Position numbers and translations under genes: made by a program. Positions 1 through 64,000 of a DNA stretch of 64,000 nucleotides are shown here, piece after piece. Within the stretch, counting starts at the first letter, position 1; each line of letters opens with the position of its first letter. Where the stretch lies: assembly GCA_019448385.1 (NCBI GenBank), contig JAGTXO010000027.1, positions 1-64,000 on the forward strand. The letters are read 5' to 3'. Under the pieces are notes generated by a model. The model ran no database searches. It saw only the letters and a program-made list of their open reading frames with translations, and was not told where the DNA came from. Origin of the DNA: Diacronema lutheri. Lineage: Eukaryota > Haptophyta > Pavlovophyceae > Pavlovales > Pavlovaceae.

Positions 1-148
1 ACCTTAACCTTACCCTTACCCTTACCCTTACCCTTACCCTTACCCTTACCCTTACCCTTACCCTTACCCTTACCCTTACCCTTACCCTTACCCTTACCCT
101 TACCCTTACCCTTACCCTTACCCTTACCCTTACCCTTACCCTAACCCT
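1..148. repeat. Telomere-like hexamer array (CCCTTA)n
   Basis: About 23 head-to-tail copies of CCCTTA, slightly degenerate at the outer end, with a single CCCTAA copy at the inner edge near 140. The C-rich strand runs 5' to 3' from the left end, which is the orientation expected of a left chromosome end. The implied G strand is TAAGGG rather than the common TTAGGG. Sequence just inside is complex and GC-rich, as expected of a subtelomere. Confidence 0.85.
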
Positions 149-1379
149 TTGTTTAACTACGCGTTGGGTTGGGGAAGTCCACTCGCGGAAAAAAAGGAAA
201 AGCAGCCGAGCCCGGGAAGAGATGTCACGCACGCGTGCCGGCGGGCGCGCGGGCGGCGGGCCGGAGCTCGCGGTGGCCGATGCGGCCGATGAGCATGTCG
301 CCCGCCCGGCTCCGGGTGCATCGGCTGATGATGCACCCACAGTTGAGCGGGCGACACGCACTTCGGCCGACTCACCGACTTCCGCATCGGAGGGGGCGCC
401 GGCGGGCGCGCCGGTGCGCGCGCCGGCCGCGCTCGACGCTTCGAGCGCATCGGACGGTGATGCTCATGACGGCGACGGCGCGTTTCTGCAAGCTGCGCAG
501 GCGAAAAGGAGAGAGGTAGTCCACATACTTGTGGTGTTTGGCGCAGTTCTTGAGGACGAGGACCGACGACGGGCCCGGGTAAGGGGACCCCACGCCTGCA
601 CGCAGCCGGTGGCCACGCTCTGTCGATCCGGGAGCTGATCGCTGCGGTCGCTGCGGCAGCTGCTAGCTTCCAGGCGGGGACGCGGGCGATGACGGCGATG
701 GTGGGGGCGAGTGCGAGGGCGGTCTCGACGATCGCCAGACGCCAACGGCAACAGCGGCGTCTAGTGTGCCAGTGCCGCCCAGTGGGCCCTCGCCGTCGCG
801 CTGGGTCTGGGCATCGGGCGTCACGAGGTGGAGAACGCGCACATCGATGGTGCGCATGCTGATGGAAACCATCAGGGGCGCCGGGACGACCAGCTACGCT
901 GTCCTCGAGCTGATCGACGAGGTCATGAAGCCTCGTCGCAACAGGAGCCGGTGCTCGTGCAGCAATTGAACGGGTCCGAAGGGGGGGGGGGGGGGGGGGG
1001 GGGAAGTAAACGGCATCGTACATGAGCTGCAGCGCGTGCAGCAGCTCATGCGCGGCGCCGTGCGCGCCGTGCGTGCCGGCGATGAGCGGCGCATGGCTCG
1101 GAGCGCGGAGCACGTCGCCGTCGGTGCCGTCGCTCGATCCGGAGCCGGCGCACGAGGAGCACTGGTCCGGGTCGTCGCCCGAAGCGCCCGAGGCGCTGTC
1201 GTCATTCGAAGCAGAGGTGCGCGGCGGCGACGCGGGAGGCGACGCGCACGGCGATGTCGAAGATGGGGCTTGAGACGAGCATGGTGGCCGCGCGCACCGC
1301 GCATCACCTCCGATGTCGAGGACGCTCCACGCGGCGGAGCGATGCGCCTGCCGTATGCGTTGCTGCGTGGGCCGCGCCG
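149..1379. other. Subtelomeric stretch without a firm gene
   Basis: No reading frame here has convincing protein character over a useful length. A run of 23 G lies at 981-1003, which on the minus strand is a C tract of the kind found in introns elsewhere in this window. Short minus-strand stretches look more protein-like than the rest, for example around 500-560 (KNCAKHHKYVDYLSPF) and 1020-1060 (ELLHALQLMYDAVYF). They could be exons of an unrecognised or decayed gene. Confidence 0.4.
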
Positions 1380-2995
1380 TCACGCGCCGCGCGCGTGCGC
1401 TCCGCCCGAGCGCGCCGGCGACGGCCTCTCCGCTTCGAGCGGCCGGCCGGCGGCCGCGCGCCTCGGCGTGAGCGCCTGGATCGACTCACGCCGGGTGCGC
1501 AGCGACGCCTGCGCCGCCGCGTACTCGTGCTCGTCTGCGAGCAGCTCAGCCTGGCGCGCGCTCACCGCCGCCTTGATCTCGCGCGCGTACAGCTCGAACG
1601 GGTGCGCGGCCGTGCGCTCGCCCGTGACGGCCGAGAGCCAGTGCGGCGGCTGCGCACGGCCCGTCAGCTCGTCCTCGTCGGTGGTTTGCACGAAGCCGTC
1701 GGGCGCGCCGCCCTCTCGGCGCAGCGCGAGGACGAACTCGGGCAGCCACGCCATCTCGGGCTGCGCGACGAGCGGCACGTCGAGCGCGTATGCCGCGATG
1801 TACACGTCGGTGAGCGGGCACGGCGCGTAGTAGATGCTCGCCCAGCGCAGCCTCCGGTGGTGCGCCGACACGTCGATCGCCGCCTGTCGCAGCGCCGCGC
1901 GCTCGAGCCGGCTCGCGTGGCTGGCGTCCTCGTGCGCGAGCTGCTGGAGGAGGGTGTGCACGAGCGAGCTGCCCACCTCGAGCGACGCGCCGCGCGTCTC
2001 GCGCAACGTGCGCGCAAGCAGCGCCTGCGCGCGCGCGCGGGTGGTTCGAGCGCGCGGCGCGCGCGCGCGTCGGCTGCCGCGCTCGCGCGCGCGCGCGCGC
2101 GCGCTCGGCGCGCGCTACCTGACGCGCGCGCCGCTGGATCACGGCCGGCGCCTCGAGGACGGGCAGCTCCGAAACGCTCTCGCCCGTCGCAAAGTTGTGG
2201 TAGTAGACGCCGCGCGCGGGCGGCGGCGCGCGGACGCCGCTCGCCGCCCCGGGCGCCTCGCGCTCGTCAGCGCCGTCGTCGTCGCCCGTCCCGCCCTCGC
2301 CGTCGTCGCCACCGTCGCCGTCGCCGTCGCAGCCGCCGCGCTCGTCGGTGGGCGGTAGGGGAGCGGCGAACTGCACCCAGCTGTCCACGTGCGCCCACTG
2401 GCGCGGTCGGACGCTCCGCCGGCGCTCGTCGAGCACCGCCGCGCGGAAGGCGGGCAGCAGCGGGTGCTCGAACAGCCGCTCGCCCGTGAGCGCGTGCACG
2501 TAGCGGCAGCCGCCGAGCGGCGCGCGCATGCGCGCGCCGCGCGCGCCGGTGCCGTCGGCGAGCGGCTCCTCGCGCCAGAGCGTCGGGACCGGCGCGACCA
2601 GCGCGTGCAGCGCGAGCCAGAGCAGGTGCCACTCGGACCGCGCCGACCCGTCCGCGCGCGCGGCGTGCGCGGGCGTCCGCCGCGCCGAGTGCGCCGTGGC
2701 CGCCGGTGCGGGCACGGCGGCGGCTCCGACCGCCGCGGCGGCGGCGGTGGCCGCGTCGGGCGCGACAACGGTGGCCGTGTCGGGCGCGACGGCGATGCCG
2801 AGCACGCGCGCCATTGCGAGCACGTCGGCGGGCTCGATCGGCCGCGCGCCGGCCGCGCCGGGCGGGCGCGCGAGGAAGGCGCGCGGCTGGAGCTGCAGCA
2901 CCGCGCGGCAGAGTGCCCACGCGCTCGCGCCGCCGCCGACGCCGCCGACGCTGCCGACGGCACGGCCGGCGCGCTCGTGCGGCAGCTCGGCGGCA

Positions 2996-3032
<37 letters not shown>

Positions 3033-4668
3033 GCGGGTCAAGCCGCGCGCGCGGCGCGCCGCCGCCGCTCGACGCGAGCGTGAGCGCCGCGCCCATCGAC
3101 CGCTCGGCGAGCGCGTGCGCGACCGCGGCGGCGCGCAGTGCGAGCCGCCGCTCGGCGCCCGCGCGCGCGTGCCGCGCCCACGCCTCCGCCCGTGACGGCG
3201 CGCTCGGCTGGAGCGGCAGGCACGCCGCGGCGAGCGCGCTGAGCGCGCGCAGCCGCGCGTCCGCGCCCGGCGCGCCCGTCGCGACGTGCGCGCCCGCGCG
3301 CAGCGCGTCCGCCACGGCGCGCATCTCGCGCACGCACCGCCGCACCGCCGCCTTGGTCTCGCGTCGGCGCGCAAAGTGCGGCGCGAAGAAGGCGACGATG
3401 GCGGCGGGCGTCTCGGCCTCGGCGACACAGCGCGCGCGCGCGCGCCGCAGCTGCGCGGGCAGCCACGCGCGCTGCCCCGCGAGCTGCGCATTCGGCGGGC
3501 ACAGCGCCTCGAGCTCGGCGACGAGCGACCGCTGCGCCTCCGCCGCGCGCAGCCGCCGCTTCGGCTCGCGCGTCGAGCCGACGCCCGCGGGCCGCGCGGC
3601 CGAGGCGCCGGCGAACGCCGCCACCGTCGGCAGGAGCGCGCTCGCGCTGCCCGCGCGCGCCGGCGTGCTCGGCGCGCGGCGTGCGGGCGACGGCGCGGGC
3701 GACGGCGGCGCATGCGACCACGCGCGTGACCGCCGCTCGGCGCGCGCGCCGCCAGCGCGACTGGCGGACGGCGCGGACGAGCGCGGTGCCACTTCACCGC
3801 AAACGCGGCCGCGGCTGCCGCCGCTGCCGTCGCCGCCGCCGCGCCGCGCGCCCCTGCGCGCCGCAGCAATCGTGCCGAGCTCGGCGGCGGCCGCGCCCGC
3901 CTCGGCGCGCGCGGCAGCATCAAAGTCGGCCAGCGCGCGCCGCACGTGCAGCGGGCGGTAGACGGGCAGGTCGACGTCGACGATGGCGAGCAGCGGCCGG
4001 TCGGAGCGCACGTCGAGCACCGCCGCCACCTCGGGGAAGAGGGGCATCGGCCCCTCGCCGAGCGTCGCCTGTGCGAGCTGCGCAAACGCCGACGGCTCCG
4101 CCGCGCGCGCGTCGAGGTGGCAGTGGCGCACGCGCACGCGCAGCAGCGCGACGGCGCCCGAGCCGCCGAGCGCCTGCGTCGCGCTGCCCGCCGCGCCGCG
4201 CGCCACGCCGCCCGCCGGCGGCGCGGGCAAGAATGCGACCGCCTCGACGACGAGCCGTGCGCCGCCGGCCGAGCCGGCCGCGCGCGCCGCCGCGCCTGCC
4301 GGCTGCGCGCCCGTCGACGCCGCGAGCGCGGGCGGCGGGACGGCGTCGAGCACGAGGGCGTGGGGCGCAAACGCGCGCAGCGCCGCGTGCGCCGCCCGCT
4401 CGCGCGCGCCCGCCCGCCCGCTCGTCGCCGGCTGCTGCGCGAGGCGCATGGACGAGCGCATTGCCGTGCGCAGCCGCACGGACGCGGCCGACGCCGACAG
4501 GTCGAGCGCGTGCGACGCGCGCCGCTGGTTGACGTGCGGCGCCGCGCGTGACAGCTCGCGCCCGGTGAACGCCGCCGCAACCGCCGCGCCTTCGCCCTCA
4601 CCGCCGCTGCCGCCCTCGCCCTCGCCCTCGCCCTCGCCGCCGCTGCGGCAGCGGCCGCCGCCACTGCC

Positions 4669-4710
<42 letters not shown>

Positions 4711-6869
4711 ATCGCCATCGCCATCACCGTCGCCGTCATCGTCGTCACCGTCGTCACCGTCGTCACCGTCGTCGTGGTCCGAGTCCGCGCCGTGCTCCTT
4801 GACGCCCATGTAGGCGCACAGGTCGGCGCTCAGGCCGGCGGCAAACGCGGCGGCGAGCTGCTCGCCCGTCCAGCGCAGCGCGTCACCGCCGCGCAGGGCG
4901 CACTCAAAGGTCACGTAGCTCGGCGGCAGCGCGGCGGCAGCCGAGAGCGCGCGCACGAGCGCGCGCGCGCCGCCGAGCGCGTCCATCTGCGCGAGCGCGC
5001 GCTTGTACTCCGCCTTGGCGCCGTCGGTGGCGAGCACCTCGCCCTGCAGGCTCACGCGCGCGGCGAGCAGCGCGCTCCACCGCTGCCGCGCGAGCGCACC
5101 GCGCGCGACGGCGAGCGCGTGCAGCGCGCCCGCGCACTCCTCCTCCGCCGCGCTCAGCTCGCGCGCGCGCCGCAGGTCGTCGAGCGCCGGCTGCACGAGC
5201 GGGCTGAGCTCGGCGGCGGTGTGCGCCGCGCTCGCCGCGAGCTCGCGCGCGTGCGCGCACAGCACGCGCCGCGGCAGCCGCGCCGCGTCCGCGCCGTCAA
5301 AGCTGTCGAGAAGCTCCGTCAGGCCGTCGCGCGCGCCGCGCCGCAGCTCGGCCGCCTCGACGGCCGCGCTCACGACGCGCACGCGCGCGCCGGTGTCGTC
5401 GGCGGCGCAGAGCGTGGCGAGCACGTCGCGCGCGTGCGCTGCCGCGCCGACGAGCAGCGACGCGCCGACGCCGCGCGGCGGCGGACGCTGCAGCTCCTCG
5501 AGCGCGCGCAGCGCGCCGCGCGCGAACGCGACGCGCTGCTCGCGCGCCGCCGCCTCGTCCGCGACGGCGTGCAGCGCGCCAATCGACAGGGCGGCCGTGC
5601 CGCCGCCGGGCGCGCCGCCAACCCCAACGCGAAACGAGCCGCGCCGCGCGCGGCTGGGCGACGGCGTCGCGGCCGCACTGCCGCCACCGCCGGCGTGCGC
5701 AGCGCGCGCCGCGTCGATCGCGCGCGCCGCTGCGAGCGCGTCCGTCGCGGCCGTGCCGTTCGATCGCACGTCGACGGCGGCGGCGTCGTCGTCGGCGTCG
5801 AGCGCGCACAGCCGCGCGACGATCCAGCGCATCGGCGGCGGCAGCGGCGGCAGCGGCGGCGGCGGCGGCGGCGGCGCAGTCGGTTGCGCCAATGCAAAGG
5901 CGGCAGCGCCGCCGCGCGCGTGCAGCGGCAGCGGGAGCAAGGTCGCGCGCGGCCCGCCGTAGGAAGGCAGCCGGAGCGGCGGCGGCGGCACGTGCGCCAC
6001 GCCGCGCGCCGTGCTTCCGCCCGCCGACGAGCCGAACGACGCCGACGGCGACGCCATGCGCGACGACGGCACCGGCGAGAGCGGCGCGCCGTTGGCGCTC
6101 GCCGTCGGCGGCGGAGGCGGCGGCGGCGGGCGCGCGCCGAGGCCGCCCGCCGACGCAAAGCCGCCGGCGGGCGCGCCGCTCGCCGCTGCGGCGCGCCGCG
6201 CGCTGGACAGGGGCGGCGCCGGGCCAGCCGCCCACGCCGTCAAGCATCGGCCGCCGCGCGCGGGCGACGCGGCGGGCGACGCGGCGGGCGACGCGGCGGG
6301 CGACGTGGCGGGCGTGCACGGCGGCGTCGGCCCGCCGCCACTGCCGCCGCCCGCCGCGGCGAAGGGGCTGCGGCCGTGCGGCGTCGCGAGGAGCGCGGCC
6401 GCCGCCCTCGCCTCTTCCTCATACGCGTCGGCAAACTCGGTCAGAGCCGCCGCCATCCCGCGCGCGTGCGCCGTCGCAGACATGAGATGCGCGTGGCGCG
6501 AGTCGACGCCGGGCGGGAGCGCCAGCCGTGCGCGATGCACGCCACTCGCGCGCTCCTCCGCCTCCGCGCGCCGCGCGTGCAGCAGGCGGAGGATTGCGCG
6601 CGCCGTCGGCACGCCGTCCGCCGTGACGCCCTCGCCCTCACCGCCGCTGCCGCCCTCGCCCTCGCCCTCGCCCTCGCCCCGGCCGTCACCGTTCGCCCAG
6701 CCGGCCGTTGGCCACTCGGCGTGCGCGTGCCCCGGCGCGAGTTGCACGGCCCAGCCGTCGGCGGCCATGCTGGGCGCAATCTCGACGGCGAGCAGCACGC
6801 CGGCGCGCCCATGCGCACCACCCGCCCCCCTCGCAGCCGCAGCCGCTGGCGGCGGCGGCGGCGTCGGCA

Positions 6870-6901
<32 letters not shown>

Positions 6902-8853
6902 TGCTGCGCGATGAGCGCGCGCACGGCGCGCACGCCATGTGGCGCGGCGAGCGCGGCCGCGCAGCGCACGCGCTCCGACTCGGCCCACACACACTCGCGG
7001 TGCGCGCGCCAGCGGCGCTGCTCGCGCTGGAAGGTGGTGACGACCGCGCTCATGTGCGCGCGCGCCGGCCCGCTCAACGCGAGCTTGAAGCCGTGCCGCG
7101 CCGCGCGCCGCTCGCGCGCGAGCGCGCGCGCCGCCATCATGCGCGCGCCCGCCTGCACGGCAAGGATGGCGGCCTCGTACGGCGGGTACAGCGCGATGGC
7201 CTTGCGCAGCACGCGCCGGCGCTTGCGCAAAAGCAACTCGCGCCGCTTGCGCGCCAGCTCGGACGATCCCGCCTCGTCCCGCCGCGCGAGCAGCGCGCTG
7301 AGCGCGTCGGACGACCGCCGCCTCCGCCACGCATGCTGCAACCGGCGCGCCGCGCGGCCGCTCCGCTCGGCCTGCCGGCGCGCGCACCTGCGCCACACGA
7401 GCAGCGAGCGGAAGGCCATCGCGATCGACGTGGCCATCGTGTCGCGCAGGTGCTGCGCGCGCTTGCGCTGCGCGAAGGCCGCGGCCGAGCCGTAGATGAG
7501 GCCGCACAGCGCGTGCCAGCTCTCGCCAGCCGAGCCGCGCCCGCCGCCCAGCCCGCGCGGCAGCGCCAGCTCGTGGCCGTCGAGGATTGCGCACCGGCGC
7601 GCACCGAGCACCTCCTCGCGCGCGAACGCGCGCATCCGGCGCGCTGCGCGCAAGAAGGCGGGCGGGTGCCACCGCGCCGGCTGGAAGAGCGCCACGTCGC
7701 TCACCGCGCCGCCGCACACGTACCCGCCGTCGCCCAGCGCGCGGCGCGGTACGATCGTGCCGCCGGGAGGTACGACCACGCCGCGGTCGGCGCTGAGGTG
7801 CGCGCCGCCGAGGTCGTCGAACCAGAACTCGCAGAACGGGTCGGACGCGGTGGGAATCGGCAGCCGCCAAAAGTCGGTGAGCGCGCGCACGACCGCATCG
7901 AAGCCGCGCCACAGCGCGCCGCTCTCGCGCAGGCGCGGCTGCGCGCCGCCGGTCGACGACGCGCGTGCCTCTGGCGACGCCTCGACGAAGGCGAGCGCGT
8001 ACATGCGCACGAGCGACGCGCGCCCCCCGGGCAGCGGCGCCGGTGCCGGCAGCGCCGCGCGCGCGCGCGTGCCGACGGCGGGCAGCTGCGCGTCGCCGTC
8101 GCCGCCGGCCGCACGGCGCCGGGCGCCGCCCACTGTCGCCGGCCGCACGACCGGCAGCGACGGCGCGCTGCCGCTGGCGCGCGGCGCCATTGGCGCGTCC
8201 GCCTTGGCGCGCGCGGGCTGGGCGCGCGCCGCAACCGCCGCTGCCGCCTGCGCAGCGCGGTTGAGCGCCGCCTGCGCCGTGTGCAGCAGATGAAGCATCT
8301 TGAGCAACGAGAGACGCAGCTCGGCGAGGCACGCCGCGCAGTCCTCGCGCAGCGCGGAGACGCTCGGCTCGCCGTGCGGCGAGAGGCGCACAGCAAGCAC
8401 GGTTGCGGGCCAATCGGCGAGCGCGCCGCCCGCGGCGTCACCGGCCGCGCTACGCCGCGCGAGCTGCCAGCGCGTGCCGAGCGCCGTGAGCGCGCGCAGC
8501 TGCTCCTCGTACACGGCCGCCAGCCGGTCGGCCTCGTGCACGCAGCGCGAGAGGCACGCGGCGGCGCCGCCCGGGCCAGCGAACGAGGCGATGGAGCCCA
8601 CGCGGAAGTCGCGCGCCGAAGGGATCACCGTCGGCGCACGCGCGAGCGCGAACATCGCGTCGGCCGACGGCTGCGGCGGCACGGGCGCGGCAAACGCGCG
8701 CGCGAGCCGCGCCGCCTCGCCATGCAACCCTTCGGCGGTGATGCTCGCGAGCACGTGCGCCCAGCCGGCCGCCTGCCTCGGCGCGTGCGCCGCGTCGTGG
8801 CCCGCCGTCGCTGGGAGGGATGGGGGTGGTGCGGGCGGCACGACGGAGGCCAT
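1380..8853 (-). CDS. Giant low-complexity protein with WW-like motifs, two exons
   Basis: Exon 1 is 8853-2119 and exon 2 is 2024-1380. The 94-bp GT-AG intron at 2025-2118 restores phase and gives about 2,459 residues. ATG at 8853 is the first in frame. An Arg-rich, IQ-like helical block (ARRLQHAWRRRR) lies in the N-terminal third. Long Ala/Gly/Pro linkers and an Asp-Gly/poly-Gly run (about 4600-4790) follow. The last ~350 residues hold three aromatic motifs resembling the second half of WW domains: YVHALTGERLFEHP, GVYYHNFATGESVSELP and PPHWLSAVTGERTAAHP. The third lies past the intron, which supports the splice. Function is unknown; a scaffold role is a guess from architecture. An Arg-rich ORF covers the opposite strand but has no domain character. 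Confidence 0.55.
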
Positions 8854-9034
8854 CGTGCGCGCCGGCCGCGGCGCGGAGTAACAGAATAGTCACGATGCTG
8901 ACTGATCGCTCGATGATGATTGGACGAACAACCGCGACCGACCACGATCACGGGCGGCGGGCCGCCACGACGCTACATTGACTGTTTGCCCGTTCCCTCT
9001 CCCAAATCTCGCGCTGGGTCCCGCCACCGCCGCG

Positions 9035-10466
9035 TCAGATGAGCGACGCGAGCGCTTCGTTAGCGACCGCAGCCATCGACGCCTCGCTCGCCTTTGGGAT
9101 GTAGTGGTACCGCCCGCCCGCCGCATCCGCGATCTCCTTGGCCATGCCGGTGGAGACGAACTTGTTCTCCGTATCGAGCATGAGCAGCTTAAAGCCGAAG
9201 AGTCCGCGCATCATCCCCGCCATCTGCAGCACCTCCTGCCGCAGCTGCTCCTTGTCCGCCTTCTCGCCGCCGGCGCTCTCCTGCGCGCAGCACGCCGCCG
9301 ACGCCGCGCGCGGCAGGGCGGCGCGGCGCTGTCGGCGCGGCGCGGCGCGGCGTGGCGCGGCGCGACCTCGCGCGGCGGCGTGGCGGCGCGGCGCGCGGCG
9401 CGGCGCGCACGTCGCCCGGCGCGCGCGGCGTCTCGATGTGGAGCGACGTCGCCAGCGGCACGTTCGCGCGCCCGTCCGAGACGCACACGACGATCACGTC
9501 GCCCGTGTCGCCGCTCTTCTGCGCCTGCAGGCCGACCTGCACGGCCGTGTTGAGCGCGTGCGCGAGTGGCGAGCCGCCGCCGCACGGCATCCGCTCGAGC
9601 CGGTTCTTGGCCATCGCAACGGAGCGGGTGGGCGGCAAAAGGACGGTTGCCTGCTCGCCCTGGAAGGCGATCAGGCAGATCTTGTCGCGGCTCTGGTAGG
9701 CGGTGGTGAGCAGCGAGATCGCCGCGCCCTTTGCGGCGTTCATCCGGTTGAGTGCCATAGAGCCGCTCGCGTCGACGACGAAGACGATGAGCGAGCCCGC
9801 CTTGCGCGCCATCTTCTTGGCGCGCACGTCCGACTGCTCGATGTACACAGGCTTCGACTCCGTCGCGCGGCTGCGCCGGCCGCGCTGGTAGGGCGCGGCC
9901 GCGCGCATCGTCGCGTCGACGGCGAGCCTGCGCACCTTGCCCTTCGGCAGCATCGGCTTGATGTACCGGCCGCGATCCTCGGAGAAGATCAGGTTGCCCT
10001 TGCCCGATCGGCCAGTGCGTGCCTTCATCGCAAACGCCATCACCGATGGGTCAAGGACCGTCCCGTCCGCGTCAAGCAAGAACTCCTCGGGCACGGGCGG
10101 CGCGGCGTCGTCCTGCTCCTCCTCCTCGCTCTCCGGCTCGCTCTCGCTCTCGTCGTCCTCCTCCTCCTCCGCGCTGTCCTGCGGCGGCGGCGGCGGCGGC
10201 GGCTGCTGCATCTGGTCGTCCGGCTGGTTCGGGTCGGTGACCGTCGTGCCGCGCGGGATGATCGCGAGCTTCACCGCGAGCGTCAGGTCGTCGGCAACCA
10301 CCTTGTCGCGCTGCTCGATCGCCGCGGCCGCCTTGGCCACCTGCGTCGCAAACATCTCCGCGCGGTGGCCCTGCACGCCCGCGCGCTTTGCCTCCTCGCA
10401 CAGGTAGGCTGCGCGTGCGCACCGCGCACGCACGCGTGCAGCGCGTGGCGCGGGTTGTGTGTGTGT

Positions 10467-10550
<84 letters not shown>

Positions 10551-11885
10551 GGCCGTGTGAGCGCGCGCACCGCGCCGCGACGCCGCGCGCACGCCGCGCG
10601 CCACGCCGCGCCGCGCCGCGCCACGCCGCGCCGCGCGCGTGGCAGCGCCGCTGCACAGCGCGCCGCTCGCGCCGCTGAGTGTCGCGCCTCACAGCCCCCC
10701 CCCCCCCCCCCCCTCCCCACAACCCGCGCCGCTGAGTGTCGCGCGCCGCACTGATCTGCGCCTTGGAGATGGTCACGTCCCTCAGGAAGGCGCGCGCGTA
10801 GACGAGCGTCTCGAACATCCCCTCCTCCGTCTCGCGCGCCTCGGCCTCGACCACGTCGGGCTCGGTGGAGAAGCGCGTCGCGATCTCCGCCGCGTCGATC
10901 CGCTGCTCGAGCGAGAGCGGCTCCGCGTCCGCCGACAGGCAGATGCCGATGCGGTCGAGCAGGTGGTCGCGCAGCTCGCCGCCCTCCGGGTTGAAGGTCG
11001 CAATCATGATCGGGCGGCACGGGTAGCGCACGCTCAAGCCCTCGCGCTCGACAATGACCTCGCCGCTCGAGATCACCGAGAGCAGCAGGTTGGACACGCC
11101 CTCGTCCAGCAAGTTGATGTCGTCGATGTAGAGCACCGCGCGGTGCGCGCGCGCGAGGAGCCCGGGCTCGAAGATGGTCTCGCCCGTCGCGAGCGACTTC
11201 TCCAGGTCAACTGAGCCGAGCAGTCGGTCCTCGAGCACGTCAAGCGGCACCTGCGCGCGCCGCGCGCAGCGTCGCCAGCCGCCGCGCTCGCGGCGCGCGC
11301 TCAGCCGAGCGCGTGCGCACGCGCGCTCGCGCTTGCCCACCGGCGCGCCCGCGCGCAGCGCGGCGTGCGGCGGCACACCTGGCAGAAGGGCACGTCGATG
11401 ACCTCGGTCTCAAGGTCGGCAAGCGTCTTGCCCGTCGCCTCAAGCTCCGCGCTGAGGAAGGAGTCCACCTCCCCCGACGGCCCGCTCGGGTCAATGTTGT
11501 ATGGCGAGCCCTTGACGATCTCGATCGGCGGCATCAGCGAGTGCGCGGCGCGCGCCATCACCGACTTGGCGGTACCGCGCGAGCCAGCGACGACGACGCC
11601 GCCAATGTACGGGTTGACCGCGGCGAGAAGCAGCGCCGTCTTCACGTTGTCCATGCCCACGATCGCCGAGAGCGGCAGGCGGCGCGGGCCGACGCGGAAC
11701 TTCTTCTTCGTCGGGACGGGCGCGGCGGCCTCGGGCTCGGCCGCGACGCAACGGGCTCGGCCACAACGGCGAATTGCGCTCGTGCGCGCACCGACGCCTG
11801 GCTGCGCGTTCCCGCCCGCGTATCCCGCCCCCGGCGCGACGAGCGCGAGGAACGTCGCGACGCCCAACGCGCCGCGAGCCACCAT
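9035..11885 (-). CDS. chlD: Magnesium chelatase subunit D, four exons
   Basis: ChlD is the AAA+/von Willebrand A subunit that, with ChlI and ChlH, inserts Mg2+ into protoporphyrin IX in the plastid. Exons are 11885-11379, 11250-10752, 10408-9411 and 9280-9035; all introns are GT-AG and phase agrees throughout, giving 749 residues, the usual family length. Residues 1-22 form a signal-peptide-like helix ending GAGYA, followed by an Arg-rich segment, consistent with bipartite import into a complex plastid. The AAA+ P-loop-like motif GSRGTAKS is at 101-108. A Walker B region ([10 protein letters not shown]) lies in exon 2. A Pro-rich then acidic linker opens exon 3, and the VWA MIDAS motif DASGSM is at 548-553. 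The C-terminus has the conserved [16 protein letters not shown]. Intron 2 carries a 69-nt C homopolymer on the sense strand. Confidence 0.96.
10409..10751 (-). repeat. chlD intron 2 with G19, C69 and (AC)n tracts
   Basis: Read on the coding strand, this 343-bp intron begins GTGCGG, has a 19-nt G run (10713-10695), then GC-rich sequence, a 69-nt C run (10549-10481), about 13 AC dinucleotides (10480-10455) and ends CGCGCAG. The C run plus AC repeat lies 46 bp upstream of the acceptor, where a polypyrimidine tract belongs. The G and C runs could pair in the pre-mRNA. Exact homopolymer lengths are sequencing-sensitive. Confidence 0.8.
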
Positions 11886-11894
11886 TGTTCCCCA

Positions 11895-12530
11895 CTAATT
11901 GACCTTTTGCCACGCGGCGCCACGCTGGAATTCAAACTTGGTCGGCGGCCGGTCGTGGCGGAGGTGGCGGCCTGGCGGGGGCCCGCGCGCGCGCGTGCGT
12001 GCGTAGTGCGGGGCGAGCCGCGTCATCCAGTCGGCGCGCGCGTCGTCATCGGCCCAACCCCGCGCGCTCAACGCCCGGCTGGCCTGGGCGGCAGGCGGGC
12101 GCACCGGCGGCGGCGCAGCGGCGCGACGCCGCACGCGGCGCGGGCGTGCTGCGCCGAGAGCGCATCCAAGCGAGGCGGGCGTGCACGCGCCGCAGGAGCC
12201 GCGGTGTTGCACGCCCGTCCGTCGCCGCGCTTGCGCCGCCACGCGTGGGGCGCTGCGCGCCTGCGGCCCGCGCGCGCCGTCAGTTCCGGGGCTGCGCGCG
12301 ATGCCCGGCCGGCGCGCTCGGCCTCGAGTGCTCTTGCGGCGTGCGCGAGCCAGCCAAGGCGCGGCGGCACGCGTCGAGGGCGGCGGCCGATGATGTGCAC
12401 GGAAACTGGAAAGTGCCATCCGTCCGCCATCGTCGTTTCGCGCGCTCGATTAGCTCGTCGGCGTCCTGCCAACCTCCCCTGCCCATCGCGCGCGACACGG
12501 AGGCGGAGAGAAGAGAGCCGAACGTCGCCA
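11895..12530 (-). other. Interval between chlD and CRAL-TRIO gene, possible small hypothetical
   Basis: This 655-bp region separates two divergent genes and must contain both promoters. Some minus-strand stretches look coding, such as WQDADELIERAKRRWRTDGTF near 12440-12480 and DDARADWMTRLAPHYARTR near 11995-12050. They are in different frames and I could not join them with confident splice sites. Treat as a weak candidate for a short gene or as promoter and UTR sequence. Confidence 0.25.
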
Positions 12531-12540
12531 GCCGCCCGCC

Positions 12541-13653
12541 ATGGCCGCCTCGCCGCGCGCATCCAACGCGCTGCACTTCGCGCGCTGGCGCGGCGTGGTG
12601 CTGCTCGGCGTGCTGGGCGCGTGGCTCGCGGCGCACCTCGGCGGCCGTCGGCTCGGCCTCGCGCCGACAGCGCCGGCAGAGCCGGTGGCCGACGCCGCGC
12701 GTGCGCGGTCGTGGCGGCGGCCGCGCGGCGCGCCTGGCGCCGCGCCGGATGAGCCGCCCGTGCCGGCCAACTTTTTGCGTGCCGAGCCGACGGCCGAGCG
12801 CGCGCGCGCGCGCTGGCAGCAGACGCTGCGCTGGCGCGCGGACGAGCGCGTGGACGTGATCCTATCCGAGCCGAACGCGGTCTTCTACGCGCTCAAGGCG
12901 CACTACCCGCACTATCTCCACCTGCCAGACAAGGAGGGGCACCTCACCTACTGGGAGCTGCCCGGCCGCCTCAACCTGGGCGCGCTCAAGAAGCTCGGCG
13001 TCGACCCGAGCCGAGGCTATCGGCACTACGTGTGGCACACCGAGTACACGTGGCAGCTCGCCGCGCCCAAGGAAGGCGCGCAGGCCACCGTGCTTTTTGA
13101 TGCCGCCGGCTTTGGTTGGGACCAACTTTCCTTCGAGCTGCTCGAGCTGATCAAGCGAATCGTCTATTTCACAAACCAGGTACGCGCGCTGCGGCGCGCG
13201 CCGCGGCTCGGGCCGGCGCGCGCGCGAGGGAGCGGACTCGCCGGGCGCTTGGCCGGCGCAGGGCGTGCGCGCCGCGCGCGTGCGCGCGCGGCGCAGCGCG
13301 TCGGCGTCACGCGCGCGCGGCGAAGCGTGCTGCCGCGACCGCCGCAGCATTACCCGCACCGCGCTGCACGGATCATCGTGCTCAACACGCCCGCGTGGTA
13401 CGGCGCGCTGCACTCGATGCTCAAGCCCATCATGAGCGACGTGTGCGAGACGAAGCTCGTCTTCCTCTCGCCGCAGCAGGTCGCGGCCGGCGACCTCACG
13501 CGTTGGATCGACGCGGCCAACTTGCCCGCGCAGTACGGCGGCAAGTCGCGGCTGCAGCTGGGCGAGTCGCGCCATGAGAAGGCGATGCGCGCCTTCGTCG
13601 ACAAAGCCAATCGCCGCGCGGGCGTGCGGCCCGTCCAGCCGCTGGCCGTGTGA
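12541..13653 (+). CDS. CRAL-TRIO (Sec14-like) lipid-binding protein
   Basis: Sec14/CRAL-TRIO proteins carry a hydrophobic ligand such as phosphatidylinositol between membranes. Exon 1 is 12541-13179 and exon 2 is 13348-13653, giving 314 residues. The intron (13180-13347, GTACGC to CCGCAG) is 168 bp, a multiple of three, and has no stop in frame. Splicing joins KRIVYFTNQ to HYPHRAARIIVLNTP, which matches the family's core order. Other landmarks are PHYLHLPDKEGHLTYWELPG, ATVLFDAAGFGWDQLS and, near the end, LPAQYGG. Residues 15-33 (WRGVVLLGVLGAWLAAHLG) form one membrane segment, so the protein is probably membrane-anchored or secretory. Confidence in the domain is high; ligand and compartment are not visible. 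Confidence 0.88.
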   Translation: MAASPRASNALHFARWRGVVLLGVLGAWLAAHLGGRRLGLAPTAPAEPVADAARARSWRRPRGAPGAAPDEPPVPANFLRAEPTAERARARWQQTLRWRADERVDVILSEPNAVFYALKAHYPHYLHLPDKEGHLTYWELPGRLNLGALKKLGVDPSRGYRHYVWHTEYTWQLAAPKEGAQATVLFDAAGFGWDQLSFELLELIKRIVYFTNQVRALRRAPRLGPARARGSGLAGRLAGAGRARRARARAAQRVGVTRARRSVLPRPPQHYPHRAARIIVLNTPAWYGALHSMLKPIMSDVCETKLVFLSPQQVAAGDLTRWIDAANLPAQYGGKSRLQLGESRHEKAMRAFVDKANRRAGVRPVQPLAV

Positions 13654-13777
13654 CCTTGGGAATTGGGATGCACCGATCGTAAAGCAGTTGACCTCAATGC
13701 AGTTGACTTCATAAGCAGTTGCACCACACCCGTGCTCACGTTTCCCCTGCAGCATCGCGCTGGAGGCCTGCAGCGCG

Positions 13778-14501
13778 ATGCGGGCGAGAGCCCTCGGCGC
13801 GCTGGTCTTTGTGGCCTGCCTCGCCTCGACCGAGGCGCTGACGTACGATGAGCTGCCTGCTATGCTTAGCGCTGCCTTGGAGACCACACTCGACGCGCTC
13901 ATCGCCAACCCGCCCAACCCAAAGTGGGTCGTGATCGTGCCCGACGACAACCGCGTGATGCAGGTCGTCGCGTCCGGTCAGCAGGACGCGGGCAAGACGG
14001 AGGCGGAGATGTTTGGCCTCTTTGCGGCCGAGGTGCTCAGATATTGCACCAACGGCCTCTTCGCCTTCAAGATGGTGGACGGCACGTACAACACCGTCCA
14101 CACCGATGCACACTGGTCCACCGCCGCGAGCTGCCCGCCGCCGTCGCCCAATTTCCCGCCGGTGTCGGCGGAGGGCATGGGCCTCTTCCTCGGAGATTAC
14201 TCGGTACTCGAATTGGTGCCGGTACGCTGCCCCGCTGCGTGCACGCCCTGCGCCCCGGACGGCGCTTCCCTCCGCCCGTGCGCGTCGACGCGGCGCACGA
14301 GCCTTCGCCGCGCGCCTCGAGCGCGCCGCGGCCGCCGCGCCACGTGCGCCGCGGCACTGCTCAGGCGCCCGCTCAGGCGCCCGCTCGCGTGCGTTCACGC
14401 GGTGTTGCCCTGCACGGCAGACGGCGGACATCACGGCGCTCCAGTTTGACGCGGTCGCCGGTGCGATGCGAGAGCACACGGGGTTGGCCGTCGCGCCCTA
14501 G
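13778..14501 (+). CDS. Small secreted protein of unknown function, two exons
   Basis: Exon 1 is 13778-14221 and exon 2 is 14421-14501, joined over a 199-bp GT-AG intron to give 174 residues. Residues 1-21 (MRARALGALVFVACLASTEA) are a textbook signal peptide, followed by LTYDELPAML. The body has a regular beta-like stretch (NPKWVVIVPDDNRVMQVVASG) and a Pro-rich loop (CPPPSPNFPPV). I recognise no family. It begins 124 bp after the CRAL-TRIO stop on the same strand and converges on the next gene with 62 bp between stops. Confidence 0.62.
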
Positions 14502-14563
14502 GGATGCGTTGCACGGATGTCGCCTTGACCCAGGCGGCAGCAGGATTGCGGCAGTAGATTGCG

Positions 14564-16564
14564 TCAGTAGATTGCGCCTGTAGAGTGCGCGTCCGCGGCC
14601 TCTCTCCTCCCCTCGACCGACGTGCCGGCCAGCGCGCGCGCCCTCGGGCGCCGCCGCCGCAGCAGCACGAAAACAGCGCCTGCGGCCAGCACGCCAGCGA
14701 CGGCGCGCACGCCCTTGACCCCGAGCCGACCATCGCCAGCGAGCACCGCGCTCGACACCGCCACGGCGGCGGGTGCGGTCTCGGCGAGCGCCGTGTAGTC
14801 ATCCGGATCGATGGAGCAGAAGCGGCCGCGCTTGCACTGAAAGCCGCAGCACGCGCACAGGCACGCGCGGCAGTCGCGCCCCGCCGGCGGGCCCTCGTGC
14901 GGCTCGTCAAAGTAGAAGCGGGAAGCGCACTTGTTGCCGCCCCACGTCGTGCAGCGGTGGCGCTTGCACATGCCGCACGAGTAGCGCCACGGGTCGGACG
15001 TCGACGGCGGGCTAGGCGGCAGCGCGGGCGGGTTGGGCGGGCTTAACGGCGCGTTGGGCGGTTGCGGGGGCGGCGTTGGCGGCGGAGGGCTAGGTGGCGG
15101 CGCGGGCGGCGGCGAGCCGGGCGGCGGGCTGGGCGGCGACGCAGGCGGTGGCGGGCTTGGCGGCGGCGTGGGCGGCGGCGGGCTGGGTGGCGGCGCGGGC
15201 GGCGGCGGGCTGGGTGGTAACGCGGGCGGCGGCGGGCTGGGTGGCGGCGCGGGCGGCGGAGGGCTAGGTGGCGGCGCGGGCGGCGGCGGGCTGGGCGGCG
15301 GGGCGGGCGGCGGCGAACTGGGCGCCGGCGCGGGCGGCGGCGGGCTGGGCGGCGGTGCGGGCGGTGGCGGGCTGGGCGGCGGGCTCGGCGGGGGCGGGCT
15401 GGGCGGCGGCGCGGGCGGCGGCGGGCTCGGCGGCGGGCTCGGCGGCGGCGGGCTGGGCGGCGGGGCGGGCGGCGGCGGGCTGGGCGGCGGCGCGGGCGGC
15501 GGCGGGCTGGGCGGTGGTGTGGGCGGCGGCGGGCTGGGCGGCGGCGCGGGCGGCGGCGGGCTGGGCGGCGGGCTGGGCGGATAGGGCGGCGGGGCGGGGC
15601 ACGTGCCATCCGCCTTCGCGAGGAGCAGGTCGGCAAGGAAGATGTTGCGCCCGCCGCCGACGGCGGACGGGTTGGGCGGCTGCGCCTGATTCTCGCTGCC
15701 GCCCTTGTCGTTGTTGCCGTTGGCGCAAAAGAGGTCGCCGTTCTTTTTTGTCGTGCAGCGGATCGTCACGCGGAATCGAGGCGGAAACGCGTTCGTGTTC
15801 TTCCACGTGACGGTGACCGCCGCGTCCGACTGGTGCAAGTCGAGGCATTTGACGTTTGGGTCGCCGCCCTCGCCCGGGTTCTGCACGTTAAGCAGTTGCA
15901 CCGGGTGGAAGCAAATGTCGCCGATCTCGCAAAGTTCCTTGTAGTATGTCGCTGAGTCGGCGGTCACGATGTGCACCTCGAGATACGACCGATCTCGACC
16001 GGTCGTCTGGTACGAGTCGACGAGGCCCGCGGGCACACACAAGACGTCGGTTGTGCGCTGGCCATTGCTCTCCGTCTGCGCGTTGGACGACGCGTCGAGG
16101 TCGGCGAACGTGATCGTGAACGGCTGATAGCTGACGGCCGTCGAGCCCGCCGCGTACAGGCGCATGTCGAACGTCGCCTTCTGGGTGTTTGCCTGGAAGT
16201 TGATTTGCCCAAAGCTGGGCACCGCCGCGCCGATATGATCGGCGCCCTCGCCCCACACGTGCGCGTCGCCGTTCTGGCTGGTGCGGTGCGCCATGTACAC
16301 GTTGGTCGTCTCGTAGATGCCGAGGTCAAACTTGGCGCCGTTCACCGTCAGAATCTGCGGGTACTTCAGCTCGAGGCCGTCCTGCAGCCCCGGGCCGTTC
16401 ACCGCGGGCAGCGCCGCGCTAAAGTCGAGCACGGGCGCCCACGGTGGCCATGCGCAACACGTAGGATCGGTGGCCGACGCGCAGAGCGCGTGCGCGGCGA
16501 GGAGCAGCGCGAAGCGCACCGGCTGCGCGCGCGCGCCGCGCGCGCCCCGAGGGTGCGCGCGCAT
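14564..16564 (-). CDS. Pherophorin-like hydroxyproline-rich membrane protein
   Basis: Single exon, 666 residues. A signal peptide (VRFALLLAAHALCASA) follows an Arg-rich start. About 290 residues of globular ectodomain contain several Cys (for example DLLCVPAG-like and ELCEIGDICFHP segments) and end in GTCPAPPPYPP. A Pro-rich stalk of SPPPPAPPP units covers about 15020-15590. A Cys-rich knob (CGMCKRHRCTTWGGNKC through CRACLCACCGFQCKRG) follows, then a C-terminal membrane helix (GVLAAGAVFVLL) and a basic tail. This order resembles algal cell-wall hydroxyproline-rich glycoproteins, with an added membrane anchor. The opposite-strand Gly-rich ORF is the shadow of the Pro repeat. Confidence 0.8.
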   Translation of the reverse strand: MRAHPRGARGARAQPVRFALLLAAHALCASATDPTCCAWPPWAPVLDFSAALPAVNGPGLQDGLELKYPQILTVNGAKFDLGIYETTNVYMAHRTSQNGDAHVWGEGADHIGAAVPSFGQINFQANTQKATFDMRLYAAGSTAVSYQPFTITFADLDASSNAQTESNGQRTTDVLCVPAGLVDSYQTTGRDRSYLEVHIVTADSATYYKELCEIGDICFHPVQLLNVQNPGEGGDPNVKCLDLHQSDAAVTVTWKNTNAFPPRFRVTIRCTTKKNGDLFCANGNNDKGGSENQAQPPNPSAVGGGRNIFLADLLLAKADGTCPAPPPYPPSPPPSPPPPAPPPSPPPPTPPPSPPPPAPPPSPPPPAPPPSPPPPSPPPSPPPPAPPPSPPPPSPPPSPPPPAPPPSPPPPAPAPSSPPPAPPPSPPPPAPPPSPPPPAPPPSPPPPALPPSPPPPAPPPSPPPPTPPPSPPPPASPPSPPPGSPPPAPPPSPPPPTPPPQPPNAPLSPPNPPALPPSPPSTSDPWRYSCGMCKRHRCTTWGGNKCASRFYFDEPHEGPPAGRDCRACLCACCGFQCKRGRFCSIDPDDYTALAETAPAAVAVSSAVLAGDGRLGVKGVRAVAGVLAAGAVFVLLRRRRPRARALAGTSVEGRREAADAHSTGAIY

Positions 16565-16639
16565 CGAAAAGCGAGCGCCTGCCGGGGGTTTTTGGAGATT
16601 GTAAAATGACAGCGCATGTCACAGCTTGCCGCACGAGTT

Positions 16640-16790
16640 TCAAGCGCGTCGAGCCGGCGTCAAAACGCGTCTCATGCGCCGGCTCGACGCGCTTGAGGTG
16701 GTTGTCAAAACGCGTCTCAAGCGCGTCGACGCGCTTGAGGAGAGGTGGTTGTCAAAACGCGTCTCAAGCGCGTCGAGCCGGCGCATGATC
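16640..16790. repeat. Short direct/inverted repeat cluster with a 24-bp palindrome
   Basis: Three to four imperfect copies of a unit containing ACGCGTCTCAAGCGCGTCGA alternate in direct and inverted orientation. The centre at 16716-16739 is a perfect 24-bp palindrome with GTCGAC in the middle. The cluster sits next to the 3' end of the minus-strand gene. On that strand it can be read as RRLDALETRFDNHL and so may form its last exon. A hairpin in the 3' end is the alternative. Confidence 0.65.
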
Positions 16791-18130
16791 TGCGCGCAGG
16801 CCGCCGCGACGTGGCGCCCGCACGGCGGGCAGGCGCGCCGTGTCAGCCAGGCGCGCGCGGCGCGCCGGCGACGGCGATGGCGGCGCGCGCGGCGCGGCAT
16901 CGCACCTGCACCATCGGGCAGCTCTTGCACTCGCCCGGGCACAGGTCGCACGGCTCGGGATTTGCCTTGTAGAAGTCGACATCCTTGTTGGCGTAGCACG
17001 AGACCGCGAACTTGTGCAGGACGCCGCGCTCCGCCGTGTAGGGCAGCACGACGTACGGGGCGTGTCCGAGCGCGGCAGCCTGCGCGCAGCGGGGCGCGCA
17101 GCGGGGCGCGCGATGCGGTGGGCGTCAGCGCCACCGGGGTGCGCGCCCCTCGCGTCCCGCCGCGACTCGCTCTGGCGGTAGCGCGCGGCTTTTCGGCCTC
17201 GGCGCGTACGCATGCGCGGGCAGCTCGAGCACGCAGCCGTCCGGGTAGGGCTCGCGCGAGCGGCAGCCGAAGAGGACCTTGACGCCATCGGCGGCGGTGA
17301 GCAGCACGTTCTTCCCCTTGCCCTCGCACACGGCGATCTGCACGAGCGGGTACGCGTCGAAGACGCTTTGGATGCCCGCCGTGTCGCGCCCGTCGCGGTC
17401 CGCGTCGATCAGCTCGAGCGCGAGGATGACGCGCGTGTTGCTCTCCTTGATGAGCAGCTGGTACTGCGGGCCAATATCCCAGCCCGCGACCGAGAGCGGC
17501 CCGCCCGCCGTCGCCGCCTCCCACGCATCGACGAGCCAGCTCTTCTTCCAGTTGTCCGCATCGTCCACAAAGGCGAATTCAAAGTCGGGCACGCCATCGT
17601 CGTCCTTGTCGTCCGAGAGCACGATGAGCGAGAATTCGGACTCGCGGCCGGGCGTCGCGAGGAAGGGCCTGAGCAGATAGGGCTCGTCCGCCGGCTGCGC
17701 GCGCGAAGCGCGCGTGCGCGCACGCGTCGGCGCGGCGCGCGCGCGCGCGCCATGGCGCGCCGCGCGGCTCGGCGCGCGCCAACGCGCTCACCTGCAGGAG
17801 CACCTCGGTGACAATCTTGCGGCGGAACTGCGGCTCAGTGCGGTGCACGAGGTCTGCGCGGCTGCCCAGGTCGAGCCTCTGCCGCTTCTTGTCCTCCGCG
17901 CTGTATCCTCGGAAAATGTCCAACCCGATCGCGTTGGTGTAGGCAAGCGCCGTGCCGCCGCCGCCGCCGCCACCGCCGCCACCACCGCCACCGCCGCGCT
18001 CGCCGTCGGCGTCGGCATCGTGCGGGAGCGTAAGGTCCGACACCGGGACGCGCGAGCGTCGCGCCGTCCCCGCGCGCTCGCCCATGGCGTCGAGCGCGTC
18101 CTGCGGGATGGCCGAGCGGTAAGCTGTCCT
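16640..18130 (-). CDS. Multi-exon protein of unknown function, Asp-rich and Cys-containing
   Basis: Three exons are well supported. The first ends at 17792 (RRKIVTEVLLQ) before GTGAGC and joins 17694 (PADEPYLLRPFL) across a 97-bp intron. The second carries LSDDKDDDGVPDFEFAFVDDADNWKKS, which resembles a calcium-binding Asp loop. A third covers about 17070-16880, with a Cys cluster PCDLCPGECKSCPMVQ. The junction into exon 3 is ambiguous: a GT donor after ALPPER or a GC donor after LPAH both keep phase. The protein may end at 16843 or splice on to RRLDALETRF and end at 16640. A poly-Gly run lies near 17955-18000. The 5' start is not resolved, and the family is not recognised. Confidence 0.5.
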
Positions 18131-18189
18131 CCTTCCGCGCGTAGCGGCCAGCGGCGCGTGCGGCCGTCGTGAGATGTTCGACCAGCGGA

Positions 18190-18843
18190 TCACGCCGGCA
18201 GCGGGCCCGACGCTGACGCCGTGACGAGGTTGTCGTCGTGCCGATCCATCGTGCCGTCGCCCGCGCGGCCGGCGACGTGGAGGCGCCGCCCAACAAACGG
18301 CGCGCGCGCGTGGCTCGGCGCAGTCATGTACCGTGCAAAGCACGCGCGAAGGTCCTGCAGGCGCAGGCGCTCGTGCGCGAGCAGGCATGAGAGGAACGCA
18401 CGCGACAGCGGGTCAGCGGCAAGGATACGTACGCGCGCGCGGGACTGCAAATAAACGCCAGTCGTGAGCTCCATGAAGCAGACGGCATCCAGCTGGGCTG
18501 CGGTGGCATTTTGGAGACTGTGAATGCCGTAACCCATGATGGAGGCGTCCGCCGCAAGAGCCCCGTGGCCGGGCGCCGAGCCGCCGATCGGCGCCGCGCG
18601 TCGCTGCGTCGCCAGCCAGCTGCGGGGCGTGGCGTCTCCCGTCCGTTTGCTCGCGTCGAGGAAGTACGGCAGGCCTCGTGCCTTATCGTCGGATGAACCC
18701 CGCACGACGATGCCGGCGATCCTGGCCGTGTTGAGGACCCCCGGCCGCACGCTGCCCGTCACGGCGTCAGGGACGTGCTCGCAGGGCGGGTATGGCCGTG
18801 GAATTCCCAAAGAGTACGTACGTACAACTATACCCATACTCAT
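18190..18843 (-). CDS. Hypothetical protein, possibly 5' exon of the gene downstream
   Basis: ATG at 18843 opens 217 codons to a TGA at 18190, beginning MSMGIVVRTYSLGIP and including a regular stretch AAQLDAVCFMELTTGVYLQ and LSRAFLSCLLAHERLRLQDLRACF. Amino-acid mix is more balanced than in the surrounding shadow frames, so it is probably real. An intron starting near 18229 and ending at GGACAG close to 18130 could join it to the next minus-strand gene, making one protein. I recognise no domain. Confidence 0.45.
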   Translation of the reverse strand: MSMGIVVRTYSLGIPRPYPPCEHVPDAVTGSVRPGVLNTARIAGIVVRGSSDDKARGLPYFLDASKRTGDATPRSWLATQRRAAPIGGSAPGHGALAADASIMGYGIHSLQNATAAQLDAVCFMELTTGVYLQSRARVRILAADPLSRAFLSCLLAHERLRLQDLRACFARYMTAPSHARAPFVGRRLHVAGRAGDGTMDRHDDNLVTASASGPLPA

Positions 18844-18849
18844 GACGCC

Positions 18850-19320
18850 GGGCCGGGCATCCGTTCAGGACGGCGCGCATACCGGCGCGGACAGGCGCCG
18901 CGCCCCCGATGAGTGCGCGTAGCCGGGCGTCGCAACCCGGCACGCCGGACCTCAGCTCGCGATCGACCGATGCGCGACCGGCACACCGCAAGCGCGAAGC
19001 GCGTGCGGCTGCGCAGTGAGGGTATCGGTGGCGCTGGCGGCTCGACAGCGCGCCCCACCGGCGACGCGCTCCGCGCGCTCGGCGTGACCAAGGCGCTCGT
19101 CGCAATCGTCTCCGGCCACTGGTCGCGCGCGCTCCGCCGGCCGGCGGGCGCGCACACCGCCGGCGCGCACGGCGGCACGGAGGCGCGACGGGTACGCACC
19201 TCGCAGGCGCGGACGGGGCGGCCGGGCGGCCTGCTGGTTCCATGCGTGCTCGTCTCCTCGATCTGCTCTTGCCCTCCGCATCGCCGCGCCGTCCGCCGCC
19301 GGCGGTGGGGCGGTGCGCCC

Positions 19321-19353
<33 letters not shown>

Positions 19354-19655
19354 CCCCCCGCATCCCCTCTTCCCTCCCCCCCACGCGCGACACGGCAGTT
19401 AGCGTCGCGCGGCCGCCATTCGATTCGGTCGCGGCGCTGCACCGGCCCGATGCCATGCGCGCCGTGCGCGCGTCCTGCCGGCGGGCCACCCGACCTGCAC
19501 GCGCCGTCCGGCTTCGAGACGACGAGGGCGAGCTCATCGCGGCGCATCGCCGATGAGGCAATCGCCCGCCGCCCGCCGATGCGCGCCGCTCCGCGCCGCC
19601 TCACAGCCGATCCACTTTGACCCTTGGCCCCGCCACTCGACCCTCGAGAGCTGCG

Positions 19656-19720
<65 letters not shown>

Positions 19721-19931
19721 ACACAGCCGACGCGCGCCGCTTCACAGCCGATGCGCACGTCGGCTGCCCCCCCCCCCCTCCCCCTCCTCCTCGCGCGACG
19801 CTCGCCCCTGGCCGCGCTGACTCGTGCGATGCGACGCGCGCGCCCGCCATCGCCGCGCGTTGGTGGCCCGGTCTGCGCTGGCTCGTGCGACCCGGCGCGC
19901 GCGCCCGCCGTTGCCGCGCGCCGTATTGCAG
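18850..19931. other. Non-coding, homopolymer-rich interval
   Basis: No convincing gene is visible. Two long C runs lie on the plus strand: 30 C at 19323-19352 and 51 C at 19656-19706, the second followed by ten AC dinucleotides to about 19725. A pyrimidine-rich stretch ending CACGGCAG near 19398 looks like a splice acceptor. A second acceptor-like ATTGCAG at 19925-19931 directly precedes the urea-transporter-like exon. The whole interval therefore resembles intron sequence for a plus-strand transcript. Confidence 0.5.
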
Positions 19932-20479
19932 GCACCGTCTTCATGGACCAGAGCTACTGGCAGTCGGCGATCGCGGCCAAGCCGTCCTCGTCGCACAAGG
20001 GCTACATGCTCGGTGGCCTCGTCTGGTTCACCATCCCATTCGCGCTCGCCACGTCGCTCGGCCTCGCGCTACGCCTCTCGCGCTACGTCATCTTCGCGCC
20101 TTCTCCTTTCGGTTGGCAGTACACGCTGCTCGCCAAGGGCGGCAGGCTGCAGCGCTGCGGCGCGGTGCTCGCGCAGAACCCGCGCCTGCCCGTGGCAAAG
20201 GGCGGCACGCGCACGGTGCACGCGCTTGTCATCTGCCCGGCGTGCAACGGCGGCAAGAAGCCCGTGCACCGCGACTACAACGAACATCTTCTACGACGTG
20301 CACGACATTGCGGCGCACGCGGCGGGGCGCGACACCACGTCGACGCCTGAGCGCTTTGCCCTCGTGCTCGCCTGGTGGGCGCGCGGCGAGGTGTGGGAGC
20401 ACGAGGAGCGCGTGGTGCACGGCGAGGGCGACGACTGCGACGACGACTGCGAGGGCGACGACGGCGACGACGGCGAGGG

Positions 20480-20516
<37 letters not shown>

Positions 20517-20780
20517 GGCAGCGGAGACGACGGCGGCGACGGCGGCGGCGACGGCGACGACAGCGACGACGACGGCGGCGGCGGCAATGGCGACGGCGAC
20601 GGCGGCGGGCGCGGCGGCGGCGGCGGGCGCGGCGACGGCGGCGGGCGCGGCGGCGGCGGCGGGCGCGGCGACGGCGGCGGGCGCGGCGGCGGCGCTCGCG
20701 CCCGCATCCCCGCCCGCAGGGCTGCCGGCGCCGGTGCCGGCGGTGGCAGCGCGCGCGGGCCGAAGCGCGGCCGGCGTTGA
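19932..20780 (+). pseudogene. DUR3-type urea/sodium symporter exon fragment joined to low-complexity ORF
   Basis: Immediately after an acceptor-like GCAG, about 45 codons match a conserved helix pair of the DUR3 branch of sodium:solute symporters: [18 protein letters not shown], then [24 protein letters not shown]. No other DUR3 segment appears nearby, although the full family protein exceeds 600 residues. The frame then runs into unrelated sequence ([37 protein letters not shown]). Protein-like sequence seems to change frame near 20280 ([35 protein letters not shown]). It ends in GDGD and RGGGG repeats with a stop at 20780. Best read as a chimeric or decayed locus; an intact gene with unsolved exons is less likely. 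Confidence 0.5.
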
Positions 20781-21193
20781 CGCACGGCCGAGCCGCGCAG
20801 CGGTCTGCGGGCCTGCCCAGGTCGCGCGCGGCTGACGACGCGTGACGCGCGCGGCGCGCCCGCGCACGCCGCCGCCCACGGCCGAGCGCGCAGCAGCAGC
20901 CGGCCCGTTTTGCCACCGCCGTTCGGATCACGGACGCTCGCTACGGCTCGTCGGCGCGCATCATCTGCGCCGGCGGCTACGGCGCCGTCCGCTCCGGCCT
21001 CGTCTCGAGCCGCCTGCCCACTGCTCGCCGCCCGCACGCCGCCGCAGCACCGCTGCGCGTCATGCTCTCGCGCTCAGCAGTCGAAGGGCTCCCTCTCAAG
21101 GACCCCCCTCCGAATGTCTCGCGCTGCACATGGGCCGTCTCCTTGGCGCTCTATACTCAAATACACAGAGTGCATCACAGGCGCACACGTTCA

Positions 21194-24100
21194 TCACAGC
21201 GTGTCCATCGGTTTGCCCCTGTGTTTGTGGAGGAGGCGTCTCAGAGCTTTGGGCGAGCGGGACAGCTTCTTCTCAAAGATGTGCTTGATGCGAGCCTCAA
21301 ATCCTGGAAACAGCTCCGGAGATGTGAGGCGGTAGATGAAAGAACCAATGCCACAAATCGACGCGAAGCACGCGTGGTCCTTGTCCCCGCTCGTCTCAAG
21401 CAACGTGCACCAGTCGGACAGGAGCGCGTTAAAAGCCTCGGCGTTGTCGCCCTTGAGCCGCGAGGCGACGCCGTCGCACATGAACGTGACGAAGCTCACG
21501 TTGCCGAGCACGGCGCGCCACGTCTCGAGGCGCCCGAGGAAGGCCTCGGCGTTGTCGCCCGCGAGCCCCGAGGCGACGCCGTTGCACATGAACGTGACGA
21601 AGCCCTTGTTGCCAAACTCCAGCCAGCACCCCACGAGGTACTCGTTGAAGGCCTCGGCGTTGTCGCCCGCGAGCCCCGAGGCGACGCCGTCGCGCATGAG
21701 CGTGACGAAGCCCTCGTCGCCGAGCGCGGCGTGCCACGCCTCGAGGCGCCCGAGGAAGGCCTCGGCGTTGTCGCCCGCGAGCCCCGAGGCGACGCCGTTG
21801 CACATGAACGTGACGAAGCCCTTGTTGCCAAACTCCAGCCAGCACCCCACGAGGTACTCGTTGAAGGCCTCGGCGTTGTCGCCCGCGAGCCCCGAGGCGA
21901 CGCCGTCGCGCATGAGCGTGACGAAGCCCTCGTCGCCGAGCGCGGCGTGCCACGCCTCGAGGCGCCCGAGGAAGGCCTCGGCGTTGTCGCCCGCGAGCCC
22001 CGAGGCGACGCCGTTGCACATGAACGTGACGAAGCCCTCGTCTCCAAACTCCAGCCAGCACCCCACGAGGTACTCGTTGAAGGCCTCGGCGTTGTCGCCC
22101 GCGAGCCCCGAGGCGACGCCGTCGCGCATGAACGTGACGAAGCCCTCGTCGCCGAGCGCAGCGTGCCACGCCTCGAGGCGCCCGAGGAAGGCCTCAACGT
22201 TGTCGCCCGCGAGCCCCGAGGCGACGCCGTTGCACATGAACGTGACGAAGCCCTTGTTGCCAAACTCCAGCCAGCACCCCACGAGGTACTCGTTGAAGGC
22301 CTCGGCGTTGTCGCCCGCGAGCCCCGAGGCGACGCCGTTGCACATGAACGTGACGAAGCCCTTGTCGCCGAGCGCGGCGTGCCACGCCTCGAGGCGCCCG
22401 AGGAAGGCCTCAACGTTGTCGCCCGCGAGCCCCGAGGCGACGCCGTTGCACATGAACGTGACGAAGCCCTCGTCGCCGAGCGCAGCGTGCCACGCCTCGA
22501 GGCGCCCGAGGAAGGCCTCAACGTTGTCGCCCGCGAGCCCCGAGGCGACGCCGTCGCTCATGAACGTGACGAAGCCCTTGTCGCCAAACTCCAGCCAGCA
22601 CCCCACGAGGTACTCGTTGAAGGCCTCGGCGTTGTCGCCCGCGAGCCCCGAGGCGACGCCGTTGCACATGAACGTGACGAAGCCCTCGTCGCCGAGCGCG
22701 GCGTGCCACGCCTCGAGGCGCCCGAGGAGGGCCTCAACGTTGTCGCCCGCGAGCCCCGAGGCGACGCCGTTGCACATGAACGTGACGAAGCCCTTGTCGC
22801 CAAACTCCAGCCAGCACCCCACGAGGTACTCGTTGAAGGCCTCGGCGTTGTCGCCCTTGAGCCCCGAGGCGACGCCGTCGCACATGAGCGTGACGAAGCC
22901 CTTGTCGTCGAGCGCGGCGTGCCACGCCTCGAGGCGCCCGAGGAAGGCCTCAACGTTGTCGCCCGCGAGCCCCGAGGCGACGCCGTTGCACATGAACGTG
23001 ACGAAGCCCTTGTCGCCAAACTCCAGCCAGCACCCCACGAGGTACTCGTTGAAGGCCTCGGCGTTGTCGCCCTTGAGCCCCGAGGCGACGCCGTCGCACA
23101 TGAGCGTGACGAAGCCCTTGTCGTCGAGCGCGGCGTGCCACGCCTCGAGGCGCCCGAGGAAGGCCTCAACGTTGTCGCCCGCGAGCCCCGAGGCGACGCC
23201 GTTGCACATGAACGTGACGAAGCCCTTGTCGCCGAGCGCAGCGTGCCACGCCTCGAGGCACGCGTCGTGCTTGGCGAGGTCGAGGTACAGAGCACCGTGC
23301 ATGAGGATGGCGCGCAGCACCTTGTCGCCACGCCCCCGACATTTTGTCAGCAGTGCCTGCACTGCGGGTAGGTGCGCGTCCATGTGCCGCAGGTGCCGGT
23401 GCTCGGGCAAGAAGCGGTCGCTCGTCGTCTGCGCGCCGTACAGCAGCTTCGTGGTGAAGAGGCGCCCCTGTGCCCGGGCGGCGACGTCTTGCGCCCTGTC
23501 GCCGAGGGCCTGGTGCACGAACGCGTCGATGTCGGCGACGGTGTCCGCGCCGGTGTCCGCGTCGTGCGAAGCGTCCGACGCTGCGCGCCACGCCAGCATG
23601 CCGTTCAGGATGCACATGGTCTCCTCGAAAATGCGCACCGCCAGCGGAGCCCTTTTCATCATCAGATGCCAGGAGGGGTGCGGCGCGTTTTCGAGCGCGA
23701 TGAAGCGGACGTCGCCCATCGCGAAGAGCGAGATTTCGTGCAGCGAGGACATGCACGGCGCGCGCTCGCGCGTGACGATGCCCATGTCGATGGCCTTCTC
23801 GAGCGCCGCCTGGCACGTCTCGCCGGTAACGTAGACCACGTGCACGTCCTCCGTGCCGAGCGCGCGCAGGTGATCGCCAAGGCGCTTGAAGTAGTTGCGC
23901 ACCATCTCGGCGTCGGCAGCAAACAGGGCCATCTTGTCCTGGTCGAAGATCGAATTGATGGTCGTGGAGCTGAAGACGCACAGATTAACCCAGACAATGC
24001 GCACGACGTCGCCGAGCACCTTGCGAGCCTCGCGCTCCGTCTTGCTTACTGGAACCGTGTCCGCCTTCGCGTGCGGGTAGAGGCCGAGGACGATCAGGAC

Positions 24101-24244
24101 GCGTCCCCGTGTTCGTGTTGGCGGTGACACGAACACGAACACGTCACCGCCCTGCTTGACGCACTTCATCTGCTTGGCGATGATCTCGTCCGACACCGTG
24201 GCAGCGCGCATGCTCGCCGGCGTGTCTCGCCGCCGCTTGGACAT
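21194..24244 (-). CDS. Uracil-glycosylase-like domain fused to seventeen 36-residue tandem repeats
   Basis: Single exon of 1,016 residues from ATG 24244 (MSKRRRDTPASM, a possible nuclear signal). Residues ~20-190 resemble the DUF1643/uracil-DNA-glycosylase fold: VLIVLGLYPHAKADT sits where an NPS-x-AD loop belongs, followed by VNLCVFSSTTI and ENAPHPSWHLM, an HPS motif as in UDG motif B. A linker rich in Ala and Asp follows. Then come seventeen contiguous 36-residue units (DNA 23257-21422, exactly 17 x 108 bp) and a diverged capping unit beginning LSDWCTLLE. The unit core is GFVTFMCNGVASGL. Variation concentrates on a residue pair after FM/LM: CN, CD, SD or RD. The layout recalls modular helical nucleic-acid-binding arrays, but no such family is confirmed. 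Low-GC flanks and lack of introns would fit acquisition from a virus or mobile element; this is inference. Confidence 0.85.
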   Translation of the reverse strand: MSKRRRDTPASMRAATVSDEIIAKQMKCVKQGGDVFVFVSPPTRTRGRVLIVLGLYPHAKADTVPVSKTEREARKVLGDVVRIVWVNLCVFSSTTINSIFDQDKMALFAADAEMVRNYFKRLGDHLRALGTEDVHVVYVTGETCQAALEKAIDMGIVTRERAPCMSSLHEISLFAMGDVRFIALENAPHPSWHLMMKRAPLAVRIFEETMCILNGMLAWRAASDASHDADTGADTVADIDAFVHQALGDRAQDVAARAQGRLFTTKLLYGAQTTSDRFLPEHRHLRHMDAHLPAVQALLTKCRGRGDKVLRAILMHGALYLDLAKHDACLEAWHAALGDKGFVTFMCNGVASGLAGDNVEAFLGRLEAWHAALDDKGFVTLMCDGVASGLKGDNAEAFNEYLVGCWLEFGDKGFVTFMCNGVASGLAGDNVEAFLGRLEAWHAALDDKGFVTLMCDGVASGLKGDNAEAFNEYLVGCWLEFGDKGFVTFMCNGVASGLAGDNVEALLGRLEAWHAALGDEGFVTFMCNGVASGLAGDNAEAFNEYLVGCWLEFGDKGFVTFMSDGVASGLAGDNVEAFLGRLEAWHAALGDEGFVTFMCNGVASGLAGDNVEAFLGRLEAWHAALGDKGFVTFMCNGVASGLAGDNAEAFNEYLVGCWLEFGNKGFVTFMCNGVASGLAGDNVEAFLGRLEAWHAALGDEGFVTFMRDGVASGLAGDNAEAFNEYLVGCWLEFGDEGFVTFMCNGVASGLAGDNAEAFLGRLEAWHAALGDEGFVTLMRDGVASGLAGDNAEAFNEYLVGCWLEFGNKGFVTFMCNGVASGLAGDNAEAFLGRLEAWHAALGDEGFVTLMRDGVASGLAGDNAEAFNEYLVGCWLEFGNKGFVTFMCNGVASGLAGDNAEAFLGRLETWRAVLGNVSFVTFMCDGVASRLKGDNAEAFNALLSDWCTLLETSGDKDHACFASICGIGSFIYRLTSPELFPGFEARIKHIFEKKLSRSPKALRRLLHKHRGKPMDTL
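21422..23257 (-). repeat. 17 x 108-bp coding tandem repeat
   Basis: Units are in perfect register with no indels. Two unit faces alternate, one beginning LEAWHAAL and one beginning LVGCWLEF, so most of the array has a 216-bp higher-order period. In N- to C-terminal order the variable pairs are CN, CD, CN, CD, CN, CN, SD, CN, CN, CN, RD, CN, RD, CN, RD, CN, CD. Units with CD at positions 2, 4 and 17 also carry Lys in GLKGDN instead of GLAGDN. Near-identity at DNA level points to recent expansion or gene conversion. Confidence 0.95.
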
Positions 24245-24395
24245 GGGGCCGGCAAATGAAGTTTGCCTTTTTGACGTCACCCACCTGCCTCGCCTAAGGT
24301 TGGAGACGACGTGGACCTGAGTAAGCGGGTTTTAAGGAAGGAATTCTCGTCAAAGGAACTCTCCTCTGCCGAAAAGCAGGTCCAATGCCGGCTGG

Positions 24396-25070
24396 ATGAG
24401 GTCCTTTTCGCGGCTCTTGTGCGTGTGCGGCCCCGCCGAGCTGCTGCCGCCCGAGGACGAGCCCATCCGCGCGCACGTGTCCGCGCGGCAGCCGAGGGGC
24501 GGCGCGGAGGCGGCGGCGGGCGCGCGCGCTCGCGTGGAAGCGCACGCGTCCGCCCGCGACGACGTGGGCTGGGGCCAGGCCGACGACGCGGACGAAGGCG
24601 CGGACGAGGGCGATGCGGACGCGACGGCGACTGCAGACCTCAACGGCCTCTTCGCACGAGCCGACGGCGCGGGCGTGCGGCGCAACGAGCGGCAGGCGCA
24701 GCTGCTCGACAAGCTGGAGTAGCGGTGCACGCGCCTCTCACACCTTGAAGCCGAGGTTGCTCGCATCCAGGCAAAGGCCTCCGGCGCCGACGACGGCGGC
24801 GGCGACCCGGGCACCGACGGTGGCGGCGGCGGTGGCGGCGGCGGCGGACTCTCTGCCGGCCAGCGCGCGCAGCTAGACAAGTGCCTCGAGCGCGCTGAGG
24901 AGCACGAGCTGGCGGTGGCCGAGCTCGAGGACCTGCTCGTCAACTCGCTGCGCCGCCAACTTGGCTTCCAACCTCTCGACGCGCGCGGCGCGCCGGCGCG
25001 CGCGGCGCGCGCGGCCCGACTTCTAGGCGTCCGACGCGGGCAACGAGTTTCAGGATTCCCCGGGCAGGCC
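24396..25070 (+). pseudogene. Coiled-coil protein interrupted by an in-frame TAG
   Basis: ATG 24396 opens MRSFSRLLCVCGPAELLPPEDEP and an Ala/Asp-rich stretch, then heptad-like RNERQAQLLDKLE, where TAG stops it at 24720-24722. The same frame continues at once with matching coiled-coil character: RCTRLSHLEAEVARIQAK, a Gly-rich hinge, LSAGQRAQLDKCLERAEE and LAVAELEDLLVNSLRRQL. Continuity of style on both sides argues for a nonsense mutation in a once-longer protein. A genuine short protein, an unseen intron around the stop or readthrough are alternatives. No family is recognised. Confidence 0.5.
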
Positions 25071-25115
25071 CGGAGGATGGGTGCCGTCGCGCGTGCACGG
25101 CCAGAACGAGCCAAA

Positions 25116-25774
25116 TCACCGTGCGTGCAGTTTCGCGCCCCATCGCTCCAGCCGTGGCGCGCGCGCGTCGACCGCGTCTCGGAGCGAGTGGACGCACGCG
25201 TCCACGAGCATCGCGATCGTGACGCCGCCGCCGACGATCGCTGTGACAGACGCGAGGAGGTCGAGCAGCAGCCGTGGCTGTACCGACGTGACGACCGCGA
25301 TCGGGCTGAGCTCGAACGCCAGCGTGACGCCCGCCCACGCGCGCCTGCCGCCGTGCGCGCCTGCCGCTGGCTCGGTGTGCTCAGTGAACGAGAATTCGTT
25401 ACCGGCGGACGCGCCGGCCAAGCCCTTCCGGCCGCCCGCGTGCACGCGCCTCGTGGGCACGATGGTGACGAGGTATGTTCGCGATATATCCGCACCGCCA
25501 CCCTCGTCCGTGAATGCGACGCAGTCAAGCGCACCGCCAATGCGGCCGTCGTTCTGCCGCGCGCCTCCCCGCGCGGCAGCATCCCCGCCGGGCTCAAAGG
25601 CAAGGCTGCGCATCACGTGGCCCACGTTGGCCGTGCGCGCGGGCGCGACAGCGTTCGGCGGCTCCCATACGCGCGCAACAGCGCCCGCCGCGCCACCGGC
25701 CGCACTGAAGCGCAGCTGCCCCGCCGCGCGCTCGACCGCGACAAAGCCATGGGCGCGGCACCCACCGCTCACGC
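25116..25774 (-). pseudogene. ERGIC2/3 (Erv41/46) C-terminal fragment
   Basis: ERGIC proteins cycle between ER and Golgi in COPII vesicles. This stretch holds the second half of the family: GCRAHGFVAVERAAGQLRF, NVGHVMRSLAFEP, TYLVTIVPTRRV, FSFTEHTEP, TLAFELSPIAVV and the final membrane helix LLASVTAIVGGGVTIAMLVDA, ending at a TGA at 25116. The N-terminal membrane segment and first half of the luminal domain are not found upstream on this strand. It may follow an acceptor-like GTGAG near 25775. It is either a truncated copy or the 3' end of a gene whose other exons I could not see. The intact thioredoxin/ERGIC gene at 28062-30019 is a different protein. Confidence 0.6.
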
Positions 25775-26537
25775 GCGCGTGCGTGCGCGGCGCCGCCGCC
25801 TCTCGGCCGCTCGGCGAAGCAAAGATGGGGAAAAAACCGCGCCGGCACCACGAGCAACGTACTTTTCGCCCCGGTCGGTGGGTATGGGGGTGGCGGGGCG
25901 CGCGTGCGCGTCCACGCGGGCGGCATCGCGGCGCTTGCCACGCTGGCGGCGGGCGGCGGTGCGCTTCGCAGCGGCGGCGGGGGGCTGCGCGGCGACGAGG
26001 AGGGCGGCGGCTCGCTGGCGGCGGGCGTTGCGCTCTGCCGCGGCGGCGGACGGCTCGGCGACGTGGCAGGCGGCGGCTCGGGGGTGGCGGTCGTCGCCGA
26101 CGCTCATCGGGCCTCGGCGTGCGCGTGCGCGTCGGCCTGTGGTGTGCTTGACGGCGACTCGGAAGCGTCGTTAGTATGTACTCACGTCGTGCTGGCCTCG
26201 AGGCGTCACCGGTGGGCGGCACTGGGCCCTCGTCCCACACACGCCGATCGCGCACGGGACCCTAGGGAGCGTTGACGCGGGGCGCGTCGTGATTGACACG
26301 TACCATGGCTCGACCCCGCTGTCTCAACTCGCGCTCCTCGCGAGCCCGCTCCTGTCCCACAACTATGCGCTTCAAGGCGGAACGACCATGTGTTGCGACT
26401 GTCACAGTGGAGAGGGCTGGAGAGCGGTCTCGGCGTCCAGGTGCGCATGTCGAGATCGCGCACCACGCCGTGGACGGCCGCGGCGAGCGAGGCCAACGTG
26501 GAGGAGGCGAAAGGAGGACTCCCAACAGGCGCAGCGC

Positions 26538-26820
26538 CTACTGGCCGGTGCTCGGGTACTTCATGCTCTCCTCGGTGAAGCCGAACGTGGGGAAGCTCGC
26601 GGAGAAGGCCTCGACCTCCCAGCGCAGCGCGGTCACGCCCTGCGCGCAGCATGAGGCCCCTCGTGTTCTGACGGCCGACACGCGCGCGCGCCTCCGCGCC
26701 GCTCACCGCCGGCTCCGCCGAGTAAAGGGCGGACGTGAAGTCCGCGAGCTTCTTGCCCGGCACCTGCTTGTTGAGCTCGATCGCAAGCTGCACGCCGCGG
26801 TGCACAAAGTCTGCGACTGT
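26538..26820 (-). pseudogene. Serine hydroxymethyltransferase 3'-end fragment, two exons
   Basis: SHMT interconverts serine and glycine with tetrahydrofolate. Only its C-terminal ~72 residues are here. Exon A (26820-26707) reads TVADFVHRGVQLAIELNKQ then VPGKKLADFTSALYSAEPA. Exon B (26639-26538) reads GVTALRWEVEAFSASFPTF then GFTEESMKYPSTGQ and a TAG. The intron (26640-26706, GTGAGC to CGCAG) keeps phase, and a CTAG acceptor-like site precedes exon A. No catalytic region (the PLP-lysine segment) lies in the next 1.2 kb upstream. This looks like a 5'-truncated duplicate that kept its splice sites. Confidence 0.7.
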
Positions 26821-28061
26821 CTAGCCCGACCTACCGGGGTCGCTGTGCCGCACGAGTTTTACAACAATACCCCGAGGGATACGCCGAGAGGGAATCTTCC
26901 TCTCATTAGAAGCAACGTCTCAGATCTCAGACTGCACGTTCCAATATAGTAACGGCCCTTACGTTCCAATATACACTGAACGGCTGAGATCGAGGACGGC
27001 ATGGTATCACGTGTCGCGCCACCGCATGAGGGCCGCACGAGAGCCAAAACCCCCCTACGCCGCGATTGCACCACCAAAACAGCGCCCGCCGGCCCCCTTC
27101 GCCATGAGCGCCACCTCAAGCGAGCGCATGGAGAAGACACTGCGCGCGGGCGCGCGACTGGAGGCGCGCTGTGCGGGGAGCGGAGCGACGAATTGCAGGC
27201 GCGCGAAGATGAGCTGCGCATGGCCTCGCTGCTCGCCCGCTGGCGAGGCCCCACGGTCCTAAATGCCCGCGTGCGCCTTACTGCCGCGCGCTGCCGGTCG
27301 CGTGCCGCCGCCCGCGTGCTGGCGGTGGACGCCATCCAGTCCACCGCACGCGTCAGCGCCCGCCAGCGCCGCCTGGTCGGCCGCACGCGGCGGCGCCACC
27401 CCCGCCACCATGCCGCGGTGCAGCCCGCCGTGGCCGCAGAGCGCGTCGCCGCCTGCAACCAGCGCGCCGCCGCCCGCCACGCCACCGCGCGGCCCGTCGC
27501 CGCCGGCCAGCCCGCCGCCGCCGGGCGCCACGCCACTGATAGCGCTCTACCACACTGGCGGAGCGCGGCACCACCCCGAGCACAACACGCCGCCGCCGCC
27601 CGTGCAGCCGCGCCCGCGCGCCCCGCCGCTTCCAAACCGTCACGATACGTGCATGCGACTATATTGCAGTTGTGGTGCACAGCCGCCGCATCCCTCGCGC
27701 ACGCATCCACACGCGGCGCCGCGCGTCGCCGCACGCCGCGCGCGCCACCAAATGAGGTCGATCACGCCCTCGCCGGCGCGTGGCGCGCTCTGCTGCTTTG
27801 TTCTGCGCGCACGTGCGTATGCTCTCTTTTGGGCGCGACGGGTGCGATGCGGGCGCCGGGCCGCGGCCCGCGAGCGTGCGTCTCACACTGTCTCACACTG
27901 TCTCGACTAGGTGCATCCCGTTCACACACACGGCCAGCGTCTGGACGCTTTTTTTTGAACGCGTTTCCGCTTACGGTTCGCCTTTCGCTTGCTCTCGCGG
28001 ACGGGTCTGACCGGCAAACTGCCAAACCGCCGCCGGCGCCGAGCCGGCTCCCGTACTCCCG
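26821..28061. other. No firm gene; mixed-GC interval
   Basis: The first ~180 bases are unusually AT-rich for this window, for example 26858-26990. Plus-strand frames from 27001 onward are open for several hundred bases but have Ala/Arg-rich, shadow-like composition. A plus-strand stretch near 27105-27260 (SSERMEKTLRAGARLEARC, and in another frame DELQAREDELRMASLLARW) could be a coding remnant. I cannot assign it. Confidence 0.35.
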
Positions 28062-30019
28062 TCACGAGAGCTTCTTGGCGACTGTTTCGAGCGAGAAGTG
28101 CACGGTGTTCTCGAGGAGCGACAGCAGCGTGAAGAAGCCGCCGATGATCGCGCACACCGACGTCACAAAGTGGTAGAGCGGCACGCGCGCCTCGCGCTCG
28201 ACCACCTGCCGACGCGGCGGACGGGTGGCCCAGCGTGCGGGCGGCGCGACGCACGGGCCCGCGTCGCGTGAGCGCGCGCGCGCGCGCGCACGCCGATGAA
28301 CGCGCGACCCGCTTGGCCGCGCGCGCGCGCGCGCGCGCTTGCTCGCCTTCATCGGCGAGAGATCGTACGAGAACTTGATCGACGGGAAGGCGTCCGCGCC
28401 CGTCTCGGCGTGCGCACTGGTGTGCATCGTATATGAGTAGCTACCCACCTTGCTGCCCGACAGGTACTCGCGCATGCGGCACACGACCTGCGCGCGCGCG
28501 CACGCGCGCGCGCGCGACTGGTGCGGCGCGTCGAGCGGCCGGCGCCGGCGCGAGCGGGGCGGCGAGGGCGTGGCGGCTCGCGCGCGCGTGCGGGTGGCGC
28601 GCGTGCGGGTGGCGCGCGTGCCTTGTGGAAGTGGACGAACGTCTGCCCGTTAGCCGCCGCGACGAACGGCGCATTGAGCATGCTCGACCTGCCCAAGTCG
28701 AGGATGAGCCCGTCCGCGCCGCCCCCGCCCGCCGCGTGCGCGCCGCCAAAGGAGAGGTGGTGGAGGACGTGCGAGCTGTTCATCAGCGACGCGTCGTGCG
28801 AGTAGGCGGGCGAGTGCAGCTTGACGTGAAAAGTGCCCGGCACCTTCTTCGCGAGCAAATGCCCCGCGAGCATGCAACCCTCCGGTCCGTGTGACGTCGC
28901 GTGCGCGTGCGCGACGGCGGCGAGCAGCTCGCCCGACGCCTGCGCGTGCTCGATGTGGTGCCGCTGCGCGTTCGCCTCAAGGAACTCGAGGAACGCGCCG
29001 GCCGAGCGGGTCGAGCGGTAGAGCAGGCTCGTGTCCATCGTGTGATCCGTGTACAGCAGCAGCGTCGGGAAGGCGCGGATGTGCATCGCGCGGCAGAACT
29101 CGACGTGCGCGACGCAGTCGACCGACGCGAGCTTCACATGCTCGCCGTAGTGCAGCTCGGGCAGCTTCGCGGCGGTCTGCACCCAGATCGGCTCAAGCTC
29201 CTGGCACCAATGGCACCTGCGCCAGCGCGCATGGTCGCGCGAGTGCGTGGTGAGCGCGCGCGCGCGCGCGCGCGTGGTCGCGCGAGTGCGTGGTGAGCGC
29301 GCGCGCGAGCGCGCGCGTGGGCGCGCGGCGGCGTTGGCGGCGGCAAAGCACGCGCGCGCGCACCACGGCGCGAAGAAGTTGACAAAGACCATGTCGTGCG
29401 TCTGCACGTAGGCGGCGGTGGTCTCGTGCGAGAGCGAAACCACCTCGCCAATCGGGTTGCCGTGCACGTCCAACTCCTTCAGCCCGTCCACCGCCGCAAC
29501 GGCCGCGCCCGGGTCCTGGCCGGCCGCGATCGCCGCCGCGGCGGCTGCAGCGGCCGCATCCGCGCCGCCGCGCTCGGCGGCGATCTGCGCGAGCTCGGCA
29601 GCAGTGGGTTTAATGTACGCGGGCATCCCCGCACCCTCGTCGGGGTGCAGCGCGATCCACCGCCGCCACTGCGACAGCCGCACTTTTGAGATGTGGCGCG
29701 TGATGTTGTGCTCGTACGTGCCCGTCACGTCGGTCAGGTCGACGCTCACGTACTCGCACGGCGCGTCGTCGACGGTGAGATTGAAGTTGATGCGCATCAT
29801 GGTGTCGACGGTATCGTCGATCTCGATCGTCGTCTCCAGCCTCACCGCGAGGAACGCGTTGAGCTCGAGCACGAAGAGCAGCGCCATCGCGACCGCTCCG
29901 ACGAGCGTCAGGATCGAGCCGTGCGTCGTCGAGATGGTGAGATCGTCGGGCAGCTTCTTGAAATAGTTGAGGCGGCGGAAGAGCGAGAGTGCCGAGCCGT
30001 GCGGCATCCGAGCCGCCAT
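28062..30019 (-). CDS. PDI-C type protein: ERGIC domain with embedded thioredoxin domain
   Basis: This matches the plant and protist PDI-C (PDIL5-3/5-4) architecture, an ER-Golgi cargo-receptor fold split by a thioredoxin domain. Exons are 30019-29364, 29216-28622, 28487-28347 and 28205-28062; phases agree, giving 511 residues. An N-terminal ERGIC segment (LFRRLNYFKKLPDDL, then helix SILTLVGAVAMALLFVLEL) is followed by a luminal domain. Next is the thioredoxin domain with FFAPWCHWCQELEPIW; the C220-H-W-C223 site is created exactly at the first splice junction. The ERGIC C-terminal half ends in YHFVTSVCAIIGGFFTLLSLLE. Intron 1 is GT-AG. Introns 2 and 3 have GC donors (AAG|GCACGC and AAG|GCGAGC), each required to keep frame and to give the family sequence SPMK-VVEREARVPLYHF. 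Confidence 0.93.
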
Positions 30020-30182
30020 GCCCGACGCGCGCGCCGCCCTACCGCCGCGCCGGCGACGCCCGCTGCGCCGATACCCCAGTCAGACACGTCTGACTCTGAC
30101 CGCAAAGCAGTTGTGACTGTAGTCGACAAGTCATCGTGAGGCCCTCACCTCCTCGTGCGCGCAGGCAAGGGCGCCCGTACGC

Positions 30183-32968
30183 ATGGTCCGCGCGCTCGCG
30201 TACCGTCCAGCCGTCCAGCCGTCAGGTAGACGGCCACCGCTCGCCCTCGCCGCTCTGTGCCCTGCGGCCCGACAGCCAGAGCTGGCGCCGAGGAGGAGGG
30301 CCGTTGCAAGGTTCATCACGACCTTATTAGCAGCCATCAGATCAAAAAATTCGCCCTCATACAAATCGGAGGTACTCGCCACTGGGCAGTTTGGTCGGGC
30401 CATCCGCCGCGGTCGCGACGACGACGGGACGGCCAGGGAGACGCGGGAGCAGCCGCAGCGCGCCGCGATGCCCGCGCGCGGCACGCCGCCCGGCCCGCGT
30501 GTGAGCGCGCTCGGCAAGCGACACGTACGGCCCACCGAAAAGGCCGCCGCGGCGCTGCGCGAGGCGCGCGAGGACCGGCCGGTGACGGCGCACAGCGTCG
30601 GCGGCGGTGGCGGCAGCGGCGGCGCGGTGCCCCCGCCGCCTCGCCGCGCCGCCGCCGCCGCCGACTCTAGCCTCATCGCCGCCGCGTCCGCCGCCGCCGC
30701 CGCGCGCGGTGCCAGCGCGGCGAGCGGCGCGCTCGTGCCCGGCGCGGTCGTCGACGTGTCGCGCGTGGCGTCGGCGGCGGCGGCGGCGGCGGCGGCGGAC
30801 GGGCGGGCAGCGATGCCGCGGCGCGCGAGCGTCGTGCTCGTCGCCGCTGGCCGCTGCCTCCTCCGCTACGACGGCGCGCCGCCCGGCCGCGAGGAGTGGG
30901 CGCCGCTCAGCGCCGTCGCACCCGCGCCGGGCGAGCCGCGCCGCGCGCCGCCGGCCGACGCGCCATGCGGCGTGTGCGGCGAGTGTGGGGGCAGCTCGCC
31001 GTTCGTGGCGTGCGCGTGCTGCGAGAGCCTGCTGCATTCGAGCTGCGTCCGCCTCCTCACCGAGCGCGTCTGCTCGCAGCTCAGCGGCAGCCACCCGGCC
31101 GACGGCGCCGAGTGGGAGACCGCCGCCGAGGCCGCCGCGCGCATCGCGAGCGCGACGAGCGCGCCGGCCAAGGGGCGCGCGGCGGCGGCGGCGGCGGCCG
31201 CGTCGGCGTGCGGCGCGCCACCCTCAGCCGCCTCCGCTGCCCTCTCCTCCCTCGCCCTCGCGCGCTCTCTCGCTCTCGCGCACGCGGCGCACGGGCCGGC
31301 ATGGCACTGCCCGCGCTGCGTCGCCTTCGCCTCGTTTGGCCTTGGCCTCTCGCGGCTGAGCGGCGCGGAGGTGGTTGACGAGCGCGCCGAAGCGGCGGTC
31401 GCGGCGTGCGCGTACGAGTGGCTGAGCGGCGGCGCCGCCGGCGCTGCGCTCCTCGCCGCCGGCGCCGACGACAACGCGGCCGGCGACGCGAGCATCGACG
31501 GGGCGCCGCGCCGACAACGGCCTCGCACCGACGCGGGCGAGCTGACCGTCGGCGAGGAGGCCGACGTTGGCGCCTCCAGCTCGGACGGTGCCTCCAACGC
31601 GCTCATCGCCGCCGTCCTGCACGCCGCGCTTGCCGACGCGCACAGCTCGCTCCGCGCCGCGAGCGGCGGCGCTGAACGCGCGGCCGAGCGCCGCGCGCAC
31701 GCGCGCGCCCGTGGCGGCGCGCGCGATGCGGGCGGCGCGGGCGGTGGCGGGCGCGCGCCGGCCAACGGCGCTGCGGACGACGCCGTCGCCGCGTCTACGG
31801 GCGCGGGCGCGGGCGTCGGCCTCGGCGCGCTGCTCGCCGACCGGGCGGCCCGCCTCCTCTCGCCGTTGCCCGCACCGCCGTTGCCGTCTGCGCACAGCGC
31901 CGAGCAGCCAACCGAGCGCGCGATCACCGCCGCGCTCTCCGACTTTGCGCACGCCGCCGCCGAGCGCGCGGCCGCCGCGTCCGCCGCGGCGGCCGCGGCC
32001 GCGTGCGCGAGCGCGTGCGGCGGCGCGGCCGCCGGGTACGGAGTGGCGGGCGCGCCGCCGCCGCTGCCGTACGCCAGTTACGCCGCCAGTTACGCCCTCG
32101 CGCGGCCGAACTGCTCGCCGTGCGCGGCCGCGACCGCCGCGGCCGTCGGCGTGGGCACAGGCGGTGCGGGCGCGGCCAAGGCCCGGACGCCACGCCGACC
32201 CAAGGCGACGGCGGGCGGCGGGGTCGCCGGTGGCCCGGCGCATGGCGGCGCCGGCGTGCACGCGACGCTGCACGCCGGCGGCGGCGGCGCGCCGCAGCCG
32301 CCGCTGGCGGCGGCCGGCGGCTCGTTTGCGCGCGGCGAGGGCATGGGTGGCGGCGTGGGCGGCGGCGAGGGTATGGGCGGCGGCGATGACGGCGGCGGCA
32401 GGTGGGCGACGCCCGCGCCAGGCGCCGCAACCGGTGGCGCGCGTGTCGCCGGCAGCGACGGCGACGGCGGTGGTGGAGGCGGTAGCGCGCGCGCGCGCGA
32501 CGGCGACGGCGACACGGCCACCTCGCGCAAGACATCACTCTACCGCGGTGTCTCGAAGCGGCACGGGCGGTGGAAGGCACGCGTCAAGCGGAACGGCAAG
32601 GAGGTGGTGATTGGCTGCTTCTCCACCGAAATTCAGGCAGCGCGCGCCTACGACCAGTTTGCGATCCAATTACATGGCGCCAGGGCGGTGCTCAATTTTG
32701 CCGAGTCGGCGCAGGCGGCAGCGCACGCGCACGCCGGCATCTCGCAACACGGCAGGCATCACCGCTCCGCCATCGTGAATCTGAATGCCGTCCGCCTCAT
32801 CCCAGCCGACGAGAAGCTGCGCTCGTCTGCCGCACGCGTGCGCGGCGGCCGCGGCGCGCGCGCCGCCGGCGGCAAGCGCGGCGCGGCCGCGGACGGCGCG
32901 GACGGCGCCGGCGCGAACGACGACGATGATGACGATGACGACGACGATGACGGCGATGATGATGATGA

Positions 32969-33000
<32 letters not shown>

Positions 33001-33722
33001 GCTCGTACGCACGCCGCGCCGCGCGCATTGGCGCCGAGCGCCGCGGCGATGGCGGCGGTGGCGGTGGCGCGACAGGCGCCGGCGGCGATGGCGACGGGCG
33101 CGGCGACGGCTCGGACGCCGACTCGCACTCGGAGCTCATCGCCGCGCTGCGCGCGCAGGGCCGGCGCGCGGGCGGAAGCGCGCGCGCCGGCGGCGGCCGC
33201 CTCGCCGGCGGCGGCCATGCGGCGTTCGCGCCCTGCGGCGCGTTCGGCGGCGCGCCCGCGCACGGCTGCGGCGGCGCGCACGACGGCGCTGCTGCCAACG
33301 ACGAGGACGTCGAAGCCGAGGTGCGCGCGCTCGCGGACGACGTGCTGCTGCTCGGTGGCGCACACGGGCTGGGTGAGCTGCCCCAGCTCAGCGCGGATGA
33401 TGACGGGCTGCTGCTCTCGGGCATAGGCCCTCTCGGGATTGGGCCAATGGCGACCATGTTCAACCTCTCGCACCTCGGTACGCTCGACGACCACTCGGAC
33501 GCCGAGCCGGACGCCGAGCCGGACGCAGGCGGCGCGCGACACGACGACGTCGACGATGGCGGGGGCGAGGACGATGGCGGGGGCGAGGACGATGGCGGGG
33601 GCGAGGACGATGGCGGGGGCGAGGACGATGGCGGTGCGCGCGGCGCGCACGGCGCGCGGTCCGGCGCTGACGGCGACGGTGACGGTGACGGCGACGGCGA
33701 CGGCAACGGCCGGTCAAGTTAG
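30183..33722 (+). CDS. PHD-finger + AP2/ERF domain transcription factor
   Basis: Single exon, up to 1,179 residues from ATG 30183. An alternative ATG at 30468 (MPARGTPPGPRV) is likely, because the sequence before it is AT-richer and UTR-like. A PHD-type zinc finger begins at about residue 262 (CGVCGECGGSSPFVACACC, then SSCV) and closes with WHCPRC near 375. Long Ala/Gly linkers follow. One AP2 DNA-binding domain starts at about residue 785: LYRGVSKRHGRWKARV, then GCFSTEIQAARAYDQFAI and a final LNFAE. Next comes a long Asp run and four copies of GGGEDD near the C-terminus. PHD fingers usually read histone tails and AP2 domains bind DNA, so a chromatin-linked regulator is expected. Its stop codon abuts that of the next gene. 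Confidence 0.88.
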
Positions 33723-34820
33723 TCAGTTTGCATTTTTCAGCGCGCGCGCGATGCGCTCAACCGCGGTTGGATCGGCGGCCTCGTCGTGCGCAAAGTAGAC
33801 TTCGGAGCTCACGCGCCCGGCGGCCACGCCGACGGCCTCGAGCGCCTGCCGCCACTCGGCGACGAGGCCGCCGCGCCCAATGACGTGGAAGTGGCACGCG
33901 CTCAGCGGCGCGCCGAGCGCGCGCGCCGTCGCGCCGATCAGCGGCGGTGCGGCCGCGCTCGTGCGGCCCGTGCGCGTCTCGGCGCGCCACGCGCGCGGCC
34001 GCGCGGCCTCGCCGTCGGCCGAGAGGCATGCGACCCAGGCGAAGCGCGCGAGGCCCGAGCGCGGATCGACGTCGCTCGCGTCGGCGAGCTCGTCCAGCTC
34101 CGCCGCGCACGCCACGTCGCCCGCCTCACGGAAGCCGGCGAAGAGCCGCACGGGCGGCGCGGCGTGCGCGGCGCTCGGCGCGCTGCGCCATGACGCGGCG
34201 CACAGCTCTGCAAAGCCGAGCTGCGGGCCGACGCCGACGCCAGACGAGACAAGGAAGACGGCCGCGCAGCCGCGTAGCTCAATACCCTCCCAAATGGGCG
34301 TGTGGAAGCGCCCGCCGAGTGCGAGCGCGTCGCCGGCGCTCGTCGCCGCGAGCAGCGCGCTCTTGCGCTCGGCCGCGCACGCGGCCGCGTGCGCCGCGGC
34401 CGCACCGGTTGGTGGCAGCTGAGCCGGATCGATCACGCGGTAAATGACGTCGAGCGTCGCCGCCCCCGCGCGCGAGACCGTGTACGGCCCGCGACGCGGC
34501 ACGCCGCCCGCGTCGCGCAGCTCGAGCGCGAGCACGTGGCCGGGCGCGTACTCGTCCGCCCACGCGGCGGTGCCCACGGTGGGCGCGACGCGGATGAGGC
34601 GCGAGCGTCCATTGGCGCAGACGGCGCGAGATTCGACGACGCGCGCGCCGTGCATCGCGTACGCGCGAGCGGCGGGCGGGAGGAGGCTGAGGACCGTCAC
34701 GGCCCATGCCCTCGCGCACGCCATCGTGCGCACCTCGCTCGACGCGGCGAGGAGCGCGGGAAAATACTTCTTGACTTCAGTTTGGGCGGGCGCCATTCGG
34801 CCGTTCGGCCCCCGGTGCAT
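33723..34820 (-). CDS. Ferredoxin-NADP-reductase-fold oxidoreductase
   Basis: The open frame from ATG 34820 is 365 residues, but ATG 34724 (residue 33) is the better start because MACARAWAVTVLSLLPPAARAYA is then a clean signal peptide. The FAD-binding barrel shows RGPYTVSRA, the R-x-Y-(S/T) flavin motif, after ALELRDAGG. The nucleotide-binding half shows FLVSSGVGVGPQLGFAE and, near the end, CHFHVIGRGGLVAEWRQAL with a terminal aromatic SSEVYFA region. This is the FNR superfamily. Whether it is a plastid, ER or other flavoprotein reductase cannot be told; the signal peptide fits secretory or complex-plastid targeting. Partner proteins are unknown. Confidence 0.78.
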   Translation of the reverse strand: MHRGPNGRMAPAQTEVKKYFPALLAASSEVRTMACARAWAVTVLSLLPPAARAYAMHGARVVESRAVCANGRSRLIRVAPTVGTAAWADEYAPGHVLALELRDAGGVPRRGPYTVSRAGAATLDVIYRVIDPAQLPPTGAAAAHAAACAAERKSALLAATSAGDALALGGRFHTPIWEGIELRGCAAVFLVSSGVGVGPQLGFAELCAASWRSAPSAAHAAPPVRLFAGFREAGDVACAAELDELADASDVDPRSGLARFAWVACLSADGEAARPRAWRAETRTGRTSAAAPPLIGATARALGAPLSACHFHVIGRGGLVAEWRQALEAVGVAAGRVSSEVYFAHDEAADPTAVERIARALKNAN

Positions 34821-34916
34821 CGCCTAACGACCCATTGTGCGCTCGCGCGCGCGGAGCCGCGCCGCGCGCGCACCGGCCGGCCGTTGCTCGCCGGCCGCCG
34901 CGGCCGCCATGTGGAA

Positions 34917-35885
34917 TCAGAAGCCAAACGCGGCGCCGGTGCGCACACCGCCAGCGACGAAGCCGGGCTGCGCCGTTGCCGCGGCGGCGGCGGCGGCCGC
35001 GGCAGCGGCGGCATGCGAGTAGGGCCCACCCAGCCCGGCGAGCCCGCCGGTCGGGTCCTGCGCCATGCCCGCGCCGTAGCCGCCGAGCGCGGGCAGGCCG
35101 AACGCGCCGGCGCGGGGGCTTCCGGGCGGCTGCGCGCCGGCAAAGTCGTAGCCGCCGGCGGCCGCGACGGCGGCGAGGTGCTGCGGTGGGATTGCAGCAA
35201 GCGCGTTCAGCGCGTACGCGTTGTACCCGAGGTTGTACCCGCCGCCAAACGCGCCGCCGGCCGCGCCGCCGCGCGGGCCGTACGCGCCGGGCAGGCCGGC
35301 GATCTGGCCGAGACCGTTGGCACCGACGAAGATGCCACCAGCGCCGAGCGCGCCCACCGTGCCGTGACGCCCGTTCCCGCCCGCCACGCCGCCCGCCGCG
35401 TCGCGGTGCGCGCGCACGGGCCGGCCGCCGTGCGCGGTCACCTTGCTCGCCTTGAGCCGGCCCGACCCCTCCTCCGCGCCGACGGCGTATTCGACGGTCT
35501 CGCCGACGTTGAGCGAGCGATAGCCGATGGCGTGGATCGCCGACTGGTGCACAAACACGTCGTCGCCCCCATCCGCCGGCGTGATGAAGCCGAAGCCCTT
35601 GTCCGCGCGCCAGCGCGCAACCGTGCCGGTTTGGTGTGCCTCGTCCGCCCACAAGCCCTTGAGCTTGCCGCCGTCGGGCGCGGTGACGGACGAGGCGCGC
35701 GAGCGGCCATCCTCCTCCTGCATGAGCTCAAACTTGACCACCTCCCCCTCGCACAGGCAGCGAAAACCGTCCATCTGCAGCGCGCTCTGGTGCACAAACA
35801 CGTCGGCGCTCGACGGCGGGTCGGTCGGCGTGATGAACCCAAAGCCCTTCTGCATGTTCCAACGCTTGACGACGCCCTCGGGCAT
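34917..35885 (-). CDS. Double cold-shock-domain RNA-binding protein
   Basis: Single exon of 322 residues. Two cold-shock domains are evident: residues ~1-70 with KGFGFITP (RNP1) and DVFVHQSALQ (RNP2), and ~85-152 with the same two motifs, KGFGFITPADGG and DVFVHQSAI. The remainder is a Gly/Ala/Tyr/Pro low-complexity tail with a poly-Ala run near the C-terminus. Cold-shock domains bind single-stranded RNA or DNA and influence translation or stability. The tail suggests granule-type assembly, which is inference. It is divergent from the next plus-strand gene, with 446 bp between start codons. Confidence 0.92.
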   Translation of the reverse strand: MPEGVVKRWNMQKGFGFITPTDPPSSADVFVHQSALQMDGFRCLCEGEVVKFELMQEEDGRSRASSVTAPDGGKLKGLWADEAHQTGTVARWRADKGFGFITPADGGDDVFVHQSAIHAIGYRSLNVGETVEYAVGAEEGSGRLKASKVTAHGGRPVRAHRDAAGGVAGGNGRHGTVGALGAGGIFVGANGLGQIAGLPGAYGPRGGAAGGAFGGGYNLGYNAYALNALAAIPPQHLAAVAAAGGYDFAGAQPPGSPRAGAFGLPALGGYGAGMAQDPTGGLAGLGGPYSHAAAAAAAAAAAATAQPGFVAGGVRTGAAFGF

Positions 35886-36331
35886 GGCGGCGGGCGGGCC
35901 GCGATGCGGCTGCGCGGGCAGGCGTGCGCGCGCGCGGGTCGCGCCGGCGCGCTCGGGAGTGTCGCGACGACGGGCACGGCCGTCTGCTGATTACCGAGCG
36001 GTGCGTGCGTGGTGTCGCCCACTAGTCCGGGGCGCGCACAAAAGGGGAAACAAAAGGCAAAAAGGTTGAAAAGTGAGGCGGGAGGGGTTGGTCATTTCGG
36101 TGTCAGTCAACCCGTCGCGCGGCTCGGCTGGGATGAAGCCAGGCGCGGCGTGGCGACTGGAGAAGCGCGCTGATGCGCGGCGAGGCAGCCGATGTGAACG
36201 ACCCCTCTCCTCCCACCCAATGACCGTCGACGAGGTCGCGAGGGGTCGCCAGCGTCGACCGTGATGTTGCTGTAATCTGCGCCACTCCAGTCGACTCGAA
36301 AGCCGAAACGGCATCGACAGCTCCGACCGCC

Positions 36332-38347
36332 ATGAGCTTCGCGAGCGCGGCGAAGCCCAAGGCGCGGCGCGCCGCCGGACCGGCCGCCGAGCGGGCGAAC
36401 GCGCCGCCGCTCGTCGAGCCGTCGCTCTTCGGTGGCGAGCTCACGATCACCAAGCAGCATGTGCAACGTACGCGCGGCGCGCGCGCGTGCGCGCGCACGC
36501 CGCGCGGCGGAACGGCGGGTGACGCGCGCGCGCGCGCGGCCCTGGCGTGCGCGCGCGCGCACGCACGCGCAGGCGTGATGGAGCTGCACGCAACGTTGCA
36601 GACGATTGCGCGCTCCGCCCGCCGCCGCGCGCCCGGCGCGGTCGGCGGCGGCGCGGGCGCGTCGGCCGATGCGGACGCGGCCGAGCGCGCTCTCGACGCG
36701 CACGTGCAGGCGACGCTCCGCCGGCTCGAGGCGGCGGGCGCGGCGTCGGGCGGCGCGGGCGCGCCGCTCGCGGTGCTCGAAGCGCAATTCGAGCTCCTCG
36801 GTTACCTCGACGGCGAGCTGCTCGCGGCGCTCCGCCAGCTGCCGCTCCCCGGCTCGACGCTGCCGGCCGTCGCGGCGCTGCAGCGCGCGCACGCGGGTCT
36901 CTTCGCCGCCGCGACGCACGTCGCGGTGGAGGTGCATGCGGCGCAGGCGGAGGCGCTGGCGCAGGCGCTCGCGGACAAGGCGGCCGCCGAGGCCGAGTGC
37001 TCGCAGCTCCTCGTCGCCGCCGAGGCCCTCGAGACGCAGCTTGGCGAGGCGCGCGCGGCCGCGGCGAGCGTGGCCGCGGCCGCGGCGAGTAAGGATGCGC
37101 AGATGCGCGCGCTGCGCACGGCGCCGTTCGCGGGCGCTGGCGCTGGCGGCGGCGCATGCGCGCGCGCGGGCGAGCGAAGCGCCGGCGGCTCCGCGCCCGC
37201 CTCGCCTAGCGCCGGCACGCGCGCGCGCCCGGCGTCGGCCGGCGGCGCGGGCGGCCGCACGTCCGGCTGGCGCGCGCCACCGGCCGTATCTGTGCCGCTC
37301 TCGCCCGCCGCGCCGCCGGCGGACAAGGCGCGCACGCCGGCCGCGCGCGCGCGCGCGTCGAGCGCGCGCTCGCCGCGCGATGCCGCCGCCCTTTCCGCCG
37401 CCGCGCACGCGACGCAGCTGCCGCAGCCCGCGGCGGGCGCGCGTGCGCTCTCGGCCGCCGAGGCGCGCGAGCTCGCGGCCGCCATCGTGGCGTCCAAGGC
37501 GGCGCACGACGCGCGGAGCGACGAGGCGGGGCTGCCGCGTGAGACGCTCGCCGCGCACGTGGGCACGTACTTCACGACGCGCTACGGCCTGGCGGCCATT
37601 GCGCTCGAGTGGGTGGCGGCGACGAATGCGGCCATGGCCGCGCATCGGCACGCCGACGCCGACGTCGGCGCCTTCGCCGCGATGCTCGCGCACGAGGTGG
37701 ACGAGGGGTACTGGCAGATGCACGTCGCGGCGAGGGAGGTGGTGCGCGACCTGCTGCGCGTCTACCTGCGCGGCAAGTCGCCCCTCCTCCCCGAGGCCAA
37801 ACTCGCTGAGCAGCTCAAGGCGCGCGTTTCCGGGAAAGTTCCGCTCGCGGATGACGAGTGGACGGACGTTCTCCGCTTCATGCACTCGCACGCGGAGGCG
37901 CTCACGCTCACGCACAGCGTGCGCGAGCGGGTGCGCGCGCGCCGCGCCGCCGCCGCCGCCGCGCAGCCGCCGGCGGGCGCCGACCGCGGCGCGGGCGGCG
38001 CGGGCGGCGTGGGCGTGCCGTACGGCGAGCTGGTGCGGACTGTATGCGCTTTCCAGCTGCAGCAGCACAAACGCTTTCTCGCGCCCTTCGCTGTCATGTT
38101 CCGCCACGCGGATACGGACCACGATGGCTGCGTCTCCGCGCAGCAACTTGCAACCCTCGCGCGCGCCCTCGGCGGCGCCGACGGCGGCGCGGATGGCGCC
38201 GTCGCGTCCGGCGCGTTGCTCGCGCGCGTCGACCCGCGCGGCGTCGGGCGTTTCACCTTCTCGCAAGCCGTCGCTGCGCTCGCCAGTGAGATCGTCGCCA
38301 TGTGCGCGCTGCCGCTCGCGTGTGCGGCCCCCGAACCCCTCGCGTAG
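36332..38347 (+). CDS. Coiled-coil protein with C-terminal EF-hand
   Basis: Exon 1 is 36332-36467 and exon 2 is 36573-38347, giving 636 residues. The 105-bp intron (GTACGC to ACGCAG) is a multiple of three without a stop, so retention would insert 35 Arg/Ala-rich residues between KQHVQ and VMELHATLQ. The middle is Ala-rich helical coil (AEALAQALADKAAAEAECSQLL) and a Pro/Ser linker. A helical domain (VGTYFTTRYGLAAIALEWVAATNAAM) follows. Near the end is FRHADTDHDGCVSAQQLATLARAL, an EF-hand loop with Asp at positions 1, 3 and 5, Gly at 6 and Gln instead of the usual Glu at 12. A second degenerate loop (VDPRGVGRFTFSQAV) pairs with it. The role is unknown; calcium affinity may be weak. Confidence 0.75.
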   Translation: MSFASAAKPKARRAAGPAAERANAPPLVEPSLFGGELTITKQHVQRTRGARACARTPRGGTAGDARARAALACARAHARAGVMELHATLQTIARSARRRAPGAVGGGAGASADADAAERALDAHVQATLRRLEAAGAASGGAGAPLAVLEAQFELLGYLDGELLAALRQLPLPGSTLPAVAALQRAHAGLFAAATHVAVEVHAAQAEALAQALADKAAAEAECSQLLVAAEALETQLGEARAAAASVAAAAASKDAQMRALRTAPFAGAGAGGGACARAGERSAGGSAPASPSAGTRARPASAGGAGGRTSGWRAPPAVSVPLSPAAPPADKARTPAARARASSARSPRDAAALSAAAHATQLPQPAAGARALSAAEARELAAAIVASKAAHDARSDEAGLPRETLAAHVGTYFTTRYGLAAIALEWVAATNAAMAAHRHADADVGAFAAMLAHEVDEGYWQMHVAAREVVRDLLRVYLRGKSPLLPEAKLAEQLKARVSGKVPLADDEWTDVLRFMHSHAEALTLTHSVRERVRARRAAAAAAQPPAGADRGAGGAGGVGVPYGELVRTVCAFQLQQHKRFLAPFAVMFRHADTDHDGCVSAQQLATLARALGGADGGADGAVASGALLARVDPRGVGRFTFSQAVAALASEIVAMCALPLACAAPEPLA

Positions 38348-38742
38348 CGCGCTCGCGCGCCCGCCCGGCTGCGCACCGCCCCCCCTGCCGGCCCCGTCCG
38401 TTTCGTTTTGACTGTCCGCCTGACCGCCTGACCGCCGCCGCCCATTCGCCACTGGTGCGCGCGCACGCGCGCGCAGGGCGACGGGCGATGCGGCCACCGG
38501 CGCGCGGCCGGCGGGTGGCGGATGGGCGGCGATGCGCGGCCGCACGCCGCGCGCCTCCGCTAGCGCCGGTTCGCTCAATGAGGCCGAAGGCATGGCGGTG
38601 ATGCGTGGCAAGGAGACACCGACCGCGCCGCCGAAGACGCCCGCCGCGGCGGGGCTGCCGGCGGCGGCGCAGGCGGCGCACCGTGCCGTCGCCGGCTGAC
38701 AGGAGCAACTCGCTGTGACTGTCACGTAACTGTCATCGGATC

Positions 38743-39654
38743 ATGATGGCCGCCGGCCGGATCCTCGCGCTCGTCGTTCTCACGACGCGCTCATCGCCCT
38801 CGTGGCGAAGGGACGAGATGGGCCGTCGGGTGGGACCCGAGCCGAGGAAATCGTGGGCCGTGCGCCGCTGCGTGCCCGGCACGCCGTCGTGTGTCGACGA
38901 GCGCGAGGGCAGCGCGGCCGAGTGGGCCGCCTACCTCGCGGCCGTGTACGGCGAGAGCGGCGTGCCCACGTCGGCACGGCGCTCGCTCGAGTGGTTCTAC
39001 CGCTGCCCGCCCAATCGCACGGCCAACGTGTCGTGCGGCGCGCTGCCGCCGCCCGCGCCGCTCTCCGCGCGCCCGCGCGAGGTGAAGCTGTGGCAGACGC
39101 CGCTGCTCGGCGAGGCGTTCTGCGGCGAGCCCAAGAACACGGACGGCCTCTACGCGGCGGGGCTGCACGGCTTCTTCGTCAAGCGGCGGTCCAACAACAC
39201 GCCCGCGCCCGATGGCGCGTGGGTCGAGGTGCTGCGAGGGCGCAAGGACGACGAGGCCACGTTCAACTCGACGTGGTACTACGTCGTGCGCGGCTCGGGC
39301 GTGTGGCTCAACGTCGGCGCGACAGCGCACGCGACGATCGGCGCGCGCAAAAAGCACCACCGGCTGCAGGTCGCGGCGGCGCGCGCGGCGGGATACGACA
39401 CGCTTCAGTTCGCCAACGCGTGGGACGTCGACATGCACGAGCTCGTCGATCTGAGGCCCGGCGCGCGGCAGGACGTTCTCGGCCTCTCCACGTGCGGCAC
39501 CGCGCCGCTCCGCACGGGCTGGCACCACGCGCTGCACTGCGCGTGCGACGAGGGCGCGCAGCTCATCAACTGCGGCGGCGCGCGCCGAGCGCGCTTAGAT
39601 GCGCCGCGCGGCTCGGCGCCACCCACGCGGCGCCGCGTCGCGGCCGTGAGATGA
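38743..39654 (+). CDS. Hypothetical Cys-containing protein
   Basis: ATG 38743 opens 303 residues with balanced composition. MMAAGRILALVVLTTRSSPS could be a weak signal peptide. The body includes RCVPGTPSCVDE, NRTANVSCG with two potential N-glycosylation sites, GEAFCGEPKNTDGLYAAGLHGFF, STWYYVVRGSGVWLNVGATA and LHCACDEGAQLINCGG. The last ~20 residues are Arg-rich and may be intron or read-through sequence. I recognise no family. Signal, Cys and glycosylation sites together suggest an extracellular or luminal protein. Confidence 0.55.
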   Translation: MMAAGRILALVVLTTRSSPSWRRDEMGRRVGPEPRKSWAVRRCVPGTPSCVDEREGSAAEWAAYLAAVYGESGVPTSARRSLEWFYRCPPNRTANVSCGALPPPAPLSARPREVKLWQTPLLGEAFCGEPKNTDGLYAAGLHGFFVKRRSNNTPAPDGAWVEVLRGRKDDEATFNSTWYYVVRGSGVWLNVGATAHATIGARKKHHRLQVAAARAAGYDTLQFANAWDVDMHELVDLRPGARQDVLGLSTCGTAPLRTGWHHALHCACDEGAQLINCGGARRARLDAPRGSAPPTRRRVAAVR

Positions 39655-39902
39655 CCTCAACCCCCTGACTCGTCCAGTCAAAACTCGAGGAGATCCTTTC
39701 GCCCTTGGCAGCTGACGAGGACGGCAGCGATCAGACGACAATGAGTCTTTTCTTTCAGTCGCTGCTCACGGCAGACGTGCGCAGAGCGGCGCGCGGCGTT
39801 CCGTAAATCCACGCCGCTCGCGGCAGCCACGCGCGTGGCCGCCGCCAGAGCAGCACACGGGCGCAGATGCAGCGCGAGCGGCGGAGCCGAGCGAATGTGC
39901 AC

Positions 39903-40890
39903 TTAGCGCTCGCCACCGCCGCCGCCACCACGGCCAAAGCCGCCGCCACGGCCAAAGCCGCGCCCCTCGCCATCGCCACGACCGAAACCGCCCCCGCGCC
40001 CAAAGCCACGCTGCGCAACGCAGAGTCGGAGAGCGGAAGGAGGTGGGCGCGCGCACACGAGTCGAGTGAGCGTCCGGGGGGCGTCCGGGGGGCGCCACGG
40101 CGGAGCGAAGCGCAGTTGCGGGACGCCGAACGCAAGTTCCGCTCGCGGCATGCCAGCCGTGGCCGGCTGTGCGTCCGAAGCGACCGTGCGCCGCGCTGCC
40201 CACGTGCCCACTCGCCCGCCCGCCCCATCCGCGTCGGCCCAGGGCACGCTCGCGCCGCGCAGCTGGCGACGCACGTATTCGCCCTCCTTCTTCTCGCCGC
40301 GGTACCCGTCGCGGTCCTGGAAGCGCGGCGGCCGGTCGCGCCGCTCGCCCTCCGCTCCGGGCCGGCGCAGCGGGTCCTTGGTCGACTTCTTGAGCGTCGA
40401 CGGCATCTCATCCGCGGGCAGGTGCAGGTAGGTGCGCATGTACTCGATGCCCTCGTCGGTGAGGGACCAGTAATACCACTGCCATGAGAAGATCTCGTGC
40501 ACGAGCCCGCGCGACTTGAGCGAGATGCACAGCTTGATCACCTCGAGGTTGGACGCGTCGATCTCCGGGTGCTTAGGGATGCGGTAGTCCTTCTTGGCGC
40601 ACACCACGCCCTCTGCCGCGCGCGCGAGTGGCGAGACGGCGTGCGAAGCGAGCGCGCGAACGAGCACGCGCGTGAGACCGACGTGCGCATCGCGCTAGCG
40701 TGCAGCGCCGACCAGCCGACACGCCCGCACGAGACGAGAGCGCGCGCCGCCGCGCGCGCCGCGCCATTTGGCCCGGTGCGCGCGCGCGCGCGACCCCGGG
40801 CGCTGCGCGGCCGGGGCGGCGAGACACGTGCGTCCCACCCTTGAAGAGGTAGTTGTAGACCGCCAGGCGGTTCTTCTTCGTGACGAGCAT
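39903..40890 (-). CDS. RPS10: 40S ribosomal protein eS10, three exons
   Basis: eS10 is a small-subunit ribosomal protein near the beak of the 40S particle. Exons are 40890-40839, 40612-40212 and 40010-39903, with 226-bp and 201-bp GT-AG introns, giving 186 residues. Exon 1 reads [17 protein letters not shown] and joins [19 protein letters not shown] across a phase-1 intron, which matches the family precisely. Exon 2 continues with [33 protein letters not shown] and [16 protein letters not shown]. Exon 3 supplies the usual Gly-Arg-Phe tail ([11 protein letters not shown]). Confidence 0.96.
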
Positions 40891-41250
40891 GGCTTCGAGG
40901 CGGAGCTGAGGCGATGCGGTGTAGCGGGCACGAGGCTCTCTACACGGGCAGCGCCTTGGCTCTTAAGGTCGGGGTTGCTATGGAGCGCGTGGCTCGCAGC
41001 ACCGGATTTTCACTGAAGTCCGGGGCATGGCGTCCATTTTCGCGTGCGAGGGCCGGTGCAAACACGGAGCGTCGCGCTGCGCAGACGCAGAGCGTCGCGC
41101 ACGCGCCCGCGTGCCTGCCGCTGTGGTGAGATGGCCCGCCAGCGCGCATCTCGCGCTGACTCGGGCGTCACAGGCCCCGAACGCATCGCCGAAGGCAGGC
41201 GCGGCTATTTCCTCGTCCCGCCTCCCCTGACGGACAGTTCTACATGGTCG

Positions 41251-43015
41251 TCATGTGCACTCGCCAGCCCGCGACTTACGGGCAACCGTCACGAGCGCGA
41301 CGGAGTGCCACGCGCCGCACGCCACCTGCACGCACGCGCCACCGGCGCGCGCCGGCCGCGTCGGCGCGCGCCGCGACGTCGTTGGGCGCGCAGCCCGGGC
41401 TGAGCAGCCGCTCGAGCCGCACGCGCGCAAACGACGGCGAGCTCCACGGCAGCGACAGCGAGCAGCGTGGTGCCGGCCAGCCGGCGCGGCCAGCCGCGGC
41501 GGCGGGCGATGGCAACTGTCCGGGGCCGGACGGCGTCTGAGCGCACGTCGTCGTCGCCGCCGCCACGCCGCCGCCGCCGCCACCACGCTCGCCGGCCGTG
41601 CACGCCGCGGGCGCGACCTCACGCGGTCCGGCCGCGATCTGCGTGCCGAGCTGCCCGTACGCGTTGGAGCCGCAGAGCCACAACTGCCCGTCGGCCGTGA
41701 GGACGGCCGAGTGCGCGGCGCCCGCGCGGAGCGCGAGCGGCGGGCGCGCATCCGCCCCGTCCACGCCGTCCGCCCCGTCCACGCTGCCCAGCGGCGGCCC
41801 GTCGACGAGCGTCGGCGCGCCGAGCGACCGGCGCGCGCGCCCGCGTGCCGCGCCGTGCCCGAGCTGGCCGTCACCATCGTCGCCCCAACTGAAAAGTGCG
41901 CCGTGCAGCGACGCGGCGAGGGAATGCGCGCCGCCCGCCGCGATCGCGACCACCGTCTCGCGCGCCAACGCCTCGACGAGCGTCGGCGTGCCGCGGCAGC
42001 ACTCGGCTTGAGCGCCTCCCCGTGTGCGCGGCAGTGCGTCCGCGGACGCGCCAACGCCGAGCTGGCCGCGGTCGTTGGAGCCCCACGCAAAGAGCAGGCC
42101 GCTTGTCGTGACGGCGAGCGAATGGCGCCACCCCGCGCACACGAGCGCGACGAGCACGGCCGAGCCGACGGCGCTGCCGACGCTCGCGGAGGCGCCGCTG
42201 CACCGGGCGGCAGCCGCCGCCGACGGCGCGGCATGCTGCGCGTAACGGTCGTAACGGTCGTAACGGTCGTGCCGTGCGGGCAGCTGGACACGCACGGGCG
42301 CCCACTCGACGGCCGCCGCACCCGCCGCACCACCCGCGCCACCCGCGAGGTGGTGGCTGTGGTGCGCACCCGTGCCGCCGCTGCCCGCCACGCTGTCGCC
42401 GTCGCCGCCGCCGCCGCCGCCGCCCGCGCGGCGCGCGCCTCCGAGCAGCAGCGCGCGCGCGGCGTGCCGCCACTTGACGCCGGCGCTCGGCGTGCGCGTG
42501 CGCCCGCCCCCGCCGAGCCCGAGGCGGCCGTGCGCGCCATTGCCCCACGCGTACAGCCCGCCACTCACCGTGAGGGCGAGGGAATGCGATTCGCCTACAC
42601 TGAGGGCGCGCACGCCACGCCCGGGCGCCAGCACATGTCCGTTGCCGTTGCCGCCACCGCTACCGCCTCCGCCGCCTCCGCCGCCGGGATTAAAACGGAT
42701 CGGCCGCGGCTCGACCGCGTCCGTGAATGAGCCCGCGCTGAGCGCAACGCCCAGCTGCCCGCGCGCCGCCCTGCCGCACGCGAGCACCGCGCCGCTCGCG
42801 CTCAGCACGAGCGTGTGCGTGCGGCCGCACGCGGCCGCGCACGCGCGCCGGCGGTGTGTGCGCAGCGAGCGGACGAGGAGCGGGCGCGCGCTGCCCACGC
42901 CGTCGCCCGTGCCTAGTTGCCCTCCAGCGCCTGCGCCCCACGTGTAGAGGTCGCCCTGCCGGTTTCCGGGAGGGGGTGGGGGTAGGGAGAGGGGGAGGGG
43001 ACGGGGGGGGGGGGA

Positions 43016-43050
<35 letters not shown>

Positions 43051-43051
43051 A

Positions 43052-43083
<32 letters not shown>

Positions 43084-43543
43084 GCTCATGTGCGCTAGGC
43101 GCCGCAGGCGCCGTGTGCGAGCGCAGCGGCGGCTCGCGCGCTCAAAGGTAAAAACTGAGGTGAACGCGCCGAGCGCACCTCCGCGGTGACCGCCGCATTG
43201 TGGAAGAAACCTGCGCTCAGCTGCACGATGCGCACTGGAGGGCGCGCGTTTCGCGGGCGGAAGCGCGCGGAGGAGCGGCGGCGAAATGAACCGGACGGGG
43301 CCTACAGGGGACGAGGGGCACACGCGTGAGACAAGGGCGCGACCACAGCGCATCTGCACGGGGCCAAGCACAGCACCGGCTAGCGCGAGTGCACGGGCGC
43401 GCGGGCGCGGCAGCCGAGCGCGCACGCCCAACGAGGTCGGTGACGACGGCTACCTTGCCAGCCTCCTCAAGCTCCCCTCTCCCCAGCTCGCCGTTCACGC
43501 CGCGACCCCAACTCACGACCAGCGTCTCTTCCTCCTCCGCCAT
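41251..43543 (-). CDS. RCC1-repeat protein, four exons
   Basis: RCC1 repeats build a beta-propeller used in GTPase exchange, chromatin and scaffold proteins. Exon 1 is 43543-43426 (MAEEEETLVVSWGRGVNGELG), exon 2 is 43234-43179 (RIVQLSAGFFHNAAVTAE) and exon 3 starts at 42955 (GDLYTWGAGAGGQLGTG). The last exon, 41325-41251, reads VACGAWHSVALVTVA and ends ECT. Phases agree for the first two introns, and joining TAE to GDLYTWG recreates a canonical repeat. The exon 3 donor is uncertain; a donor at 41377 would give a 52-bp intron and about 608 residues. Repeats such as HSLALTVSGGLYAWGNGAHGRLG are separated by Gly- and Ala-rich insertions. Intron 2 holds over 75 C on the sense strand. Substrate or partner is unknown. 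Confidence 0.88.
42996..43082 (-). repeat. C-homopolymer tracts in RCC1 intron 2
   Basis: On the coding strand this holds runs of 31, 33 and 12 C separated by two bases each, followed by C-rich pyrimidine sequence to the acceptor CCGGCAG at 42956. It occupies most of the 3' half of the 223-bp intron and no other pyrimidine tract is present. Confidence 0.85.
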
Positions 43544-43613
43544 GATTGTGTCCGGCTGATTCTCTCTACGCGCCGGACAATTCGGCTCGCCATCTCCCAG
43601 GTCGAGAGAGACT
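43544..43613. promoter_or_regulatory. 70-bp divergent intergenic region (likely shared promoter)
   Basis: Only 70 bp separate the start codons of the minus-strand RCC1-repeat gene and the plus-strand small mitochondrial gene. The segment is less GC-rich than its surroundings (TGTGTCCGGCTGATTCTCTC and a GAGAGAGAC stretch), which fits 5'UTR and bidirectional promoter sequence. No TATA box is evident. Confidence 0.5.
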
Positions 43614-43969
43614 ATGCCCCTCACGCAGCGCGTGTCCGCCGTCCTCGCGCGCACGGGCGTGCGGCACATGGGCCATGTGGAGCCGTCAGCCAAGCTGACG
43701 GTGCGCGCGCGCGACGTTGCCGTGCGCCGCCGCTCACGCCTCCTCCATGGCTCGGGCCAGCGCGTGAGCTGCGCGCGGCGAAAGGCGTGCTCATCTCGCG
43801 CGCACGCGCACGTCCGTCGCTCCATCCACTCGGCCGACGCGCGCAGACGAACACGTACCGCATGATCGTCGTCGCAACGCTCACCGGCTTCGTCACCGCA
43901 TTCACGTGGAAGGCGTGGCACAATGGGCAGAAGAAGCTCTACGACGACTTCTACGCGACCAAGAAGTAG
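43614..43969 (+). CDS. Small single-helix mitochondrial protein, cytochrome c oxidase VIc/5C-like
   Basis: Exon 1 is 43614-43700 and exon 2 is 43847-43969, joined by a 146-bp GT-AG intron to give 69 residues. The N-terminus MPLTQRVSAVLARTGVRHMG is an amphipathic, Arg-bearing mitochondrial presequence. Exon 2 supplies one membrane helix (MIVVATLTGFVTAFTWKAW) followed by HNGQKKLYDDFYATKK. Size, one helix and the W-K, KK-x-Y-x-DFY tail resemble the small oxidase subunits of the COX6C/COX5C type. The family is too short for certainty. Confidence 0.65.
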
Positions 43970-44448
43970 CCGGCTTCTCGCGCACGTGGGGGCCTCTCGC
44001 GCTGCGTGTTCTACGGCAACGCCGTGGGCCCCCTCCTACTGTGCGTGCGTAATCGGCAAGGGCCTTGCGCCCGCCCCTATCCCCAACGCCGCCCGGCGGG
44101 CTGCAGCGCGCAGGCCGTCGACGGCGCGCGTTCTGTCACTGGGACTTTGCTCCACGCACCTGTCAGTGTTGCGAGCCTGACGTCATGGCATTGATGGTCG
44201 CCAGGACTCTCACGCTCACCTTGACAGCGGTGAATCAGCTGCGTGAAGATGCACGTCGAGGCACTGAGACAAGGAAGCGTCGTAGCTCCAGTGATTCGCT
44301 GGGCGGTGGTGATGGCGGCGGTGATGGGCGCCAGCCTCGGACTGAGCATGGTCAAGAGGGCCAGGCGGCAGCAGCCAGCCGCACGCCGCTGAGGGGCAGA
44401 TCCTTTGCCCAAAAGGGGCAGCGGTGTACAAAGGATCTGTCGCAGCGG

Positions 44449-46256
44449 TTACGGCTCGACGTCGGCCGCGCCTGCCTTGGCGTACCCCCGCCGCTTGCTC
44501 GACGAGCGCCAGCCGCAGAGGGCGAGCAGCGCGAGCAGCGCGATCCCGCAGATGATCATAAGCGGCGAGCCGCCGGCCTTCAAGTTCGCCGCGCCCGCGC
44601 CGGCTTCGGTAGCGAGCGCCGAACGCGGCGGGCTCCACGCGGCCATCGTGTCGCTGCCCGCGGCCCCGGTGGGCGGCTGCCGCGCACGCGCCCGTGCGAT
44701 CTGCGCGTCGAGCCAGCCCTCTGGCAGCTTCAGCTTTGAGACGGAATTGTGGTACCTGCCACACACAAAAAGGGGGGGGGGGGGGGGGGGGGTTTCGGCG
44801 TCCGCCATGCTCGCGCCGTGCGGGCGTTGCGGGGCGCGGGAGGCCTCGGAGCAAAAGCGAAGGGCGCAGCGCGCCCGCTGTGTGCGCACATGTACGGCTT
44901 GTACGACTCGCCGCCAAAGAGGAAAAAGCTGCCATCGTTCGCGGTAGAGACGAGCGACTGGCGGTAACGCCAAATGGGCGGCTCAGACACCTGCGCTCCG
45001 CCGTTTTTGAAAAAGGGGGGCGGGGGAGTGGTTGAAGAGGGGAGGGGGCGGGGGGCGCGCGCGCGCGCGACTAGAGCGGGCCGCGGCCTCCGCGCGCAAG
45101 CCACGCGCATGTCTGCCGCGCCCTCCGCCCCCTTCCCCGTGCGCGCCGTCTCGCGCACGGCGCGCCAACGCGGCCGGACCTGCACCGGACTAAACCTGCG
45201 GCTCTCGGGCCGCCAGACCCACGTGTCGTTGTAGCACGAGCAGCCTGGCACGCAAAGCGCGCCTCCGAAGAGCAGCACGCCCACGTCCACGCCGCTCTCC
45301 GCGCCGAGCGTGACGAGCGAGTGGTGGCTGCGCGCGGCCGGCCATGCGGGCGGAAGCGGCGCACCCGAGCGCGCCTTTCCCAGAAAGGTCCAAGCACCGA
45401 GGAGCTCGTCCGCCACCTCGGCGTGCGCGTCGGCCTCGCGGAAATACCACAGGTCGTCGAACACCTTTGGGCGGAAGCCTGTTTTGCCGTGCCTCGATCC
45501 GCCGAAAAGGTAAAAGCCGCGCCCGTCGCCCCCCGCCGCGACCGCAATCGCGTGACGCGAGCCGGGCCCGCCGGCCGTGGCGAACCGATCGACGTAAGCC
45601 GGGTCGACGCCGTCGGAGGCGGAAACGGTCGCGCTCGCGCGCACCTTGAGCCAGCGCCAGCCCGCGCCGGGCGCGCCGGACTTGTCCGGCGCGCCCGGTG
45701 CGGTCGACTCGAGGCATAGCGCCCAGTGGTCCGAGACGCCGAGCCCGCCGTACACGTGCATGCGGCCGTTGACGAGGGCGGCGCCGTGAAGTGCGCGTTT
45801 GGATGGCCACGCCGCGCCCTCCGGCTTGGGCACGAGCTGCCACGAGTGCGCCCTCAGGTCGAAGAGCCAGAGCTCGTCAGAGTAGGCGCCAAAGATGTAG
45901 TTCATCGGCGAGTGCAGGTGGCCGCCGTCGTCGCCGCCAAACATGAGCAGCGTGTCGGCGTAGACTACGGCGGAGACGGAGTAGCGCGGGCTCGGCCCGT
46001 GCCCCGCTTTGTCCTCCGACCACGCGGCGTGCAGCTTGGTCCACGCGCCCGACGCGGGCTCGAAGCTCCACGTGTCCGACTGCCACGCCGGTTTGTGCTG
46101 CTGGTGGTTGTAAAAATAGCCGTGCGAGACGACCATCCGGCCAGCGTGCGCGACGCCCACGTGGGAGTACCGCACCCCGATGTGCGTCGGCGTGCCCCAC
46201 ACCGGCTCCGCCTGCGGCGAGACCACCGACCACTCGCCCGCGATCGCGTCATCCAT
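44449..46256 (-). CDS. Kelch-repeat protein with C-terminal membrane anchor, three exons
   Basis: Exons are 46256-45180, 44990-44890 and 44755-44449, with phases agreeing, giving 494 residues. Kelch beta-propeller blades are clear: YSVSAVVYADTLLMFGGDDG, RALHGAALVNGRMHVYGGLG, SRHAIAVAAGG then FYLFGGSRHG, SHHSLVTLGAES then VLLFGGAL, and RQSLVSTANDGSFFLFGGES across exon 2. Exon 3 ends with a membrane helix (LMIICGIALLALLALCGW) and basic tail SSSKRRGYAK. ATG 46256 (MDDAIAGEWSVV) gives no signal peptide, so either it is tail-anchored or an upstream exon supplies one. Upstream sequence around 46340-46290 (MAVALAQVVVGF in another frame) is a candidate. Intron 2 carries 21 C on the sense strand 16 bp before the acceptor. 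Confidence 0.85.
44772..44792 (-). repeat. C21 tract before Kelch-gene acceptor
   Basis: Coding-strand reading is a 21-nt C run, then TTTTTGTGTGTGGCAG and exon 3. The tract ends 16 bp before the exon, the textbook position of a polypyrimidine tract. Confidence 0.85.
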
Positions 46257-46702
46257 GTTCGGAGGGGCCCGAAAAACCGGAGACGAAAAAAATGTTCGCA
46301 GAACACGGCCGCTCGAATCCCACGACGACCTGCGCAAGCGCCACGGCCATCACGCCGACGACGGTTTGCGGCCACGAGTCGCTGAGCTACAGCGCGTGTT
46401 CCCACCGAGCGAGGAGAACACCGGCGACCAGCAGATGCTCCATCTTTTCCTGCAACCCGCAGATGCATCGTAAACTGCGAGAGCACGCACGCGCGTTGAT
46501 ACGCGAGAGGCCCATGAACGCGTCGGCGTAGTCGCGAATTCGCCCATGCGCATCGCTGGCGCACAGCAGATTTTCCAGCGAAGCGCATGCCCATCGTTGC
46601 TCGCGCCCACGGCTGGCCTTGGACCGGCGATCGCCGATCGCCGATCGCACCGAAATCGGGACCGCGGCCGCCATCGTGCCGCGTGGTCGCCCCGCCGGCG
46701 GC

Positions 46703-47677
46703 ATGCGCGCGGTGCCGCGCGGGCGCGCGCTCGCCTCGGTGGCGCGCGCGCTCGGCGCGCACGGTCCAGCGCAAGTGCACCCAACGGCCGTCGTGCACGC
46801 CGCCGCGCGCCTCGAGCCCGGCGTCACCGTCGGCCCGTTTTGCGTCGTCGGGCCCGGCGCGCACGTGCGCGCGGGCGCGTCGCTCGTCGCATCGGTGCAC
46901 GTGGCGGGACGGACGGACATTGGCGAGGGCACGACGGTCTTTCCGTTCGCCTGCCTCGGCTCCGAGCCACAGGACCGCAAGCACGCCGGCGAGCCCACAC
47001 GCCTCCGCATCGGCGCGCGCTGCGTCGTGCGCGAGCACGTGACCGCGCACGCCGGCACGTCGGCGGGTGGCGGCCTCACGGCGGTCGGCGACGGCTGCCT
47101 GCTGATGGCGGGCGCGCACGTCGCGCACGACTGCGATGTTGGCGCGGGCGCCATCCTCGCCAACGCCGTCCTCCTCGCCGGCCACGTGCGGATCGGCGCG
47201 CGCGCGATCGTCGGCGGCGGCAGCGCGCTCCACCAACGCGTCGCGGTCGGCGCGGGCGCGATGGTGGGCGGCGGCTCGATCGTCGCGCACGACGTGCCGC
47301 CGTACACGCTCGCGCGCGGTAATCGCGCCCTTCTCGTTGGCGTCAACCTCGTCGGCCTCCGGCGCGCGCACGTCGGCCGCGCCGAGGCGGCCGCACTGCT
47401 GCGCGCCTTCCGTGCAATGTTCGGCGGGCACGGCTCCTATTTCGCACCCGCGCTTGATCCAGGTGGCGCGTCGCTCGCCGAGCGCGCAGAGCACGTGCTG
47501 CGCGCGCACGGCGGCGCGCCGGTGGGCGAGCTGGTGGCCGAGCTCGCGCGGTTCGTGCTCGACCCGGCCCGCGCGCGCCCGGTCTGCGCGGCCGAGGGCG
47601 CGCCGCGCGCGCGCGGGCGCGGCGTGGGCGCGGTACCGGCGGCGTGCGAGGAGATGGAATGTGGGCGGCCAAGTTAG
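46703..47677 (+). CDS. lpxA: Acyl-ACP:UDP-GlcNAc O-acyltransferase, LpxA
   Basis: LpxA performs the first step of lipid A synthesis; plants and algae carry organellar versions that make lipid A-like molecules. The left-handed beta-helix hexapeptide pattern is clear: HPTAVVHAAARLEPGVTVGP, then VGPGAHVRAGASL. The LpxA-specific landmarks follow in order: SEPQDRKHAGEPTRLRIGA, VREHVTAHAGTSAGGGLTAV, LLMAGAHVAHDCDVGAG with the catalytic-type His, AGHVRIGARAIVGGGSALHQ and AHDVPPYTLARGNRALLVGV. ATG 46703 gives 324 residues with an Arg/Ala presequence (MRAVPRGRALASVARALGA) that fits mitochondrial import. The frame is open upstream without an ATG, so a short 5' exon is possible. It converges on the next gene with 64 bp between stops. 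Confidence 0.92.
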   Translation: MRAVPRGRALASVARALGAHGPAQVHPTAVVHAAARLEPGVTVGPFCVVGPGAHVRAGASLVASVHVAGRTDIGEGTTVFPFACLGSEPQDRKHAGEPTRLRIGARCVVREHVTAHAGTSAGGGLTAVGDGCLLMAGAHVAHDCDVGAGAILANAVLLAGHVRIGARAIVGGGSALHQRVAVGAGAMVGGGSIVAHDVPPYTLARGNRALLVGVNLVGLRRAHVGRAEAAALLRAFRAMFGGHGSYFAPALDPGGASLAERAEHVLRAHGGAPVGELVAELARFVLDPARARPVCAAEGAPRARGRGVGAVPAACEEMECGRPS

Positions 47678-47741
47678 GTGGCGTCTCATCCGACACGCTA
47701 ATTGGCGTCCGATGAGGCGGCAGCGCAGTGCGGCGGGCGCC

Positions 47742-50571
47742 TCACTGGTCGACCTGCCCGTCGTCGCCGCTTGAATCGTCCGATCCCGAGCCCACGTCGC
47801 CCGCGCGCCGCCTGCGCTGCACGTGCCCAGCCGCCGCAACCTGTATGACCTCAGCCACGGAAGTGGGCGCCCACGCGTCCTGCACAGCGCCCGGCGGTTG
47901 CACGGCCAACGCACCGCCGCCGCCGGCCACGAGCGGCGAGCGGCCGCCGCGCTGAGGTGCCTGGCGCTGTGCGCACGGCGGCGGCGCGCAGGGCGGCGGC
48001 TCGGCGACAAGCGCTGCATGCAGGGCGGCCGAGCCGCCGTCTGGCGCGGCGAGCGATACGAGTGCCTGCTTGCCGCGCGCTCTGCCGGCCGCCTTGCGCG
48101 CCGTGCCCCTGCCGCAGGCGCCGCCGCCCACGCCGTGCGTGTCGGCACGCGCTGCGCGCAGCGGCGGCGCGGACGTGCCGTGCCTTGCGCTGAGCGCGGG
48201 CTGCTGCTGCTGCTGCTGCTGCTGGCGCAGCTGCAAGTCCTCGAGCTGCCGCTTGAGCGCCGCAAGCTGCCTCTCGCCCGCCTCGCGCTGCGTTCGCCGT
48301 TGCGCGGCGGCCGTCGGCGCGTCCGTGGCGCCGTTGGCGCCGCCGTTGCAGTCGGCAGCCGTCGCACCGTCCGCGGATGCGCGCGCTGCCTGCCGCTGCT
48401 GCTTGGCCTTGCGCCCACGCGGCTTGGCCTCCGCCGGCTGTGCCCCGACCTCCGCCTCGTGCACCGCGGGCGCCGCCGGCCGCGGCACGACGCGCGGCCT
48501 GGGCGGCGGCTGCGCGCCCGCCACCGGCGGGGGCGCGACGGGCTCGGTGGCGGCTACGCCGCACTGCGCGACATTTTGCCCTGCGCCCGCCGTGCCAGCG
48601 CCTGTGTTGCCAGCATGGCCGCGCCGGTCGCTCGCGCGCTGCGTCTGCTTGGGCGCCTGCGCCTGCGCCGGCTGCGCGGCTGGCGGAGGCGCGGGCGGCT
48701 GAGGCTGTGCGCGAGGCGACGGCGCAGGCGCACCGTGCGCCGGGCGCGCGTCCGCATCCGCCGGCCGGTCCGCGCGGCCGCCATGCGGCGCGCGCTCGGC
48801 GCGGCCGTGACCGCCATCGCCGCCCGCCCTCGCACGGTCCTTTCCGATCGGTGCGCCGCCTTCCGCGCCGACCAGCCGGCCAGGCCACGCCTGCCGCGCG
48901 CCGTGGTCATCGCCGCGTGCCACGCCGCGTGCGCCCGCGTCGCCGCGCGTTCCTCGGTCCCGCCCATCAGCCGCGCCTCCAAAGATGCGCGCACGCGCTT
49001 CTTCGTACGAGCAGCTCTTGACATCGTGCCGCTCCTGCTCAGCCGCCAGACTCGCGAGCTTGCCGCTGCCGCTGCCACCGCATACGCTGCCGCCGCCTCC
49101 GCCTCCGCCTCCGACTCCGCCGTAGAGCGCGGGCGGCGCGGGCGGCGCCGCTGCCTCACAGCTGGCCGCGCTGACAGCCGCACGCGCGCCAACAGCAGCC
49201 GCCGACGCGCCGTGCGCCCGGCCAGCCGCGTCCACGTGCGCCACCGACGGCGCCTTGGCGCGCAGCGACGCCTCGCCGCCCTGCGCCCACAGCCCAGCGT
49301 GCACGTGCGCGCTGCCCCCGCCCGCCTCCACTCGTCCCCAGCCGTCGCCATCGCCGTCGTTCCCGCGCGGCGCCCGCTCGGCGTGCGCACTGGTCGTCGG
49401 CGGGGCGCGGTTGAGGATGCGTAGCACCTGCGGCGGCGCGCCTTTGCCGTCCGCACCAACGCCCGCGCCCGCGCGCGCGCCCGCGCCGGCAGCCGGGCCG
49501 TCCGCGCCCCGGGGTACCGCCCACGCGGCGAACGCGTCGCACTTGTCCACGTCGCGCTCGAACACGCCGCAACCGCCGCCGCCGAGCCGCCAGCCGCCGG
49601 CCGCGCCCGCGCTCGCGCACGACGACGACAGGCCGTTGAGGCCAAAGGCAGACGTCGCCACCGAAACCGCCGACGATTGAAAAAAGGCGTCGCGAATCTC
49701 CTCCGCGGCGCCCACGAGACTCGCCGATGCGCCGGGTGCGCGCGCGCGCGCGCGCGCGCCGGACGAGGCGGCAGCGGCGCCGTGCGACCCGTTGAGCTGC
49801 GCGGCGATCGGCACTGCCGCGATCGGCTCGCGTTGCCACGCGGGCTGCGCGGGCGGCGGCGCGGGCTGCGCGAGCGGCGCGCGCGGCTGCGCGTTCGCGC
49901 CGGGAGGCGCGTCGCGCCTCCGCCACTCCGCGTCTCCACCGCCCGTTGCAACCGCGCTCGCGGACGGCGCGCTGCGCGGCGCAGCGACCTCGCGCGCGAG
50001 CGCCTGCCTCGCCTCCGTAGAGTCAGAGCACGCGCTTGCCGTTTGGCGTGCATCCACGTCCGCGTCGGCGCGCGCGCCGCCGGCTGCCCCCAGTGCGAGT
50101 GAGTTCGGCCGCGGCACGGGCTCGGGCGGTGCACGTGACATGCGCTCAGATGATGCAAGCTGCGCCGAGCACTCTGGCGGCAGCGCGTGCGCCGCGCTGC
50201 CCGCCGGCGGAACGGAAGGCGCCGCGCTCCGGCCCCAGACGGGCCCTGCGCAAGCGCGCGCGCGGCATGGCGGGTGGGTGATCAAGCACGGCGGTTGTGA
50301 TGCACGGGCAAAGCGGGCACAACCCGTTGGCCGCCCGCCCGCGCTGCGGTGCCGGACGCTGCCGTTCGCACGCCGTGCGGCGCGGGCGAGCCCGGCTCGA
50401 GCGCGGCGAGCGGCGCGCGGCCGGCGATGCGGCGCAGCTCGAGCGCGGGCGCCGGCGCGGGCGCGAGTCGCTCATCTGCACGCGCCACGCACCCTTCGGG
50501 ACAATGGCGACGTCGAACCGCTCGCCGTACTCCTTGCGCATGGACGGCAGGTTGATCGGGAGCGGCAGCAT
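47742..50571 (-). CDS. Long disordered protein with PRRC2-like N-terminus and SUZ motif
   Basis: Exon 1 is 50571-50493 and exon 2 is 50245-47742, joined by a 247-bp intron (GTGCGT to GCGCAG) to give 860 residues. Exon 1 reads LPLPINLPSMRKEYGERFDV then AIVPKG, resembling the VNLPSLxxEN...VPKG opening of BAT2/PRRC2 proteins. Mid-protein is ERHDVKSCSYEEARARIFGG, a SUZ motif, which binds RNA in several R3H/SUZ proteins. A short helical segment (RQLAALKRQLEDLQLR) runs into poly-Gln. The rest is Ala/Gly/Pro-rich and probably disordered, with an acidic C-terminus (GSGSDDSSGDDGQ). A role in mRNP biology is inferred from SUZ and PRRC2 parallels. No R3H domain is seen. Confidence 0.68.
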
Positions 50572-51239
50572 GGCGCAGCTCGTCGCGGGCGGTTGGGTCG
50601 TGCCGCGATTTCTTCAGTGTTGAGCAAGATTAAAGACTGTCAGTGAGACTTTTTTACTAACGACGCTTACAGGCGGGTCAGCAGGAGGCGTGCACGGGGC
50701 CGAGGCGTGCCGAATGGAGCGAGCGAAAGGGCGCACGCAACGTCGGGCCGAAGTCAGGGCGCCGACCCTGTGCACGCCGGCAGCGGGAACGGCCGGTGCG
50801 GCAGGATGCGGCTGGAGGACATGCACACACGCCTAGCCACCCCGCGCCGGCCCCCGCCGGCCGCCGCCGCCGTCGCCGCGCCGGAAGCAGACGCCGTCCA
50901 CACCGCCGCAGGCGTCCACATCCGCCTGGACGCCGTAAGCGGCGTGGCGGTGCGGCGGCGCCTGCCCGCGCGCCATTTGCGCACGCGCGAGCAGGAGCTG
51001 CGCGTGCCCACGCACGACGCACGCGGCGAGCTGGAGGCGCATGTGCCGCTCGAGCGCCGCGCGGGCGACGGACCACTCGCCAAACGAGCCGATAACCAGC
51101 GCGCGGATGGGAGGGGGGAACGAGTTGAGGCGCGCCTGCATCGGGCCCACCCGGACTTTTTCGACTGTGTCCGACCGTGCGACTTTTTTGACTCGGTCGT
51201 TGACGTCGTCGCCCCCGAAGCCGCACAGCGATTGCGCGG
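50572..51239. other. Interval with a weak protein-like remnant
   Basis: No complete gene is visible. The segment next to the SUZ gene start is AT-richer (50600-50670), likely 5'UTR or promoter. On the minus strand around 51130-51040 a short stretch, MQARLNSFPPPIRALVIGSFGEWS, looks like real protein but has no clear start, stop or neighbours. It may be a decayed mobile-element or gene fragment. Confidence 0.3.
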
Positions 51240-52031
51240 CTACGACGACTCCTCGCCGCGCAGCTGCGCGAGCGTCACGAGGCGCCATTGCCCCGAGCGC
51301 AGCCCAAGCCCCGCAAGGCTGAGCGCGCCCACGCGCTCGCGCCGCAGGCTCTCGACGGCGAGCCCAACGGCCTCGGCCATCCGCCGGATCTGGCGGTGCC
51401 GGCCCTCGTCGAGCGTCAACGTGAGAAGCGCGGGGTCGTCGTCGCAGCGCGCCACGCGCACCGGCCGCAACGGTCGGTCGTCGCCCGGCAGCGCAAAGCC
51501 CGGCGCGGCAAGCGCGCCGATCGCGCCGTCGAGACGTGCGCGCGACCAGCCGGCGGGCACGCGCAGCCGGACGGCATACTCCTTGGTGCAGCCGTGCCGC
51601 GCGTCAAGGATGTGCCGGCACAGCGCGCCGCTCTGCGAGAAGACGAGCAGGCCGCTGCTGTCAGCGTCGAGCCGGCCCGCGACCGCGAGCTTGCGCAGGC
51701 GCGGGAGCGGTGGGACGGGCGTGATGCACGCGGGCGCGCGGTTGGAAGGGACGAGCAGGTCGCGCGCCTGCCGCTGCGCCCACGTTGGCCGGTGGCCCGG
51801 CGCCGAGTGGAAGGAGAGCGGCTTGTGCAGCGCGACGCTCAGCGCGCGCGGCTCATCCGCGCGCGCCGGCAGCAGCGAGACCGACGCGCCTGGCAACACG
51901 CGGCGCGGACTGAGCGTTGCCGCATTGACGCCGTCGACGAGCACATGCCCGCCGGCGATCAGCGCGCTCGCCTCCTTGCGCGAGCACAGCCCGAGCTGCG
52001 CGAGTCGCGCTTCCAGCCGGACGAGCGCCAT
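51240..52031 (-). CDS. RsuA/RluB-family rRNA pseudouridine synthase
   Basis: Single exon of 263 residues. An S4 RNA-binding domain opens the protein (RLEARLAQLGLCSRKEASALI, then GGHVLVDG). The catalytic domain carries the family's motif II as AGRLDADSSGLLVFSQSG with the catalytic Asp, then CTKEYAVRL and DEGRHRQIRRMAEAVGL. This bacterial-type enzyme isomerises a uridine in rRNA and in algae usually acts in an organelle. No targeting peptide is apparent from ATG 52031, since the S4 domain begins at once. Either a 5' exon is missing or the signal is internal. Confidence 0.93.
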   Translation of the reverse strand: MALVRLEARLAQLGLCSRKEASALIAGGHVLVDGVNAATLSPRRVLPGASVSLLPARADEPRALSVALHKPLSFHSAPGHRPTWAQRQARDLLVPSNRAPACITPVPPLPRLRKLAVAGRLDADSSGLLVFSQSGALCRHILDARHGCTKEYAVRLRVPAGWSRARLDGAIGALAAPGFALPGDDRPLRPVRVARCDDDPALLTLTLDEGRHRQIRRMAEAVGLAVESLRRERVGALSLAGLGLRSGQWRLVTLAQLRGEESS

Positions 52032-52182
52032 GTGTCACGTCAGTACTCACATGGGGGTTGACCCACTTGGTTTGAACAGTACTATTGTACTAACGGCGCT
52101 TACGTCAGGACAGCGGGGTCAGCACCAGCTGCGGGGGGATTGAGTAGCCACCAATGTCGTCGAACTTGTCAGGTGCAGCTGG

Positions 52183-52804
52183 TCAGGTGTCATCAGCCGG
52201 TGCGCCCGCCGCCGTTCGCGACCGCTCGTACGCCGCGACAACTTCCGCCGGCGCCTGCACGAGCTCGATCAAGACGCCGCAGCCAGAACGCGGCTGGGAG
52301 TCGCTGCCCTTTGGGTGAATGAACGCGACGTCGTGGCCGGCGGCGCCCGCGCGCACGCCACCGGGGGCGAAGCGCACGCCCTGCGCTTCGAGCGCCGCGA
52401 CTGCTTCGCGCAGCGGGTCGACCCACAGTCCGATGTGATTTAGCGGCGGCGAGTGCACCTTTGGCGCCTTGGCCGCGTCGATCGGCTGCATCAAATCGAG
52501 CTCGACGGCGAGAGGGCCGTGCCCGAGCCGCAGGATCTCCTCGTCGACGTTCTCGCGCTCTGAGCGGAACCTGCCCATGCACGGCACGCCGAGGAGCCCT
52601 TCGCGAGGGCAATACGGCGCGCGGCCCACATTGGCCCACGCGCGCGCAGTCGCAGCCATGACGGGCGCGGGTGCCTGGCCGCGCACCTTCCCAGAGGCCC
52701 TTGAGCTCCGCCTTGTCCAGGCCGCCAATCGCCACCTGCTGCAAGCCCAGCACACGAAAGCGCGGCCGCGCGTCCGATTGCAAAAAGCGGCCAAAACGTA
52801 GCAT
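52183..52804 (-). CDS. VOC-superfamily protein, glyoxalase/methylmalonyl-CoA-epimerase-like
   Basis: Exon 1 is 52804-52687 and exon 2 is 52598-52183, joined by an 88-bp intron (GTGCGC to GCGAAG), giving 177 residues. After a short Arg-bearing leader ([16 protein letters not shown]) the first VOC half starts with [19 protein letters not shown]. The splice recreates LWEGLLGV and then [17 protein letters not shown]. The second half has [27 protein letters not shown] and [10 protein letters not shown]; the His and Glu are the usual metal ligands. The closest pattern is methylmalonyl-CoA epimerase or a glyoxalase-like protein; substrate cannot be decided. The leader could be mitochondrial. Confidence 0.85.
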
Positions 52805-52971
52805 CGCGCGCGTCCTGTCCGGCTTCCTGCGGCGGGAGGAGGTGTGGCGCTCGCTCGTCGCACCGGAGCAGAGGAACGGCAATCCTCCTTCCGCCCTCCC
52901 CGTTTTTGATTAACCCGGCTGGTCGCTATTTTGCAACCGAATCCCAATGGCAAAAGGGGCAGGTGGGAAGC
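52805..52971. promoter_or_regulatory. 167-bp divergent intergenic region
   Basis: This separates the start codons of the minus-strand VOC gene and the plus-strand SPPP-repeat gene. It is AT-richer around 52885-52945 (TTTTTGATTAACCC, GCTATTTTGCAACC) than the coding sequence on both sides. It probably holds both promoters. Confidence 0.5.
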
Positions 52972-55900
52972 ATGCCTGACGAGCACCGAGCGCACCTGGG
53001 TGTGCCTGGAGTCACCCGAAGCACAGCGCTTGGGTCCAAGTCGCGGCTGAGCGCAAGTACAAGTGCGCAATCGCGCGCACGCGCGGCGAGCCGCGCGACC
53101 TCGCGCCAGCTTAAGCCAAGGCTCGTCGCAGGCGCGTATCTGCTTGCAGCGCTATTCGCGCAGCCCGCGCTGGCGCCAACGCCATACACCCCGCCGAAGC
53201 CGCCCCCGTCGCCACCGCCCCCAAGCTCGCCACCTATCCCACCGCCCAGCCCGCCGCCCAGCCCGCCACCGTCTCCGTCACCGAGTCCGCCGCCGAGCCC
53301 ACCGCCAAGACCGCCGCCGTCACCGCCACCGAGCCCACCGCCAAGACCGCCGCCCAGCCCACCGCCCAGCCTGCCGCCCAGCCCACCGCCCGGCCCGCCG
53401 CCGAGCCCGCCGCCGAGCCCGCCGCCGAGCCCGCCGCCGAGCCCGCCGCCAAGCCCGCCGCCCAGCCCGCCGCCCAGCCCGCCGCCCAGCCCGCCGCCCA
53501 GCCTGCCGCCCAGCCCACCGCCCAACCCGCCGCCGAGCCCGCCGCCCAGCCCGCCGCCCAGTCCGCCTCCCAGCCCACCGCCGAGTCCGCCGCCCAGCCC
53601 ACCGCCAAGCCCGCCGCCCAGTCCGCCGCCAAGCCCGCCGCCGAGTCCACCGCCAAGCCCGCCTCCCAGCCCGCCGCCCAGCCCACCGCCTTCTCCGCCG
53701 CCGAGCCCGCCGCCGAGCCCACCGCCCAGCCCACCGCCCAGCCCACCGCCCAGCCCGCCGCCCAGCCCGCCTCCAAGCCCGCCGCCAAGCCCACCACCGA
53801 GCCCGCCGCCAAGCCCGCCGCCAAGCCCGCCGCCTAGCCCGCCACCGAGCCCGCCACCGAGCCCGCCTCCCAGCCCGCCGCCCAGCCCGCCGCCCAGCCC
53901 GCCGCCCAGCCCGCCGCCAAGCCCGCCGCCCAGCCCGCCGCCAAGCCCGCCGCCAAGCCCGCCGCCGAGCCCACCGCCACGCCCACCGCCCAGCCCACCG
54001 CCCAGCCCGCCGCCCAGCCCGCCTCCAAGCCCGCCGCCCAGCCCGCCTCCAAGCCCGCCGCCAAGCCCGCCGCCCAGCCCGCCGCCCAGCCCACCTCCCA
54101 GCCCGCCGCCTAGCCCGCCGCCCAGCCCACCGCCCAGCCCGCCTCCCAGCCCGCCTCCCAGCCCGCCTCCCAGCCCGCCGCCCAGCCCGCCGCCCAGCCC
54201 GCCGCCCAGCCCGCCGCCTAGCCCGCCGCCCAGCCCACCGCCTAGCCCACCACCGAGCCCGCCGCCGAGCCCGCCGCCCAGCCCGCCGCCTATCCCGCCG
54301 CCCAGCCCGCCGCCAAGCCCACCACCGAGCCCGCCGCCCAGCCCGCCGCCAAGCCAGCCGCCAAGCCCACCACCGAGCCCGCCGCCCAGCCCGCCTCCCA
54401 GCCCACCACCGAGCCCACCGCCAAGCCCGCCGCCAAGCCCGCCGCCCAGCCCACCGCCTTCTCCGCCGCCAAGCCCACCGCCCAGCCCGCCACCGAGTCC
54501 ACCGCCCAGCCCGCCACCGAGCCCGCCGCCCAGCCCGCCACCAAACCCGCCGCCAAGCCCGCCGCCCAGCCCGCCTCCAAGCCCGCCGCCGAGCCCGCCG
54601 CCCAGCCCACCGCCTTCTCCGCCGCCCAGCCCGCCACCTAGCCCGCCACCAAGCCCGCCGCCAAGTCCGCCGCCGTCTCCGCCGCCAAGCCCGCCGCCAA
54701 GCCCGCCGCCCAGCCCGCCGCCGAGCGCGCCGCCAAGCCCGCCGCCAAGCCCGCCTCCAAGCCCGCCGCCGAGCCCGCCGCCCAGCCCACCGCCTTTCCC
54801 GCCGCCCAGCCCGCCGCCTAGCCCGCCACCAAGCCCGCCGCCAAGCCCGCCGCCAAGCCCTCCGCCAAGCCCTCCACCAAGCCCTCCGCCGAGCCCACCG
54901 CCGAGCCCGCCGCCCAGCCCACCGCCTTTCCCGCCGCCCAGCCCGCCGCCTAGCCCGCCACCAAGCCCGCCGCCAAGCCCGCCGCCAAGCCCGCCGCCAA
55001 GCCCGCCGCCAAGCCCGCCGCCAAGCCCTCCGCCAAGCCCTCCCCCGAGCCCACCGTCGAGCCCACCGCCCGGCCCGCCTCCAAGCCCGCCGCCTAGCCC
55101 GCCACCAAGCCCGCCTCCAAGCCCGCCGCCCAGTCCACCGCCTAGCCCGCCGCCAAGCCCGCCGCCAAGCCCGCCGCCAAGCCCGCCGCCCAGCCCGCCG
55201 CCCAGCCCACCTCCGAGCCCGCCGCCCAGCCCGCCACCGAGCCCGCCGCCCAGCCCGCCGCCCAGCCCGCCGCCCAGCCCGCCACCCAGCCCGCCTCCAA
55301 GCCCGCCGCCCAGCCCGCCGCCCAGCCCACCGCCTTCTCCGCCGCCCAGCCCGCCGCCCAGCCCGCCTCCAAGCCCGCCGCCGAGCCCGCCGCCCAGCCC
55401 ACCGCCTTCTCCGCCGCCCAGCCCGCCGCCTAGCCCGCCACCAAGCCCGCCGCCAAGCCCGCCGCCAAGCCCTCCGCCAAGCCCTCCACCAAGCCCTCCG
55501 CCGAGCCCACCGCCGAGCCCGCCGCCCAGCCCGCCTCCAAGCCCGCCGCCAAGCCCACCACCGAGCCCGCCGCCAAGCCCGCCTCCAAGCCCGCCGCCAA
55601 GCCCACCACCGAGCCCGCCGCCAAGCCCGCCGCCGAGCCCACCGCCGAGTCCGCCGCCGAGCCCACCACCGAGCCCGCCGCCCAGCCCGCCGCCCAGCCC
55701 GCCGCCCAGCCCGCCGCCCAGCCCGCCTCCCAGCCCGCCGCCAAGCCCGCCGCCCAGCCCGCCGCCCAGCCCGCCGCCGTCTCCGCCGCCCAGCCCGCCT
55801 CCAAGCCCGCCGCCCAGCCCGCCGCCCAGCCCACCGCCTTCTCCGCCGCCAAGCCCACCGCCCAGCCCGCCGCCGAGTCCACCGCCCAGCCCACCGCCGA

Positions 55901-58900
55901 GCCCGCCGCCCAGCCCGCCTCCAAGCCCGCCGCCAAGCCCACCACCGAGCCCGCCGCCAAGCCCGCCGCCGAGCCCACCGCCGAGTCCGCCGCCGAGCCC
56001 ACCACCGAGCCCGCCGCCCAGCCCGCCGCCCAGCCCGCCGCCCAGCCCGCCGCCCAGCCCGCCACCCAGCCCGCCGCCAAGCCCGCCGCCCAGCCCGCCT
56101 CCCAGCCCGCCGCCGTGTCCGCCGCCCAGTCCACCACCCAGCCCGCCGCCATCTCCGCCGCCTAGCCCGCCTCCAAGCCCGCCGCCCAGCCCGCCGCCCA
56201 GCCCACCGCCTTCTCCGCCGCCAAGCCCACCGCCCAGCCCGCCGCCGAGTCCACCGCCCAGCCCGCCTCCAAGCCCGCCGCCAAGCCCACCACCGAGCCC
56301 GCCGCCAAGCCCGCCGCCAAGTCCGCCGCCCAGCCCGCCACCGAGCCCACCGCCGAGCCCACCGCCAAGCCCACCACCGAACCCACCGCCAAGCCCGCCG
56401 CCCAGCCCACCGCCGAGCCCGCCGCCCAGCCCGCCGCCCAGCCCGCCGCCCAGCCCGCCGCCCAGCCCGCCGCCCAGCCCGCCGCCCAGCCCGCCTCCCA
56501 GCCCGCCGCCCAGCCCGCCGCCCAGCCCGCCGCCGTCTCCGCCGCCCAGCCCGCCTCCAAGCCCGCCGCCCAGCCCGCCGCCCAGCCCACCGCCTTCTCC
56601 GCCGCCAAGCCCACCGCCCAGTTCGCCGCCGAGTCCACCGCCCAGCCCACCTCCCAGCCCGCCGCCCAGCCCGCCACCAAGCCCGCCGCCAAGTCCGCCG
56701 CCCAGCCCGCCACCGAGCCCACCGCCGAGCCCACCGCCAAGCCCACCACCGAGCCCACCGCCAAGCCCGCCACCGAACCCACCGCCAAGCCCGCCGCCGA
56801 GCCCACCGCCGAGCCCGCCGCCCAGCCCGCCGCCCAGCCCGCCGCCCAGCCCGCCGCCCAGCCCGCCGCCCAGCCCGCCGCCCAGCCCGCCTCCCAGCCC
56901 GCCGCCCAGCCCGCCGCCCAGCCCGCCGCCCAGCCCGCCGCCGTCTCCGCCGCCCAGCCCGCCTCCAAGCCCGCCGCCCAGCCCGCCGCCGAGTCCACCG
57001 CCCAGCCCGCCTCCAAGCCCGCCGCCAAGCCCACCACCGAGCCCGCCGCCAAGCCCGCCGCCAAGTCCGCCGCCCAGCCCGCCACCAAGCCCACCGCCGA
57101 GCCCACCGCCAAGCCCACCACCGAACCCACCGCCAAGCCCGCCGCCGAGCCCACCGCCGAGCCCGCCGCCCAGCCCGCCGCCCAGCCCGCCGCCCAGCCC
57201 GCCGCCCAGCCCGCCGCCCAGCCCGCCGCCCAGCCCGCCTCCCAGCCCGCCGCCCAGCCCGCCGCCCAGCCCGCCGCCCAGCCCGCCGCCGTCTCCGCCG
57301 CCCAGCCCGCCTCCAAGCCCGCCGCCCAGCCCGCCGCCCAGCCCACCGCCTTCTCCGCCGCCAAGCCCACCGCCCAGCCCGCCGCCGAGTCCACCGCCCA
57401 GCCCACCTCCCAGCCCGCCGCCCAGCCCGCCACCAAGCCCGCCGCCAAGTCCGCCGCCAAGCCCGCCACCGAGCCCACCGCCGAGCCCACCGCCAAGCCC
57501 ACCACCGAGCCCACCGCCAAGCCCGCCGCCGAGCCCACCGCCGAGCCCGCCGCCCAGCCCGCCGCCCAGCCCGCCGCCCAGCCCGCCGCCCAGCCCGCCG
57601 CCAAGCCCGCCGCCCAGCCCGCCTCCCAGCCCGCCGCCCAGCCCGCCGCCCAGCCCGCCGCCCAGCCCGCCGCCCAGCCCGCCGCCAAGCCCGCCGCCCA
57701 GCCCGCCTCCCAGCCCGCCGCCCAGCCCGCCGCCCAACCCGCCGCCAAGCCCGCCGCCCAGCCCGCCGCCCAGCCCGCCGCCAAGCCCGCCGCCCAGCCC
57801 GCCTCCAAGCCCGCCGCCCAGCCCGCCGCCAAGCCCACCGCCTTTTCCGCCGCCAAGCCCACCGCCCAGCCCGCCGCCGAGTCCACCGCCCAGCCCACCT
57901 CCCAGCCCGCCGCCCAGCCCGCCACCAAGCCCGCCGCCAAGTCCGCCGCCCAGCCCGCCACCGAGCCCACCGCCAAGCCCACCACCGAGCCCACCGCCAA
58001 GCCCGCCTCCCAGTCCGCCGCCGAGCCCGCCGCCAAGCCCGCCGCCCAGCCCGCCGCCCAGCCCGCCGCCCAGCCCGCCGCCCAGCCCGCCTCCCAGCCC
58101 GCCGCCGAGCCCGCCGCCGTCTCCGCCGCCCAGTCCACCTCCCAGCCCGCCTCCCAGCCCGCCGCCGAGCCCGCCGCCATCTCCGCCGCCCAGCCCACCT
58201 CCAAGCCCGCCGCCGAGCCCGCCGCCCAGCCCACCGCCTTCTCCACCGCCAAGCCCACCGCCCAGCCCGCCGCCGAGTCCACCGCCCAGCCCACCTCCCA
58301 GCCCGCCGCCTAGCCCGCCGCCCAGCCCGCCGCCAAGTCCGCCGCCCAGCCCGCCGCCCAGCCCACCGCCGAGCCCACCGCCAAGCCCGCCGCCAAGCCC
58401 GCCGCCCAGCCCGCCGCCCAGCCCGCCGCCCAGCCCGCCACCGAGCCCGCCGCCCAGCCCGCCACCCAGCCCGCCGCCCAGCCCGCCGCCTAGCCCGCCG
58501 CCCAGCCTGCCACCGAGCCCGCCGCCCAGCCCGCCACCAAGCCCGCCGCCAAGTCCGCCGCCAAGCCCGCCGCCAAGCCCTCCGCCGAGCCCACCGCCGA
58601 GCCCGCCACCCAGCCCGCCTCCAAGCCCGCCGCCAAGCCCACCACCGAGCCCACCGCCAAGCCCGCCACCGAGCCCGCCGCCAAGCCCGCCGCCTAGCCC
58701 GCCACCAAGCCCGCCGCCCAGCCCGCCGCCAAGCCCTCCGCCGAGCCCACCGCCGAGCCCGCCGCCCAGCCCGCCTCCAAGCCCGCCGCCGAGCCCGCCG
58801 CCCAGCCCACCGCCTTCTCCGCCGCCAAGCCCACCGCCCAGCCCGCCGCCGAGTCCACCGCCCAGCCCACCTCCCAGCCCGCCGCCCAGCCCGCCACCAA

Positions 58901-61900
58901 GCCCGCCGCCAAGTCCGCCGCCCAGCCCGCCACCGAGCCCACCGCCGAGCCCACCGCCCAGCCCGCCGCCCAGCCCGCCTCCAAGCCCTCCACCGAGCCC
59001 GCCGCCCAGCCCGCCGCCCAGCCCGCCGCCCAGCCCGCCGCCCAGCCCGCCGCCCAGCCCGCCGCCCAGCCCGCCGCCCAGCCCGCCGCCCAGCCCGCCG
59101 CCCAGCCCGCCTCCCAGCCCGCCGCCCAGCCCGCCGCCCAGCCCGCCGCCCAGCCCGCCGCCGTCTCCGCCGCCCAGCCCGCCTCCAAGCCCGCCGCCCA
59201 GCCCGCCGCCGAGTCCACCGCCCAGCCCGCCTCCAAGCCCGCCGCCAAGCCCACCACCGAGCCCGCCGCCAAGCCCGCCGCCAAGTCCGCCGCCCAGCTC
59301 GCCACCAAGCCCACCGCCGAGCCCACCGCCAAGCCCACCACCGAACCCACCGCCAAGCCCGCCGCCGAGCCCACCGCCGAGCCCGCCGCCCAGCCCGCCG
59401 CCCAGCCCGCCGCCCAGCCCGCCGCCCAGCCCGCCGCCCAGCCCGCCGCCCAGCCCGCCTCCCAGCCCGCCGCCAAGCCCGCCGCCCAGCCCGCCGCCCA
59501 GCCCGCCGCCGTCTCCGCCGCCCAGCCCGCCTCCAAGCCCGCCGCCCAGCCCGCCGCCCAGCCCACCGCCTTCTCCGCCGCCAAGCCCACCGCCCAGCCC
59601 GCCGCCGAGTCCACCGCCCAGCCCACCTCCCAGCCCGCCGCCCAGCCCGCCACCAAGCCCGCCGCCAAGTCCGCCGCCAAGCCCGCCACCGAGCCCACCG
59701 CCGAGCCCACCGCCAAGCCCACCACCGAGCCCACCGCCAAGCCCGCCGCCGAGCCCACCGCCGAGCCCGCCGCCCAGCCCGCCGCCCAGCCCGCCGCCCA
59801 GCCCGCCGCCCAGCCCGCCGCCAAGCCCGCCGCCCAGCCCGCCTCCCAGCCCGCCGCCCAGCCCGCCGCCCAGCCCGCCGCCCAGCCCGCCGCCCAGCCC
59901 GCCGCCAAGCCCGCCGCCCAGCCCGCCTCCCAGCCCGCCGCCCAGCCCGCCGCCAAACCCGCCGCCAAGCCCGCCGCCCAGCCCGCCGCCCAGCCCGCCG
60001 CCAAGCCCGCCGCCCAGCCCGCCTCCAAGCCCGCCGCCCAGCCCGCCGCCAAGCCCACCGCCTTTTCCGCCGCCAAGCCCACCGCCCAGCCCGCCGCCGA
60101 GTCCACCGCCCAGCCCACCTCCCAGCCCGCCGCCCAGCCCGCCACCAAGCCCGCCGCCAAGTCCGCCGCCCAGCCCGCCACCGAGCCCACCGCCAAGCCC
60201 ACCACCGAGCCCACCGCCAAGCCCGCCTCCCAGTCCGCCGCCGAGCCCGCCGCCAAGCCAGCCGCCCAGCCCGCCGCCCAGCCCGCCGCCCAGCCCGCCG
60301 CCCAGCCCGCCTCCCAGCCCGCCGCCGAGCCCGCCGCCGTCTCCGCCGCCCAGTCCACCTCCCAGCCCGCCTCCCAGCCCGCCGCCGAGCCCGCCGCCAT
60401 CTCCGCCGCCCAGCCCACCTCCAAGCCCGCCGCCGAGCCCGCCGCCCAGCCCACCGCCTTCTCCACCGCCAAGCCCACCGCCCAGCCCGCCGCCGAGTCC
60501 ACCGCCCAGCCCACCTCCCAGCCCGCCGCCTAGCCCGCCGCCCAGCCCGCCGCCAAGTCCGCCGCCCAGCCCGCCGCCCAGCCCACCGCCGAGCCCACCG
60601 CCAAGCCCGCCGCCAAGCCCGCCGCCCAGCCCGCCGCCCAGCCCGCCGCCCAGCCCGCCACCCAGCCCGCCGCCCAGCCCGCCGCCTAGCCCGCCGCCCA
60701 GCCCGCCACCGAGCCCGCCGCCCAGCCCGCCACCAAGCCCGCCGCCAAGTCCGCCGCCAAGCCCGCCGCCAAGCCCTCCGCCGAGCCCACCGCCGAGCCC
60801 GCCACCCAGCCCGCCTCCAAGCCCGCCGCCAAGCCCACCACCGAGCCCACCGCCAAGCCCGCCACCGAGCCCGCCGCCAAGCCCGCCGCCTAGCCCGCCA
60901 CCAAGCCCGCCGCCCAGCCCGCCGCCAAGCCCTCCGCCGAGCCCACCGCCGAGCCCGCCGCCCAGCCCGCCTCCAAGCCCGCCGCCGAGCCCGCCGCCCA
61001 GCCCACCGCCTTCTCCGCCGCCAAGCCCACCGCCCAGCCCGCCGCCGAGTCCACCGCCCAGCCCACCTCCCAGCCCGCCGCCCAGCCCGCCACCAAGCCC
61101 GCCGCCAAGTCCGCCGCCCAGCCCGCCACCGAGCCCACCGCCGAGCCCACCGCCCAGCCCGCCGCCCAGCCCGCCTCCAAGCCCTCCACCGAGCCCGCCG
61201 CCCAGCCCGCCGCCCAGCCCGCCGCCCAGCCCGCCGCCCAGCCCGCCGCCCAGCCCGCCGCCAAGCCCGCCGCCCAGCCCGCCTCCCAGCCCGCCGCCGT
61301 CTCCGCCGCCCAGTCCACCTCCCAGCCCGCCGCCGAGCCCGCCGCCAAGCCCACCGCCGAGCCCGCCACCCAGCCCGCCGCCGTCTCCGCCGCCCAGCCC
61401 GCCGCCAAGCCCGCCGCCAAGCCCGCCGCCCAGTCCACCGCCAAGCCCGCCGCCATCTCCGCCGCCCAGCCCGCCGCCAAGCCCGCCGCCCAGCCCACCG
61501 CCGAGCCCTCCGCCATCTCCGCCGCCCAGCCCACCTCCAAGCCCGCCGCCGAGCCCGCCGCCCAGCCCGCCGCCCAGCCCGCCGCCAAGCCCTCCGCCGA
61601 GCCCACCGCCGAGCCCGCCGCCCAGCCCGCCTCCAAGCCCGCCGCCGAGCCCGCCGCCCAGCCCACCGCCTTCTCCGCCGCCAAGCCCACCGCCCAGCCC
61701 GCCGCCGAGTCCACCGCCCAGCCCACCTCCCAGCCCGCCGCCCAGCCCGCCACCAAGCCCGCCGCCAAGTCCGCCGCCCAGCCCGCCACCGAGCCCACCG
61801 CCGAGCCCACCGCCCAGCCCGCCGCCCAGCCCGCCGCCCAGCCCGCCTCCAAGCCCTCCACCGAGCCCGCCGCCCAGCCCGCCGCCCAGCCCGCCGCCCA

Positions 61901-64000
61901 GCCCGCCGCCCAGCCCGCCGCCCAGCCCGCCGCCAAGCCCGCCGCCCAGCCCGCCTCCCAGCCCGCCGCCGTCTCCGCCGCCCAGTCCACCTCCCAGCCC
62001 GCCGCCGAGCCCGCCGCCAAGCCCACCGCCGAGCCCGCCACCCAGCCCGCCGCCGTCTCCGCCGCCCAGCCCGCCGCCAAGCCCGCCGCCAAGCCCGCCG
62101 CCCAGTCCACCGCCAAGCCCGCCGCCATCTCCGCCGCCCAGCCCGCCGCCAAGCCCGCCGCCCAGCCCGCCGCCGAGCCCTCCGCCATCTCCGCCGCCCA
62201 GCCCACCTCCAAGCCCGCCGCCGAGCCCGCCGCCCAGCCCGCCGCCCAGCCCGCCGCCAAGCCCGCCGCCAAGTCCGCCGCCGTCTCCGCCGCCGAGTTC
62301 GCCGCCAAGCCCGCCACCGAGCCCGCCGCCCAGCCCGCCGCCCAGCCCGCCGCCCAGCCCGCCACCCAGCCCGCCGCCCAGCCCGCCGCCAAGCCCGCCG
62401 CCAAGCCCGCCACCAAGCCCGCCACCAAGCCCGCCGCCCAGCCCGCCGCCGAGCCCGCCGCCATCTCCGCCGCCCAGCCCGCCTCCAAGCCCGCCGCCGA
62501 GCCCGCCGCCCAGCCCACCGCCTTCTCCGCCGCCAAGCCCACCGCCCAGCCCGCCGCCGAGTCCACCGCCCAGCCCACCTCCCAGCCCGCCGCCCAGCCC
62601 GCCACCAAGCCCGCCGCCAAGTCCGCCGCCCAGCCCGCCACCGAGCCCACCGCCGAGCCCACCGCCAAGCCCGCCGCCAAGCCCGCCGCCAAGCCCGCCG
62701 CCAAGTCCGCCGCCAAGCCCGCCGCCAAGCCCGCCGCCAAGCCCGCCGCCAAGCCCGCCGCCAAGCCCGCCGCCAAGCCCGCCGCCATCTCCGCCGCCAA
62801 GCCCGCCTCCCAGTCCGCCGCCGAGCCCGCCTCCAAGCCCGCCGCCGAGCCCGCCGCCCAGCCCGCCGCCAAGCCCGCCGCCTAGCCCGCCGCCAAGCCC
62901 GCCGCCAAGCCCGCCGCCGTCTCCGCCGCCGAGCCCACCGCCCAGCCCGCCGCCCAGCCCGCCACCGAGCCCGCCGCCCAGCCCGCCACCAAGCCCGCCT
63001 CCAAGTCCGCCGCCCAGCCCACCGCCGAGCCCGCCGCCCAGCCCGCCACCAAGCCCGCCGCCGAGCCCGCCGCCAAGCCCGCCGCCAAGCCCGCCACCGA
63101 GCCCGCCGCCCAGCCCGCCGCCCAGCCCGCCGCCCAGCCCGCCGCCCAGCCCGCCGCCTAGCCCGCCACCAAGCCCGCCGCCCAGCCCGCCGCCAAGCCC
63201 TCCGCCGAGCCCACCGCCGAGCCCGCCGCCCAGCCCGCCTCCAAGCCCGCCGCCGAGCCCGCCGCCCAGCCCACCGCCTTCTCCGCCGCCGAGCCCGCCG
63301 CCAAGCCCGCCTCCCAGCCCGCCGCCCAGCCCGCCACCTAGCCCACCGCCGTCTCCGCCGCCGAGCCCACCGCCCAGCCCGCCGCCCAGCCCGCCACCGA
63401 GCCCGCCGCCCAGCCCGCCACCAAGCCCGCCTCCAAGTCCGCCGCCAAGCCCGCCTCCAAGCCCGCCGCCGAGCCCGCCGCCCAGGCCACCACCTTCTCC
63501 GCCGCCGAGCCCGCCGCCAAGCCCGCCGCCCAGCCCGCCGCCCAGCCCGCCTCCCAGCCCACCACCGAGCCCACCGCCAAGCCCGCCGCCAAGCCCGCCG
63601 CCCAGCCCACCGCCTTCTCCGCCGCCAAGCCCACCGCCCAGCCCGCCACCGAGTCCACCGCCCAGCCCGCCACCGAGCCCGCCGCCCAGCCCGCCACCAA
63701 ACCCGCCGCCAAGCCCGCCGCCCAGCCCGCCTCCAAGCCCGCCGCCGAGCCCGCCGCCCAGCCCACCGCCTTCTCCGCCGCCCAGCCCGCCGCCTAGCCC
63801 GCCACCAAGCCCGCCGCCAAGTCCGCCGCCGTCTCCGCCGCCAAGCCCGCCGCCAAGCCCGCCACCGAGCCCGCCGCCCAGCCCGCCGCCAAGCCCGCCG
63901 CCCAGCCCGCCGCCCAGCCCGCCGCCGAGTCCACCGCCCAGCCCACCTCCCAGCCCGCCGCCTAGCCCGCCGCCCAGCCCGCCGCCAAGTCCGCCGCCCA
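52972..64000 (+). CDS. Giant hydroxyproline-rich (SPPP)n protein, 3' end outside window
   Basis: ATG 52972 opens a ~65-residue leader ([17 protein letters not shown] onward) ending in a hydrophobic segment [18 protein letters not shown], a signal peptide or anchor. Then [11 protein letters not shown] leads into Ser-Pro-Pro-Pro repeats. From about 53221 the 12-bp unit runs to the window edge, about 900 units without one frame-breaking indel or stop, giving at least 3,676 codons. Occasional substitutions give Arg, Leu, Gly, Asn, Phe or Cys in place of Ser or Pro. Such sequence is typical of extensin/pherophorin-type wall glycoproteins, whose prolines are hydroxylated and glycosylated. Minus-strand frames are also open (Gly-Leu-Gly repeats) but have no leader. 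The upstream ATG at 52947 stops after ten codons. Confidence 0.8.
56821..61200 (+). repeat. ~2.2-kb tandem segmental duplication inside the SPPP array
   Basis: Sequence 56821-59004 recurs at 59041-61200. The offset is 2,220 bp over most of its length (for example 58141-58260 equals 60361-60480) and 2,196 bp near its 3' part, so one 24-bp difference separates the copies. Diagnostic rare units (CCTTTTCC, CCTTCTCC, CCGAACCC) occur in the same order in both. Confidence 0.85.
61009..62220 (+). repeat. Second tandem duplication of 660/672 bp in the SPPP array
   Basis: The block starting at 61021 recurs at 61681 with a 660-bp offset. It shifts to 672 bp after a 12-bp unit is added near 61830. The same succession of CCGTCTCC, CCATCTCC and AGTCCACC units is seen in both copies. 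Confidence 0.75.

Follow-up and report, generated by a model that had tools for sequence, protein, structure and literature searches.

Architecture of the open frame

The window analysed here, a 64,000-nucleotide stretch of the haptophyte Diacronema lutheri genome (contig JAGTXO010000027.1, positions 1 to 64,000), carries on its minus strand a gene whose product joins an N-terminal head to a long array of tandem repeats (Table 1). The 1,016-residue intronless ORF of the original prediction was recovered as an uninterrupted frame running from an ATG at 24244 to a stop at 21194–21196; the strand had been left unstated, and two stops occur if the same coordinates are read on the plus strand. The three head signatures reported before, GLYPHAKAD, VNLCVFSSTT and NAPHPSW, were located from residues 54, 86 (as VNLCVFSST) and 186, respectively, and the reported seventeen 36-residue repeats in exact register and the diverged cap that follows them were found at residues 339–950 and 951–1016, with TRF giving a 108-bp repeat of 16.9 copies at 21435–23259. 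The GC contents at codon positions 1, 2 and 3 of the frame were 0.65, 0.44 and 0.92, the 340-codon head did not remain open in any of 2,000 mononucleotide shuffles, and other genomes hold homologues with the identical head-plus-repeat plan, so the frame is not a product of chance.

Table 1. Features of the open frame and their positions in the window
Feature	Residues	Position	Strand	Remark
Complete frame from ATG to stop codon	1,016 aa	21194..24244	-	
Basic cluster KRRR	3-6	24227..24238	-	Nuclear-signal-like; null p 0.42 for the window protein alone
UDG-like N-terminal head	~1-225	23570..24244	-	Approximate boundary
Head motif 1, GLYPHAKAD	54-62	24059..24085	-	Aligns with UDG ExPG / DUF1643 NPS
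Head motif 2, WVNLCVFSST	85-94	23963..23992	-	
Head motif 3, VVYVTGETC	136-144	23813..23839	-	
Head motif 4, NAPHPSW	186-192	23669..23689	-	HPS of UDG superfamily
Linker and N-terminal cap	226-338	23231..23569	-	Conserved H284, R286
17 tandem 36-aa units (108 bp)	339-950	21395..23230	-	Types A and B
Diverged C-terminal cap	951-1016	21197..21394	-	

Remote similarity of the head to the UDG superfamily

The original prediction had assigned the head to a uracil-DNA-glycosylase (UDG)/DUF1643-like fold and proposed a profile search of both families as a check. Judged by shuffle controls, both comparisons exceeded background. The UDG profile, which was built from 7 of 20 UDG loci chosen by their motifs and therefore favoured the alignment, scored 25.6 against the head profile (maximum of 100 shuffles, 20.4), with four motifs aligned in the order ExPG, WxN, VV.G and HPS over 135 columns; the DUF1643 profile, made from 5 of 10 fetched loci, scored 20.5 (maximum of 60 shuffles, 16.2), with the NPS and VNL motifs aligned, though GLYP stands in place of NPS. 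By HHalign's own statistics, however, neither family gave a signal in an initial comparison (scores 13.7–18.4), and the probabilities for the two stayed at 1–6%, that of the head–UDG match being just 5% (E 0.007). An unselected test of 112 templates placed on top a UDG that had been included unknowingly as a decoy, and most known UDG/DUF1643 templates fell among the decoys; of the high-ranking DUF1643 templates, L065 and L066 are near-identical and the alignment of L068 is out of register.

The Pfam UDG family (PF03167) was absent from the matches of the window protein and of relatives P0001, P0005, P0006 and P0010. Motif 1 of the UDG superfamily carries a polar catalytic residue, which is absent in the UDGb type. 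It is also absent from the window head, where motif 1 reads LYP with L55, a position occupied by E in 8 of the 24 aligned heads; at position 87 of motif 2 the window head has N and 23 of the 24 have D. The assigned fold found support in the shuffle controls and in one unselected test, although Pfam gave no UDG match for this protein and the HHalign probabilities stayed low, and the head appears to be UDG-like by remote homology. It shares the superfamily's motif order, and it differs from known UDG and DUF1643 proteins in lying below Pfam detection, in its motif 1 and in the fused repeat array.

A family of arrays with one variable pair

At least 40 homologues were found, in Tribonema, Pavlovales, metagenomes and one 'Megaviridae' sample, a number that is a minimum because scoring in the three protein searches was confined to the 8,000 candidates with the most words in common. 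The viral contigs scanned contained no relative. Scanned prokaryote genomes gave 241 pattern matches, of which two were relatives, and these of the nuclease head alone, and phages queried with P0039 gave no relative. On the same kind of repeats, the 40 relatives carry two head kinds, UDG-superfamily-like in 23 and Vsr/MTES_1575-like nuclease in 15, the latter with the motif E-x-D-G...H...D..K...R.R. The MTES_1575 Pfam match on the P0039 head was retained, as was a weak AP2 match in P0034 (E 0.077). This sister-group head, not the window protein, resembles the MTES_1575 (Vsr-like) endonucleases of Rhodococcus and Kutzneria, in which DUF4379 treble clefs stand where the family has repeats. Neither a description of the family nor, with the repeat motif itself as query, any paper was found in the literature covered (preprints excluded, subscription papers few).

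The D. lutheri genome also holds two related copies, C6 and C13, both broken, and a dN/dS of 1.02 was determined between the window and C6 heads. Six matches on contig C29, of 26–28% identity (best E 8.9e-15), were set aside: no frame in the C29 loci analysed, L011–L013, displayed the unit motif, and one repeat-rich frame there is another repeat. Matches of the arrays to Pfam, PHROGs, NCBIfam and PADLOC families were rejected as well, being scattered, different from member to member and nearly all either below the curated cut-offs or composed of repeated stretches that are each sub-threshold, among the matches listed (25 families out of 71 in one scan and 25 out of 76 in another); a few, ImmE5 (P0012) and MerR_1 (P0039) among them, passed a Pfam cut-off and were set aside, by judgement, as repeat-driven. 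PDB sequence searches returned no match beyond noise.

The units measure 36 residues in the window array (17 units) and 34 in C13 (15 units), and mostly 32–41 in the relatives, with most arrays at 32–36. Of 290 units from 43 proteins, picked with the two columns of the pair unscored, 277 had {N,D,G}x{G,S} as the residue pair following M-C. Variability within arrays, computed for 30 of the 43 proteins with the last unit of each excluded, was highest of all 32 columns in column 6, the first of the pair (mean 0.66), although this column sits inside the most conserved block of the unit: its immediate neighbours had 0.33 and 0.36, and columns 3, 4, 8 and 9 had 0.07–0.18. Column 6 also ranked top in 1,934 of 2,000 bootstraps of 23 less redundant proteins, the set that remained once 9 listed relatives and proteins with fewer than five units had been excluded. 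The pattern is strong in C13. Over 14 units of the C13 array, with a mean nucleotide identity of 96%, nine codons varied and no synonymous difference occurred, column 6 being encoded by GGC, GAC or AAC; close protein pairs have heads 94–100% identical, yet their pair strings differ. The window array displays the pattern more weakly, as column 6 ranks 10th of 32 and column 7 is invariant. Its triplets are CNG, CDG, SDG and RDG, and column 6 partly tracks unit type, since 8 of the 9 A units have N there and 5 of the 7 B units have D; in the C6 array column 6 is invariant.

Propensities pointed to a helix-turn-helix unit whose turn coincides with the variable pair; N, D, G and S form turns, and therefore loop tolerance alone could restrict the alphabet. 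The net charge of the window array, −3.6 per unit, is the lowest of 36 arrays, which have a mean of about −0.1 per unit and of which 20 are negative. Basic clusters of the K[KR]x[KR] type, resembling nuclear signals, were present at the termini in 16 of 34 proteins versus 5.6 (sd 2.0) expected by shuffles, a count that omitted 9 of the 43 proteins and took related proteins separately.

What the arrays may bind

These features suggest, with what we regard as an even chance for the reading as a whole, that the gene belongs to a family, undescribed and found mostly in protists, of modular proteins with helical repeats, whose arrays would be nuclear and probably DNA-reading and would aim base-excision-like or nuclease-like heads. 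Each unit of 32–41 residues would form a helix, a turn with [N/D/G][G/S] and a second helix, and successive units would stack into a solenoid with aligned turns. Every turn would then offer one or two residues for the recognition of a long polymer, with DNA the likeliest and perhaps one unit per base, and the array would bring to chosen sites its putatively catalytic head, UDG-superfamily-like in the window protein or, in the sister group, of the Vsr/MTES_1575 type. Against this reading stand the lack of any TALE sequence match in the Pfam and PDB searches, the window array's rank as the most acidic of 36, the partial dependence of its column 6 on unit type, the broken sister copies and the dN/dS of about 1. 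The window copy itself is open throughout and may be specialised or decaying, because of its L55 in motif 1, the N at D87 and the acidic array.

It is conceivable, though rather doubtful, that a code of turn residues, {N,D,G}x{G,S} on helical repeats, evolved separately from TALEs in protists and perhaps in their giant viruses. Combined with the UDG-like and Vsr-like heads, it would yield natural targeted base-excision enzymes and nucleases, the eukaryotic equivalent of engineered TALE fusions, which might be directed against viral or selfish DNA. If the arrays read DNA, they would constitute a second modular and possibly programmable family of binders, with a small alphabet and natural enzyme fusions, and both the origin of the code and new targeting tools would become testable by synthetic arrays. 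With any other ligand, a diversification so tightly confined within the unit, in about forty proteins, would still call for an explanation.

One such alternative, which we consider unlikely, is that the arrays serve as helical scaffolds for binding proteins or glycans; the pair would then touch the ligand or lie in a tolerant loop, and the heads would be relics or allosteric modules. This alternative would accommodate the acidity of the window array, the 20 of 36 arrays with net negative charge, a pair made almost wholly of turn-forming residues and the dN/dS of about 1 between two heads, but not so readily a variability peak in one column of the most conserved block, a three-letter alphabet common to distant proteins, two head kinds both of nucleic-acid-enzyme type, or the terminal basic clusters.

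Modular and perhaps organellar RNA binding in the manner of PPR, OPR or HPR proteins is quite improbable. Those repeats are helical and similar in length, and D. lutheri also has long arrays of 37-residue units with a terminal MTES_1575-like domain, which we take to be HPR/OPR/RAP proteins; however, the family's unit profile shows no similarity to the 37-residue units (its score of 8.1 lay next to the null median of 8.2 and was equalled or exceeded by 32 of 60 shuffles), the clusters enriched at the termini are of nuclear type, and the head is of the DNA-glycosylase type.

The earlier description of the array as TALE-like was supported in part: the family-wide variability pattern, the helix-turn-helix propensity and the nucleic-acid-enzyme-type heads of relatives speak for it, but no TAL repeat match turned up in Pfam or PDB sequences, and the window array has a weaker pattern and is strongly acidic. 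Like the TAL family, with its units of ~33–35 residues, the window array has tandem units in strict register. STAR proteins, described in PMC11417379, are short and TALE-like although their sequence identity is low; TALE and TALE-like proteins, including STAR, share with the family tandem units of ~33–36 residues with a short variable set in the predicted turn and the rest conserved, and the family's most variable column likewise lies in the most conserved block. The family differs in its alphabet after the conserved M-C, its N-terminal enzyme-type heads and its algal and metagenomic sources. That the proteins are genuine, highly diverged TAL effector homologues gained by protists is very improbable: the unit length (32–36 in most arrays, 34 in C13), a variable pair that propensities place in the inter-helix turn and the low-identity precedent of STAR are in keeping with it, whereas neither the window protein nor any of the 12 relatives with complete Pfam lists has TAL_effector among its entries, and the unit profile met no TALE chain among PDB sequences up to E 10 (best E 0.46, noise).

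Finally, that the frame is spurious or a junk tandem repeat is a negligible prospect even in a GC-rich genome abundant in low-complexity repeats, given the coding-like codon structure and the absence of open shuffles, and is already refuted by the homologues of the same plan.

Gene, genomic surroundings and copies

The original prediction of a 1,016-residue open frame was borne out, the frame being encoded on the minus strand. GC content in the window ranges over 68-85%; the Diacronema lutheri NIVA-4/92 genome has been described as 43.503 Mb in 103 contigs with 73.25% GC (PMC8379373). Because a telomere-like (CCTTAC)n run opens the window where its contig starts, the gene is placed ∼21 kb from a contig end. 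Pfam matches were obtained in three of the nine neighbouring frames scanned (ERGIC plus thioredoxin, CRAL_TRIO and AP2), giving the surroundings the look of host chromosome rather than of a provirus. Further features are collected in the table.

Coordinates of the gene, its surroundings and related loci
Feature	Location	Strand	Remarks
Gene for the window protein	window 21194-24244	minus	open frame, 1,016 aa
Telomere-like run	window 2-149		(CCTTAC)n
Pure G run	window 10481-10549		69 bases
Pure C run	window 19656-19706		51 bases
Frame with AP2 domain match	window 30183-33722	plus	1,179 aa; E 2e-6, under the curated cut-off
Tract with strong strand bias	window about 54000-64000		GC skew about -0.45 to -0.47
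Excerpt of the strand-biased tract	window 56000-56600		proline-rich, CCGCCGCCCAGC-type units read
C6 copy	G000:C6 about 528355-530277		head DNA ~96% identical to the window's, array quite different
MTES_1575 matches	C18 144553-149542		three further matches
UDG superfamily gene	L067:1-525		adjoins a DUF1643 gene in a bacterium

A search of the genome (43,492,796 bases, 103 contigs) found three copies of the gene, i.e. the window copy on contig C14 and those on contigs C6 and C13. The C6 copy has one in-frame stop in its head and an array of seven units, with the triplet CGG six times and then CNS; in the C13 copy the head is divided between two frames, and a TGA stands ahead of the array frame, which holds fifteen units of 34 aa. 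A comparison of the window and C6 heads along 330 codons gives differences at 3.6% of the synonymous sites and 3.7% of the nonsynonymous ones (dN/dS 1.02), thus it does not demonstrate that the head is under selection at present. As these two heads are about 96% identical in DNA and their arrays quite different, the two parts of the gene seem to have evolved independently of each other.

Two head groups in one family

Three protein searches, with 8,000 candidates scored in each, yielded at least 40 distinct homologues (P0001-P0040), among which are five from Tribonema minus, one from Pavlovales sp. CCMP2436, one labelled Megaviridae environmental sample and one from EukProt. UDG-like heads were aligned for 23 of them (P0001-P0010, P0014-P0024, P0026, P0032) and nuclease heads for 13 (P0011-P0013, P0027-P0031, P0033, P0035, P0036, P0039, P0040), the latter totalling 15 because P0037 and P0038 have the same heads as P0012 and P0013; P0025 and P0034 carry neither, P0034 having a weak AP2 match (E 0.077). 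Literature searches, which took in few subscription journals and neither preprints nor supplements, brought up no account of the family. The STAR proteins, reported in 2024 (PMC11417379), are short and TALE-like and share little identity with TALEs; the main text of that paper has no mention of algae, Tribonema, Emiliania, virus or uracil; nor does an alga appear in the main text of a screen for TALE-like architecture (PMC5472282).

The UDG/DUF1643 likeness predicted for the window head was supported, as a remote homology, by shuffle-controlled scores and motif order, but not by Pfam, which gave no UDG match to the window protein. A profile of 21 heads scored 20.5 against DUF1643 (maximum of 60 column shuffles, 16.2). 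Among 112 single templates (7 DUF1643, 5 UDG/MUG and, as decoys, 100 neighbouring frames), the highest score (24.6) went to one entered as a decoy that later turned out to belong to the UDG superfamily (PF03167, E 3.5e-10). DUF1643 templates ranked 2nd, 4th, 5th and 9th, with L065 and L066 near-identical and the L068 alignment out of register; counting against this test, 3rd place went to a plain decoy (21.7), and the remaining DUF1643 and UDG templates fell from 14th to 54th, interspersed with decoys. A seven-relative profile of the top template scored 25.6 against the head, beating 100 of 100 shuffles (maximum 20.4), while nuclease heads as control query scored 11.7; after realignment four motifs matched, all in order, over 135 columns, although HHalign's own probability was 5.4% (E 0.007). 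In the HPS motif H and P are present in 25 of 25 rows and S in 24. At position 87, D occurs in 23 of the 24 heads and N in the window copy only; the C6 and C13 copies have D. Position 55 corresponds in the alignment to the E of ExPG, the UDG motif, an acidic residue with a catalytic role; 8 of the 24 heads have E there and the window copy has L.

In the nuclease group D57, H62, D70, K73, R88 and R90 are invariant and E55 nearly so (P0028 numbering). Pfam MTES_1575 was matched, under its cut-off, by one of the 13 members (E 2.9e-4) and by two bacterial relatives (E 0.0016 and 1.7e-4), in both of which the MTES_1575-like domain adjoins treble-clef domains. Separately, two loci on contig C4 (L072, L073) hold 37-aa repeat arrays, presumably HPR/OPR-like, ending in an MTES_1575-like domain.

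The variable pair of the repeat units

Among 290 units, picked with the two pair columns left unscored, the pair was DG in 81, GG in 56, NG in 55, NS in 38, GS in 26, DS in 21 and others in 13. The first of the pair was the most variable column within arrays (mean 0.66, next column 0.49; 30 proteins) and came first in 1,934 of 2,000 bootstraps when 23 less redundant proteins were sampled (0.63, against 0.50 for the next column); by printed ranks it led in 8 of the 30 individual arrays. It never varies in the C6 array and ranks 10th in the window array, being N in 8 of 9 A units and D in 5 of 7 B units there. The cleanest case is C13, whose 14 units share on average 96% nucleotide identity; none of their nine variable codons shows a synonymous difference, and the pair column has GGC, GAC or AAC; synonymous differences occur at two codons of the window array. 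Between relatives with 94-100% identical heads, pair strings differ through unit gain or loss and changes within units. That proteins of different species reuse these three residues at a single site has the look of a code alphabet, with loop tolerance as the null still standing.

Proposed mode of action

Average Chou-Fasman helix and turn propensities, which are weak evidence, gave each unit a helix, a turn on C-[NDG]-[GS] and a second helix. If the first of the pair is analogous to position 13 of TALE units, our guess is that D could prefer C, N could prefer G or A, and G could prefer T, and that the G/S position might refine the base choice. Net charge per unit is -3.6 in the window array and +1.9 in that of C13, the acidity of the former counting against simple electrostatic DNA binding by the window copy. 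Of 34 proteins, 16 carried a terminal basic cluster of nuclear-signal type versus 5.6 expected (sd 2.0; relatives counted separately), that of the window protein itself being unremarkable (p 0.42), and the UDG-like and nuclease heads have little mutual similarity (score 16.4). Terminal basic clusters together with two dissimilar heads of DNA-enzyme type favour a nuclear, DNA-directed role for the protein family.
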